64,000 bases of DNA, taken from Tetmemena sp. SeJ-2015 (taxonomy: Eukaryota > Ciliophora > Spirotrichea > Sporadotrichida > Oxytrichidae). Made by a program: the position numbers and the translations under genes. The stretch covers positions 176,692 through 240,691 of the forward strand of contig JAJKFJ010022837.1 in assembly GCA_027382625.1 (NCBI GenBank), in the 5' to 3' direction. Positions 1 to 64,000 of this stretch are shown here, one piece after another (position 1 is the first letter of the stretch; every line of letters begins with the position of its first letter). The notes under the pieces were generated by a model that saw only the letters and a list, made by a program, of their open reading frames with translations, made no database searches and was not told the DNA's origin.

Positions 1-598
1 AATTATGGCTCAAATACGATTACTTTATCGGAGGTAGATACAAACAAATGCAAAAAAATATATTATTCTCACATAACAGCTGTAGAAGACGAATTTAGAA
101 ATAGGAGCTAAAGCATTTTACTCTGAATTTGAGATGAATTCGTTGACTTTGGCTATGCTCTCAGGTAATTGCAATTTTACATCTCCTTTAAAAAGTTATT
201 ATCTTCAATTAATCTCTTTGCGAACTATGATTTGGATTGTTTATATTTCAGAATATACTTACTCTTATGCTTTATTCAGTGTTCAGCATTTCGAATTATC
301 ATTCTCTCATTACAATGTTTGTTAGGAGTGGGCCAAGAAAAACTTTCAATCATGTCGCATTTTCTTCTTTGAGCCAAATGTGAATTCTTACCATCTTATT
401 AATGAAAATAATTATCTAAAAAATAATCAAGAATATGAACTATTTAAACTACATTTTATGAGTTTCTCTCAACCTCCGATCAAATAATCGTATTTTAGCC
501 ATAATATTTGAATTTGACACACTTCAACTGCCACTCATTTATTCCATTTATATTTAATATTTAATTTAATTCTCTTTTTTATTAAATTCTTAGCTATA
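1..598 (-). repeat. End of a repeated germline element, with an internal inverted repeat
   Basis: The last 85 or so bases (about 514-598, ending AGCTATA) match, in reverse orientation, the first 85 bases of the repeated element at 13074-13491. Further in, the sequence differs from that copy. Positions 1-38 and about 469-506 form an imperfect inverted repeat (core GCTNAAATACGATTA in one arm against its complement in the other). The element probably starts left of the window. No convincing gene is visible, and open frames here are low-complexity and AT-rich. It probably lies in an IES of the gene at 600-1240. Confidence 0.6.
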
Positions 599-599
599 T

Positions 600-1240
600 C
601 TTAACTCTCTTAGTCATTGCCTTGATCCCAATTCTATTGACTCAGTTTTGAATCCTAATTCTGCTCTTGTTTTTATCGATGAGCTTGCTTATACTTAACT
701 CCTCCTTAGTCTTAAGCATTTCCCATGTCTGCCATTAAGTCTGCTTGTAGTTTTGTCTGCTCATCCATTGAGTCTACCACATTTTCAGAGAATTCCTATT
801 CAGCTTCAGATTCATTGACTATTTCAGGCTAAAGCTTGGCAATTTTCTCAGCTTCTTATTTATCAGCAGACCTTTAATCTTCTTAACTGTTTGCCTTCAT
901 CTAAAATTTATCACCCTTTAAAATTCTAATCAGTAACTTTTTATGAACCCTTCTCTTTTCTGTCGTTAGATTCCTGAGATTAGGTTTCGTTTTCTTAAGA
1001 ATATTGAGAGCCTTGCTGCTTATCCTGCTTTTTCTAGTAGTGATAGGCATAGCGTGGCAAGTCAGGATTCCTCGAATGGTCATCCTGAAGATCTTGATTG
1101 TCTATCTGCCTTTTTTCCTCCTGAACTGTATATCTATCTTAGCTGTAGTTTCTATCATAAACTACATTGGAATCATTAGACTACTGAGCCTTCTATTTCT
1201 GCCCATTATTACGGTCTTAATAAGTAATTGCTCTGAGTTA
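600..1240 (-). CDS. Partial Gln/Glu/Ser-rich hydrophilic protein, family unknown
   Basis: With TAA/TAG read as Gln, the minus strand encodes two long hydrophilic stretches. One is about 1220-950 (VQEEKRQIDNQDLQDDHSRN and onward). The other is about 898-600 (MKANSQEDQRSADKQEAEKI and onward). They are in different frames and separated by about 37 nt that could be a GT-AG intron (GTTACT...TTTTAG), although GTTACT is an unusual donor. At its 3' side the frame runs straight into the repeated element ending at 598, so the true C-terminus lies left of the window. The N-terminus is not resolved. No domain is recognised; the composition suggests a disordered protein. Confidence 0.5.
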
Positions 1241-1284
1241 AAAAATAGCAATTTATATCTTCAATGACTTAGTCTTTTAACTCA

Positions 1285-1530
1285 TACTCACTTAACGGCT
1301 GCTGGTGTTTTTCCCTCAAGGAATAATTGTACTCTCTGTTTTCTTAAGGCTTGTTTTGAGCAGATTACAAATCCTGCATTTCTAGTAGTCGCCTCATCAT
1401 CAAGCTTCTTGAATCTAGATTCTCCAAAGAATCCACAGATGGCTCCCTTAAAATATAAATAACTAAATTTAAATGTAAGAGTGCCTTTGTCTGATAGTTT
1501 CAAGTTCAGACTCTATTTTCTTCTCCTTCT
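1285..1530 (-). CDS. Short basic ORF, possibly an MDS of the neighbouring gene
   Basis: A minus-strand frame starts at ATG ATG near 1530, reads one TAG as Gln and ends at TGA 1285-1287, giving about 80 residues. The C-terminal half (GFFGESRFKKLDDEATTRNA and onward) has protein-like composition. It lies just upstream of the Gln-rich gene at 600-1240 on the same strand and may be its first MDS. I found no pointer that joins the two in frame. No family is recognised. Confidence 0.3.
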
Positions 1531-2141
1531 TTTCATCATGAGTCTATTAATTTGACCCAAATTAACGATAAAAGGGCTGGGAGTAGAATGACAGTCTTAG
1601 TAGAGATAATTTGTCTAAGATTATCCTCCTAGGTAGCATCAGATTTTACATTTAATCAATTTTAAGATTCTTTACTCGATATGTCAAGTTAGCTGCTCAA
1701 TATTATTGGCTTATCAACTTCAAAATGCACTTTGAAAATATGAATGATTGTATTTAAATGAATAATTCTAGTCTATGGAAGAAGAGGAGGAAGTGGATTG
1801 AGTGGAGCAGGAAGCAGAGAGGGGGATTAGATTCTCCAAATACTTGTCTATGGGGTAAAACTCGCAGTTCTACAGCCACTTAAACTTAGTGGGGTGTTGA
1901 CTTTGGTCGTATCTCCCTTCCTTACAGATTCCATCAGCTGTAGTCAGAGGCCATTCGGTCGCTGTCAGGTGTGAAATTAACTATGTTTGCATTTGCTTTA
2001 TCTTTCTCTCATGATAAGAAGAGATGATGTCACTGCAGGGGCACGATAAAATAATCATCAATAATTGCATTGAGGAAATTTCAAATTCAATCATCATACG
2101 CTATAATATTACATACAAATATATTAAACAGACTACTCAGA
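1531..2141. other. Mostly non-coding germline stretch
   Basis: No complete gene is visible. A plus-strand fragment near 1790-1890 reads VEQEAERGIRFSKYLSMGQN, which looks protein-like but is bounded by TGA on both sides. It may be a displaced MDS. The rest is AT-rich. Confidence 0.4.
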
Positions 2142-3754
2142 ATGGAATAGCACAAGGCTAAGAGACTCCAAAAACTATATCAATCTAAGTTCATCATTAT
2201 CAGGCATGCTACACTTATTTCTATTATATTTGCCAATTCAACCTTCAACTTCTAATGGAGAGTAAATCATAATTCTACGAGAAATAAACCATAACTTCAA
2301 AGTTATGTGAAAATAGAGATCGTGTTTATATTTACTATGAGATTATTCAGAACGAAGATTTACTTGACTGTCCTCTTTCAGATGAAGAAGATAAAATCAC
2401 TTTTCCATTTCAAACTGCGTATCTGCTTTTCAAAGACCACAGTAGCTTCAATCTATTTTCATCGTTCACCCTATGTTGAGAGAAAACACTCACACCGTTT
2501 GTGATATAAAATTTAAGTCATAAAATACGAGTTGTAGATATTCCTGAGTGTATTGAAACTGTTTAGGAAGAGTACTCTTCCAAGTTTCCTCATTTAGACT
2601 TCTCACTCATCGGAGAGAAACTTCCATAAGAAGAAAGACGTGTATGGTACTACCACGACTACCAAGAGCCAGTTGATAGATTTATAGAGATCAGAAACAA
2701 GAAGGATTCCAAAGAGACGAGAAACAAATCATGTTAGATGAAATCAAGAAGACTTATCCTAACAGATTGGAGAGCGCTCTCAATACTTACAAGAGGCGAG
2801 AAATCTTTAAACGCTGCCTTTTGGAGCATCATCAATTGCAAATCTGCATAGTCGGCCACTCTCAGTTCTTTTCACACCTTGCATATAGTGATTAGATACT
2901 AAAGACTAGAATGAGGATATTCTAAAAATAAAAGCTGCCCTGGGTGAGAAATCGCTTTCGACACCATAGTCTTGCGGGTGCAAGCAGTTTGGATAAGATC
3001 TTAACGATAGAAAAGCTAGTAGCGACTCTGAAGGTAGCTGCCGTTTGCACGACCCGTCTCATAAATATACAATTTACTATATAGAGTGATTTAAGCTTAG
3101 TTAGAGCAGAGTATGAGAGGTTGTTTCACCAACATTGCATATAAATACTCTCTGGCTACTATTCAAATCAGTCGAATAGATGCAAGTAATATTAAAATTT
3201 AATAAAACCACACGAGCAGCTCATCGCAAAAGAAAAATGGGGCTCTAAAAATAGTTACTTGAGCTTATAGTGATTTAATAATTTCAATTTATCTATGACG
3301 ATATTAAGAGCTCATATTCTAAAAGACATAAGATAAAATTTTCACAGATAGCTGGTGAGTGAATTTCTTAGATATATAAGATGAAGAAGCCCTAGCGGCA
3401 TCTAAGTTTTAAACAGATCACTCAAATTAATGTAAAAAATATTCTAAAGTTTCTGCTGCTTTTTTAGCCAGAGAGATAGATAGTCATAGTGGTTGATATA
3501 TAAAATACATTCTTAATTTATTTAAATTTATCTAATCATATGAGAATATCTATCTCTGCTATTAAAAAAATCAACTTCTAATGGGAGAAGGCCACCGAAG
3601 ATATTGAGCATGGTATAGAGACGGAAAAGAAATACTACTTTAATTTTACTCAGATGTAGGAGTAAGGCAATGTGAGGAGGCTGCTTCACTAGCAGCTTCT
3701 CTACAAAATGTTAAAACGGTCATGATATCTCCCCTGAGAAGAGCACTTCAAACT
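2142..3754 (+). CDS. Scrambled histidine phosphatase (phosphoglycerate-mutase-like)
   Basis: This is a branch-1-type histidine phosphatase whose MDSs are out of order: A (2142-2258), C (2409 to about 2930), B (3571-3754). A starts at ATG 2142 and carries KFIIIRHAT, the RH(G/A) catalytic motif. A joins B through a 14-nt pointer (2245-2258 and 3571-3584). B carries VMISPLRRALQT. B joins C through TTCAAACT (3747-3754 and 2409-2416), giving RRALQTAYLLFKDH in frame. C carries IVHPMLRENTHTVCDI and the second catalytic histidine in CIVGHSQFFSHL. A 34-nt IES with pointer GATAT lies inside C. Three small frame shifts remain (near 2440, 2670 and 3645), which may be unrecognised IESs or sequence errors. 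The C-terminus after about 2930 is not located. Confidence 0.8.
2503..2541 (+). other. IES, pointer GATAT
   Basis: GATAT occurs at 2503-2507 and 2537-2541. Removing 34 nt joins TVCD to IPECIETVQEEY in frame within the histidine phosphatase. Confidence 0.85.
2931..3570. other. Germline-only stretch between scrambled MDSs
   Basis: It separates MDS C from MDS B of the histidine phosphatase. No conserved coding segment is recognised. The missing C-terminal MDS of that gene may lie here, but I could not identify it. Confidence 0.5.
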
Positions 3755-4282
3755 TGATATATAGGGAAAAAAAAGCTTCAACAGCATCAAGTTCATCGTT
3801 CTTTAATCCTGGGCATCCATGGTAATATTCCATTAATAATAAAGAGCCCGTCAGATAAAAGCTCTTGAATATGTATAGACAAGAAGATTTCTTGGCAATT
3901 TTAAGATAAAATAGCAATATTATCTTTTAGAGCATCATAAAGAAAACAATTTGGGATCTGGCCAGATCTGCAATGCTTAATCGAGAAAGAATGAGTATCT
4001 TGTACTTATTTAATTAAATTTTAAGAACCTTATCCTCTAATCCTTAGAGTTTTAAGAACCCGTCCCACAAATTTAGAGCGTTGCAAAAAAAAATTTAAAT
4101 TTTTAATTGATGTTGCGCAAATCAAGTTCGTCTACTTCTTTAACAAAGCAATAAGCATCTCTGAGCTAGAAGACTCAAGACTGATTTGAAAATACTCCCT
4201 GCTTCAACTTTGCGAACTTTAAGCTATGTTAAAGTAAAGAGAGAATTAAAATTTAAAAATCTAGAAGAAGTAATTAAATAAT
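3755..4282. other. Intergenic germline stretch with a coding-like fragment
   Basis: A minus-strand fragment at about 3770-3850 reads MEYYHGCPGLKNDELDAVEA, which has protein-like composition. Its frame is short and no partner was found. The remainder is AT-rich, with the near-repeat TTTTAAGAACC at about 4019 and 4050. Confidence 0.4.
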
Positions 4283-6190
4283 TCAGTTTTGTTGATTTTT
4301 GTTCTTATTGGTAGCTTGATCGTTCTATTATTTATCGTTATTGTGCTTCTCTAAGTTTCCTTGCATGTTTTGATTCTTGTTGCGGTTCGAGTCACTTTTT
4401 TTCGATCCTTTATTGCTTTGAGATGCTTGATTTCCTTGAGATGTATTATGACTGCCTTTGGAGTCTTTTTGTTCGCTTTGATCGTGCTCATCTTTCCTAG
4501 GTCTTCCTGGATTGTTGTGGCGTCCATCCTCTGGAGAAGTAACCTTTTGATAATCCTATCCTTGATTATGTTGGCTCTTTGAATTATCACTATGAGTCTT
4601 TGAGGAGCTGGATTAATTAGAGGAAGGACTATTATGCTAGTTTTTATTTTGCCTTCCATCGTGATTTTGCTTGTCATCCTTGTCATCACTTTGCTTCATT
4701 TTTTGCTCGTGCTGTGATTACTTTTTGCTTTGCTTTTTATCGTCTTCCTATTGATTATTCTAGTCCTTTTACTTATTTTGTGTGCTTAAACTAACCATTT
4801 ATAATTTTAATGCATAGTGCTGAAGGATCTTCTCAAATCAAAATCGTGAACCTTTTTCTCGCTCTCTATGGTTCCTATTTTCCTTCCAAAGGGTATTTAA
4901 CTCGCATCTTGAGCTTAAGAGGACTTTCTCAAATCAGTGCCACTGTCTTCTGCTTAAGAGTCAGAAAAATATTGAGCTTTCCCATCTTGCATAGAAGGAG
5001 AAATCCTCTAAGAGTTGTTTCCATTATCTGGGTCGTGCTTCTCTGGATTTACTTTGTACTCCTTCTAATCTGAAGAGTGAGAATCGGTGAAATTTTCCTT
5101 CATTTCTCCGTATTTCAGAGTCTGAGGCTGAGTCTTGTCATAATACTTGGGATGCTGGTGGTCTGAATTCTGAGATGAGGAATAGTTCTTATCAGCGGAG
5201 CGTTGATACTCTCCTTCCTTCCCGATATTTCTAATTAGAGGTTCCTCTCCGGAAACCTTAGATACAGTGGTCTTATACTCTGGATCTCTACCCCCTGAAT
5301 TTATAGGATCCTATATTACTGGCTTGCTCTGATGCTTGTTGTCATCATTCTGGCCATATCTTTATTTAGTGTCCACTACACCTGAGCTCATGAACTTGTC
5401 ATGAGAGTTGGGATCATGAGGGTGGGGATAATTTGACCGCACACTCTTGGGCTGCTAAACATAGTTAAGATCCATATTTGTAAGTGGCCTCGTTTTGAGC
5501 TATAGATCTTCCTCGTTCTCTCTTTGTGATTTAGAGAAGAATGGAGCATCCGACTCAATGAATCGAGGGGCTCTGTCTGCTTCTGTTGAGTTCGCTTAAT
5601 CGTTTATTGTCTAGTTTGATCCCTCTTTTTGAAGGTTAGGATTGTTGCGCGTGTTTATTCCCTCTGTAATGGGATCATCAGGAGTTTATGATTCTGGTCG
5701 GTTCGAATGCTCTTGCTTCTACTCGTTCAAGTTAAGACCCATAAACTCCATCCTTGGAATAGTGCATTACAAAAATAAGGAGAAAGTGTTGTCGTTTGGA
5801 TTCAAATGATAATATATAAAGCTATTCTTGCTTGTAGAAAACTGCCTATTCTACGCTTAGTCGTCCTATTGCTTCTGCTTTTATTGCTGTTGTTGATTGT
5901 AGTAAGTTGAGTAGTCTTTCATGTTCTTATCATAACTGCCTGAAATGAAACATACAAGTTATAAATTGCCCTAATTTGATTCTTGATCCTTTTAACTCTT
6001 GGCATCATTAGTGATTCTCTAATCCTTGCTTTGACCTTACTTGTCTTGATCATGCCTAGTAGATTAGTTAGATCCTTAACCAGAATCCCTATTCTTGTTC
6101 TCACTTTCTTAATTTTGTGATTGCGAAGATTGTTCTTGGGCCTGTCTTTTGGTTTTGTCTCCGAAGTCAGGATTCTTTGTCCTTTAAATA
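4283..6190 (-). CDS. Large disordered Gln/Asn/Ser/Asp-rich protein
   Basis: With TAA/TAG as Gln, the frame runs almost unbroken from about 6180 to 4800, then resumes at 4798 after a frame change and ends at TGA 4283-4285. The total is roughly 600 residues. The protein is strongly hydrophilic throughout, with a poly-Gln stretch near 5890 (YYNQQQQQKQKQQDDQ) and an acidic/Asn-rich C-terminus (KSDSNRNKNQNMQ). There is no membrane segment and no recognised domain. The frame change at about 4798 is probably an IES or intron that I could not delimit. The start is uncertain. It is the most downstream member of a run of minus-strand hydrophilic genes, and a stress or LEA-like role is inference only. 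Confidence 0.6.
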
Positions 6191-6606
6191 TAAATAAAGT
6201 TAAATAAGAAGTAAATTAAATGCTCATTTTTAAATTTAGATTCCTTTGCTCCTATCGATACCTCTCATCTACTTTCTGGGCAAATAATCTATCTATTTTT
6301 ATAATCATGTGTATAAAATTGAGCGCTTTATTGGTTCTCTTTGTCTTATTACTGATAGAGTAAAATCAATTATGAGTTTATAATTGAATATAATTGATAA
6401 GAATTTGCTAATTAAAAGATCTAATAACTCTCAGAGTCTTTATTAAACTTTTTGAATTCAAAGGAATTTATCTCTCATCTGTTATTTTTACATTAAAAAT
6501 GATCTTCTTTGATTACGAATTTCCTTCTATAATCAGATTATTTACTCTGGTTTTAGAGATCTGACTACTTCCCTTTATTTTGCTCTTTATACAAAAATAT
6601 AAATTT

Positions 6607-6921
6607 TCATTTCACATGATAATATTTGAATTAGATTTTCTCAATCTAACTATCTTTAAAATGTTAGAAATATTTGGATGTTAAACTTTAGCAAATTAGT
6701 CCGTTTATTTATTTATGCTCTTGCTGAGCGCTGAAGTGGAGATTGCCCTACCAGTCGCGGAACTTGTCCTCCTCTTTGTCAAAAGCCTTCATGGCCTCGC
6801 CCTCCAACTTATTTAACTCAGCTCGCTTCTTCTCATCAATCTTCTCGTTTTGCATCGCAAAAGGCCACTTCTCTCGCTGAGTAGGACCCGTCGAAAATCC
6901 AGCCTACTACTCCTAAACCAT
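6607..6921 (-). CDS. Small charged protein, unknown
   Basis: It begins at ATG 6919-6921 (MVQEQQAGFSTGPTQREKWP), continues KIDEKKRAELNKLEGEAMKA and FRDWQGNLHFSAQ, and reaches TGA at 6607-6609. It is about 104 residues. The core of about 70 residues is alpha-helical and Lys/Glu-rich; the last 35 residues are less convincing and could be 3' UTR read through TAA codons. The start could be further upstream behind an intron ending TTTAG at about 6914. No family is recognised. Confidence 0.5.
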
Positions 6922-7309
6922 ATACAAGTATAAATTATAACATGCCTAAACAAATGCGCTAAAAAAGTTTAGATGAAAAATCTGAAAGAGTTGAGCTAGC
7001 TTTGACACCCAAACTACTGCTTGGAATGAAGCAAGACTCGAGAGAATTATGATTGAGAGCAAGAATGAGAGTACTTGCTAAGTGTAGCTAGTTTTTTAAA
7101 TCCTGAGAAATTACTGAAATTCATAAACTTAAAGATTATCCTTAAACTCAAGCCCAATGGCTCTTAATATAACTAATGATTTTGATTCGTGAACCTATTT
7201 GTTTTGCCAACCATAGTTAAGCGAATCAGGTTAAATGAAAGGTCTTGTAAGATTGTAATGAAGAATAACCAATAGAAGAGTATTAGTTAGTGGTGATTCA
7301 ATAATCTAA
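6922..7309. other. Intergenic, nothing recognised
   Basis: AT-rich sequence between two minus-strand genes, with no supported coding segment. Confidence 0.4.
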
Positions 7310-9072
7310 TCACTTCTTGATGTCTTTATCCTTATTGAGTGGATCAGATGAGGAAGTATAGTGCTGCTGTGATTTCTGAGATGAATCCTACTACTTTCCT
7401 GATTGGTTGCTAGAGCTACCCACAGCATCCTGAATCTTCTCTTATAAAAAATTAATTCACTCTTCATAATTAATGATGGCAACTCTTTGGCAGCATGAAC
7501 CCCTTCCACTACTTTTTCTTGAGCTTGGTGTAGGCCACTCATAACCTTCTCTCCAACCTTGCCTGCCATTTCCTTCACATTTTCAGCAGCCTTTCCAAGA
7601 GTGTCTTATGCCTTTTCTCCCATAGATTGCCCATGAGATGAATCCTGAGAGCTTGGATCATTAGTCAAGTTAACTTCTTAGAAACAAGAACGAAGAAGAT
7701 ACAATGTTAACTTTATGCTAGGTGCTGTATTCCTGAGAACTTTGTTCTGTAGAGCTTTAAATGAAAGAGTAAAATAAATGAAAGCTTCCCACGTTGCCCT
7801 TAGATTGCTATTTAGAGCTCAAGTCATCTCTCCCTTGATTCTGGTCAAAGTGAGACCCACCTGAGAAGGATTATTGAGTCTTGCTGTCTCCGCCGAAAGT
7901 ACCTGAACCAGTTTGGTACTGAGGGTTCTTTTCAGTGAACTTCTCGCTTGATGATGCTTGAGGGTCTTGTGCGTTCCAGGCACCTCCTGAACTGCCTTTG
8001 GAGCCAGAGGACTGACTCTTGCTGTCACCGCTATGCATGGATGAGGATGAAGAGCCAGATTGGCCTTGACCAAACTAGTAAGAGCTGCTGCTTCCACTTC
8101 CAGATGTTGAGCCCTGAGAGGCACTTCCATGAAGTCCAGATGAAGATGATTGAGACTAGTCAGTTGATGACTGATTCTTTTATCTTGATTAGTCGTATTA
8201 GCTACCTCCAGTTGACATTCCACTTTGGCTCTTGCTCGCTCCACCTTAGCTTCCTGATCCAGAGAAGCCTGAGGAAGAAGAGGAGCCTTGACCGCTGCTG
8301 CTACTTCCTGAGCCAGACTTCCAGTCCTTATTCTAGGAGACTCCTTGATTGAATTTCTCACTACTAGATTTAAAGATTATTTGCCTTCATAAAGACAGAG
8401 AAAGATACAAAGCAGAAACTTAGACTCAACTTACTCAGATTGCTCAGAGCCGTAGGAAATTCCAGCACCTCCTTAGCTGCCACCCTGAGATCCAGAGCCC
8501 TTAGCAGAGGTTCCTCCAAGGTTTGAGCCTGCGCTAGATCCTGTTCCGAAGACCCCACTTGAACTCGAAGTTGCACTTCCACCTAAAGTCGGATCATTAT
8601 ATTGACTCTTACTTGAGCCCCCAAGATTCCCGGATTTGGAACCAAGATTTGAAGAGGACCTACTAGAGTAGAAATATCAATAATGTATAATTAGCAATGA
8701 GTCATCGGCAGAGTCGCCTCCGGAGTTTTTGCCGCTTGGGTTATAGGTTGCCTTGTTAAGGCTAGCAGCGTTCTCCTTCTTCTGCAGATCCTCTTTCTCA
8801 GAAATATTTTTGGGGCTCAATTTTGAATCCAATCCAGTTTTCTGGTCGTATTCAGTATAACTACCTCCTGTTTGGCTAGATTAAGACTATCATGATTTAA
8901 TTAATTTTCTTATTTTATTAGAAGTGGGCTTCTTATTATCTGCAGCAAAGCCTTGGCATCTCAAATAAAAAATAAGAGCATTAAAATATGAATAATTGAG
9001 ATTTAAATAGAATAGAGGATTGCGTTGCGTAGAGCTGTAAATTGCTCTCATTGACATAAATCTTCTTAACAT
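7310..9072 (-). CDS. LEA-like protein with a mitochondrial-type leader
   Basis: The start ATG at 9070-9072 gives MLRRFMSMRAIYSSTQ, an Arg/Ser-rich leader typical of mitochondrial import. After removal of at least seven IESs the frame continues GFAADNKKPTSSQTGGSYTE. A long Ser/Gly/Gln-rich tract of about 250 residues follows, then an amphipathic LEA-like C-terminus with repeats of the type GEKAQDTLGKAAENVKEMAG and GEKVMSGLHQAQEKVVEGVH, ending at TGA 7310-7312. Pointers read in the sense direction: CAA, TCTA, ACTC, TGAG, AAGCT, AAGTTAAC, AAGAG. Family knowledge: LEA_4-like proteins protect organelles during drying or encystment. The mitochondrial location and role are inferred from sequence features. 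Confidence 0.7.
7439..7487 (-). other. IES, pointer AAGAG
   Basis: The pointer occurs at 7483-7487 and 7439-7443. Removing 44 nt joins HAAKE to KIQDAVGSSS in frame. Confidence 0.8.
7669..7713 (-). other. IES, pointer AAGTTAAC
   Basis: The 8-nt pointer occurs at 7706-7713 and 7669-7676. Excision joins EYSTQHK to VNLTNDPSSQ in frame. Confidence 0.85.
7753..7787 (-). other. IES, pointer AAGCT
   Basis: The pointer occurs at 7783-7787 and 7753-7757. Excision of 30 nt joins KGNVG to SSTEQSSQEY. Confidence 0.75.
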
Positions 9073-9573
9073 TTTCTCTTTCACTATTACAAAAGAACGA
9101 TTAGAGGTATGTAAGAAATCGAGTATGTCTTACCGAATATTTCATATAAATCATTTATTTAAAGATCTTAATGAAAAATAAATAGTACAAAATATGGATT
9201 ATATTAACTTGAAATTAACATGACCTTGAAAGAATTTTTTTTTCAAAAATCTTTTTTCATATAACCTTTAAAATGAAATAATTTATTATATTGAATATGA
9301 GGGATATTGTTTAATAGTTGTTTATTGGTTTAAATTTTATGACTTAAATATTGTGGGGGATCTTTAATTAGAGATTTACTACTTCATGATTCTTGATTCT
9401 CAAATGAAGGAGCAAGATCACTCTAATTAAGAAGATAAACTTTTGAGATAAAGTAATAAATCAAGAATCAAATTTAGGAGTCTCAGAATAAAGTTCTATT
9501 TCGTATTAACTTGTCTGGATAACTAGAAGGGGCCATGATTGAGTCACAGCCTCATTAAATGCTTGTCACACTT

Positions 9574-10687
9574 TCACTCAAATGTCATGCCCACAGCGTC
9601 ACCATGCCCAGCACTTGGAACTAACAAAGATAGTTAGAATATGTCAATATATGTATAGATAATTATCAGGAAAGCATTCAGTTTGGCTTACATTTCAAGC
9701 CAGACTCTCCAATAGGCTTATAAGAATAAATATTTTATATTATAGCAATTAAATTATTATCATGAAAGGCTGCTGAGTTGGATCTTCAATATTCTATCCA
9801 GAGGGTTAATTTTTGTTGTCGCCGCCCTTCTAAATGTAATCTGATTCTTATGCTCCTGGAATTCGAGGGCGGTCTATCGGATTCATTAAATAATATTCTG
9901 ATAAAAGATCATAAATGCCAATATCCTTATCGAGTGGCTTTATATCTTTGGATTGTCCAGAGGGTTTATTCTAATCAATTTTGGCTATGTCGCCTTTGTG
10001 TCCGTGTTCTTCGCTTAGCATCTACTAAATCTTTTAAACTGATAATCTTCTTTAATCAACTCTTAATGAAATTATTACGATCCTCAAAAGTAGTTTATTA
10101 ATTCCCTTATTCAAGATCTTCACTTAAAAGTAAATGGCGATTTAATTAGTAGGTTTGAATTAGAGATTCTTTAAAATCAACAAAATTTAATGTTACTCAG
10201 GATTCCGTACTTGATTCCTCTTATTCTCTTCGTCAGTCTACAAAGTATTTAAAATTGCCACAACTTGCATAATAAGTGGGTGGGTGAGTAGTGTTTATAT
10301 ATTTTCAAGAGTAATGAACTTACCGAAAAATATTTCATGTTACTGACCCCTGTGCATGGCAGCATTACCGATGTAAATTCCAAGTGCTTCATCCTCCGAT
10401 TTCTTAAACATTTAATGCGCCTTCTGTCTCTATGAGCTATCTTCTCCCTACCTTCTCCTGTCGAGGTCGTCCAAATTCTCCTTGAGATCTATCATGAATT
10501 CATTTGTTTCTGGTTCCTTCTTAGGCAGCAGGACTTGCTCAGCGATGGGCATGGAACTCACAGAGTGAGCGGAGGTGCTATGGGAGCCATGGGAAATAAG
10601 CGGTGGGGAGGTGGGGTAGTTGGAGGAACTCAGCGATGCCTAAGTCTAGGTTGAAAGCTAGTCCAAGTCTTATTCACTATTACTCAT
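9574..10687 (-). CDS. Hydrophilic protein of unknown family
   Basis: ATG at 10685-10687 opens MSNSEQDLDQLSTQTQASLS. The frame continues through LKENLDDLDRRRQGED and KKSEDEALGIYIGNAAMHRG to about 10325, where a GTAAGT suggests an intron or IES. Coding resumes at about 10235 (DEENKRNQVRNPEQ) and at about 10000-9750 (EHGHKGDIAKIDQNKPSGQS ... DRPRIPGAQESDYIQKGGD). The last piece gives PSAGHGDAVGMTFE and TGA 9574-9576. Junctions between the pieces are not all resolved. No family is recognised. It belongs to the minus-strand hydrophilic run. Confidence 0.55.
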
Positions 10688-10924
10688 CTCTATCAATTTA
10701 ATCACTTATAATTAACAATTAACCTAATTCACTTGGATTCTAGCTTTGATAACATTCATTATAAAGATTAGAGAGAAGGAATATGTTGGAATTTAAAAAA
10801 GAGGTAATATATGAGTAATCTGTTTTAAAATAAAATTATAATAATTATCTACCCCTGTTCATTTATTTAGTCCAAATTGAATTTAAGTTTAAGGTTTTAA
10901 GAATCCTTGTTAATGGTATGGGCA

Positions 10925-11510
10925 TCACTGATCGCTTCTCTTCGCACCTTCTATTCCAAAAGCCTCCCTTTAGTTGGCTCTTTCTCCAGATGGGAGATAC
11001 TGCTAAGTCTTGACATTCGCTCTAAAGCTGTCCCTATTTAAGACATCATATACATATTGAGGTTGACATTCTTGTGAAGCTAATCTTTAAACAATAAGAT
11101 ATTAGTTGATTAGTTGATCTTGCATTTCTGGAGGCAGCCCATTTACATACTCATTTTGTCAAGTCTTAAATTTTATTTCTAATATTTGAGTTAAATATAC
11201 TCGTGGGTCTATGGGATCTATTCAGACTGAAGTTTCTGTCTCTCTTAGCTTCTAGAAGAAAGTGGATAAGCGAGATCTTAGTGCTGCTAGTAATCCACTC
11301 CGTACCACTGCTGATCCTTTGATGGCAGCTTGTACACTTCAGGCACGTCCTTAGAACTTTAGAAATGCTCTTTCTGGCTGAGCGATGGCTTGTCTTAGAT
11401 GTTCTTTGGCTGTCTCTAACCTCCTGAAAGAGGATCTATATCCCTGTTGTAATTTCCATCTTTATTATAGGCTTTGCCCTATGTGGAAGATTCAGGCTAT
11501 TATTTATAAG
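10925..11510 (-). CDS. Gln-rich hydrophilic protein, unknown family
   Basis: The frame reads GKAYNKDGNYNRDIDPLSGG through KDQQWYGVDYQQHQDLAY to THEY. It then joins across a 50-nt IES (pointer GAGTAT) to VNGLPPEMQDQLINQYLIVQ and ends FGIEGAKRSDQ with TGA 10925-10927. About 200 residues are visible. No start codon was identified: upstream of about 11500 the frame runs into AT-rich sequence, so a 5' MDS is probably missing from this reading. No domain is recognised. Confidence 0.55.
11147..11202 (-). other. IES, pointer GAGTAT
   Basis: GAGTAT (sense strand) occurs at 11197-11202 and 11147-11152. Removing 50 nt joins PQTHEY to VNGLPPEM in frame. Confidence 0.85.
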
Positions 11511-11622
11511 AGATAAAACATACTATGAATTTAATCTTTTAACTAGAAAGAACCCCCTTCGTTATAAATAATTAAATTTCAGTCTTAATAAAGAATGAAT
11601 TTATTTAATATGGTTATAAATT

Positions 11623-12381
11623 TCATTTCATTTGTTCTGATTTCCCCGATTTTGTGATAAGTTGCTTTGCTTGTTATCCTAATTCGAATTGAGAAAATTA
11701 ATTAAATAAATTGGTGAAAGGCTTCTGGACAGTTTCCTTAGCTTTTTCGTATAAGTCTCCAGCCTTATCAGAAACTGATTCAGCCATGTTCTCTCCTTTG
11801 TTCATCGCTTGGTTAAACTTATAAAGTCAATTTGAATATCGACCAACCTCTGGGGCTTCGCCTTTTATCTTTTATTCGTTTCTCTTATTTTATAATTAAG
11901 GCTAATTAAGTTAAAGTTGATTTGGTATATAAATAGCAATAATGTCCTCAGCTCTCCTTTCAATGATCTCAAAATATAAATATATAAAATATTTATAGAT
12001 CAAATTTATCAATTAAATTATAAATTAATACAACTATTTCACAATAAAATACTATTAACTTAACTAAGCTTCATTGAGTGGTTTAGTTTGTGGCTATTAA
12101 CTGCTATATGCATTCAATGAAAGGTTAAGTTTGGCGCTAGGAATCTTGATTTCCTTTTCCTGTATTAACCAAACATATTTATATTCTTTTATTAATTATG
12201 AGCGCTCTTAGCTAATTGCTTGGCGATTGTTGCCACCTTGTATTTTACTTCTATCTTAAGAAGCCTGAGGACTTTGCTACTCTCTAGGGGCCTTCCTGCT
12301 ATCATATTCAAGATTCTCTCTTGAGCCTTCCTGATTCCATCTTCCTGAGTCCTTCTGACCTAGTTAATAAACCTCTCCCAT
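11623..12381 (-). CDS. LEA-like hydrophilic protein, paralogue of the next gene upstream
   Basis: The likely start is ATG 12379-12381 (MGEVYQLGQKDSGRWNQEGS), followed by SRENLEYDSRKAPREQQ. After IESs the frame passes IIERRAEVGRYKFNQAMNKG and an amphipathic segment (AESVSDKAGDLYEKAKETVQ), and ends KSGKSEQMK with TGA 11623-11625. One IES uses pointer GAG after RRAE and another uses TAT after VGR. The RRAEVG junction and its GAG pointer are shared with the gene at 12482-14936, so the two are paralogues. An IES of about 300 nt near 11960-12200 contains a hairpin. Its left border is not exactly placed. Confidence 0.6.
12057..12131. repeat. Imperfect palindrome inside an IES
   Basis: The arms are 12057-12080 and 12111-12131. 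They share AACTTAAC and TTCATTGA cores in inverted orientation, with a short loop. Confidence 0.55.
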
Positions 12382-12481
12382 GTCCCCGTAATAAGGAGCC
12401 ACAAAAATATTAAAAGTCACTCTCCTTATTTTATGAGGAAATAATTCACTATAATTTATGAAATCTGAATTAAATTAAGTT

Positions 12482-14936
12482 TCATTTAGATAAATTTTAA
12501 AAGTAAGATTTAAAAGTGGAAGCAGATTCACTAGGAATACTAAACTATTCAGTAATGTTAAACTTATCGTACATGTATCTTTTGGCTTCTATAGTAGCAT
12601 CACCAACCTCTTGAGCAACTTCAAATCCAATGAATTACTCTCAGCTCTCCTTCTAATAGCTTCGTCCTTGTCCATTTAATACTTTCCAACCTTCTGTTGT
12701 TAAGTGGAATCATTTTGGTTTTTGCGATCAAGATCTTAATAGCGTTGAGAATTATCGTCGCTACCCTAGTAACCCTTTTGAACTTTGCTGGCTACGTCTT
12801 GAATAGTATATTATAAGAAAGCAGTTAAATAATCTACTATTTAAAAAAGTATCTTAGACTTTCTCGGAGGCGTTAGTAGCAGCTTTCTTGATAGGTTCTG
12901 GAGTATACTCTTTCACAATTTGCTTGCCTTTATCATAGACTTCTCTAGATTTTTCAGCTACATCACTTGCGATGCCTTTGACTCCCTATCCTATGTAATT
13001 CACAGCATCATCTTGATTCTACTAAACTTATCCTTAAAATATTTCCTGAGTAAAGGAGTTCAAGTTAACTAACTATAGCTGAGAATTTAATAAAAAAGAG
13101 AATTAAATTAGATATTAAATTAAAATGGATTAAATCAGAGGCAGTTGATAGTGTGTCCAATTTAAATAATAATTACACCATTCGATTCAGCAAGAAATTC
13201 TAAGAACTTTTCATCCTTGTAACTTTTGTGTGGGAGTGCTCAATCAAGAGTTATAAGCGACACAAGTTCAAGAGAAGAAGATGATGAAGATGATGAGGAG
13301 TGCGTGAATCATATCTCGCTGCTGAGAGGAGCTACGAAGATGATTAAAGAAGAAACTCATATTAATTTTCAATAATTTATCGAACAAGCTACAGATCAAG
13401 GGGTGAATCTGCGATTTCAACTGTCACCATTTTACAACTCTCCATTTATTATTTTAACCAATCACCGATTTTAATTAAAATTCCAACTATATTTCTTCAG
13501 TTTATCTCAAGTCAATAAATGATGAAATGGTTGCATTAATCTAGTCTTTACTTTAATTTTCCTAGTCTCTATTTCTTTGAAAGTCCTTAACTTCTTATTT
13601 GGCTCTCTAAACATACTCATTCGAAAAGCCAGTGCTACCTCTAGCTTGGTCTTCTCTTTGTTTATCGTGTTTCTCATCATAAGCCTTATTTCTATGCTAG
13701 CTCTAGGGGAACTCTGAATATGGAAGTCCTCTGTCCCTTTCTATAGCAGGAGGCTAAGTCGCAATTCCTGCCAAATTATGAAGGGTATGATCCATAATTA
13801 CCTAATATAATTATTAATTATTCGTAATCCTCTTGGTTTTTCATTCCTACCTGAGTATAAACTTCTTAGGCAGATCTTTGAGAAGGAGAAGGCTAATATT
13901 GCTTATTTTTTTGTTCGATGTCTGGTTCCTCATAATCTTGATAATTGTAATGGCTAAACTTCTTGGTCTTTTGATCCTCAAGCCCTCTCTTTTGTTGATC
14001 CTTATTCTGATTCTGCTACTTCTAAGCTTCATCCACATTTTAATAAAATGAGAATAAGACGAATAATATATAAATGCGATGACAATTTTGCGTTATATTT
14101 GCACTCTATTTCTAAGCACCTTAAGTTTAAACAGTATCTTATCTATGATTTCCTTAGGCCTATTTGGATTAAGTGCCAGACTTTTGCTGTCTATCTTTAT
14201 TCTAATATTAGTCTTCAGATTGTGATGCTTTCTAAGATGAGTATTACTGAGACCCTGAGCGCTCTTAGCAGTCAGCATTTATTTTTGAGTCTCATATTAT
14301 TGATCTTAATAAGGAGGCACTGCAGCACTAATTATTTAAAGTTTAATCTTTCGAATTAAAGTTTTAAGCACTAGATTCATTATTTCATTCTGAGTCCCTT
14401 CCTTAATAATTTTGCCTTTGCCTCTAAGAGTCCTGCTAATTTCTTTGCCAATTTCGACCTTCACCGCTTTCAAGAACTTCTTTAGCTTCTTGAGCCACTT
14501 GCTTCCCCTTCTCCTTGGCCTTTGGTAATCCCTCTTCCACGAAGAAATCCTTAGCCTGGCTCAACACTTAACCAGCTTCAGAGATCACATCGCTCACAGT
14601 TTCCTTGATGTCAGACGCCTCCCCTATTAAAGCTTAAGTCGCCTTGTCTTGCACAATCTAGGTCCAGTTCTTATCTCTGTGCTATCTCTCAAGCTCTAAA
14701 TATCCTTTGAATATGAAGGAGTTTAAATTGTATGTGTAATATAACTCTACGTGGTGCTGATAGGTGTCAGTTTACTCAATTTGGGTGTGGATCTTCTCGT
14801 TGTAGATGATGTCCTCTAAGGGGATTGGAGGGGCAGTGGATTCCTGAATGCTCTTCCTCAAGAACTTGAAGGGGTGCCTCAACTTATCACCTAATGTAAA
14901 TGAGCTCAGAGGTGGCTCCCTCAAACTTTCAATCAT
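12482..14936 (-). CDS. Long LEA-like hydrophilic protein interrupted by many IESs
   Basis: ATG 14934-14936 starts MIESLREPPLSSFTLGDKLR. Next comes a LEA-like amphipathic stretch (VISEAGQVLSQAKDFFVEEG, KAKEKGKQVAQEAKEVLESG), then a long Gln/Asn/Lys-rich region, then a second LEA-like block (GVKGIASDVAEKSREVYDKG, TNASEKVQDVASKVQKGYQG). The end is RRAEVGDATIEAKRYMYDKF ... FQNLSK with TGA 12482-12484. IES pointers found in sense order: GACTCA, AAT, GGAT, TAGA, AAGA and GAG. The TAGA IES (13018-13543) carries a complete copy of the repeated element. About 600 residues are predicted after excision. A protective, intrinsically disordered role is inference from composition. Confidence 0.7.
13018..13543 (-). 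other. Large IES carrying a repeated element, pointer TAGA
   Basis: TAGA (sense) occurs at 13540-13543 and 13018-13021. Excision of 522 nt joins ENQSKDQ to NQDDAVNYIGQG in frame. The element at 13074-13491 fills most of it. Confidence 0.7.
13074..13491 (+). repeat. MITE-like element, copy A (418 bp)
   Basis: It begins TATAGCTGAGAATTTAAT and ends AATTCCAACTATA. The two ends are inverted relatives (TATAG...CTATA, with related AT-rich sequence and a CAACTG-type motif extending about 80 nt inward). It is about three-quarters identical along its length with copy B at 16032-16439, and no protein of element size is encoded. It is probably a non-autonomous, germline-limited element. Confidence 0.75.
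14286..14396 (-). other. IES, pointer GACTCA
   Basis: GACTCA (sense) occurs at 14391-14396 and 14286-14291. Removing 105 nt joins NYQGRDS to KINADCQERSGSQ and removes an in-frame TGA. Confidence 0.85.
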
Positions 14937-14964
14937 CCTTTCATTAATAATGATTCAACTAAGT

Positions 14965-15927
14965 TCATATATATATTTACAAAGATGAAAATAAAACTGT
15001 AGACATTTTAAGCTTCTGTATGTGCAAATGTCGAGTACACTCTTCATTTTAATTAATTTATGATTTTACTCGTGACAAAAAGGGAGCAGGGGGATGAAGG
15101 TATGGGTAATCTCTGTGGGCCTGATTTTGTGAGTCTCCTCCCCAAAAGGAGCTTTTCTCAGAGTGGTCAGACTACTAAAGCTGTTGTTAGTCTTACTTGT
15201 GACTTGCCATCCAAGTAAAGTATTATTATTATTTAGAGTATGAGAGTGAGTGAAAGATATTTAGTGAATGATAATAATTATTAATCAATATAAACACACA
15301 CTCAAAAGCTAAGACTTAAATTGTAATTAACTTAATTATTAAATAGATTAATGATTCAAGCAAAGGTCTACTAAATAATATTATAATAAGATAATTGATC
15401 ACTATATCGAATTAGCTTAATAAACGTTCTCTGTTGGCTAATTCTCGAGAGCCTAATTAGTTTTGGCATCAGCAGGTGCATTCCAAGAAATTAGTCTGTC
15501 CGAAGAACCACTTTCCTGCTAGGAAGTTGCTTCTTTCAGTTCTGAGTTGGAAGGTTGAAACTTTCTAAAGGGATGTCTTAAATATATTTACTTCCTATAA
15601 AACATATTATAAATATATAGTATCTTATCTTCTTCATAATAGTTTTGAAAATACTCTCATTCTCTATTTTATTAGCTTGAGGGTTTATAACTTCAGCTGT
15701 AGTATTCTTTTTCTATATTAAAAATTAAAAATGTTTAGATGCTAGTTTTTCTCTTCATTGATTTTGTCTGGTATCTACTCTCCTTCATTGTTTTGGAAAA
15801 GGGACTGAGCAGCTTGTGACTCTGCAAACATCTAATTGGGCTAATGTAGTTCTTCTTATTAATTATGCTGCTGATGTAACTCGTAGTGAGGCTTGTTCAA
15901 AGCTGAGGGGACTATCAAATGTGTCAT
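14965..15927 (-). CDS. Hydrophilic Gln/Ser-rich protein related to the LEA-like run
   Basis: ATG 15925-15927 starts MTHLIVPSALNKPHYELHQQ. Two IESs (GAAAAA, TAAGA) then join EEKKNTTAEVINPQ and IMKKIRHPFRKFQPSNSELK. The frame continues SGSSDRLISWNAPADAKTNQ. A further piece (SHKQDQQQLQQSDHSEKSSF ... HPPAPFLSRVKSQ) follows after an unresolved junction, and TGA is at 14965-14967. The segment (I/L)RHPF recurs in the N-terminus of the next gene downstream, which suggests kinship. No domain is recognised. The 15200-15410 stretch is AT-rich and is probably IES. Confidence 0.55.
15576..15627 (-). other. IES, pointer TAAGA
   Basis: The pointer occurs at 15623-15627 and 15576-15580. Excision joins TIMKKIR to HPFRKFQPSN in frame. 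Confidence 0.75.
15708..15751 (-). other. IES, pointer GAAAAA
   Basis: The pointer occurs at 15746-15751 and 15708-15713. Excision joins DKINEEK to KNTTAEVINPQ in frame. Confidence 0.75.
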
Positions 15928-16031
15928 TCCTAATTTATAATATAAAAAGAGCTTATAAGCAATACTTATAATATTTTAATTTCAATCTCTTATGATTCAT
16001 GATTCTTGCTTTCATACATTTCAGAGAGACT

Positions 16032-16439
16032 TATAACTGAGAATTTAATGGAAAATTAAATTGATAATTAATTTAAAATGGAACAAATCAGTGACAGTTG
16101 AGGCCGTCAGATTTAAATAAATAATTATTACACCATTCAATTCAGCATGGAATTCTAAGAACTTTTTATCATTGCAACTTTTGTCTCGGAGCACTCTATA
16201 CAGAGTTATTAGCGACACAAGTTTGCAATAATTTAAAATGGAAGATTAAATTGAGTGAGTGCATCATATCTCGAAGATGAGAGGTGCTATGAAAATTATC
16301 TAAGTAGAAACTCTTATTAATTTTTGATAAACGATAGAACAAGCTGCAGATCAGGTGAGCGATTTCAACTGCCACGAAGTTGCAACTCTCCATTTATTAT
16401 TTTAATTAATCATCGATTTTAATTAACGTTTCTACTATA
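16032..16439 (+). repeat. MITE-like element, copy B (408 bp)
   Basis: It starts TATAACTGAGAATTTAAT and ends TCTACTATA. It is a direct repeat of copy A (13074-13491), with matching blocks such as GCGACACAAGTT and CTCCATTTATTATTTTAA. It lies between a minus-strand gene and the kinase gene. No ORF of note. Confidence 0.75.
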
Positions 16440-16583
16440 TTAATTTAAAGATATGAGGAATCTTAAATCATTCTAATTTAGAGAAATTAAGAAATTTGAG
16501 AATGCAAATTATAAATTTTAAAACATTAAACAACAGCGACTTAAGTTTTCAAGAGTTTCAAATTCTAAAGAGAAATAACTATA

Positions 16584-17984
16584 ATGGGAGTATGCATTTC
16601 TCAAACCTAGAGCTACGGCTATATTCAAAGCGGGGAAGTTAACAAGTCCATGTTTGTCTTTAAATATGCTATTGGAAACGGGTCATTCGGGCCAGTCTGG
16701 AAAGTAGAAAAGAAGCCAACTTAAATCCCAAATTTAGATTTTATTATTATATAACTCGATTCCCATTCGCAATAAAAGTAATGAGTAAAGCTAAAATTGC
16801 AAATATGAGAAGTATTGACACAGTTCTAAATGAGCAAAAACTTTTGATGTCGCTCAAGCATCCATTCATATAACTGATATTTGATGTTTGATGATTCATT
16901 GTAAACATGCACTACTCATTTTAGGAGAAGGAAAATCTTTACTTGGTCTCAGACTTTATGGTGGGTGGAGATTTGAGGTACCACTTGAAGAAGAAAAGAA
17001 GAAAGTTCACTGAGAGGCAGAGTCTTTTCATAATTGCCTGCATAGTTTTGGGGCTTGAGTATTTGCATAACAATCTTATTATAATAGTAAAAGATAAAGT
17101 ACTATGTACTAAGAATTAATTTGAAAGAATGGGGTTATCCATAGGGATATCAGACCTGAAAATGTGCTGATTGATGCTAGAGGCTATTGTAAGATCACAG
17201 ACTTTGGACTTGCAAGAGTCTGGTAGCCGCTCAACTCTTCAGATACTTCGGGTACTCCAGGTTATGCTGCCCCTGAGGTTCTTAATCGACAGAATCATGG
17301 TACAGGAGTAGATTACTTTGCTACTATAAATAGAGAGCTTTCTATATTTGCTGTTGGAGTATGCTCATGAAGTTGATGCTAGGAGAAAGGCCGTGGAGAG
17401 CTACAGACAGAAAGACTTACATGGAGCAGCTAATGCAAAACTAAGTAGTGCTCAAGAAAGCAGACACCCCTGAGTCTTGGAACCACGAAGCCTCAGATTT
17501 TATCAATAAGTGCATACTTAGAAAGCCTCAAGCCAGACTCGGTCTAAATGGTCCTAAGGATTAATTGTAAGGTAAATCTACCATTAAGTTTATTATTGAG
17601 GATATAAAGTCGCATGTGTGGTTCAAGGATTTTGATTGGGCCCTCTTAATGACTAGGAAGATGAATTCTCCTTTCATTAAGTCAAATAAATATACTCTTG
17701 ATTTTTTGCTTTTAATTATCATCCCGAATATTAAAGGAAGAAACTTCGATAAGAAAAGCTTGAAGGCCACTGTCGAGGAATACTAATTTGAAGGTCCCTC
17801 GGGCTAGATAGTTATAAATCCTACTTAAGAAAGACTGGACAGAGATTTAATAAACGACCCTAGTTTTCAACAGCTCTTTATGGACTACAGGTATGATATA
17901 GACATGGAGAAAAGGAAAGAGCAAGAGATGGAGGAATAAGAAAAACAAAGGAGGAATGCGGGCACAGAGCCTGCAGACAAGTGA
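16584..17984 (+). CDS. Serine/threonine protein kinase (AGC/CaMK-like) with six IESs
   Basis: ATG 16584 gives MGVCISQTQ, with Gly2 and Cys4 fitting N-terminal acylation. The glycine loop is GNGSFGPV and the ATP lysine is in FAIKVMSK. The catalytic loop reads HRDIRPEN, so the usual lysine of HRDLKPEN is arginine. DFG is in ITDFGLARV, and [10 protein letters not shown] precedes the P+1 region. The C-terminal tail is coiled and charged ([18 protein letters not shown]), with TGA at 17982-17984. Six IESs (pointers TCCCA, ATTCAT, AAT, TTTGCT, AGGAT, AAT) all fall inside conserved kinase or tail sequence, and excision restores it. After the TTTGCT junction one base is missing in GVDYFAVG(V)MLMKLML, which may be a sequence error or a real frameshift. 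Confidence 0.9.
16736..16765 (+). other. IES, pointer TCCCA
   Basis: TCCCA occurs at 16736-16740 and 16761-16765. Removing 25 nt restores [15 protein letters not shown]. Confidence 0.9.
16864..16899 (+). other. IES, pointer ATTCAT
   Basis: ATTCAT occurs at 16864-16869 and 16894-16899. Removing 30 nt, including an in-frame TGA, restores [13 protein letters not shown]. Confidence 0.9.
17072..17130 (+). other. IES, pointer AAT
   Basis: AAT occurs at 17072-17074 and 17128-17130. Excision restores [18 protein letters not shown]. Confidence 0.85.
17317..17352 (+). other. IES, pointer TTTGCT
   Basis: TTTGCT occurs at 17317-17322 and 17347-17352. Removing 30 nt joins GVDYFA to VG. Confidence 0.8.
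17557..17603 (+). other. IES, pointer AGGAT
   Basis: AGGAT occurs at 17557-17561 and 17599-17603. Excision joins LNGPKD to [12 protein letters not shown], the end of the kinase domain. Confidence 0.85.
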
Positions 17985-18380
17985 AGATCATTCTATATAA
18001 ATGCAAAGTATAATCCTAAGGCTTTAAATTTATAGTTAATTCTTTGAAATAGTTTTAATATTGTTATTGATCTCTCAAAATGTATTTCATAGCGCAAAAC
18101 TTGCTCTTCCATCGAGCAAACTTAAAATCCAATAAAGGACTCCTCCACTCATTTATGCACTATTTGAATAGGCAGAGATGAAGTCTTCAGTTGAGTTAAA
18201 GATATAAATTTGCTGCGGGAAATTGCTATTTATATATAAATATTAAATTTCCCTCCAAATCTTTAAACTCATTACATGTCTATCTATTAATTTGATCAGC
18301 CCAAACTCAAGCCTATCGTCACTCATTTAATTACTCTATCACATCTCTTAAATAAAAATGCACATTTTTAAACTGGCTAT

Positions 18381-21300
18381 ATGAATGGAGGGCTTGACCT
18401 AGAGGCTTTGCCTTAAAACCTTAGAAAGCATATGCGTCTCTCAGTTCAGGAAAACATTCCAGGCTTGTGGGTGAATGATGGTTTCAACTTCGTCGAAGCA
18501 GAGCTAACTAAAGATGCTTTGAATGAATTCCGAAGAAACTACCCTCATGTTTAGCTGCACAACCTCAAATAAAACATGATCTTTGTATTGAAATGGAGTC
18601 TCAAAGCTAAGGGCTGTGATTCTCGCAAGGTTTACACAAGCTACCAAAACGTTACAGTCATCTTAGTGATTGAAAGCTTTAAGCTTAGATTAAGAAGTGT
18701 ATTTTCATTTAGCATAAGTTTTGAAAAGCCTTTGTTGCATGAGAAGCCATCAAGGATATAACTTATCAACTCGACCAATCTCTACCTCGATGCTGAGGTC
18801 CAAACCTATATAAGAAATAAGAGGCATCAATTAAATAAGTGTAGATCTTAATCATTGCCTTTTTAAAATGATTTGGCATGAGTACGTAAGAGATATCTTA
18901 GGAGATGCATTTGCTACACTTCACAACAACAGAAGGGCTTTTCTTTCAAAGTACCATCAATGAAAGACATAGTTAAAAGTAGCAACTCATATTAATTCAA
19001 ACAAGTTCCCATTTAGGATGCTAATAGTGGGGATGATGATGTTCTTATGAATGATTAAAGATTTTAAAGTATCTTTACTTACATGGATTATTTATTTATG
19101 ATCAAAATGAGGTCATTCAAGAAATTAAGGCTGAAAATGGCGCCATATTGAACCGCCTTGTGACTAATATTTGTGAGAAATAAGTTCTCAGATGTCAAAG
19201 AAATGAAGTAACTAAAGAAGAGCTCTAAGAAGATAATTTTGACTTCAGAGAAATTAGAGACAAGCTTAACTAAGTCTACTCAGCCTTTAAAAAATTTTAT
19301 ACTTCATTAAAATCCTCAAGTGCTGCAAGCGGAGTGATGAGCAGAGCTGGTTCATCCACAAATCTTCTAGCTGCCATGAATGGATAAAGTACCTCATCCT
19401 AATAAACAAAGGCTTCTCTGGCCCAAGACGGCACAGATTCTGCTTACAGTGATAAGGCCTCAACTACATCCTCTACTCTCTTTCCTCTAGTTTAAGCAAC
19501 CTAGCCGACCTAAGAAGAGTGCTTATGCTTATTTATTATACCTCTTATCATTTCTTATACAGGAGATCGGAGAAGATGACTACAACTATCTGTTTGAAAG
19601 AAAATCAAAGATGCTGCAAAAGACTATCAATGATGATTATGAGAGACAACAGATTCTCTAGAATATCGAATACTTCTCCAAGGAGCAGTCCAGGCAAGAC
19701 TACAGACAGTTAGTCGAACGTCAACTTGAGTAAAAGAGAAAGAATCAAGAGAGAAGCAAGCGCAAGCAGATTAAGATTCAAGGCTATAAGATCGGCCTCA
19801 CTGCTAATTAAATTAAAGAGAGAATCATGCGCTTCATGGCAACTTTCAGAAATCAAGATGATGAAGAAGAGGATGATCAGACTGTAGAGACCAGACCTAG
19901 AGCTTATTCTTAGGAGAATGTCAGAGCTGATGATATGAGTGAGCTTCTAGAAACTAAGAGCAACCTGAGCCGAGGATTCGCTCTCAGTCAATTCAACTTC
20001 AAGAAGGGTGGCAATTTACTCAAAGAAGACGAAACTGAATCTGAACAGGAAGAAGATGTTACCATGTGTGTCGACTTTAAAAATTGTCTTTCATTTAATA
20101 AGTTAAGTTCTATGTTTAAGACTCACATCAGAGCACAGTCATAACTCTTGCCTAGATTTAGCCTTCAATGCAACTTTTCAAAGAATACTTGGCGTGGTTT
20201 AAGGCCCATAAAGTGACAACACGTCCTCAGCATGAAATTGATATTGAAGAATACAAAAAAGCTGAGGAGATTAAACTCCAGAAGGAAGCAGAAAAGAGAG
20301 CTTTCCTTGAGAGATAAGAGCAAGAAGCAAACATTGCGAGATAGAGAACTCTCGCAAGGCAACAAGAAAATCTTAGAAAGATGGAAGAGCGCTAAAAGAG
20401 AGAAGCCGAAACAAGAAGGAAAACTGAAGAGGCTAAAGTAGCAAGATAGAAGAGACTGCAAGAGGAGAGAGCAGCGAGAGAGTAAAGAAAAATGGCCAAG
20501 AGAAGATTAGACTCTGAAGAGGAAGACGAAGAAGAAGCTGTGGACTAGACATTCCTAAATGAGGAATCTAAAGATTTCAGCAATTACGTTGGAGGATCAG
20601 ATCAAGAGGACGAAAACGAGTAGAGTGTAATGACTAACAAGAGAAGTGTAAGAATTGTTCTCGATGAGGATTCAGATGAAGAGATGGAAGACGTAAGAAT
20701 AGTTAGCAAAGAGAACTAACCACAAGTAAATGAAAACCAGCAAAGCTAATAATCTAAACAATCGAATAAAGAAGAGGAGTAGCTAAATTTGCTTGCTGAT
20801 TCTCCAGAGAAATCTATCGTCGAAGAGCAAAAGAATCAGGTTTAACCTTAAAAGTTACAAATGAACGAGAACCTGCATTAAACAGCATTTAATCAAGATG
20901 AAAATATGACTGAAGAGGAGGAAAGCTAAGAAAGTGATGACTCTTTAGAAGATGAAAAATTGAAAAGTATAATCGAGTCTACTAACTTATTCCCTTCAAA
21001 GCATCAATATGTGAGCTAGATCAAATAAGACTCAAACAAAGCAAAAGCTTTTGCTCCTTAGGCGAGATAGGAAGAAGAAAGAGTTAGCAACCTAGATTAC
21101 ATTCTAGGAAATTAAACTGTGCAAAAGGAAGTTGCAAAATAAGTCTCTGAAACCGAAGGAGAGTCAGAATAAGAAGAAATCAAAAGTTATGAGTAGAATA
21201 AGTAGGTAAGGTAAAACCTTCCTTAAAATGAAGAAAGCGACTACGAATCAGAGGAAGCTGTTGATATGACTCATGCTCAGTAAAATCAAGCTCCTTCTGA

Positions 21301-23862
21301 TATGGAGGAATCAGCCGAAGGATAGCAAATGTTTGAAGGAAGTTTTGCTCAAAGTCAAATTTATGTTGAGGAACGCTCGCTCTAAGGAGCAACACAATAG
21401 CTATAACAGCAGGAGGTTTGCACTTTTAATGAGGTGCCATCTATCAAGAGTCAAGACAATCTCTTTGGATAGCACTAATACGAAAGTGAATAGATTATCC
21501 AATCAATACACATCTGTATACCCTCTTGTTAATTTAATAATCAGCAAGCAAGGCATCTTGTATCGAAAGCGATTAGCTAACTTAACAACAAAGCGAGAAT
21601 TCTTACATGGCTTCAAATCCAATCTATAGAGAGTTAGTGCAAGGTCTTCAAGAGGAGCACCAAATTCTTTAAGGAGGTAGAAGACAATAAGAAATTGAGT
21701 CTCCTTAAATGATTGAAGCTTCACAGCAAACAATTGAAGAAGAACTCGATTAATTATAAGAAAATGAAGAAGTTGAGCAACACCAACAATAGCTAGTTGA
21801 TTATGAAAATCAAGAGGAAGAACTAGAGGAATTAAATTAACAGGAAATAGATCCACGATTTTAGGAGCAGAGTTAAGAACTGATTGAATAATACGAGGGA
21901 GTGATGGAAGCTCAAGCTTCATACGATATAAATCCGACTTCTCAACCGCAGCATCAAATCTCCAACTTCATTTATTAAGAGAATTCTTAGTAATACGAAG
22001 TTGAGGAGGAGCAGGAGGAGGAAGAATAACCTCAACATTTGTTGGTATAGTAAAGTCCCAGCAAAGACCTAGGTAGCAGCTAAAACATTGAAGGGCATTT
22101 AACTGCTACTCCTGATATGCAGGCTTACTATTTCAAATTATTCATGGAGCAGCTTTAAAACAACCAGTTACTCTAAAATCAAAATTTGATATCAGCTTAA
22201 ACTCCCTAGAGATCATAAACTATTTAAATGCAAACTTCAAATAGCCAATCTAACATGAACACACTCTCTCAAACAAAAATGCTAGTATCTTCTCAATAAC
22301 CCAAGCACTCTCTATAGAGCAGTATTTTAATTTAGATTATCATTATGTATTCCTTCAGGCTAAGGCTCAAACGCCTATTAAGATATTCTTTCTGAATCAT
22401 CTCCAGAGCAAAAGTTTGATCAGTTCCAATAGCCAATTGGATTACCCTTCACTATGCAACAGCAGTCAAAGTGGTTACTTAAGCAGCAGAGAGAAAACAA
22501 GAAAAAGAAGAAGTACTTAATTTTTTTAGGAAACTAATACTTGTTATTTTACTCAGGTCATAAGAAGAATTTCATGAAGAGAATTTATACTAAAGAATTC
22601 GAATCAGATGTAGCAGCAGATAATGAAGATGAAACCGACAGCTAGATTGAGTTTGTTAAGAAGAGAAATCAAAAGGAAAAGATGAAAGCTATGGGAGGGT
22701 ATGGAGCTGTAATGCAAAGTCAGTACAATTAGAGGATGAATATGAATATGATGAATGAACAGCCAGTCATCAGTATGGCTCAAATAGCTTCCCAAGTTGA
22801 AATACCTGCCTAGATCATTCAACAAAGAGACTCCTCAATTTTATTTCTTAAACAAAGAGATGCTAAGATGAACATGCAACAATAGATGGCTCCTCCACAT
22901 ATGCTTAATCAGAATTAAATGGCTAAATAGTTGCTCAATCAACAGATTATGAACTAGAGAGGCTACATGACACTAATTTATAGCATTTCATTGCAAAATT
23001 TAATACAATGACTCCTTAAGTTATGGGATAAATGAACCAGTAATTGAATCCACAATATCCCTAGACTCTTCAAAGCAAAATTCAACCAGGTATGATGATG
23101 CAACCACCAGTTCCTGTTTCTCTTATTACCAATCCTCAAGTCAAGCCCTAAAACTTAGCAAGTCAACAGCAAATTCAAAAATAGATGCACTCAATACCAT
23201 CAAACAGCATGCCTGTCAAACCTCAGTTCTAAAACCAAACTTAAAAGTTATTTTTAAAAGAAACTAGACCAGTCCAGTAAATTCAAACACTTTAAGCCAC
23301 ATAATAGATGCAGGCTTAAAGGCAACAGATAGAGGCTCCTCATTATTTTTTCAAAATTTTTTTAAATTAGAACTTAAAGGTTTAGGTAGCACCCAAATCT
23401 TAAGAGATGGCAGTACCCACCCACCTGGTTGCACCAAAGAAACCTTAGGGATTCTAGCAAGTGACTCCTCAATAGGGCTAGTTCCCTCAAAATGGACAAT
23501 ATCCTCATTAGCTTAACTAATTAAGACAAACGGCACCTGTTCCTGTTCCAGTCTAAATGTAATAACAGATGAAGACAACTTAGCAATATGCCCAACAAAT
23601 CAAGTCCAACCCAGCTATGCCAGTTATGATTCCACAGACCGCCTAATAGCAAAAGATGATGGCTCCTGTCGGTATGCCCACTGCAAATAACTTATCAGTT
23701 TAACAGTAAATGAAAGTTAAGGCTCAAGCGTTGAGCATGCAAGGGCGTATTGTTGCTGAAACTATGGGCTCTATGGACATAAATATGCTGAAGAAGCTCA
23801 AGGAAGCTGAGTACTTAACAAAAATCAGTAACACTCAACAACTCAGGAAATTTAAGAAGTGA
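18381..23862 (+). CDS. Very long Gln-rich coiled-coil protein
   Basis: ATG 18381 starts MNGGLDLEALPQNLRKHMRL and leads into a folded-looking N-terminal region (WVNDGFNFVEAELTKDALNE, HEYVRDILGDAFATLHNNRR). A long charged coiled coil follows, around 20280-20500 (KAEEIKLQKEAEKRAFLE, ARQQENLRKMEERQKREAET). Next is an acidic, Gln-rich region, then Met/Gln/Pro-rich low complexity, and finally a basic tail (KLKEAEYLTKISNTQQLRKF) with TGA 23860-23862. More than 1,600 residues are expected. IESs are clear with pointers GGCAT (18823/18875) and GAG (about 19520/19563); others near 20090, 22330 and 22520 are visible as frame breaks. No named family is recognised. The shape suggests a structural or basal-body protein, which is speculation. 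Confidence 0.65.
18823..18879 (+). other. IES, pointer GGCAT
   Basis: GGCAT occurs at 18823-18827 and 18875-18879. Removing 52 nt joins QTYIRNKRH to EYVRDILGDAF in frame. Confidence 0.85.
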
Positions 23863-23904
23863 CCATTTAACACTATCTTGAAGTTTCCAACAGCTTATTT
23901 TAAA

Positions 23905-24438
23905 TCAAGCAGTATATTAATTGACATTTAATCTATTAGAATAGCAAATTGCATCAAATTTATTTGCAAATATTGAGCTATCTTGTATTTATAAAGCATT
24001 CTCATTTAAAGTTTAGTTTCTGTTATCATTTTTTAACTCCTTGATTGAATCTACGCTTTCATTTACCTTATCTTATTATGGCGCTCCATCTGAGTTAATC
24101 AATTTCTTCAAACTCTAATTTTCTTCATCATGATTTGATTTTTCCTTCTAATTTTAAGTTTTCTTTTGATTCTTTAAATGTTTTTGCTTGGCTAATGAAA
24201 AAATCCCTCTCCTTATAATTTCAACAAATATCTTGCTTTGAAGAATGAATTTCAAGAATGTAACACCTATTGCAATAAAACTCCAATTACCCAATTCTTC
24301 TCTAGATCTAATAAAATTAAATATCATTTTTAAATTGATCTGTTCTCTCTGAATAGTATAGATAAATGAAGTAGCTTTGACAAGAAATAGAGAATAAGGA
24401 TTAGATAGAGAATGACAAGTAAAAAGTAATAGCAGCAA
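23905..24438 (-). CDS. Small protein with an N-terminal hydrophobic segment, unknown
   Basis: The minus-strand frame reads LLLLLLFTCHSLSNPYSLFL ... REQINLKMIFNFIRSREELG ... FIAIGVTFLKFILQSKIFVE and then a hydrophilic Gln/Asn/Asp-rich tail (KEKSNHDEENQSLKKLINSD), ending at TGA 23905-23907. One or two membrane segments are likely. The start is uncertain: ATG 24325-24327 (MIFNF) would omit the first hydrophobic segment. It converges with the long gene ending at 23862, leaving only about 40 nt. No family is recognised. Confidence 0.5.
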
Positions 24439-24464
24439 CAGTCCTCTTTCTTAAGTCTCTATTT

Positions 24465-25290
24465 TTGGAAAGAATTAACGCAATTGTAAAGAGAGTAGAG
24501 AGAGCTAGAATCAAAATCAAAACTCTTTTTGATAAAGAAAATTATAAAATGTGTAAGGAAGCTAATGCTTCTAAAACTTTGGTAGAGGAGTGTTTACAAA
24601 ATCTGAAGATGAAAACTGTTATAACTATGAACTGCATCAAATACTCTATGATTAAAAAACCCAACCAAAGGTAATTTACTAGAATATTATTGCTTCTAGA
24701 TATTCCTATCAAATGGATGAAACTCATCTGAGTTTGCTCAGAAGTTTAATTTATTGAAAAATCAACTGCTGTTACTTCCTCAAAACCTAATGTTCTATTT
24801 TCTTAGAGAGGAGTTTAAGTCAAAATAACTGCAAATGTATTTGGACAAGGCGAATGAGACAGATCTAATAAATTAAAATTTATTTATGCATCTTTGGCTT
24901 TAGAACTGTCCAACTTTTATTAACTATATAACGTGTTACTTATTGGGCAAGGATTTTGATTAATCTATTGATCATAGAACACTTTCTCTATATACTTACT
25001 CTTCTAATTACTTAAAACATTATAAAATTCTATTAGCTACATTTAGCTATTGCATTCTAAATCTTCATTAAGCATATGATTTGGAGTTTTTTGGCTGGTC
25101 TCTTTCAATAATTTGCTTCTCTGATGCATATTTTGTTCGGGAGTTTAATTTACTAAGGGAGTTTGAGCCCTTAGACTCAAATATGAGTTATCAGGGTTTA
25201 TATTATCATTTGCCTTTGGAGATATCAAAGTTATCTGTGAGTTTACTCAGTTATCAAAGTTAAAAAGTATTTCACATTAAAATGTTATGA
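24465..25290 (+). CDS. Leucine-rich protein of unknown family, possibly germline-limited
   Basis: The first part (ERINAIVKRVERARIKIKTL ... EECLQNLKMKTVITMNCIKY) is followed, after a frame break near 24680-24750, by about 180 TGA-free codons rich in Leu, Phe and Tyr (NLLKNQLLLLPQNLMFYFLR ... LEFFGWSLSIICFSDAYFVR), ending at TGA 25288-25290. It has no Gln-rich linker, unlike most neighbours. A similar leucine-rich, aromatic C-terminus occurs in the gene ending at 39906. F-box or leucine-rich-repeat affinity is possible but unproven. No start codon is fixed. Confidence 0.45.
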
Positions 25291-25579
25291 GAAGGTGATT
25301 CTAATGGCATCTCTTAAGGGCCAACTTTGATCTTGTTAGCGTTTAAATTCAAGATCGGTTACACTTGGTTCTACTTGTGATTCAAACAATATAAAAAGAG
25401 AAAGTATGTATACTTAAATTCTGCGGGAGGAAATTCATTTTTGCTTAGTGTTATTTGAGAGTATAAATTAATTTATTTGTTTGCAAGAAATTCGAAATAA
25501 TTAGTTCTTTCTTCTATATAGCTCAAATCCTTAGTAGCCAGGAGAATTAGAATGTGAATAAAATAGAGATTTGATAAGG
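25291..25579. other. Intergenic, nothing recognised
   Basis: Short AT-rich stretch with no supported gene. Confidence 0.4.
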
Positions 25580-26962
25580 ATGGAGCAAGTGAAGCAGAAC
25601 CTTTCAAAAACTTTTGAAGTCTCAAATAAGGAAATGGCTGCAAATACAAAATTAAGATTATAAAATGAAGCAAGCCTTGATGATGACTCTTAAGTAATAG
25701 AAAGATATCAGACAGCAATCACGAGTGCGCAAATAACTTCAAGCCAACTGCCAGACATAAACCAGCCAAGAAATATATGCGCTTTTAATATGTTAATCAA
25801 GAACTTACTTTCATACTCCACTCAATGATAAGAGTCTCATTTAGAATTAAGATGCGCCTTCTCCTTTGCTACCAATATAAAATCAAGATGCAAACTCTAA
25901 ATTCACTTTTTGGGATGAAATTGATAAATTTTATTTTCACAAGCGACTTGAACTAAATTTTCAACGACATGGACAAATTGCGAGAGTACGAAGAGTATGA
26001 ACGTAAAATTCAGGAGGAACTTGAAGCAAAGCAAAAAGCAAAGAATGTGAGCAGCATCCTATTCTAGAGTGAGTACAGTCGAGGGGCATCTACTATTTCG
26101 CAAAACGATTACAGTATCTTTAATATAAATAAAGACAGATGAATATTAAATTATTATTGAATCTCATTTAATTTCAGAAGAGAAAAAACTGCAGCCGCTA
26201 ACATGCGTCCCAAACTAAAAGGGTTGCAAGGTCCTTCGAACGGCTCTAGTGGTAATTTTAAAGTGAGACTGCACTCTATGTAAACTTAGCATGCTATGAT
26301 GAGAGGAACAAGTGCTGGTGCTAATTTAGAGGGAGGCTACAGAAAGAAAATGAATTAGATTTATAATGGACAGGGAAGTTTCACAGTTGAAGAAGTCTAT
26401 TTAATTACTCTTTTATACTATTTTAAGACTAAAGGTATTAGCCTGCAGAAGAACTTAGTCAATTAGACGAGGATTAAAGGGAAATTACGCACTAGTATCA
26501 TACTAGTACTTTTTTAAAAATCTTTTTGTGGTAAATATTGTGTGATTATGCAATAAAATGAAAATATGAACGAAAGGGAGAAAGATTCAAATGAAGTAGA
26601 AGAAGAATCTCAGAATTTCCAAGAGATGTAGGTAGAATAGGACCATGAAATGCTAGATCAGTAGCAAAATAAAATTTATATTTTATATTTCACTTTAAAT
26701 TTTACCAAAATGAGGAGAATGAAAATTATTAAGAATACGATGAGGATCTTAAGAATGCAAATTACAAATCTAAGGACTTAAAACTCTCTCAGCTCTTGAT
26801 AGAAACAAGCAATAAGAAATATGTTTTCAAATATGCATTTTATGATTACTTGAATTTAATAAGACAACTACGAATTTTTATAAGCCACAAATAGAAGAAG
26901 GAATGTCATTGGCACAGTATTTTATAAATTAAACTCATCAAGATAACGTAACTTAAAGATGA
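25580..26962 (+). CDS. Hydrophilic protein of unknown family with at least five IESs
   Basis: ATG 25580 gives MEQVKQNLSKTFEVSNKEMA. A coiled segment follows (KLREYEEYERKIQEELEAKQ), then a Gly/Asn-rich middle (AAANMRPKLKGLQGPSNGSS, MRGTSAGANLEGGYRKKMNQ), an acidic stretch (MNEREKDSNEVEEESQNFQE), and the end YKPQIEEGMSLAQYFINQTH with TGA 26960-26962. IES pointers: CAGA (about 26130/26176), TATT (about 26399/26436), CAAAAT and AATAAGA. One junction near 25790-25990 and one near 26490-26550 are unresolved. No domain is recognised. Confidence 0.65.
26665..26711 (+). other. IES, pointer CAAAAT
   Basis: CAAAAT occurs at 26665-26670 and 26706-26711. Removing 41 nt joins MLDQQQN to EENENYQEYDED. Confidence 0.85.
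26811..26864 (+). other. IES, pointer AATAAGA
   Basis: AATAAGA occurs at 26811-26817 and 26858-26864. Removing 47 nt joins LLIETSNK to TTTNFYKPQIEEG in frame. Confidence 0.85.
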
Positions 26963-27024
26963 TAATTTAGAATGAAAACTTGTATTTTATTTCAGCAACT
27001 ATTTATATTTATTTAATCCTATTT

Positions 27025-27316
27025 ATGAAGCATTCTAAGTATCTTTTTGCATTTCAGCATTTAAATTTAATGTTCGATGCATTCAAAATTAAAATTGGTA
27101 GCGTTTGCTTGTCTCAGCAACCCTAATATTTTTCTTTTATGATTTTTAAAAAAGAGAAAAGCTATCAGTACTCGCTATCTTAGAGCTCTAGCTACTAGGT
27201 GCAAGTAGTTTCATATCGTTTATAACAAAATTACTTCGTTACAACATGGACTGCACAGGATTTGAGAGCGGATTTAAACAGAAAATACAGAGTAATAATT
27301 ATCAATATAAGTCTAA
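27025..27316 (+). CDS. N-terminal segment of a scrambled, inverted membrane-protein gene
   Basis: A TGA-free frame from a candidate ATG at 27025 reads MKHSKYLFAFQHLNLMFDAF ... YQVQVVSYRLQQNYFVTTWT ... DLRADLNRKYRVIIINISL. It stops being protein-like at about 27320. Its 3' edge shares TCTAA (27312-27316) with the 5' edge of the minus-strand coding block at 29220. The join reads IIINISLINKTRVHKVQ in frame. A 5-nt match alone is weak evidence; the orientation pattern, repeated in three other genes here, supports it. Confidence 0.5.
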
Positions 27317-27539
27317 CTCTATTCTTATTAACGAGTGGCAGTTGAATTCTTTAGAGCAAAATTAAAAATTATATCTATAATTATTTTAAATGGATTCATA
27401 AGCAAATAATATAATTTTTGAAAGTATAAACATTTGCATTTATTTATGATTAACAAATATTTATGCTTTCATATTACAAGATATACCCTAAGGCTGTGCT
27501 TTACTCTTTAGCTTCAAACTGATATAAAAACTACCGCAT

Positions 27540-29220
27540 TCAATAGGGAATGGGATCACTAGGATAATTGATTTGAGGCATGGGATATTCAAACGGATAG
27601 AACATATTATAGAAGATCTTGCCAATTACTTGTCCCACATAAATATAGATGGGCCCCTTCATGACTGCTGGCTCATACGTAAAAATGTTGTAGAGTTCGT
27701 AGTACCGTTCATAGAGCGTGCCTGCTCTATAGCCCAAGTTAAAAAAGGTCTGATTGGCGAATACGAAAGTGTCTTGATACTGACCATAGTTTTCATACAT
27801 CGAGTCTGCCATCCACAGACACGAATCTGTGAAGCCATTCAATTTTAAAGTTACTTTATAAACTTTGAATTTCATTCACTGTCCTTAGGGCTCCTGAGGT
27901 ATCTGTAACCCATTAGGACCATTGACCGTTTAGAAATTCAGAGATAAAAACTGAAGTGAAATTAGTATAGTACAGATTTGCAGTCGTTAAGCAGTTAGAT
28001 GCGTTCAAGTCTCTAAAGCCTACAGTCGCCTCTACGAAACCATAAGTCAGATAATATGCTATATCCATATTGTTTAAGGCCATGACATTATGTCTACTTC
28101 CTAATTGTTGCTAATTATATTCCCTTTGTTTCTTAAAAAATTATCCAATTTAAACCGTTTTAACAAATATTAACGATGTTAATTAAATAGGCACTATGTA
28201 ATACTTTAATAATATTTATAAGCTAATTTTATGCTAAAAATTATCAAGATTATATTTTCAGTTTATCATTTATGTAATAATTGACAACGTCTTCCTTAAT
28301 TTATTCCTTTCTACTTTATGCTAATCTATGCGAAGTTGCCAAAGTAGATATGGTTTAAAATATAGGAAACTGTTTAAAATGCACTCCTATATTCCTCTAC
28401 TATATTTCAGATGAGATCGTCCTTGACACTTCGTATATTTGATCTACTATCATTTTAGTTTCTTGAAGCGGTTCCCCCTCTATAGGGTAAAAATTTAACA
28501 GTAGATACATTATCCTTCCGAATTGATATAGTCAAATATTTTCTAAAGTTAAGATATTAAGACTTTATTACTCTTAGAATAGTAGACCTCAGGTTCATTC
28601 TAGTCTTTAATGGCTTGACTGATGTATTAGTAAATTCTTTGAAAAGTGACAACGTTTCCCAACATGTTTTAAATAAAGCCAGTCACCCAATCTGTTAGGG
28701 TGCCAAACAAAGCTATTCGAGCATCCGAGGTTTATTTAGCCTCAACTACGCTTATCATGCAATTGTAATATGCATCCGCTAAAGAGCCACTGATGTAGCG
28801 AGTCCAGTTGAATGTGTAATCTACCCATATGTAGAATCATATATCAAACTTTGCTTTATAATATTTTATGGTGAAATGTAGTTTGTATCATTGAGGAAAA
28901 GCACACTTGAATTGTAGTTGTAGATTGTCTGTTCAAACGAATTCGAGCAATCATTTATATGGGGCACAAAAGTCGTTCCTCTAAAACCAAGCAAGAATTA
29001 GTTGAAGTAATCTCTAAAACTTTAATCATCATAGCCTAAATATTCTAAATAAGTAGAGGAAGTTAAGGGCAACTGAGGCTCTATCACTCTTAACTGATTG
29101 AGGAATCTGAGATAGGGAGAACAATAGTATACTAAGCAGCGCGCATAGTTTATGAGGAGCTAGAATAATTGAGACTTTAAATCCCTTTGAACTTTATGAA
29201 CTCTGGTTTTGTTGATTAGA
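27540..29220 (-). CDS. Main part of the scrambled membrane-protein gene
   Basis: Coding blocks read RRALINKTRVHKVQRDLKSQ, LLINYARCLVYYCSPYLRFL, RVIEPQLPLTSSTYLEYLGY, then NFTSVFISEFLNGQWSQWVT and CLWMADSMYENYGQYQDTFV, ending MPQINYPSDPIPY with TGA 27540-27542. N-glycosylation sites and aromatic, Cys-containing blocks suggest an extracellular or lumenal domain. Frame breaks near 28870-28900, 28100-28560 and 27870 mark unresolved IESs. The C-terminal TGA lies 224 nt from the inverted N-terminal segment at 27025-27316. The family resembles large ciliate-specific membrane proteins, but I cannot name it. Confidence 0.55.
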
Positions 29221-29389
29221 GCTCTGCGGGAAGTGTTATAATTTCATTTTCTATTATAAAAATTCTCTAATTTTAGTAAAATTTAGCAAATAATCTATCA
29301 TACTGATTGTAAAATGAGATAAATTCTTCAAAAATTTACAAGAAGCTTGTCTTAATTTTATTAGAGCATCATTTGATTCAGAATTTGCT

Positions 29390-30861
29390 TCATCCTCCGC
29401 TATATTTCTTTAGAGTTTTCTTTAAATTAATGTTGATATTAATGATGATTTAAAAAATCTTAAACTCTTTGAGCTATGTGCAAGTTTCCATGTCAATCTA
29501 CTCTGCTTACTAGAGAAATTTGAGAATTTTGTAATTATAACTTACATCCATATACTAATTGTATTAACGAGAATCTTCTGAATAACGCTTAGCCATGTTT
29601 ATGAAGTTCGTACGCTTCTTTTTCACATCATCGCATCTGCTCTCAAAATAATTTATTCAACTACATTAAAAAGCATTATCGAAAAATTTTATACCAAGCT
29701 TTTCTCTGCAGCCCCGCTGCCAAAAGTTCCAATGCCGCTTATCAAAGAGACAAAAAGGATAAGTAAGAGAGGAGCCATCTGAACTAGAGCCATAGGATTC
29801 ACACCCTGCTCTTTAAATAAGTTAAATTAAACTTCATTTTAATTTCTTATTGATTTCTATGCTGATTATTATGATGATGTTGTGTTTGCCTAGCCCTATT
29901 CTGTCGTCTGTTAAGCTAGTCATCAAAGAAAGACCCTCCTCCGAAGAATGCTCTGAAGATGTCGTTGGGATCAAACTCCTCCTCATAATAGTGGCCCCCT
30001 CTTCCTCCTGCTTAAGACTGAGCTCTATTAAAAGCCTCCTCCGAGCCTCCGGTTTGGTCATATATTCTACGCTTTTCTGGGCTGCTCTAGATCACTTTAT
30101 GTTATTATATATTCGCAATGATATAATTTAGATAATTAAAGCAAACGCTAGAGATATTTTCTTAAATGCATCTGTAGCATTAGGGGCTCTATTCTTATCA
30201 GGGTGAAACTTTAGCGCTAGTTTTTTATAAGCCTTCTTCATTTCTTCCTCAGTGGCTTGTTTGGTTATTCCCAGTATTTCATAGTAATCTTTCTTTATTA
30301 GAATCTGTCTGCATTTTTCAACCTAAGATAAATTATGATATCGATTCCATGATTGCTAATAATTTAGAAGCTAGGAAGTTTCTAATAGTAAAAAATACGA
30401 ATTGCTCTTACATCTTCCTTAGAGTAGTTAGGAGGGTCAGGTGCTTAATCTTTTTGCGCCTGATTACATTTAAAGTAGAATATCTTTAAGATATATAAGA
30501 TGTTTGTCTGCGCCATGATGGCCTTTTTTATGTGTATGGTGAGAGGCTTAAGTACTCTAACTTTAAGTGTCCTCGTTACTTTTCTGATCAAAGATGTTTG
30601 GCTCTCCCTTGACCTTCCTATCAACCTTATCTAGCAAAGTCTGCGCATCTTTAGTATGATGCAACCTCAAACTTTTCTCCAAAAAGCGCTTAGCCTATAA
30701 CACAGATCAATAACTCAGTGCAATTATCAGGATTATAAAACCCTTGCTCCCACGTTGCTTTTATTTTCCCTGGACTATGTTTATCTTACTTTATCGAAAT
30801 CTTTGTTTCCAATTGCTTGCCTAGCTACTTAGACACACTTTTAAGACTCCTCTTAGTTCAT
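29390..30861 (-). CDS. DnaJ chaperone of the DNAJB12/DNAJB14 type
   Basis: ATG 30859-30861 gives [20 protein letters not shown] and [20 protein letters not shown], matching the N-terminal helical region of DNAJB12/14. The J domain reads [20 protein letters not shown] ... [18 protein letters not shown], with HPD intact, followed by [12 protein letters not shown] Gly/Phe part ([10 protein letters not shown]) and a membrane anchor ([20 protein letters not shown]) lead into a DUF1977-like tail ([20 protein letters not shown]). TGA is at 29390-29392. Introns: 30695-30789 (after DFDK) and 30323-30411 (before VEKCRQ). A TTAAA IES removes an apparent TGA. Frame joins near 30500 and in the J-domain end (about 30110) are not exact. 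It is expected in the ER membrane, assisting Hsp70 in quality control. Confidence 0.85.
29812..29842 (-). other. Very short IES, pointer TTAAA
   Basis: TTAAA (sense) occurs at 29838-29842 and 29812-29816. Removing 26 nt joins RNQQEIK to [14 protein letters not shown], linking the J-domain half to the membrane anchor. Confidence 0.75.
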
Positions 30862-31000
30862 TTCAAAATTATAATATACGTGACACGAATTAATTTTTAA
30901 TTTTTCTATTTTCCTTGGGTGATAAACTTGAAAGTAATAAATTATAATAACTATGAAAGATAAAATATCCACTTCACACTTCATATAAAACCCCTCTAGT

Positions 31001-34000
31001 ATGAAAAATCCAAAGTTCAAAGGCTTTAAGTTTGCTATGCTGTTAGCATTCCTTTTCTTCATTTCAAAAATAAGTCTGATAAGTGCCAAGAATAATCCAT
31101 ACCTGATCAGCAGTGGTATTGGAATTAATGGCCAAAAGCAGAAAAAGTTATAATCTCCTCTATCTCAATTTGACTCAATACTGAGTCATCTCAATATGGC
31201 TAAGCTTGTCATTAATTCGTTAAGAACTAATCTATAGAATAAGCCTGATGAAGAATTAAGCTTTACAAATAATACCCTAATCGACATAGAAAGGATAAAT
31301 GTAGAGGATAGAGCGAAGCTTAGACCAGATGCTAAATTGAAGCAAAGTCAAAATGAGAATTGTGAAGAACAACTTGAAAAAATATTCGAGGAAGAATCAA
31401 AAGACACATTATTGCAAGCCATCTACAAGCATACAGGCAAAAGCTTCTACGATCTCGGAAATTATAAAGGTTGCAAACGCTTTCCTGATCTACATTATAT
31501 CTTAGTTACAGTAAGAAGCAAGTCTTAGGCAACTATTTTTACTTAGATTGGGCTTTGCATCCCTGTCTAATGCTAAGAAGATAATCTTGTTTCTCTTAAT
31601 AAGCTCTTTCTAAAGAGTCTTGAGGCATTGGGTTAGATTTCAGACCCTGATAATCCTGAGTTTACCTTTCCTGAATAAGTAGACAACGAGTTGTATGAAA
31701 GCAGATTTAACTGGCTTGTAATTCTTGCGGGGTTAATTTTTACAGTTTTGTTCTTGCTATCAATCCTAGGGGCTGTGATCGAGTAGACGAAATTAGGTGA
31801 CAAAAAGAATGCTAATAATTCTATGGTAGAGGCTGTAGATGACGAGAATAATAATTAAGTCACGATCGAATATAGAAAAGAGCGATGGGCACTGTTCATT
31901 TATAATCAAAGCAGCAGATTATAAAGATTTATTGCTTTTCTCTTACAAGGAATTTCTAGGAAATATTTTTTAGGCCTTCAAAATCCATCAAAGATAAGAA
32001 GTTTCAAGTCTTCAATGGTATAAGAGTTTAGATGATAAATTGGGTGATTTTGGGCCATGTTTACCTGACAGTATCTATCTTTGGTATTTCAAGGTACTCT
32101 CAAAAATAAAACGTGCTCGATTATTTCTTAGTTCAGATTGTACTTAGCTCAGACATGATCATATCTCTTTTCTACTTTATTTCAGCATTTATTTGCATGT
32201 TCTCACTTATAAAACGATACCAAAGAGATGCTGAACTAACGAGCAGCGGAGAAGCAGATCGATCTTAAGAATTCCCAACAAATCCTTCTTCATCCCATTC
32301 AAATGAAAGCCAATAAAGTATTCCAAGATTAACTAAGTGCTCCCTTTTTAAGCAGATTATAGGAAGATGGTTTAGACTAGCTTTTCCTACTTACTTGATT
32401 GTGCTATTTTCAATGAGTATTTTCCCATACCTTGGATATGGCCCAAACTTTTAATATATGTACAACTACATCCTTCTAGATCACCTTAACTAAAAATGGT
32501 GGACGTTACTTCTCTTCATCCAGAACTGGCTCCCATGGAATGATGAGACTGGTTTATACTGGCTCTATTTTGTCGCCAACGATCTCTAATTCTATACTTT
32601 TATTTTGTGCCCCTGCATTTTCCTTTATCAAAAGAGAAATCGAAGAGGACTCGTGGTAGTCTTCCTTTCATTGCTTATAGTTCTTTCTATGTTATATCTT
32701 TTAGCTTTCACTTTAAAGTATGGGTATTCATCGATGCTCTATGTCGACAGCAGTTATATGTTCAGCGATATTTTCAAGCATCCTTTTGGGCCAGTAGGAT
32801 ATTATGCACTTGGTATTCTCGCCTCAATTTCTTACTTTGAGTATTCTCAAGCAGTTTCAAATAGAGCTTTACGAAAACGCAAAGCCTACAGATTAATGAG
32901 CTATATAGGTTCTACGAAGCAGCGATCATTTAGAACTTAGATAATTGGAGTTCTCATAATGTTCTTCATAGTTTTCATAAGATACACAAGCTTTGGTTTT
33001 AATAACACCTAATCTGAAAGTTCAGATGATCAAAAATCGATTTCATTAGGAAGATGGCCATTAGCCATCAATGCGATCTTTAACGCAACTGCACATTACA
33101 TTTTCATAATAAGCTTCGTTTTGATGCTGCTCCCAATATTTTTGGGGAAACTATCAGTAGTGAGAGACATTTATGCTGCAGAAATATTCACTCCTCTTTC
33201 AAGAATAACTTTTTCCATATCACAGATCTAAGGGCTTGTAGTCTTTCTCTTTACATTTTGCTCCGATCATTAATTATTTGAATTTGAATTATACTATGAA
33301 TGATCAAATGGTGTACTTCGATAACAAGAATATGTTCTTTATGTATTTTGCCGTTCTAATAGTAGTTTACGTGAGTGGATTCTTTGTGGCACTCTTCCTT
33401 GAATACCCTTTTAGGACTTTTGCGAAGATGAATATCATTTTAATCTTCATATGATTGATTAGATTATGTTCGCCCCTAATACTAGAATTCTAAGGTTGAA
33501 TAAGGAGCTAGCTCAAGAATTGAACGTAGAAACTCAATACACAGAAGCAACAGAGGATGAAATTAGCAGGCGATCAAGCTATGCAAATCACCATGAGTCA
33601 CTCCACTCAGAACATAGTCCCTTCCTTAACAAATACCACAACATCAACAGCAGTGCAAATAGTAATTTTATTTTTACGAGTGAAATGGGAGAAGAAGAAG
33701 ATGAAAGCGTCAATACTTAATAGACCAATGATTCCAAATCCTATATTTATTCTTAATTTGCGATGAAATATTTAAATCTTAGAAATAGAACAAGCCTTCA
33801 AACAAGAAGCAAAGTAAAATTCCAATTGGTAGTGGTTCATTAGATCATTCTGAACTTCTTTTATAAAGCATTAAATTAAAATAGAATAATAAAGTGATCT
33901 TGACTAAGTAGATGAAGAATAAGATGAAAGCGGTGAGGAAGAGGAAAGAGAGCTCTTCACTAAAGTAGCTCATTTGCAAGTGAGGCAGATTGTTTCAAAG

Positions 34001-34102
34001 AAAAAGAAGAGACTCACACGCATCAATGAAATCGAAGAATACTAAAGCTATTCGCCTATTAGCACTCCTATGAGTTCTCAAAACAAAAGAAAGATAGAAT
34101 GA
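31001..34102 (+). CDS. NRF-6-like acyltransferase 3 family membrane protein
   Basis: ATG 31001 starts MKNPKFKGFKFAMLLAFLFF, a signal peptide. A Cys-containing NRF-type lumenal domain follows (CEEQL ... NYKGCKRFP ... GLCIPVQC), then an anchor (WLVILAGLIFTVLFLLSI). The acyltransferase-3 membrane domain has about ten hydrophobic segments (NWVILGHVYLTVSIFG, FIQNWLPWNDETGLYWLYFV, SSYMFSDIFKHPFGPVGYYA). The cytosolic tail is acidic and ends STPMSSQNKRKIE, with TGA 34100-34102. IESs with TCTTA and ATAAAG restore the tail. Shifts near 33285 and 33450 are unresolved. Family members move acyl groups on lipids or glycans; the substrate here is unknown. Confidence 0.85.
33751..33781 (+). other. IES, pointer TCTTA
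   Basis: TCTTA occurs at 33751-33755 and 33777-33781. Removing 26 nt joins SKSYIYS to QKQNKPSNKKQS. Confidence 0.8.
33863..33894 (+). other. IES, pointer ATAAAG
   Basis: ATAAAG occurs at 33863-33868 and 33889-33894. Removing 26 nt joins HSELLLQS to DLDQVDEEQDE. Confidence 0.8.
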
Positions 34103-34190
34103 AATCTTTGGTTTAGTATATTTATTTCATTTAGGTTCTATTTTATAACTTCATGAATGAAAATTGTACAAAGAGGATAAACTTAAATCT

Positions 34191-35619
34191 TCAGCGTTGA
34201 TATTTATGCCTTGATTGATAGGGAACCTCCTCCTCATTAAGATTTAAACTTCTGCTGAGTGTGCTCTTATCAGACTGTTGATACTTTACGTGCCCATTTA
34301 GCATCAGCTCTAATTAAATAGGAGGTTAATTTTGGCCTTTTTCATCTTTACCTACCTCTTATGTGTTTCCTCCATCTTTCTGTTCATATATTCTAAAGTT
34401 ATTACTAAATTTAATAAGCTATGAGTAAGATTTAATAGGAAGCATAATTTAAAATACTTTAGAATAGAAGTTTCTTTGAGCTAATCACTCTAAGCAAGTC
34501 CTTTCATTTCTATTTCTTCTCCCTCCTTCCTAGGACTCCTTGGTAGGGATTTGAATGCTTTAAGCTTTCCGCACACAATAAAGTAGAGAATCATGAATAA
34601 GAAAATGCTGAATGCCATAATGTCTTGCGAAGTTCGGAATCCATAAAATTCTTCAAGCACTGATCCCAAAACTGGTCCCAGGGTCTCGCCCAAGCCCTGA
34701 GATGCGATGAATAAACCACTGATGTTGTTTTAAAGCTCATCTTCGTCAAATTACGGGTATTTGGATTCAGCGGCCTCTAACATATCTGGCAGTACAGGAA
34801 TAATTATCATTCCTGCTCCGAAACCAACTATAGCAAGACCAAGCAGGATAAATTGAGGCGAGTTATAAAGACCGAGGATTTTAGAGGGGCCTACTAGGAA
34901 CATACCAGTAGAGAGAATTGCATAACCGATCAAAATCACTCCAGTTTTTCTAATTCTAGATGTCATTACATAAATCAAAGGACTAGTCGCTGCATAAATT
35001 TAACTTAATTATCATTATGGATAAATTAGGGTGGGGATTGCAAAGCTAAATCCAATATAGACTCCATCATAGCCAAATTACTAGAGATGCAAAGCAAGAA
35101 TAGGCTGTAGAAAAGTGAGAGCTGCATAGACTAATATTTGAGAGATTACTCCAAATGTGAATCTGGGCAATTTTAGCAGCTATGAGTACTTAATTGAATT
35201 AAATTCACTCATACATTATTGTACTTGATTTTGACATTTCCCTTGCTCTCCTAGTCAACAGATACTTATTTTTTAAGGTCACCTTGACTTGATTCTCTGA
35301 TGGGTGTGTTTTATTCTGAGGCTCTTGCACTGGAGGGTAGATTTTTCTCTGCTTCATTTATTTGCGCAAGGGAGTAAGCGATTAATGGGTATATCACAAA
35401 GTAGAATGCGGCTAAAAATTTACTTATATTGCATGAGATTCTTACAAACTGAGAAGAAGGGTAACATATAACCTCCAATTTGGTATCCTATCATATATTT
35501 TAGAATATCGAAGTTATAATTTGGTAGAGTATGGCTCCGAAAAAGGGACCAAGAAGTAGTCCTATACCTGAGGATGCCTCCATGAAACCAATCATTTATT
35601 CCCTTGAGTCTTTATAGTG
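34191..35619 (-). CDS. C-terminal part of a scrambled, inverted MFS transporter
   Basis: It begins at pointer CACTATAA (35612-35619) with KDSREQMIGFMEASSGIGLL and LGPFFGAILY, the TM4-5 region of major facilitator transporters. It continues through TM6 (FLAAFYFVIYPLIAY), a long Ser/Asn/Gln loop, and the C-terminal six-helix half (TFGVISQILVYAALTFLQPI ... ILLGLAIVGFGAGMIIIPVL ... GLGETLGPVLGSVLEEFYGF). The cytosolic tail is YQQSDKSTLSRSLNLNEEEV, with TGA 34191-34193. Frame breaks near 35450-35520, 35200, 35000 and 34400 mark IESs. It is the continuation of the plus-strand segment at 35707-36519. The substrate is unknown; it resembles the vesicular amine/multidrug branch. Confidence 0.85.
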
Positions 35620-35706
35620 TCTTTAATTCCTAAATTTCAAATTAGATCTGAATGAATTAGGAGTTTGCGAGATTGATAGTTTGTAATAAAATTCAAATAA
35701 AGAATC

Positions 35707-36519
35707 ATGGTAGATAAAGTAGTGGTCTGCCTCTGCTTGATAACTATGTTATCAAATGCAAGTTTTTCCCTCATTGCACCTTTCTATCCTCTGGAAGTCA
35801 AAGAGAAGGATATAGATCTCATTTATATCGGTTTCCTAATGGGGTAAGTATTAATGAGATTTAACTCCGTATTCTTAACTTTTATACAAAATTGTGCAAG
35901 TCAGCTAAAGTAAAATTTAGTACTCAAGCGCTGACTTTCATATTTTCTTCTATTTTAAAATAAAGTTGCAGCAGATTGAATGGTCTTTGATAATGAACGC
36001 CTTTAACTAACACAAAAGACTCCGATTTAATTGATAATCAGCAGAAATCTGCTAAATAGATTTCATGTGCTTTTCAGATATGGATCCTCATTTTTCCTCA
36101 AAATTAAAGTAATAAAAGCAGACTCTCATCAAGAATCTATGCCTTTTTATTCTGAGCTATCATCATTTCAAGTTTGGGATAATTGCCCCTCAATGTTTAT
36201 TAATTCTTTAATTGCTATTTGATATTTTCTTCTTTCATCACTGGGCTACTACTTCACAAAATAGGAAGGTCTTTCGGTATGATCTTCGGAGTTCTTCTTA
36301 TTGTAAGTTTTTTAACTGCTTCTCTCCAATTAAGTCCTATAAGTGATATGATTTGAATGAGCCTTTATAGATTATATCAATGCTGGGACTTGGTTCACTT
36401 AAATATGTGCATGACAAAGAGAGATTTGTGCTTTTCTCATTCTTGTGGAAGTTCCTCTGCGGACTGGGAGCAGGCATCAATTCCACCTCATCTATGGCCA
36501 TTATAGCTAGACACTATAA
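35707..36519 (+). CDS. N-terminal part of the scrambled, inverted MFS transporter
   Basis: ATG 35707 gives MVDKVVVCLCLITMLSNASF and APFYPLEVKEKDIDLIYIGF (TM1). The MFS signature loop follows as LLLHKIGRSFGMIFGVLL (TM2-3 loop, GR motif), then SMLGLGSLKYVHDKERFVLF and WKFLCGLGAGINSTSSMAII (TM4). It ends IIARHY at pointer CACTATAA (36512-36519). Joined to the inverted minus-strand segment, it reads AIIARHYKDSREQMIGFMEA in frame, as in family members. Germline-only sequence separates the blocks near 35850-36230 and 36310-36370. The two halves of the gene are divergent, with 87 nt between them. Confidence 0.85.
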
Positions 36520-36657
36520 CCATTTATAAGATGGCAGTTCTTAAAAATCTGAGAAATAAAAACTATAAGTATAGCTGGAGAGTGTTATTTCGAAGTAGCT
36601 TATTCTTAAAATGCTATTAAATTATCAAGAATTAATAATCTTAAGATTGAGAATAAA

Positions 36658-38047
36658 ATGCAATAAAAGAATTCCAGGCAGTAAAGCTTCAAGTCTAATG
36701 CCTCCAGCTCTATTCTCAAGAAATAACCTATCACAAGTCTTATAATAAAATTTTCCATTAAATGTATTGAGTTTGTCATCAGTAGAGTAAAGATAACTTG
36801 ATTAGCTCTGCTACCCATACTATCACATCTGCAAACTTTAGAGAAGAAATTAAGTCTCCACAGTCATCTGCCTCTAAATCTTCCTCAAGACTCAGGCTTT
36901 AAGAGGATCCTGATAACAGAAAGAAAATATAATTGATGACGAAAAATATCCTTGACGAGGCATAAAGGGAAGAGGAAAAGGAGCCTAAAAGTCCAGAAGA
37001 AGAAAGTGCAAGTGATAGCGAAGAGGAAGAGGAGGAAGAGATAGAATTCAAGTCCGAAGAACTTATTGTAAGTTAGCAAATAGCATTAGGAATATTAATA
37101 TAGTACTTCGTTTCAAGATTCGTCGTTTAATTTTTAACTGTAGTATAACCCTGAAAGTAACCTAAGAGGGTGGTTACGAAAAGCACGGCAAAGGAGACTA
37201 CATCGACTTTGAAGATGAGGAGTTGAAATAGCTGAGGCAGTATTTTGACTCTTTAGATGAGGAAGGAACAGGCTCAATAGGAGTGGAGCAGCTGGAGGGG
37301 CCTTTGATAGCTTTGGGTTTGGTGGAGAACAGAGCATAGGTTTAACAAATAGTTGATCTAGTAGATGAAGATGGAAGCAATATGATAGAGTTTGGGGAAT
37401 TTCTTTCCATTATAAAAGGAGGGAGCAATCATAACTTTTAACTTTCATACATTTATTTTCAATTATAATTGATAATGCTGTAAGTTTCATAATTATCAAT
37501 TACCCTTCCTTCCAATTTATATCAGTCATTTTAACTTAACCCTATTTTAGAAAGAAGGAAATGAAGGCACTGGTGCAATTTACTCTTTCTTTAAGAATCT
37601 AACATCAGGGTAACTTCAGCTGGAGGAGAATCCCCACATTCCATTCTCGCTCTTTATTAGCGGATATCGAAGGCGAAAGATCCTAGATGCAATGATGAAC
37701 AAGGATAAAATAAAGAGAGATGATGGAGAAAAGATTCTCAACAACTATAAGAAACAAATAGCAGAAAGAGATAACCCTAAGAACAAAAAGAATCCTAATC
37801 CAAATACCAGCATCAGAAAAACAAGCCTAAATATTATGATGCACTTAAGTTTATATTCATCACTGGAGTAAAAGCCAACTTGAATAAATCACAAGCGTCT
37901 TCAACAATAAATGGTAGTAAAGGCTTCAAAGGAAGAGATTCTATGTCTGCAACTGGCAGTTAAACGGACTTCGCAAATAATCTTGGTGTTGAAACATATG
38001 ACCCTGAAATCCTATTAAAAATCCTTAATAAGAAAAGCTATAAATGA
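36658..38047 (+). CDS. EF-hand calcium-binding protein with acidic N-terminal region
   Basis: ATG 36658 starts MQQKNSRQQSFKSNASSSIL. A CTATCACA IES of 92 nt then joins KKQPIT to SANFREEIKSP. An acidic run (SASDSEEEEEEEIEFKSEEL) precedes an intron-like GTAAGT. The EF-hand pair is QLRQYFDSLDEEGTGSIGVE and VDLVDEDGSNMIEFGEFLSI. The second loop (D-E-D-G-S-N-M-I-E-F-G-E) is a good calcium site. A basic C-terminal part follows (FSLFISGYRRRKILDAMMNK ... VETYDPEILLKILNKKSYK) with TGA 38045-38047. One junction near 37830 and the intron acceptor near 37170 are unresolved. It is calmodulin/centrin-like in the EF pair only. Confidence 0.75.
36728..36827 (+). other. IES, pointer CTATCACA
   Basis: CTATCACA occurs at 36728-36735 and 36820-36827. 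Removing 92 nt joins KKQPIT to SANFREEIK in frame. Confidence 0.85.
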
Positions 38048-38569
38048 GATTCTCACCTTAATCATAAGCAAGGAATTTTTAATCCTTTAATTTCTTAAAT
38101 TTTCACTGATACTTCTGCTAATAGCTTTTAATAGGCAATAAAGTCAAAAATGAGGTTAAAATAAAAATAGTATCTACACAGTCAAAATCAGAGGCATCGC
38201 AATTTTGATTTGAAAGCCCTACTTCATTAGAGAATTGAGATTTATATAAGATGAGTAAAGCAGATTTGAAAAGCAATCACTGACATCTTGATTATGGGCA
38301 AACATGAAATAGGTGTAATTGTATGACTGAGTGATATAAGACTAAACTTGTGGGTCCTTGAACCCTGGACCACAGCTAATCATCGCAAAGATACTCATAC
38401 TTCTACAAATTTAGATTAAATTATATTGAATGCTTCTACTATGATTGCGCTCCATGGAATGGCAGCCCACGGATGCAAGTTCAATAGCTGCGTAGACTTT
38501 GTTGAGGTTTTGTTTTTAAAGAGTAAAGTCTAAGGGACAGTAGCCTTGATTTGAACTCGAACAATAGCA
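38048..38569. other. Intergenic germline stretch, nothing recognised
   Basis: AT-rich with scattered short frames and no supported coding segment. Confidence 0.4.
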
Positions 38570-39906
38570 ATTAGAGGAGCCAATAGTTATGGAAGAGTCA
38601 TCTTTAATATGTTTTATATAAAGTTTTTAAATGATCTCTGTATGAGCACCTCTGAGTCAAGTCTGCAGAGCATTAGTAGGGGAAGGTCAATGAGACTCCA
38701 TTTACTTGAGATATCTAGGAAGCGTAAGTTGTGCATAGTTAGCCGGTCTAAGGATCTAAATTACCACTTATACATTATCTGGCATCATAGGCTTTTACAT
38801 TTGCAGAAAGAGAATAAAGGTATGAGCAAGTCCCGTTTACATTTAAAATTCTAAAATTAAGCCAAAGTTTTTAATTTGATGAGAAGTTACGAGAACAAAT
38901 TAAACCAAGTTTGCACTAGTAGGTGCTATAGCAAGCTTCTTGATAAGCTCTTAAATTCAAGCAAGAGAAAGTGGAATCATCACAAAATAGTCCATAATTG
39001 CATTCGCTGTGATGATTGCATCTGGTCGCATACTCAAATAATCTTAATTACATTTTATGCATAGTCATTCCCTCTACAAATGTTATCAACACACCTTGAG
39101 CTTAGGCACTGACCGTTTTACGTGCATTTTCTGCCAGGAAGGAATCGAGTCACTACTCCCAATCCTTCTAAATATAGTTTATTCTGTAACAGACTATTAA
39201 AATATTGAAATTAATGACTTGGTGAGTATCTGAGCTAATAAGTAGTGATACACTATGAAGATTGAACTTCGAAGTTATTAAGACTAGATATATCTGAGGA
39301 AGCAAGAGAAATCAGATACTCAAATTGATTGACAAGACAAAGAGTGAATTCTTTCTCGCATCTCTTTTAAGCTATTATTTTAACTACTTTGTTTTAAGAT
39401 TAGGGTGAATAATATTATCCGTTCAACCCCGATTTTTCAAAAACTTTTAAGTTTGCTTCTATAAAGCCTGGACTAATGAGGACGAAGCTTTTGCCATCTG
39501 TGTTAAAACTTGGTATGTTAGCGCTCCTTAAAAAATTTCCCCCAAAAAAAGTCATTTTAATAGATTATTAAATACCACAATTAAAGAGACGGTTCTTACC
39601 AATATGCTAGATATAGATGGTTTCTAAGCTGCTTCTCTAAAGTTCAATAAAAAGACAAAAATATAGTGGTTACTTACAGCAAAAGCTGACTTTGAAGCCA
39701 GTGATATAAAATAGGGTCTGAACGGATAATATCTAAATAAAGAAGTTAGTTGGTGTTGTGATTTCTATCATTTATCTGAGAGAATGACTTTTCGAATTTC
39801 TTGTCTATCGAATTTTGCTAATTTTAGCTTTAAAAGAGTAGAATTTTTTCTGAATCCATCTCAATTTATTATTCTATCTTCACTTATTGGAATTGCTTGT
39901 CTTTGA
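38570..39906 (+). CDS. Unknown leucine-rich protein with a Cys/His cluster
   Basis: A TGA-free stretch of about 180 codons from about 38570 includes SISRGRSMRLHLLEISRKRK and NHHKIVHNCIRCDDCIWSH. A second block reads DRFTCIFCQEGIESL. After frame breaks a third block (YKAWTNEDEAFAICVKTWYV ... FRISCLSNFANFSFKRVEFF) ends at TGA 39904-39906. The pairs CIRCDDC and CIFC could coordinate zinc, but the spacing does not match a family I can name. The leucine-rich aromatic C-terminus resembles that of the gene at 24465-25290. The start is not found, and IES borders are not placed. Confidence 0.4.
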
Positions 39907-40016
39907 ACACAATAGATAAATGCAAGTATATCTGTAGCTTGAAATATCCCTAACAGTATGGAATTAAGTTTACGCGAGTAATGTTTAGCTAGTAATTCAA
40001 ATTATAATTAAATAAA

Positions 40017-41777
40017 ATGAAGTCTTTTGCAGGGCAGATAGCATTGGGTGCTGACAAGTCTTCCTCGGACAAAACTCAGATGAATCTAGCCAAGATAAGC
40101 TCAGAAACTATCAAAATTGGAGATCTTAAAGACACCTCAAAGAAAGCTAAATACAGCAACATGGTCTTTTTTAATGCTAAAAATACTTATTTCTAGTCTG
40201 TAAATTGTCTTCTAGCTCGAAGATAACATCGAAAACTGTAAAATTACTTTTAAAGCATTGCTATAAAGATGACTAGTTGGAATTGGACGAGTCAGATATA
40301 AATGAGCTGGACTAAAATATGCAAGTATACCTGAGGTTTTAAAAATCACTCACCACTCGCTTCAACTTTAAAAAGAAAAGTATCACCTCCTCAAAAACAT
40401 TCCATCGACTTCTCGACAACTCAGCTAATTCTCAAGAAAAAGAAGCTCCTGAATCTCAGATGCTTCAGTTATCTAATATTTCTTTAATTATGAGATGCCA
40501 ACAAGTACATTATTCGGGCGTCTTTAAAAAGGAATGATAAGCTTGCAGAATAAAACTTCCTTAAAAGGAAAATAATAGAACCAAGGTAAAAAGAAGTGGT
40601 CATTATATTGTAGTTATTTTAAAGTTTAATTTCAGCGATGCTTATGAAATCCATTCCTCTACTTCTAGGATAGATTCTCAAAAAGCTGGAAAGAGCAATC
40701 TACTAAACACTTATCATAACCAAAATCATCAGAAAAAAGTAAGCATAATAAATCCCCGTAAGACCCAGTACAAATATCGTGAAGATGCAGTTATGGAAGC
40801 TGAAAGACTTTTATTGCAATATACAATATTTCTCGTTTTAAAAGAGAAGATGAGTCGTTCGAAGAGGATGAAGAATTCAACTCTGATGCGGGAGAGGATG
40901 GTGTTAGGAAAAATTCGGGATCTCTAATTAAAAAGGAGAAAGACATCTTTACTAACTCATTCGAAGAGAGGGAAGAATGTGTCAAAATTAATTTAATGTG
41001 TAAATTTTTTAACTTCAGGAAGAACATATAGATCCAGAGGTAGAGAAGAATTATCTCCAGTATATGAAGGAGATGAAATTCTCTGACTAGGCTTTGAAAC
41101 TCAAGACTTCTAAACTTATGCTAAATCGTCTTATCAAGGCCTAAGATGAATTAAAACTTTAGAAATATGACTCACAGCTTAATGATCAATTCATAAAATA
41201 ACTTGAGCAAATTGTCATAATATAGAAAGTGAGTAAATTTAGCAAGCTTAGTATAATGTTGAGAATTATCATCTTTTCTTTCATTCTATTCTATTAGGAA
41301 TTATCGTTCTCAACAATCTGTTCTCTATCTTTGCGTTTCTAATAGATGACTACATCACAAGCAGATAGACAGCTATCATTATCGACATTTAAAACTCTTC
41401 AAAAACTAGAGTAATTTAAGTACATGGTTGTTCTATTCTTTTTCTTGGTAGAGTTTGGCTATAACTATTACTAACACCCAACCCCTAAATCTTCTTTTTT
41501 TCAGATGTATTATACTTGGATTGATATAACTACAATTCATAAATCTAAGATTAAACTTTAAATTGCAATATTTTAGCATTGAATGATCACTCCTATTATA
41601 ACTCTTATCATAGATGAGGATAAGCTGCAGCACATATAAATTTTAAGGATACTTAGAGTTTCTAAAGTCATAAGAATCCTACGACTTGTTAAAATGATTA
41701 AGAATTACACAATATTAAATCAATAGCAAGGTGAAGACGATAGATATTATATGCAGCTACAAATATCGATGCTTCAA
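40017..41777 (+). CDS. N-terminal part of a scrambled, inverted Slo-type K+ channel
   Basis: ATG 40017 gives MKSFAGQIALGADKSSSDKT and a long hydrophilic cytosolic region (NELDQNMQVYLRFQKSLTTR, MKEMKFSDQALKLKTSKLML). Hydrophobic segments follow (IIVLNNLFSIFAFLIDDYIT). Then comes an S4-type voltage sensor (ILRILRVSKVIRILRLVKMI) with Arg/Lys every third residue. The segment ends LQISMLQ at pointer TTCAA (41773-41777), which joins the minus-strand pore segment. Several unresolved IESs break the frame between 40190 and 41600. The position of the S4 just before the missing S5-pore part is what a six-TM channel requires. Confidence 0.75.
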
Positions 41778-41910
41778 AATAGGTTATAATTTTTAACTCG
41801 ATAAATAAAATTCAGTCATAAGTATTTTAAACTTGTATATAGAGAGCCTAATATGCTTTTGATTGTTGAGATATATTTAGGCTTTAGTAATTTTACTACG
41901 TTTTAACTTT

Positions 41911-44900
41911 TCAAAATTCAGAAGGCTAAAGAGTTCTTGATGGAGAGATAAACTAGTTTTGAATCGGTTCGTTTATATTAAGTTAATTCTGCTCGTCTTA
42001 AACATGTGACTATGAGAAAGAGGATATGTACTCAGTCTAAATGCTTCCCATCTCTTATTGCGGTTACTATGGGAATTTGCTACTCCCATTCTTACCAGAA
42101 AAGTCTAAAGCTCTTTCAAATACATGGGATTGACTTCCTTCGAGAAGTGGCTGCATTTTCTTCTTATCCATATTCATCTATAGGTTGCTTCTCCTTATCT
42201 TATTCTGAGTTTAAAACTGTGTATACTTTTGAGTTCTCTAGAAGAGTTCTCTTTAGAGCTCACTCAGATTTTTATCTCTGCGCTTCAACTTAGACTCCAA
42301 AGCTTCTATGGCTAGTTACCTTCTCTCTTATCTTACAGAGAGACCGTTGGTATTCCTCTTCTTCATTCTATGCATGAGAAGGAAACTTTCACAAGACTTC
42401 ACAGGAATCTCGCCTAAAACGAGTACTCTATCGTCAAGCTAAAGCTTGAAATCTGGAGAGGGATTTAAAATTAGTTACTCAGTGTGTAAAATTTATTAAG
42501 CTCACACTATAAAATTCAATTTATTAGTGGATTTAAGTTGCTGAAGTTGCACTTGAAATCAGAAAGAGTGGTAAGCACATCATATTGATTGCCTGAAGGT
42601 TGTGAGTTTTGTTCTACAATAACCGGGAATTCAAAATCATCATCGTTATCTAGGGCATCCTTAAGCAAGTCTCGATTCCTTATTGTGAAAGTTTTCGCCA
42701 TTTAGTCGTCCTTCAAGAAAGAGAATTCATCTTCTAGCAAGTTTTCGTGATTAGTTTCCTTAATAAGTCTGTAAATTCCGATGCATAAGCAGTTCATGGT
42801 CATGAAATCATTCATTAGATCTATGAAGGGTTTCTATCTCAGAGCATATAGAGGAGGTACTTAGAGAGTGAGAATATTTGAAAACTCGTTAAAAGGGTTC
42901 TCAAGCATTTGAAATAGAGGTTGACTATCTAAATTCTTGACACCCATTTTTTCAAGTTCCTCCTTCTCTTTAAGTTTCTCTAGTTGTTTTTACTTCTTGT
43001 TCTTTTACAAGAGATCGTTGCTTACGAATTTTTTGAAAGTATCAAGATGATTCTCCTTTTCTGAGCTCCAAGCAATCATAGAGCAGAAAGTATTATTTGC
43101 TAGAATGCGACCATTCATGAAAAAGGGCCAATAATAGTACCTAACTGGTAAATTTAAGAGAGATTTTTTAATAATTAAGGTTGCTATAATGAATCATCTT
43201 TTGGTTCATAGCCGATCATACTTAGTCTCTCAGGATCTGATACCTCACAAATGAGTTTTTCTATGTTGTAGAACTGCTCGATATTTCTGTAAATATTAAT
43301 GGCAGTTCCATCTTCGAGTACTTGTTTCTCCTTCCTATGATCTTGAAGTATTATTACACCGTAGGCCTTAGTGATGCAAGATTTATCGAGATGAGATTTA
43401 TCAAAGGGGTCTCCGTAGAAATGGAAGATATTTCCATACACGTTGTTCATCTTAAAAATATCCAGAGCAATATCTTCGTCATAGAAAAACACGATTGCAC
43501 ATAATTAAAGTTAACATTTTTTGATTGGAAGATCGCATTTCTCTCTAATGGCTTTGACGAAATGGATTACTCCGAGATTAAAACCGAAGATAAGAATTAA
43601 ATAAATGGATGGATCATTCATAGTTAATTGAATGTGATTGCTGATCTTCCCTTGAATTTTGTCTTCATCCCAAAGTTGGTATTGATACTTTTTAAGAGAT
43701 ACCTTATATGTGTACAGATTTCTCAAGTAGTTCTCAAAGCTATGCATAAGTTGCGTCTCTACCTCTTTTTCTGTAATAGCACTGAGAAATTTTCTTGACA
43801 AGAAATTGAGTACTCTTTCTCTTTTAGCCTCTTCAGTTTCAGGTACTGAATTTGAAGATGGTTACTAAGATAACTAAGGTGGATATTTTAGAGCTTATTT
43901 ATCTCTTCTCTTACTTGATGTGGAGCTTTCGTTTCTTATGTGGTGATTCTAATTTCCCTAATTAGATGGCAGCCTAAGCTCATTTTAGTTTTAATTAAAG
44001 TTGTTATGATTAATTTGATCTGTGAATGTTCCGAGCAATTTATTATTAGACCGAGGAGACTATTTATCTTCTATCTTTATCTTCCTTTAATTAAATAAAG
44101 TATTTTTTGAGTATTAAGTATTAACTTCCTCTTTATTTTGATATCAGATAAGATCAGGGGTTTTGAAGAGTCAGAGTGAGCTAGAAATTTGGGAGGAGGA
44201 CCATGATCTGCCTCCGCTAAGTGTCCTTCATCAGTTACTAGTGGTCTCTCCGTTTCAATATTTATACCTTCAGTCTCAAGATAAGAATTAAGCTTCTTTT
44301 TAAATTGATAAAATAATTTTCTCAAAGGGTTATTTGCCAACCAGATACTTCTAAGCTTTAATAGGAACTGTCTAATTTTGTGCTTGAGAAGGAGTATCTT
44401 TATTCTGGTCCCGTTTTTGCCAAAATATATAGAAGCAATAATTTTACCTTGGAGTTTGGCCGCTGCCCATTGGATTTTTCTGACTCTTGCTATATACTTC
44501 ACTCACTTACTGCTGGTAAATCTGGTCGAGTCTAAAATAATATCCATAAGCATCATTTTTATATTGAAGTCTTTCCTATGGTAGATTATCGAAATCTCCT
44601 ATCTCTCTTACCATCAAGTAAGCTCTATCTGTAGCTCCAATCACATAATCTGCACCAGGATTTATAAGGCTCTGCACTGCTAGTTTCTTCTAATTCTCTT
44701 TAGGTTCAGGAACAACTCCAAAAAGCAGCATTTTCAAATAGATCTTCTTGCGTTTAGGAGAATGAATATTTTAAGGACTATACTATGCAGACTATTGCCT
44801 CATAGCTTGAAAGATAGAGTCAACTTGCTAAAGCTAGAGATTTTGAAGATCTTCTTTATTGCATATCTGCTGCTATAATAATCATTCAATATCATAGAAT

Positions 44901-46189
44901 CATGTGAATGGTTATTTATTGGGACTATTGTTGACCCTTAGATGTAATTTTTACTGCTTCATAGAAGGTTTAGCCAATTAGCTCTAGAGGAAACTTTGCG
45001 ATCCTCAACTTATAACTTAGATTTTTATATTGGACACTCTAGCAGGCTTATATACGCTCCTTTGGTATTTTCTCAGGCTGATTTATAAAGAAGTTTGCAA
45101 CTAAAGGAATGATTCCAGGGCTGAAGAGTGCTTAAGCCAGCAATTCACACTTGAACTTGTAGATATTTAAACTGTACATCTTATCTTAAGAGTCGATGAT
45201 ATAGTCTTAAGACAGAAAGTTCTAGATTTGGAACGCTGAGCTCAGTTACACATAAAACTTAGAGCAAAATATTATTTGTAATTCGATAAAGATTAAACTT
45301 CAGAGGCTCTTAGACTTGGGTTTTACGTTTCAGAAAATCTATGAACTAGATTTTACGTTTCGAATTTTGCGCGTCCACAAAAAAAGAATAAAAAAATTTA
45401 CAAATTGCTCTATCTGCTTTAAATATACCGTTTAATAAAATATATTTGCTTAATCTTGTGTAATAGATTCTAAGTGTACATATTGATTATAAATAAATAT
45501 AGAGTGTAGGCATTTGATGACTTGATTACATTTAGATGACCTAAAAAGAATACTGCTTGAGCATTATTTGCAATAAAGCAAATGAAATACTATTTTAAAC
45601 ATTCTGGATGTTTGCTTTCCTGAAAGTAGCATAGTCAATTCCTTCTGTGCATAAGTATTTAACCTTAGATTCAATGAGTTCATGTTTTATCAGTGGCTCT
45701 AAGTCAGTATTCTTGAGAAGTTTGGTTCCAACTATGAGGATCTCGGGGAGAAGATCAATTGTCTTAAGATCAATCAACTGCCAAATGAACATCGCTAGCT
45801 CTTTGGCTTTGTGGTTTCCCAATATAACATAATGATCTTTCATGTAGTACTGTCTATTAAAAAATGAAAATGAATCAATATGTAAATTATTTTTCTATCA
45901 TTAAAGTTTGCTTAACGCATGAGTTGGCCAATTTTAGAGATGTTATCTCCAAAGACTATAAAGACACACAATAAGATCGTCACTACAGTGATTCTAGCGA
46001 CCAGAGTTTTAGGATAGATATCTCCGTAGCCCACAGTTGCAGAAGTAATTATCATATAATAGAGAGCGTCCAAGTAGGCTAAGCTAACAGTAAAAGAATC
46101 ATCGAGCGTTTCAGATATCACATTTACCAAAGCAGCGCCCAAGAACTCAATTATCAACAATTAAGAAGTCAGCAACACAACCTGTTGAA
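41911..46189 (-). CDS. Pore and RCK part of the scrambled Slo-type K+ channel
   Basis: It starts at pointer TTCAA (46185-46189) with QQVVLLTSQLLIIEFLGAAL (S5). The pore helix and selectivity filter read ALYYMIITSATVGYGDIYPK, and S6 reads VVTILLCVFIVFGDNIS. RCK1 begins KDHYVILGNHKAKELAMFIW and includes ELLAQALFSPGIIPLVANFF, typical of Slo/BK channels. RCK2-like blocks follow (IYLILIFGFNLGVIHFVKAI, DIFKMNNVYGNIFHFYGDPF). The Gln-rich tail (QKYTQFQTQNKIRRSNLQMN) ends SPSRTLQPSEF with TGA 41911-41913. About 1,100 residues are expected. IESs are present near 45860-45900, 44500-44560, 43500 and 42500. The N-terminus and S1-S4 come from the plus-strand segment at 40017-41777. Confidence 0.85.
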
Positions 46190-46263
46190 ATATTGGCGAT
46201 ATTTGTATAAAAATGATAAGTAATTTCCTAAAAACGCAAATCTAAATCAAAATTAAATCAAAA

Positions 46264-47186
46264 ATGCAGAACTACATGAGAATAGACCATGGAGGGGATA
46301 ATAGAAATGAATATGACCCAAACGAAATGATTCGACAAAGCAGTAATGATCCAACTTACAAGTACATTCAAGCCCCTATTTCTTAGCTACAAAGAGATTT
46401 TGATCTTATGCAACTCAGAAATTCCACTTAGACTTAGGTGGAAGGCTTGGGGATTGGAGTTGGAGTAGGAATCAGACAATACATTGACCCTGAGCTCAAT
46501 AAAAATGTGCCCGAGAACTTGTATGTAAAGCAAGAGATTGACAGAGTGGCGATACTTTAGAGCATTAACTAGCAAGACACAGAAGAATTAAGAAAGAAGA
46601 TGCTTTTGTTGGACATGCATAAAAAGAATGCAATGAAGCACGATCCGTATCTAGAAACCAATAATAAGAGAGGCATCTTTAATTTTTATAGTTTTTTTTT
46701 TACATATACTGAAATAAGAGACCTGGCCCGGCTATAGGAGTTTCGAGTCAAGAGAGTGATGAAATGCTAGCAAGAAGGAATTTCACATGGACAAAGCCAA
46801 AGTTTGATCTCACCTCTTTTATATATTTAAAATTTAGAATGACTTTAAATTATTTTCTCTGCTAGAATCCAACTCGAACTAGTGGATTGGAAGAAAGTGT
46901 TGTCAGTTTATTGCGCTAAATCAAGTTCAAGCGGTGTATTCTTTGCGAGTCAAGTACACGGAGCTTTTGTAATTAAAGCTTGCGCTGATGTAGTCTCTAG
47001 CTACTTTGCCTCTAAACTTTATCAAAAGCTTTCCATTCCAACACCTGACATGAGAGTATTAGCTCACTATGATAAGGAATACAAGTTTATGCTTCACTCT
47101 CTTGAGAGAGTATCCTTTCATGACGATACTCTGAGATACATGATAAGAATTCACATGGATAGACCATTCATCTTACTTTAAGAGTA
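46264..47186 (+). CDS. N-terminal part of a scrambled, inverted actin-fragmin-kinase-like gene
   Basis: ATG 46264 gives MQNYMRIDHGGDNRNEYDPN and a helical linker (KNAMKHDPYLETNNKR). An IES with the 9-nt pointer AATAAGAGA then joins to PGPAIGVSSQESDEMLARRN. After another frame break the kinase N-lobe reads KVLSVYCAKSSSSGVFFASQ, VHGAFVIKACADVVSSYFAS (VIK lysine), KLYQKLSIPTPDMRVLAHYD and RIHMDRPFILLQE. It ends at pointer AAGAGTA (47180-47186). The rest of the domain lies on the minus strand at 53789 and below. The family comprises atypical kinases first known as actin-fragmin kinase; the substrate here is unknown. Confidence 0.85.
46663..46721 (+). other. IES, pointer AATAAGAGA
   Basis: The 9-nt pointer occurs at 46663-46671 and 46713-46721. 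Removing 50 nt joins LETNNKR to PGPAIGVSSQE in frame. Confidence 0.85.
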
Positions 47187-47385
47187 AATTAGATTCGTAA
47201 TGCTGATAAGAGAAGAAAATCTAAAGCTTTAACTTGCAATTTTATTTAATTCCTACTCTGAAAATTATAGCTATTCTAATTGGATAACTTATACATAAAC
47301 TCTGCCGATTTGTGGCTTTCATAAGATCATATTAGCAGTTAAGATTGATGCCCTCTTTCATTCACACTTCTTACCAATCACACTT

Positions 47386-48177
47386 TCACTATCTTTGTTT
47401 TATCCTAACTATTCTCTCTGCTACTTATCTGAAGAGCTCTTAAATACCCTCTCCAGTCTTCGCAGAAGTCTCTGCTTGAATCATGTTATGCTTTTAACTT
47501 AGCTGCTCCGCCATTGTTTTAGTAACTTTCCTCTGTTGCTCTTCAACGTCGCATTTATTTCCGGCAAGTGCAAGTACGAACTCATCCTGATCGTTGTTAT
47601 TCACCATTTCATTTATCCAAAAATGGCCACTTTGGAAACTTTTATCATCTTAAATGTCGTAGCAAATGATTATAGAATGCTATGAAGTGTATATTTGGAC
47701 TCTAATGATAGCTGCAGCAGCTTCTCGGTAGTAAAGCGACACCATTGATCTGAATCTCTCCGAGCCACCTGTGTCCCAAATGTGCAGCTTGACCTAAGTC
47801 CCATCTCCAAGAGTCACCATTTACTACAGATAAGCGCCTCCAATGGTGACATCATGAGATTCTGAGAAAAGATTCTTGCAATACCTCTGTGCTATACTAG
47901 ATTTGCCTACACCACTGTCTCCAAGAAGGACAACTTTAGCCTCAATAATCTTTTGGTTCTGATTACTCTGTGCGAAAATGTCAGCAGCTCCTTGTGTTGC
48001 TCCCTTTTTCTTAACATTCATTTGGCTGGCGTTTTTACCACCCTTCTTAGAGCTAGAGCCATAGCAGCATCCACCTCCACTGCTGCTTTATTACTAGTGC
48101 TCTTCGTTACGAGAGAGCTATTAAGAGTTTGATGTTGATTGCTGACCTCCGCCGCCTCCTCCACCTCTGGAATTCAT
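47386..48177 (-). CDS. Rab-family small GTPase with N-terminal cysteines
   Basis: ATG 48175-48177 starts MNSRGGGGGGGQQSTSNSQQ. It continues SSSGGGCCYGSSSKKGGKNA, then the GTPase domain: P-loop GDSGVGKSSIAQRY, WDTGGSERFRSM, NKCD and ETSAKTG. It ends RIVRIKQRQ with TGA 47386-47388. One IES (pointer ATCATT) is inside the domain. Two features are odd. The usual WDTAGQE is WDTGGSE, so the catalytic Gln is Ser. The C-terminal CC prenylation motif is absent, while a CC pair sits near residue 42. A Rab5/Rab22-like GTPase of vesicle traffic is likely, with changed hydrolysis and membrane attachment as inference. It lies between the two halves of the scrambled kinase gene. Confidence 0.9.
47665..47709 (-). 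other. IES, pointer ATCATT
   Basis: ATCATT (sense) occurs at 47704-47709 and 47665-47670. Removing 39 nt joins YREAAAAII to CYDIQDDKSFQ. Confidence 0.9.
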
Positions 48178-48337
48178 TTTGCTAATTATTTAATTTCTTA
48201 TTTCAACTAAATGCTTCTTATAGAGATAATAGTCTCATGATGTGCATTTATTCTCTATACCACTTTGAAAGCTTAAAGTGGCAAGTTAACAATATAGAAT
48301 TAAATTTCAATTGTTCAAAGCTCTAAGACTAAATCAA

Positions 48338-49729
48338 ATGGCAGAAAAGGTTCAAGAATTAACCAATAAAATCCACCAGGCACAATCCTTCGAACAAAGC
48401 AACAGGATTGGTGATTCAATTAGACTCTATGAAGAGGTTATCAGAGCTCCACTCGCTCTAGATGATTTGACAGACGAGGCTGTGAGAGCCAAGGAAACTG
48501 CAACATACAGCTTGGCTAAGATCTTCAAGGAGCAGGGCCTGGTTATTAAATTCGTATGTCCTCTTTTCTCTCTACTTACCTTAATTGGTTGATGAACTGA
48601 TCCAACTTCAGAAAGACTTACTTCCCTTGTTCATGGATCTCCCTAAATCGAAGACTGCAAAGATCATTCGTTCCCTTTTCGATTTGACCACCAAGATTGA
48701 AGGTCAGGATGCAGCCCTTGTAGAGTTGTGCAAGTATATCATTGAATGGTGCGAGAAGGAGAGTCGCTCTTTCCTTCGCATGAGGATTGAGAACAAGCTT
48801 GCGGAGCTCTATTTCAAATTAGAGAAGTACCATGACTCTCTCTAGCTGCTCAACAAGCTCACATATGAACTCAAAAAGAAGGAAGATAAGTAACTGATTG
48901 TAGAGGCTCAACTAGTTGAGAGCAAGGTGTATCACGCTCTCGAGAACTTGCCAAAGTCAAAGGCCTCCCTCACTGCAGTTAAAACCACCGCAAACTCTAT
49001 CTAAACTATTAGTAAAACTTGACTTATACTATGATACTTAGCATTGATTATGTTGTGCCACTTCTGCAAGCTGAGATCGATTTCATGTCTGGGCTAATTG
49101 CTTGCGACGAGAAAGACTACATCACAGCTTACTCTTACTTCTATGAAACCTTCGAAGGCTATAGATCCATGGGAGACTCCCAAGCTGGCAGAGCTTTCAA
49201 GTTCATGCTCTTCTCCAAGGTGATGAGCAAGCAGAGTGATGACGCGCTCAACCTCATAAACTCCGCAGTAGCCTTGAAGTATTAGGGAAGAGATGTTGAC
49301 GCTATGAAGGAGGTAGCACTCGCTAACAAGCAGCAGAACCTATTGGCTTTCGAGAAGTGCAAAGAAGTCTATCAGAGAGAGTTGTTGGAGGATATGGTCA
49401 TCCGCCGTCACTTTAACTACCTTTACAACACTCTGTTGGAAGATAACCTCAAGAAGATTATCGAGCCTTACTCTGAGGTGCAAATTGCCTTCGTTGCTGA
49501 TAAAATTGGACTTCAATTCGATAAGGTACTTCAAAAGCTGAGTGAAATGATTCTTGACGAGAAGATCGCAGGTACCTTAGATCAGGGACGTGACTGCCTC
49601 ATAATCTTTGAGCAGTCTGAGTCAACTGAGATGTTCGAGCACAGCTTAGACATATTCAAGAATCTAGATGGAGTGCTTGACTCACTTTACGAAAAGACTC
49701 AGAAGTTCAGGGAGCATTATCACCATTGA
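48338..49729 (+). CDS. RPN6: 26S proteasome lid subunit RPN6 (PSMD11)
   Basis: ATG 48338 gives [20 protein letters not shown]. The helical-repeat region includes [20 protein letters not shown] and [20 protein letters not shown]. The PCI domain carries [60 protein letters not shown], ending [18 protein letters not shown] with TGA 49727-49729. About 430 residues, the usual family length. IES one uses pointer GGTT; IES two is near 49000-49048 with a minimal TA pointer and joins NSI to [15 protein letters not shown]6 clamps the proteasome lid to the core particle. It is unscrambled and sits between the halves of the inverted kinase gene. Confidence 0.95.
48541..48590 (+). other. IES, pointer GGTT
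   Basis: GGTT occurs at 48541-48544 and 48587-48590. Removing 46 nt joins KEQGLV to [12 protein letters not shown] in frame. Confidence 0.9.
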
Positions 49730-49848
49730 GAGGGAGATTTTGCAAGTTCATTTTATGTTTATGTGACTATAGAATTAACCTTAGCTTTCTTTAAGTAAAG
49801 TTATGAGGAAGATGAGTTGATTACTATTTGAAATTAATCTATTTTAAA

Positions 49849-52620
49849 ATGAAAATTCTAGATGAGCATAAGAAAATTAAAACCCTTTCAGATTGCCTCT
49901 ATCCTACTTATCACCTCAATCCTTATTTTAAGAGGAGTTGAAAGCTAACAGGCTTGTTCAAAGTTATAATGCAGGTAGCTTACAGATGAGGAATCAGCTG
50001 ATGGAACCTGCCTCAAAACGACAGTTGATACCAACGATTCGGATGGTTCTAAGACAGTCACTATCGCTTACAAGAGATTCTAAAGCAAATTCTAATACTC
50101 TTTTAAATATATATCTATCTCTTGGATATGTTTGCTTAACAAGAGTGGATACATTAAATTATATTTGAAATTATCTAGCCTCAAGCGTAAACAAAAATGA
50201 GCACTCTTATTGCTTCAAACATGAAGGAGGGAAGTAGGTCACCTCACAGAATGATCAAGAACGGTAGTCTTACTCAGCTAGCCTAGCTATCACAAGCAAA
50301 AGTAGTGCTTCCATTTTAAAGAACATTACAGTTAAAAATATTATAATTCCAACTGCTCAAGATCCATTACAAAAGCTGAATGGTGCAAGTCCCAACAGAA
50401 ACGCTCCCTATCTTCAGTTATAAGTAAATTAATCAGGGCTCACCAACCAGGGTAGCTAAAAAGTAATAAAGCAATTCAATTTGTAGCCGTAAGCCAAAAT
50501 TAACGATCAAAGAAGATCCTCACTAGATTAAAGTTAGCTCAAAGCTTTGGCTAGGAACTAAAGCGCAGTTATGGGCTATAATTAGAACAGCTTAACTTAA
50601 AATGTTGCGAATATGTAGAGTTAAAAGGCAATAGAAGTGTTCAAAATGCCTCCTAAAGATCAGAACAAGGAGCATACTTTTTGGCTTTAGAGATTGAAGA
50701 AAGAAGGAAACGGAAAATACAGGTTAGATTTATATGATTGCAATATTTATTATTATTATTTTGGCATATTTGAGTTCTTGATTTATCTAATTTTTTCTTC
50801 TAGATCAATAAATAAGGGCCTAGAATATGGTTTGGCAAAGAATATTACTATTCAAGATGCTCGAGATCTCGCACCTGAATATACTTTTATTTCTATTTTT
50901 GATAAAAACATATTTTCAATTTAGTCCTGCGGATGCATATGACATAAATAAAACTACTGTGCTTGAGAATTTGTAAAAGAAGTTACGATACCCCTCCAAT
51001 ACCCAAGGATTCTAATAAAATGGAAATGCTCTTGAAGATCAGAGAAACTACCAATCAAATGACCTTCTGAGTAGAAATTAAAGTTAGTTCCTTAACAAGA
51101 ATCATACTGAGGGTGGGAGATTAGCAGCTAATCTACAAGATAGATTTTATCAATCCTCAAACAATCACCAAGATTCATCTGCTCTCTTAAACTAGAACTC
51201 ACTATATCAAGATTCGAACACCAATTCACAGTCTAACTTAACTGAAGGCATAAATGTTTACTCCAAGTACTATATCCCTCCCTAGAAAAATCCAGCAGTA
51301 CTAAAGACAGCTGGCATCAATGCGTATAAATTTCATTTACTCGCCAGAAAGAAGCAGCTGAAATAGATGCCTTGGGTGTAGGCAAGGATTGACTTAAGTT
51401 TCCCAGACATCAAGTAGTAGATGCTCAAAATGAATATAAAGGATGATCTTCAAGAGAAAGAGGAGCAGGATAGATAGCTTAGAAGCCAGTTTGGAGGAAA
51501 TATGTATGAATTTCATAATAATTTCTTGTAGTAGCAACAGTAGCAGCAATATCAACAACAGCAACTACTATTGAACTAGCAACAGACATAAGAGCAAGAT
51601 TTTAAGAATTAAATGGGGAGTAGGAACTTCAATTTGTTGCAAGGAAATTCAAGATAAGTTAACAGAACCGTTGGAGATATATCACCTAGCAGTTCTTAAC
51701 CTAGACTTGAGAATAGAATATACAACATAGCGGAGGGAAGTAACACTATGTTTTCTCCACCTTAATCAATATAAGCTCAGACCGGAGGGAAAAAAGCAAG
51801 ATATGATAGAAGCTCAAAAGAAGAAGTCGTTTATTTTCTTTTCTCTCAAAAGCTAACTTCAATATTGTTTCTAACTAGGATCAGCAAGCTTTGATCAAAA
51901 GAGACAGCAGCTAAGATCTTAGATAGAATCTTGAATTTCAAGGTAGGACTTTCTCAACAAGTCAGCTTAGAAGAGTGCAAGAACAAGTTGAGCAAGAAAT
52001 TAAAAGAATTCAAGTCAAGTCCCTCCTTCACTTAGATATTCTTTAGTTTTAACAGTCGAGTTTTAAATTTAAGTCCCCTCTCCAGGGAGCAACTTTGAAT
52101 TAGAGTAGAGAAGTCTTACTTTCAAAGAATAGTAAAGATGATACACGCTAATTATCATAGCCAAAGCAGAGAAATGAATTCCAAAAGGCAAAGAGCTATC
52201 TCAATCAAAGCTAAAATCTGATTAAGTTCAGCAATCCTTATTAGCTTGAGCCAACCATAGAGTCATCTATGAATCAAAAGCCATACAAGATGACCATGGA
52301 GCTCAGTCAAATTATTTCTTAACAGCACCAAGGTGTTAAGAAATTGGGCAGCCCTACCAATTAAAAATCCTAAACTTTTCTTTAAAAGCATCATGCTCCT
52401 GATAATTAAATCACGGGAGGAGCATAGAACTTTGCAATTAAGAGCAACTACACAAATTACTAGACAGGGGCTTAGAATAATAAACCTCAGACTCCTTTTA
52501 AAGCGCTAAAGGAATAGATTGTTAGTAGGAGGTAGTAATCAATTGTCTTTTGACATGGCATAAAAAAGATTCTCTAGTCAGATGAAATAAGAATACCTAA
52601 GTTTTAATTAATTTGAATGA
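49849..52620 (+). CDS. Large Gln-rich low-complexity protein
   Basis: The candidate ATG at 49849 (MKILDEHKKIKTLSDCLYPT) is followed after frame breaks by coding from about 50240: LAITSKSSASILKNITVKNI, a folded-looking part (EVFKMPPKDQNKEHTFWLQR) and then VLENLQKKLRYPSNTQGFQQ. Next is INVYSKYYIPPQKNPAVLKT, and then poly-Gln near 51525-51580 (FLQQQQQQQQYQQQQLLLNQ). The end is AQKRFSSQMKQEYLSFNQFE with TGA 52618-52620. About 800 residues. IESs are evident near 49935, 50190, 50720-50790, 50880-50920 and 51840. No domain is recognised. It is convergent with the inverted half of the kinase gene, whose 3' end may overlap it by about 40 nt. Confidence 0.6.
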
Positions 52621-53789
52621 CTGTTTGCAATATCCTTATGATCCAATTAGAGGGTAATTATTTTAAAGTAAGTTTAAGATCTTATTTTGAAATTTAGAAT
52701 CACTGCGATTGCTAGTTTATTTATGAAGACATGGGAGTTTAACTTCTGCCTGCATTTAGTGCAGTTCTATCCTCTTCCTCTTTGAGCTACTAAATGAGGT
52801 AGCTCCCTTTACCTTTAACAAAAAAGATATTGATTGATTCCTTCAATAACATGACCAATTACGAAAGTGAAGAGATTGGTCTTGAGAACCCACTTCACTT
52901 CCTCCTCATACACCTTCATCGTCTTGTCTACACTATTCATGGTTATTATTAATAGTTAAGGAATTAATCATCCCCTAACGGGCATATAATACTTAATCGA
53001 TTTAAAGTAATTCACAGGCGTAACTCCTTGATCAGTTGTGCCACGTCACCGCGAAAGCCCACCGTCACTATTCATGGTAATTTCAAAGAATTCTAGTTGT
53101 ATTTCATCAATTCCATGCTGCCAGACCCCTTTCCAGTCCTTTCCAATAGCGGTTTTAGCTTCCTCGTATGCAGTCACTGCGCTTCTGTAGCCCTCGTTTT
53201 GAATATTGAAGAAGCCAATTACAATTCCTTCTATGATTCTGAATGCTGCACGACCCTTGATATCGTACAAAGTATGATCATGATAGAAATCAAGCACTCT
53301 CTTAATTGAAGGATAGTGATAGTCGTTCACTGCGACATCGCCATTTATAATAAGTCTTAGGTCTTAGAACACTGCTTCTAAGAACGATTCAATGCGTTTC
53401 AAATAGTCCCTTAGATAATTTATCTAACCCTTATCTTTTTAGTGGATGGAGAAAGTTTTATTATCGATGGCAACAGCACTTGAGAATTAGAAGTCTGAGT
53501 AGTCCATGTTTGCTATCTTTTCATCGTCAATCTTCTCATCTGTGTTGATCTCAAAAAGCAAATTGGTACTATTTTAAAAAAGAAATTGAACTTTACCTAA
53601 TCAAACTAAAATTTCCGTGGTTGTCCCAAATCATGGGCATTCGATCAGGGTTGTTTACAACACAGTCTGCAGCTATAATCTTCCCAATATTTATAAGTCG
53701 GTTGGAGGCGTCTGGATAAGCAACATTGAAGCATCTGTCAGCTCTCTTAGCACCCATATTAGCCAAACTCACTGCTGGAATGTACTCTT
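52578..53789 (-). CDS. C-terminal part of the scrambled actin-fragmin-kinase-like gene
   Basis: It begins at pointer AAGAGTA (53783-53789): QEYIPAVSLANM, then GKIIAADCVVNNPDRMPMIW and DNHGN, the catalytic-loop region of this kinase family. After an IES near 53540-53590 it continues NSTNLLFEINTDEKIDDEKI, YLRDYLKRIESFLEAVFQDL, IKGRAAFRIIEGIVIGFFNI and EIQLEFFEITMNS. A 135-nt IES with a 13-nt pointer (52931-52943 and 53066-53078) joins to VDKTMKVYEEEVKWVLKTNL. The in-frame TGA is 52578-52580, but the true C-terminus may be earlier because the last part is less protein-like. The N-terminal half is 6.6 kb away on the plus strand. Confidence 0.85.
52931..53078 (-). other. IES with a 13-nt pointer
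   Basis: CACTATTCATGGT (plus strand) occurs at 52931-52943 and 53066-53078. Excision joins FFEITMNS to VDKTMKVYEEEVKW in frame and removes a TGA. Confidence 0.85.
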
Positions 53790-53947
53790 GAAGAATAATC
53801 AAATTCAAGTAAGTTAGCAAAGTCTAATCAATGAATACTTGAGGATATATAAAATAGATTAATAAGTTTGCTTAAATTATAGAGAATTAACAGTTTCACA
53901 GCATTTTCATTATATAGTATTCACAACTTTTATTGGACCACTTTATT

Positions 53948-56066
53948 TCAACTGCTTTTATCGTTACCCTCTCCGGGATCATCCTCTTCCCCTCCTTCTT
54001 ATTCTTCGCCTCCTTCTCCCTCATTCTATTCTCCATCTTCACAATCCTCACCCTCTTCATTTTCTTCATTTTCCTCAGGATTTTCATTATCCTTACCTCC
54101 ATAAGAAATGGGATTCCCATCCTCATCTTCTTCGTAATGATATTAGTAGCCCTCCTCTGCATTTCCATCATCCTCTAAGTCACTCTTGACTTCCTCATTT
54201 AGAGCGTCTTCCATATCTAAGTCATCTTTATCATCATCTAAGTCAGTATTCATGTACTCATTAAACTCCTCTAGGTCAATCTTAGTCGTGTCAAGAGTCA
54301 TAGAAACTGGACAGTGATCACTACCCCAGTATTCGTTATGAATTTCTGCGTCTAGCAAGGTGTGCTTGACTTAGCGACTCACTAGAAAATAGTCCAACCT
54401 CCAACCCTTATTCTCCTTGCGGCTCTTATCTCTGATATCCCAAAAGCTGTACTTAATTTTTCCTGGATACAACTCTCTGAAGGTATCTACAAAGCCCATT
54501 TTCGTAAAATTTGAGAAGCTTTAACGCTCCTCATTAGTGAAGCAGGCCATGCGCTCGTTTCTCTTAGGGTCAAAAATATCTATCTCTTAATGAGCAACGT
54601 TCATATCTCCACACAAAACTACAGGCTTTCCCTTGCGCTCTAACCCTTTCAAATAGGCTCTAAAGTCTAAGTCCCACTCATTACAACGATATTCATGCCA
54701 TTTCAAAGTTGCTCCAGAATTAGGCACATATACTCCAACTAGAAAGAATTTCTCAAACTCTAGAGTAATAGTTCTGCCTTCTTTATCGTGCTTGTGCACA
54801 CCGATGTCATAGGCAACACTCAGTGGCTTCAATTTTGAAAAGATAATTGTGCCAGCGTAACCTTTAATAGGAGGCTTACAGCAATTCCAATACTAGAGAT
54901 ATTCAGCTGGAAATTTGTCCTTCATCCTATCTGCAGCCATTCTCTCCTCGTCAATCTTTGACTCTTAAACGCAAAGAATAGTTGGGTTAGCTTGTTCGAA
55001 GAACTCCTGGATTCTGTTCTTCTTCAGTATAGCTCTTATCCCATTCACATTCCAGCTCCAAATTTGCAGCTTCGACATATCCACGTTAGCAGCTGCTTAA
55101 TCAATTAAAGAAGGCTGCCTTGAAATTTACTTTAACAGAATTCCACCTCTTTGCTACTGCTATTGGTTTTACTTAGAGTTGTATTTCTGATTGCGATTGT
55201 ATTACAACCGACCAGGGAAATTAGAATTGAAGCCACCACCTCCATTTGCGCCTCCTCCACCTCCATTTTAAGGATTCATCTTATTGAAGTAGCCGTTACC
55301 TCCATTACCTTTCTGGTATTCGGTTCTACCAGCATATCCTACATGAGTTCTTTTTTAAGGTATCATATTACTGTTGCTATTTTGAGTGGGATTAGATGTA
55401 TTATTGCTGCTTCAATATTTGTCAGAATAACTGTTCTAGTTGAAAGTTGAAGCTGACGGAGAGTTCCCAATGTTAGCTTTGTTTGAATGTCCATTATTTG
55501 AATACGGGGCTGCACCAGAATTTCCCCCTCCATTTGGGTTCTATTAATTGGGTTGCGATGTTTTTCCATTCGAAGATGCTGTAGTGTCAGCTCCGCCTTC
55601 ATCCTCTTCATAATAATCACCACTTTCTTCACGACCTTGAGCATCTTCTCCTTAAGGTGAATTTGAGTTTGATCTGCTTTCGGGATTGAACTAATTTGAT
55701 TTTCATAAGCACCCTGGCCTCCTCTTGAGGGGTTGATGAGAGTGGGATCATTGTTTAAAAAATTAGATTGTAAATTATTGTAGGACTTTGAGGAAGCCAC
55801 ATAATGTTGGAATGCCGCCTGATTGCTTTTTACTCCGTCACCATTCTGCGGTCCCATGAATTTCTCCAAGGAGCTCTGCCCCTTAGCAGCATTTTTCTCT
55901 GCAATTTTCTTGAACCTGGCAACTGGTCCCCTATCTGTGGGTACTAAGTGTCTCTATAAGGAGTTAGCATACTTTATTAGATACAAATTTGCTGATTATG
56001 TGAACTTACATCGTATATTTGCTTACGTTTTATAGCTGAAAAGCTGTGAGGGTCTCTTCTATTCAT
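53948..56066 (-). CDS. Exonuclease III/APE-type endonuclease with long Gly/Asn/Gln-rich N-terminal extension
   Basis: ATG 56064-56066 gives MNRRDPHSFSAIKRKQIYD. An intron follows (55954-56009, GTAAGT...TTATAG, with a GCTAAC branch-like site), then RHLVPTDRGPVARFKKIAEK and a Gly/Asn/Ser-rich linker. The nuclease domain starts near 55078: LQIWSWNVNGIRAILKKNRI, CVQESKIDEERM, GYAGTIIFSKL, GVYVPNSGATLKWHEYR, VLCGDMNVAHQEID, KGWRLDYFLVS, SDHCPVSM. All catalytic motifs (N, E, Y, D/N, DH) are present. A Glu/Asp-rich tail ends DDPGEGNDKSS with TGA 53948-53950. The 1.1-kb nuclease part has no IES. It acts in base excision repair at abasic sites. One TGA near 55408 and a shift near 55660 in the linker remain unexplained. 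Confidence 0.9.
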
Positions 56067-56639
56067 GCGATTTATTAATCTCTCTGTTTTTGTATTGTCT
56101 TAGCTAACTTTAGCTGTTTTTGTTGGTCTAAATATTCAGTACTAATAAGGAGATAAGCTGGAGATATAATTTATGATCTTCAATAGATTGCAACAACGAT
56201 TACGTTAATATATATTTAGTATTTAATTTATTAATCTTTCGAGATTTTTATTCTCTCTCTGATAAGTGGTTTAAAAGGTTGAATCCCAAGGGGGCTCAAA
56301 TTTTTTAACTTTTTGATTAATCTTAAATGTCAATTATATTTAATTTATGAATTATGGACACCCTTAAAGTTAGAACCAGAGATTTTTCATTTTAAGATCA
56401 ATTTAAAATTTCAAGATTTGTTACCTTTTTTTATTCATTTGATGGATGAAAGTTAATAAGACTTTGAAGGAGGTAGAATAATTAAAATAAAAATTTATTA
56501 ACTAGTCTAACTAGAGATCAGCACCCTAAAATGTAAGTGATTCACTCTCCCACCCAAAATAGATCCGAGTGCCAAAGAAAGCTTAAAAGTCTACTAAGGC
56601 GCATTCTTTCCTATAATAGTTGCTAATGAAAGCTTATAG
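56067..56639. other. Intergenic between divergent genes, nothing recognised
   Basis: AT-rich flank of the nuclease and coiled-coil genes with no supported coding segment. Confidence 0.45.
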
Positions 56640-58237
56640 ATGGCTTCCCCACAGAGAATTAACGCAGATAACATACTTCCTTTGCTAAGATTGAGAATCA
56701 GTTCTCTATCTTCAACTTCATTTAACAATTATTATAAAATGACTTAGACTTTAAATATAATAAGCAACTATGCAAAGTATGCTGACATGGAGAATGAGCT
56801 CACTCCTGAGATATTGGCAGACTTTTTGTGTGGCAGATGTGATTAGCAAAGGCAAAAACTCCTAGACAAGGTAATTTAATCGCTATACCAAACTATCTAT
56901 ATACAAATGGCTTAGAAAAATAAAATGCATGTTTATTTTTAAGCTGCATTCTTGGAATTCATCTCTTTATGTAATGATATAAGCAAGAAAATACTTTGAA
57001 GAACTGAATTGAAAAGTTTCACATTATTTAATGATGTAGCCTTGATATTAATCCTTATAATAGAAAAGAGATCTGGAGCAGGAAAGAGATAGCTTACAAA
57101 GATCCACACTGAATTATAGAGAATCCACGGAGACAAGGCAAAGAAAGTCAAATTTGTAAGTTAGATATACTTGCATTGCCACTCAGTGATAAAGTTAATA
57201 CTATGATCACATCACATTTCTATTACACAAAGGGAATAGTTTTTAACTTAAGCATAGATATTGGATAAGCGCAGTCAAGAGGAAAAGATGATAAAGGGTC
57301 TCAATAAGAAAATTGAAGATAATCAGACCAAGATTGAGGATAAAAAACAGAAGCTCATTGAAAAGAGAGGACCCATGAAGCAGTTGGCGAGGCTATGGAG
57401 GCATGCAAGAAGGAGATAACTGAAAAGAACATGAAATAAGTCTTCAAGTATCTGGAGAGGAAAAATAACGAAGCCCCTGTCTATGTCATGGAGGCACTCA
57501 TTCTCACATTCCCTTTTTGTTAAGATTTATAACGGTGTGAGTTGTGATTGGGTTGATGAGAGGTAATAAGAGAGCTGATGCAATGTCAGTTGAGCTTTAC
57601 ACTAAAGTGCATTATTATTCTTAAGTGAATTATTCTATATATCTCATTAGTAAAGTGCACGAGGGCTACATGCTTGCTCTGAACAGAATAGACGTTAAGC
57701 ACTTGAATGTGGAGCACTGTCAGGAGCATTTGGACAACTTAAGAGACAAGTACGATCACGTACTTAGAGAGGCAGATTTCGACATTTTCAAGCCCCACAG
57801 AAACATTCTCTCAAAGCTCTGCCTGCTCGCACTTCTAGGAAGCGATGAACTCAAGCTCGAGCAGTAAACTGATTTTCTTTATATATCTGCATGAACAAGC
57901 GATATTACGGGTTTAAATTCAAAAGAAGGAGATTGAAATTGAAAATGCACAGAAGCAAATAGAGCAGAAAGAGAACTTGCTTAAGATTCTCGACTTGCAC
58001 GAGTTCATCTCCGAAGACATGAAGGCATTCAAGGAGCAAGATTTATCTGTGTTCGAGCAAAAGAAGACCAGAGTTGAAAGAGAGTTGGATGAGCTGAATC
58101 GCAAACTTATAACCGATGATTTATTTTTTAACTTGTCAATTTTGAATAGAACTACTTCAAAAATGTTTGAGAAAGCTTTATGTGCCATTCAACTTCCTAA
58201 AGGTTCAAATTTTGCTGCAATTTTCGATAAGCCATGA
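56640..58237 (+). CDS. Coiled-coil protein of unknown family
   Basis: ATG 56640 starts MASPQRINADNILPLLRLRI and continues NYAKYADMENELTPEILADF. Later blocks are helical and charged: KRSQEEKMIKGLNKKIEDNQ, GEAMEACKKEITEKNMKQVF, GYMLALNRIDVKHLNVEHCQ, DILDLHEF-type ends (LLKILDLHEFISEDMKAFKE) and LSVFEQKKTRVERELDELNR. The end is FAAIFDKP with TGA 58235-58237. An AAAGTGCA IES is certain. Junctions near 56870-57060, 57160-57260, 57375, 57520-57550 and 57870-57915 are IESs or introns not exactly placed. About 400 residues. A cytoskeletal role is a guess. Confidence 0.6.
57604..57659 (+). other. IES, pointer AAAGTGCA
   Basis: AAAGTGCA occurs at 57604-57611 and 57652-57659. Removing 48 nt joins SVELYTKVH to EGYMLALNRIDV. 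Confidence 0.85.
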
Positions 58238-58423
58238 GAATGAATGAATCACTATAAAAGTAATCGCTAAAGAATAAGATTATTCCTAAAAAGCATTCAT
58301 TTTAAAGATGTTAATCTTATTTAAATATTTTTTAGCAATATTTAATAAGATTGTCTATTTCAGCTTCTCTTATTCATTCTAGTTAGAGAGTGATAGGAGT
58401 AATTGATGTTTACAAAATTATAT

Positions 58424-59251
58424 TCATAGTACCTTCTTTAGAAACTTATTAGCCTTGTTGATTTTACTATTGGCCCAGTCTTCATACTGGAAATCCCTCT
58501 CCCTCTTTAATTCATTCAAGTTGTCTACGGCTTTGCGGAAATTTTTCCTGATCTTGCGTTCATGCTCTTTAGTTTAGTGTTTGCGATAATCAAGCCAATC
58601 TAATACTGAATTCATTTAGAAAACTGGTGGGTCGTTAGTTGCATCAACAATAAAGGATTGTTTGAATGAGGAACTTAAAATTTAATCAAGGTAAAGATTT
58701 GATGGAGGAGAGGCTGATGATTTCTGGTCTACTTAGCTTGCATTCAATATTGGCATTTGGCAATCGACGCACTCTACAAAGAACTTGAGATAATTTTAGT
58801 TACTTACTTTGTTAAGAGCATTTGCAACTATACATAATATTCCATTTTTAATTATGAAACTCTCGATAAGATGCACATGCGCTTATTGAAAGGAATCATT
58901 ATTCTTGACTTAATGTGAATGAATCCTTGGCTTGATTATATCTATCCCCTCAAACTAAAAGGCAGTCTATCTGTTAATTAAATTATCACCATGTATTGTT
59001 TGCCTCTTAGCTCTGTAGTAACTATTCGCATCTAATGGAGATCTATCAAGGCCATGAACTTGTGGTAAAATGCTACCAAGGCCACCCTAACGACCTAGGC
59101 TGCCACTTAAAGCCTAGTAGCGTTATCTTTGATTCTCAAAAGCATTCCCTTCGAAATTTGGTCTGAATCTGGCTAATCGACTCTCTTCTTTTGCTTGCTC
59201 TTCTTCTATATCTACAAGCTTGTGCAGACTCTTCAAATTCTCTTTCTCCAT
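58424..59251 (-). CDS. 275-residue protein of unknown family, free of IESs
   Basis: The ORF is continuous from ATG 59249-59251 (MEKENLKSLHKLVDIEEEQA) to TGA 58424-58426 (NKANKFLKKVL). It has an acidic helical start and a Gly-rich middle (SGSLGRQGGLGSILPQVHGL). It ends in a basic coiled segment (HERKIRKNFRKAVDNLNELK). A GTAAGT...TTTGTAG segment at about 58797-58830 resembles an intron, but removing it breaks the frame, so it was kept. No domain is recognised. The lack of IESs is unusual in this window. Confidence 0.7.
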
Positions 59252-59369
59252 CTCTAACCTCAAATTATACTTTTAGATTGTTTTATTTGAAGCTGAAATA
59301 ATGAGGTGTAAGATGATTAGAAAAAATAATGTAGATTATGAAGAATGTTTGAGACTTTAGATCCGAATT

Positions 59370-60904
59370 TCAGGGCCCTTCACCTGGAGTCCAGTGTTGA
59401 CTGCAGGCTTCCTCGACATCACCCTTATAGCTTGCCTTTTGGATATGAGAGATAAAGTCTGAATAGTAGCAATAAGGGACATTGGGTGAGTAATAGTTAG
59501 GAAGAGGAATGTAGGGATCTGGATCAGAGCTTACATTTTCATTTCCATTCAGGAAGGTCTATTATCTTTTTCTCTGCTTTTGATTATTCCCTCTGTTGGC
59601 TCTAATTTTGAATCCATTCTCACAAGTATCCAATCTCAAAGGGTTGTTGTTGTAAGAAGGATGAACAAAGAAACAGTCCTGTTTCTAGAGATCTGATAAA
59701 CTCTTATTAGCTACGCATTCCTCATCAAACCTCAATTCATTTAATATATTATCAATATAAACTAGAGAATTCATAATTGAAGAAGGAGGAGTAGGGAACG
59801 TCAACTAGCTGATAATTAAGTGGATTCAGAAATGGGATACCGTTAGAAGGAGTATCATCGTGGGCATTGTATTTAAAGAATCTAAGTTCATTGGATGTGT
59901 CTTATCCAGCGATGATTTTGTCAACAATGTTTTTCATGGCTGCTAAAGGCTTAGAAAACTACTTCGTCATGAATAACTATCTACCTTTCTTAAATAAATG
60001 AAGCAATATGAATATTCTCTCCACAAGGGATTGAAAGAGTGTCTCTTTGCAATGTTCTAAGATAGTAGTATTCGGTGGAAGTGAAGTTGTACCTTCTAGG
60101 ATTTCCTTGGAAGTCTTCGCACCTGAAGAGATCTCCATAATCACTTAGAGTTGGGATAGTCAAGGCCTGAGCTTGCTGATCAGTTAAACCAAAAGCCTTT
60201 GAAATTGGATCTCTAAGGACTGTCATATAGTCATCTGTTATGTTCACATATGCTGCAGGGTCATTGCTATTGTGAACAATATAAATTTACTACTCAAAGT
60301 ATCAATTATTGTGGATCTTTCTTTCGTTGGCCCATTAGCAACCATCAAATACGGTATCATCTTAAAATCCGCGCACAATGTAGTTGAAAATTGGAATAAA
60401 CGTGTATCCATCAATCACTGCATTTACTCCAAGTTACTAATTCAGAATCTCAGAATTTCTAATTCTGAGTTTGGGCATACCTTTGCCACTTTCAATGCTA
60501 TGTTACTCACCAAGACTTAACTTATTAACCAAGCTAATCTCATTTCCCTCAGAAAATGTGGACCTCGTGGGAGGATAAAGACCCATGAGTTCTGAATAGC
60601 CGCTCTGTATAGTTCTGAATACGTCAGATGATTAGACATATATCTATTTAGGGTTGTAAGTCTGATCCAATAAGTTCTCGCTCTGAATGTATTTGAATCT
60701 ATTGTTAATTCCTTAAAGCAATCTCTATCTCATTCCTTATTGAGTTAGCATACCTGCTGTGACGTTAAATTTGCCTGGATCTGACTATCCCGAAGCTCTA
60801 GCTCCGTGCCGAGTAATCTCATATACATAAGCTAGCTTGTTGTATTTGGTTTAGACAAGATACACACCTAGGAAAAGCAGTAGCAGGATTCTTGATTACA
60901 TCAT
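59370..60904 (-). CDS. Secreted histidine acid phosphatase
   Basis: ATG 60902-60904 gives MMQSRILLLLFLGVYLVQT, a signal peptide. The catalytic motif is EITRHGARASG. Further conserved parts are VQSSDVFRTIQSGYSELMGL (the T-x-x-S-G-Y-x-x-L-x-G-L-Y-P motif) and KYNAHDDTPSNGIPFLN, the HD catalytic pair. It continues CFFVHPSYNNNPLRLDTCEN and ends CSQHWTPGEGP with TGA 59370-59372. IES pointers are CACAATA and ATGAATT; a third IES near 59945-59985 is not exactly placed. About 450 residues. The family removes phosphate from esters in lysosomes or outside the cell. Its start overlaps the TGA of the next gene upstream. Confidence 0.9.
59734..59774 (-). other. IES, pointer ATGAATT
   Basis: The pointer occurs at 59768-59774 and 59734-59740. 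Removing 34 nt joins PYSSFFNYE to LRFDEECVANK in frame. Confidence 0.85.
60268..60313 (-). other. IES, pointer CACAATA
   Basis: The pointer occurs at 60307-60313 and 60268-60274. Removing 39 nt, including an in-frame TGA, joins NERKIHN to SNDPAAYVNITD. Confidence 0.85.
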
Positions 60905-62265
60905 TATATTTAATTTTAAGAACAATATCCTTCAATTTATAATACTTTCATATTGCTGATATCTTCAAATTTGTTTGCATATTAATCTATCCTCAAAAGC
61001 TTCTCATCATTGATTCGATTTCTCTTATCGACTTTCTCAGCTGCTCTTGTTAGAAAATCTCGCTCATCTTTTAGCTTGAGTTCAATTTCTTGCTGATTGT
61101 CTCTAGTTTTCCTTACTGTGTTGATAAGCTGTCTAATTTTGACCATCTCATTATCAGCTTCTTTTTGAATATAATTTCGCTCTACCTCAAATTCCCTCCT
61201 CGCTCTATCTTCTTGTTCCTATCTACAAAATAATGATTTCAAAACATCATTCACTTACTTTCTTTTGAGCTAATCTTGAAGCTCTTGTCTTTTTTTCTCC
61301 TCTGCTTGAGCAATCTACTGCTAATAAACATTTTGAGCATAATTCTGAGCATAAGCGTGTTGCATTTGATGCATTAATTGCATAGTCTCAATGTTCTGTT
61401 TGTAATCTTAAAATTGAGTAAGGATCGATTTATCTAGGGTCTGAATATTATCCAGAGCTTACTTTGCTCGTTCTATAGATACTGCTTTGTTGTTCTGCGG
61501 AAGAGTTTAACTTTAAGGTAGATGCTTGTTGTCTGATATTAAATGAAATTTAAATGAGTAAATTATTATCTATAAATCTGATCTGTTCTTTACAAGATGA
61601 GCATCATTTCCTCTTTAAGCAAAAAGAAATTATTAGCAAAACACTTTATGCAAGTGGTTGCTATTTGCGAGGATAGGTATTCAAGGATTTAGAATACTGA
61701 TGGTTATAAGGCTATTAATCTTGCAAACCTTGAGGAATAAAATATATTAAAGAGCTTAGATTGAAGAAATATCTGCTTTATTTGGAGAGATAAATGCTGA
61801 GTGGTTAATAATTTATAGATTAGGGTCTGCTTTGACTTGGTTTACCTGAGTAAAAGAAGGCAAATGGATATTTTAGTAACCGACTTGACTCAAACCACTT
61901 CCTTAAAATTAGCTGTTTTGAGGGATGAACTAATTATGATTAATTGTTGATCCTTAAAAAGGGTTCTAATCGATAGCATTCATTGATAGATTAAGCAACT
62001 GCTTCGAATTTCTGAAACTGTTATCAATATATTTTTCCTCTGATAATTGTCTTCTAGGCGCATTAAGTTGGCTGAAGTGGATCTTAAAGTGATTAAAATT
62101 TTTCTGCAAACCTTGCTAGTTTTAGTAAGGACTTGAGTAGTCTTAGGCTTGATAAGCTTACTGTAGAGTGACATTTTGAGGTCTATGCCTTTGTGTCTCT
62201 TATATTGAAATTGGACTTCTATAAGAATTGGAGTCCTGTTTAATTAAATTTGAAATTTTATTCAT
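60901..62265 (-). CDS. Gln-rich coiled-coil protein, unknown family
   Basis: ATG 62263-62265 gives MNKISNLIKQDSNSYRSPIS and a Gln/Asn-rich N-terminal region. After an IES near 61510-61740 it continues LPQNNKAVSIERAKQALDNI and the coiled coil (AQAEEKKRQELQDQLKRK, ARREFEVERNYIQKEADNEM). A GTAAGT...TTGTAG intron at 61223-61258 lies inside the coil and splices in frame. The end is NMKVLQIEGYCSQNQIQ with TGA 60901-60903. The last 15 residues may be untranslated sequence read through TAA. The TGA overlaps the ATG of the acid phosphatase (ATGA). No named family. Confidence 0.65.
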
Positions 62266-62488
62266 AAGAGAATTTAAAAGTTACTATAGAGTTTAAAGCC
62301 CAGAGCCAAATTAAGGAAGTTGATAAGGGTTTGACAATATCATCTTAAATGTATAAATGTATTAATAATTAATTTATTCAATACATGCATTGGCTTTTAT
62401 TATGGGGATAAATTTGGATCTAGATTCGTAAATGATAATAGAATTAGAGTACTTTCTCTTTTATTGCAGATTTCTAGATTAATCCTTA

Positions 62489-63704
62489 ATGGGTGCAAGC
62501 TTGGTCTATCTAGACAGACCTAAAACTACAAAGAATATTCAACATAAAATTCATCACTTTATTTAATGCTACAAAGGAAACACTCACAGGTGTCGGCAGG
62601 AACCACAAGTTCGCTTGCTCATCTATGCAAGGCTGGCGCTTAAACATGGTAATTATCGAATTCATCAATTCTTGCCATCATTAACCCATAATCACCCACA
62701 AAACCGATCTTTTGTTTATAGGAAGATGCTCATATTTGTAATCCAAATCTAGAAAGCAACTCCAGTCTCTATGCTGTATTCGATGGGCATGGCGGTGTAG
62801 AAGTAGCTGACTTCTGCGCTCAAAATATTGAGTAGCTATTGCTCTCTCAGCAAAACTATAAAATGAAAAATTATGACATGGCCCTCCAGGATGCTTTTCT
62901 CAAGTTGGATGATATGCTCAGCACTCCCGGAGGAAAAAGGCAGTTGCTGCAAATTTAGTCTTAGCATCCTGCGCAAGTATCACCTATTGAGAGAGCACTC
63001 ATGATTGCAGGCAGAGGTAAGTTTCGAAGAAAGCTGGTCGTAAAGACATTTGATGTGTATCAGTCAGAATATGACCTTGTCTCATTTTGCTTATAGCAGA
63101 ACCCTTAAACTTGAACAATCCAAATGACCCGGCAGAAGCTAAGGGCTGCACTGCAAATGTTTTACTTATCAAGGATAAAACTCTCTTCGTAGCTAATGCT
63201 GGAGACTCTAGATGTGTGATGGCCTCCGGAGGGAAAGCTTATCCTCTTTCAACAGACCACAAGCCCTCTTTAATTTAAGAAAAGACGAGAATCCTAAGGG
63301 CAGGCTCCACAATTTCCCAGGAGGGAAGGATCGATGGTAATCTTAATCTCTCAAGGGCGATTGGAGATTTGAGGTACAAGAGGAACAAAAATATAACCCC
63401 TAAAGAGCAACCTATCACAGCCTTTCCTGATGTTAAATAGGTCTAACTTAGTCCAAACATCGACTTTATCGTGATAGGGTGCGATGGAATTTGGGAAACG
63501 AAGACGAATCAGCAAATAGTTGATTTCATTTACTAAGGCAAAAAGAAAAGGTAGCCCCTTGAAAAGATCTGTGAGAATCTCTTAGACACTTTAATTTCTC
63601 CAAATGTTCAGAGAACAGGTAAGATTATAAGTTCGCTTAAATTTATAGAGGGCAAGGGTTGTGATAATATGACTGTAATAATTATTGACTTTCAAAGTGA
63701 ATGA
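62489..63704 (+). CDS. PP2C-type protein phosphatase
   Basis: ATG 62489 gives MGASLVYLDRPKTTK, with Gly2 and Ser4 typical of N-myristoylated ciliate PP2Cs. A CTACAAAG IES then joins to ETLTGVGRNHKFACSSMQGW. The metal-binding motifs are NMEDAHI, LYAVFDGHGGVEVADF, LFVANAGDSRCVM, LNLSRAIGDLRYK, DFIVIGCDGIWE and GCDNMTVIIIDF. TGA is at 63702-63704. Three GT-AG introns: 62649-62721, 63017-63096 and 63619-63648. About 310 residues. All acidic residues for two metal ions are present, so it should be an active Mg/Mn-dependent Ser/Thr phosphatase. Confidence 0.95.
62526..62576 (+). other. IES, pointer CTACAAAG
   Basis: CTACAAAG occurs at 62526-62533 and 62569-62576. Removing 43 nt joins RPKTTK to ETLTGVGRNHKF. 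Confidence 0.9.
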
Positions 63705-64000
63705 AAAGTCGCAAAAGACTGAAGATGGTGGTACCTATATTAATAAAATCAACTTAAGACTCAAGTAAAATAAAGAAAGAATTCAATTTATTTAAGCTGT
63801 GTCTGAGCATATATAACTTCTAAACCCAATTTAAGTAAGAGTTATTTTAAAATTACCAAGGTAGGAACAAATTTAAATTTTCTTAACATTTACAATCAAT
63901 CTTGTTTGATATATAAAGATTGACTTATAAATGTAACTGAAATAAGGGCTAATTTTAAATAAAAATGATTACGTTCAGCTTTTGGTGGCACTGTTTATAT
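63705..64000. other. 3' flank of the PP2C gene
   Basis: AT-rich with no supported gene or recognisable element. Confidence 0.5.

Follow-up and report, generated by a model that had tools for sequence, protein, structure and literature searches.

A kinase gene of Tetmemena sp. SeJ-2015 very probably lies in a scrambled, nested micronuclear locus, and its two halves would be joined by inversion into one somatic gene. In the window, which is the whole stretch of 64,000 nucleotides that was analysed, the parts of this gene were out of orientation in the germline DNA and shared the pointer AAGAGTA at their edges (47180-47186 on the plus strand and 53789-53783 on the minus strand). The features of the locus are collected in Table 1.

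Table 1. Features of the kinase locus, the loci between its halves and the neighbouring K+-channel gene (window positions)
Feature	Positions	Strand	Details
K+-channel N half (S1-S4)	40900..41768	+	5' limit approximate; pointer TACAAATATCG 41758-41768 at end
K+-channel C half (S5, pore, S6, Slo-like RCK pieces)	42519..46207	-	lower limit approximate; starts at TACAAATATCG 46207-46197
Kinase N half, about 3 MDSs	46264..47186	+	alone, PF09192 positions 17-126, 4e-20
Kinase IES 1	46663..46712	+	50 bp including one pointer copy; AATAAGAGA at 46663 and 46713
Kinase IES 2	46814..46862	+	alternatives 46814-46856 (CTCT) or 46835-46862 (TAGAAT)
Rab-like GTPase gene	47389..48177	-	250 aa after IES removal; Ras profile 1-160 of 162, 1.1e-46
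RPN6 gene	48338..49729	+	436 aa after IES removal; IESs 48549-48582 (AATT) and 49002-49048 (TA)
Short ORF, signal-like N terminus	49862..50100	+	between kinase halves
Gln-rich ORFs with frame breaks	50197..52553	+	open frames
Kinase C half	52600..53789	-	alone, PF09192 positions 146-281, 2.4e-20; begins at AAGAGTA
Kinase C-half interruption	52931..53065	-	135 bp including one repeat copy; 13-bp repeat
Kinase C-half short break	53560..53613	-	intron (GTAAAG..TAG, 28 bp) or IES (AAATT/AATTT repeat, 49 bp)

The two halves were compared with the family profile PF09192, alone and after joining. The original prediction placed the N-lobe on the plus strand, ending at 47186, and the rest of the domain on the minus strand from 53789, and the profile matches bore this out. 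The halves alone scored 72.8 and 73.6 bits. The joined halves formed a single domain covering positions 17-281 of 282 (8.8e-48) with 163.6 bits, above the curated cut-off of 24 bits. Translation of the join in code 6 gave the in-frame reading HMDRPFILLQEYIPAVSLANM. At the join position, SMDRPFILLQEYIPAI was found without gaps in the homologues P0001-P0003 and DMPFLLVYEYIPC in a fourth homologue, P0004. All four homologues, which came from other organisms, were single proteins that continued across the join, and three of them, on single contigs of 1.7-1.9 kb, agreed with the joined domain. The actin-fragmin kinase 1cja also matched across the join (alignment profile, 7.6e-21). The in-frame join at AAGAGTA and the inverted split itself, both part of the prediction, were thus upheld by the family profile, the homologues, the pointer and a search of the 146-Mb assembly with PF09192. 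This search gave only three matches, all at the kinase locus and on opposite strands, and found no intact copy elsewhere; it scored the best candidates and ignored introns, so that a diverged second copy could escape it. The DNA of the N half matched only its own locus in the genome assembly. The ATP-site lysine falls in the N half, and the catalytic-site motifs NNPDR and WDNHGN fall in the C half.

The 7-mer AAGAGTA by itself is uninformative, because it was observed 21 times in the window against 17.6 expected. A pointer of 7 bp is on the short side for a scrambled junction, and this 7-mer is common here; both points count against the join. In its favour, a run of at least 7 matching bases between opposite strands, within a fixed register of 25 bp, arose in 0.2% of 200,000 random trials, so that a pointer at the protein register is rarely expected by chance.

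Other breaks in the kinase and the enclosed genes were flanked by pointers of 9, 6, 4 and 13 bp. The plus half had been taken as one continuous reading, which did not hold, as two stretches must be removed from it. Removal of IES 1, whose pointer AATAAGAGA is a 9-bp repeat, gave YLETNNKRPGP, which matches YLETDNKRPGP in P0001 and P0002. Either version of IES 2 restored the frame and took out an in-frame TGA. On the minus strand, removal of 28 bp near 53.56-53.61 kb restored the frame of the C half, which continued below 53 kb and was open down to at least 52600. Since these other breaks have ordinary IES-type pointers, the stretch reads as spirotrich germline DNA. TAA and TAG were read as Gln, and TGA was the only stop. 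At least 150 matches to the DDE_3 transposase were found genome-wide, and none of the 67 C4A4 arrays lay on the kinase contig, a count with no useful control because reversing the pattern leaves it unchanged. The DDE_3 count and the absence of C4A4 arrays here were as in germline DNA.

Three complete genes had been predicted between the kinase halves. This was true of the Rab-like gene, which carried a 39-bp IES between the repeats AATGAT at 47665 and 47704, and of RPN6; both were complete after IES removal. It was not established for the Gln-rich ORFs, whose unity was unsupported and for whose pieces Pfam gave no match. For RPN6, nine of the ten best matches lay on contigs of 1.4-2.8 kb, and these short contigs fit enclosed loci that would become separate nanochromosomes. 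Among the matches listed, the best from a named source was that of Halteria grandinella (71%). The short ORF at 49.9 kb is possibly the first MDS of some other gene; a match search for its continuation gave only its own locus.

A second gene with the same geometry, an inverted split, was found beside the kinase. This K+-channel gene had an 11-bp pointer, TACAAATATCG. Its pore part matched Ion_trans_2 (9.3e-12), and Slo-like_RCK was matched at 43118-44143 of the C half (3.2e-08). The DNA of its N half matched only its own locus in the genome assembly. A third copy of TACAAATATCG was seen at 40769-40779, with no wider repeat around it.

These results bear on three other explanations. An assembler might have inverted or misplaced the intervening stretch of a germline order that is truly collinear. 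The window forms the end of its 240,691-base contig, and the locus is known from the assembly and not from reads. However, the breakpoints fell at a shared 7-mer exactly where the protein register requires it, the DNA past this 7-mer differed on both sides, and the neighbouring K+-channel gene repeated the geometry with a pointer of 11 bp. Such a chimera was considered very unlikely. We gave slightly less credit still to an old germline inversion that broke the kinase and left a gene that is no longer made. The somatic product is indeed deduced from germline sequence, but both halves have kept conserved motifs and open frames, and the PF09192 search disclosed no intact copy elsewhere. Least credible of all, with hardly any chance of being correct, were two separate genes, one per half. 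The long open frames in each half would suit them, but such frames are common where TGA is the sole stop, and the halves met within one conserved stretch that lies inside a single protein in every homologue found.

The scrambled, nested locus with an inversion join was preferred, and the following course is proposed. The kinase would consist of about 5-6 MDSs, the first three on the plus strand and the others on the minus strand, 6.6 kb apart. During development, an inversion would join the two copies of AAGAGTA, and parental RNA would presumably guide this step, as has been described in Oxytricha. The join would unite the ATP-site lysine with NNPDR and WDNHGN in one somatic gene. The Rab-like gene, RPN6 and the Gln-rich ORFs in the long intervening segment would be processed on their own and would go to other chromosomes. 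We infer the somatic kinase product, the RNA guidance and this fate of the enclosed loci. An origin of the inverted join by duplication and decay, the model given in PMC9797194, was tried and rejected. No alignment stood out at the junctions (best E of 0.27 for the kinase and 0.058 for the K+ channel). Beside the kinase pointer, 8 of the 15 upstream bases and 7 of the 15 downstream bases agreed in register, and this was not counted as evidence.

The kinase C half also contained a short repeated element (53066-52944, minus strand), flanked by a 13-bp duplication, ACCATGAATAGTG. It had 39 further matches with 90-99% identity. In an alignment of 20 copies, the 5' end was constant and the 3' tail was AT-rich and variable. 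Target-site duplications of 12-16 bp were found in 19 of the 21 copies examined; one of the others had 7 bp and one had none that could be found. Another copy broke a 992-aa frame. No tRNA or Rfam identity was found for the element: ARAGORN gave no tRNA in the window, and Rfam gave no match to the element at E up to 1. The element contained TGGCACAACTG, which is A-box-like. Its many near-identical copies and long target-site duplications make it SINE-like. The 13-bp duplication of the interruption at 52931-53065 would be its pointer. The chances are evenly balanced that this ciliate excises, as IESs, the SINE-like retroposons that land in its coding DNA and that their 12-16-bp duplications act at the same time as long pointers. 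If so, retroposition would keep supplying IESs with long pointers, including that in the scrambled kinase. The short mobile repeat inside the kinase hints at one possible origin of new cut-sites, and it offers a direct test of how long pointers arise, the insertions being fresh and their sequence and duplications known. In the literature on retroposons, SINEs and IESs, which was covered in part and leaves the absence unproven, no IES was found that derives from a SINE and has the SINE's duplication as its pointer.

Mobile DNA inside genes, with a target duplication at the IES edge, is known from TBE elements, whose ANT ends resemble 3-bp pointers (PMC12242761), and from Blepharisma IESs bearing MITEs (PMC9942856). 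Both involve DNA transposons, and their duplications measure 2-3 bp, whereas the element here is SINE-like, with 12-16 bp, and its removal is putative. The predicted kinase has the same catalytic domain as actin-fragmin kinase (PF09192, 1cja), aligned across the join, but is distant from it, and kinase activity is predicted only. The locus resembles the "Russian doll" loci of Oxytricha trifallax and Tetmemena, in which complete loci lie between the MDSs of a scrambled outer gene (PMC5940158 and PMC9797194). Such enclosure is seen in 1,301 of 15,811 contigs of O. trifallax; 1,163 of the enclosing contigs have one layer, and 62.3% of these are scrambled (PMC5940158). Unlike the known extremes, which reach four layers, the kinase locus would have one layer with three loci side by side, as read from germline sequence. 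MDSs on opposite strands are also found in the inversion scrambling of spirotrichs. According to PMC10901763, the inversion-only share of scrambled chromosomes is 21.4% in O. trifallax, 37.7% in Halteria grandinella, 45.0% in Euplotes vannus and 69.4% in Strombidium cf. sulcatum. Compared with these cases there is no difference in kind; the kinase and K+-channel cases were recognised from sequence alone. Loci that are nested and inverted have already been published for spirotrichs (PMC5940158, PMC9797194, PMC10901763). The kinase gene is a clear and checkable further case, inverted and putatively nested, and next to it lies another gene with an inverted split.

The actin-fragmin-kinase-like gene was found to be split and inverted as the original prediction had proposed, with AAGAGTA at 47186 on the plus strand and at 53789 on the minus strand. 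The Pfam family PF09192 matched the N half alone at positions 17–126 (72.8 bits) and the C half alone at positions 146–281 (73.6 bits). The joined halves gave a match over positions 17–281 with 163.6 bits, and the joined frame was stop-free at least to 52600. In the plus-strand half, excision of the AATAAGAGA-flanked stretch gave YLETNNKRPGP, compared with YLETDNKRPGP in two homologues (P0001 and P0002) and YWETENKRPGP in a third (P0003). At a second break, 5' of the N-lobe, the frame was restored by removal of either 43 bp (CTCT) or 28 bp (TAGAAT). The CTCT version was judged by eye to be closer to LTSNKLNL of the homologues; the 607-aa protein used as the query was the TAGAAT version. Four homologues were found. 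Three, located on contigs of 1,667, 1,873 and 1,731 bases, have DRPFILLQEYIPAI across the join; the fourth has DMPFLLVYEYIPC and comes from a contig of 196,740 bases. A profile built from the kinase alignment matched actin-fragmin kinase 1cja across the join place. When the whole genome was searched with PF09192, three matches (one plus, two minus) were obtained, every one at this locus, and the N-half DNA matched only itself in the assembly. We are highly confident that the kinase gene is truly nested and inverted. On the far side of the C half, an Exonuclease III/APEX-like gene (Exo_endo_phos, 1e-30) adjoined it at 53951–55411 on the minus strand.

Features of the kinase locus and the adjoining K+-channel gene
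Feature	Position	Strand	Details
K+-channel N half (S1–S4)	from about 40900, ends 41758–41768	+	pointer TACAAATATCG
K+-channel C half (S5, pore, S6, RCK pieces)	starts 46207–46197	-	identical 11-mer TACAAATATCG
First break, kinase plus half	repeats at 46663 and 46713	+	9-bp repeat AATAAGAGA
Kinase N half end	47180–47186	+	AAGAGTA, inverted-join pointer
Rab	48177 to 47389	-	1–160 of 162-position Ras profile after 39-bp excision (AATGAT-flanked)
RPN6	48338–49729	+	436 aa after excising 34 bp (AATT) and 47 bp (TA)
Short ORF	49862–50100	+	signal-like N terminus, Cys residues
Gln-rich ORFs	50197–52553	+	broken frames
SINE-like interruption of kinase C half	52931–53065, 135 bp	-	repeated DNA, duplication ACCATGAATAGTG
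Kinase C half start	53789–53783	-	AAGAGTA, identical letters to N-half edge

The chance of the join was also considered. Of 200,000 random opposite-strand placements, 0.2% had a run of at least 7 when the 25-bp register was fixed. The AAGAGTA 7-mer is common, being observed 21 times in the window against 17.6 expected, and so it cannot by itself guide the join. Parental RNA, as described in Oxytricha, would provide the guidance.

Three complete genes had been predicted between the halves. This held for Rab and RPN6 after IES removal. The Gln-rich ORFs had frame breaks, and their pieces gave no match when submitted to Pfam. The best RPN6 homologues showed 98–100% coverage, and the best match among named sources came from a 1,468-base contig of Halteria grandinella (71% over 98%). 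Of the ten best RPN6 matches, nine were on contigs of 1.4–2.8 kb and one was on 5.1 kb. The short ORF had no match in the genome besides its own locus and may be the opening MDS of a different gene.

A second inverted gene, a Slo-like K+ channel (40900–46207), was located to the left of the kinase, and the join of its halves at TACAAATATCG is in frame. The Ion_trans match was 0.0036 for the S4 piece alone, 2.3e-05 for the pore piece alone and 8.2e-08 over 80–222 for the pointer join. Three copies of TACAAATATCG were present in the window versus 0.01 expected, and the N-half DNA was unique within the assembly. Since 17 of 300 random blocks of the K+-channel block size had some 11-mer in common, this join leans partly on protein frame and place. 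No wider repeat was found around the third copy (40769–40779, plus).

The 135-bp interruption of the kinase C half, which lies in the stretch 52931–53078, was found in at least 39 other places at 90–99% over ~114–158 bp (40 of 600 candidates scored). Twenty of these with flanks and the kinase copy, 21 in total, were studied. The 5' end was constant and the 3' tail was AT-rich and variable. Exact flanking duplications of 12–16 bp were present in 19 of the 21 copies; one copy had 7 bp and one had none. The flanks of two loci, L052 and L053, were identical, and the two may represent a single locus present on two contigs, in which case the count would be 18 of 20. In the control, 2 of 420 mismatched pairings reached at least 12 bp, and because of their common flanks these may be L052/L053 cross-pairs. 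The constant 5' end, variable AT-rich tail and long duplications are the pattern of a SINE.

Collapsing the duplication ACCATGAATAGTG restored the kinase frame. If the element is retained, a TGA follows shortly past the catalytic domain (EITMNSDGGLSR-stop); such a shortened protein might be tolerated. At another copy, L050, collapse gave an open frame of 992 aa, with 501 to one side and 491 to the other, versus 529 with the element retained; the longest open run in the window was 555 aa. A frame open for 450 aa on both sides occurred at 0 of 5,000 random window points, and none of the 18 other empty sites attained it. The copy L012 was situated close to where an acyl-CoA-oxidase-like frame begins (9.9e-06, 26.5 bits against a cut-off of 25), with the domain match entirely to one side of the element. 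With 150 aa open on both sides, L050 alone stood out among 20 sites. With 100 aa, 6 of 20 were open on both sides, the kinase included, which was near the window background (1,248 of 5,000), so that most copies gave no sign of a gene location. These counts weigh against a general rule. That long pointers arise by retroposition would be a bolder and more open proposal than the nested kinase, suggested by the kinase copy, L050 (strong) and one weak further case.

The window occupies bases 176692–240691, the terminal stretch of contig C3473, which is 240,691 bases long; the assembly totals 146 Mb in 5,213 contigs. Genes in the window use code 6 (TAA and TAG as Gln). C4A4 arrays of two and a half repeats were found at 67 places across the assembly, none of them on this contig, and there were at least 150 DDE_3 transposase matches assembly-wide (150 scored of 921 candidates). 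From the absence of C4A4 on the contig, the many DDE_3 matches and the pointer-flanked breaks in genes, the window reads as spirotrich germline DNA. Nine contigs (C298, C586, C672, C739, C770, C1030, C1301, C4311 and C4966) start at base 1 with C4A4 telomere-like repeats; these could be ends of germline chromosomes, ends of transposons or contaminating somatic DNA.

The kinase gene belongs to an already published class. By the index in PMC5940158, loci side by side in one intervening segment count as one nesting layer, and by this index the enclosed loci here would form one layer. A single layer is the most frequent form of nesting in that paper (1,163 of 15,811 contigs; any nesting, 1,301). 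Inversions accounted for 21–69% of scrambled chromosomes in the four spirotrichs of PMC10901763. For the SINE-like element with its duplications of 12–16 bp, the known parallel is DNA transposons with duplications of 2–3 bp (PMC9942856, PMC12242761).
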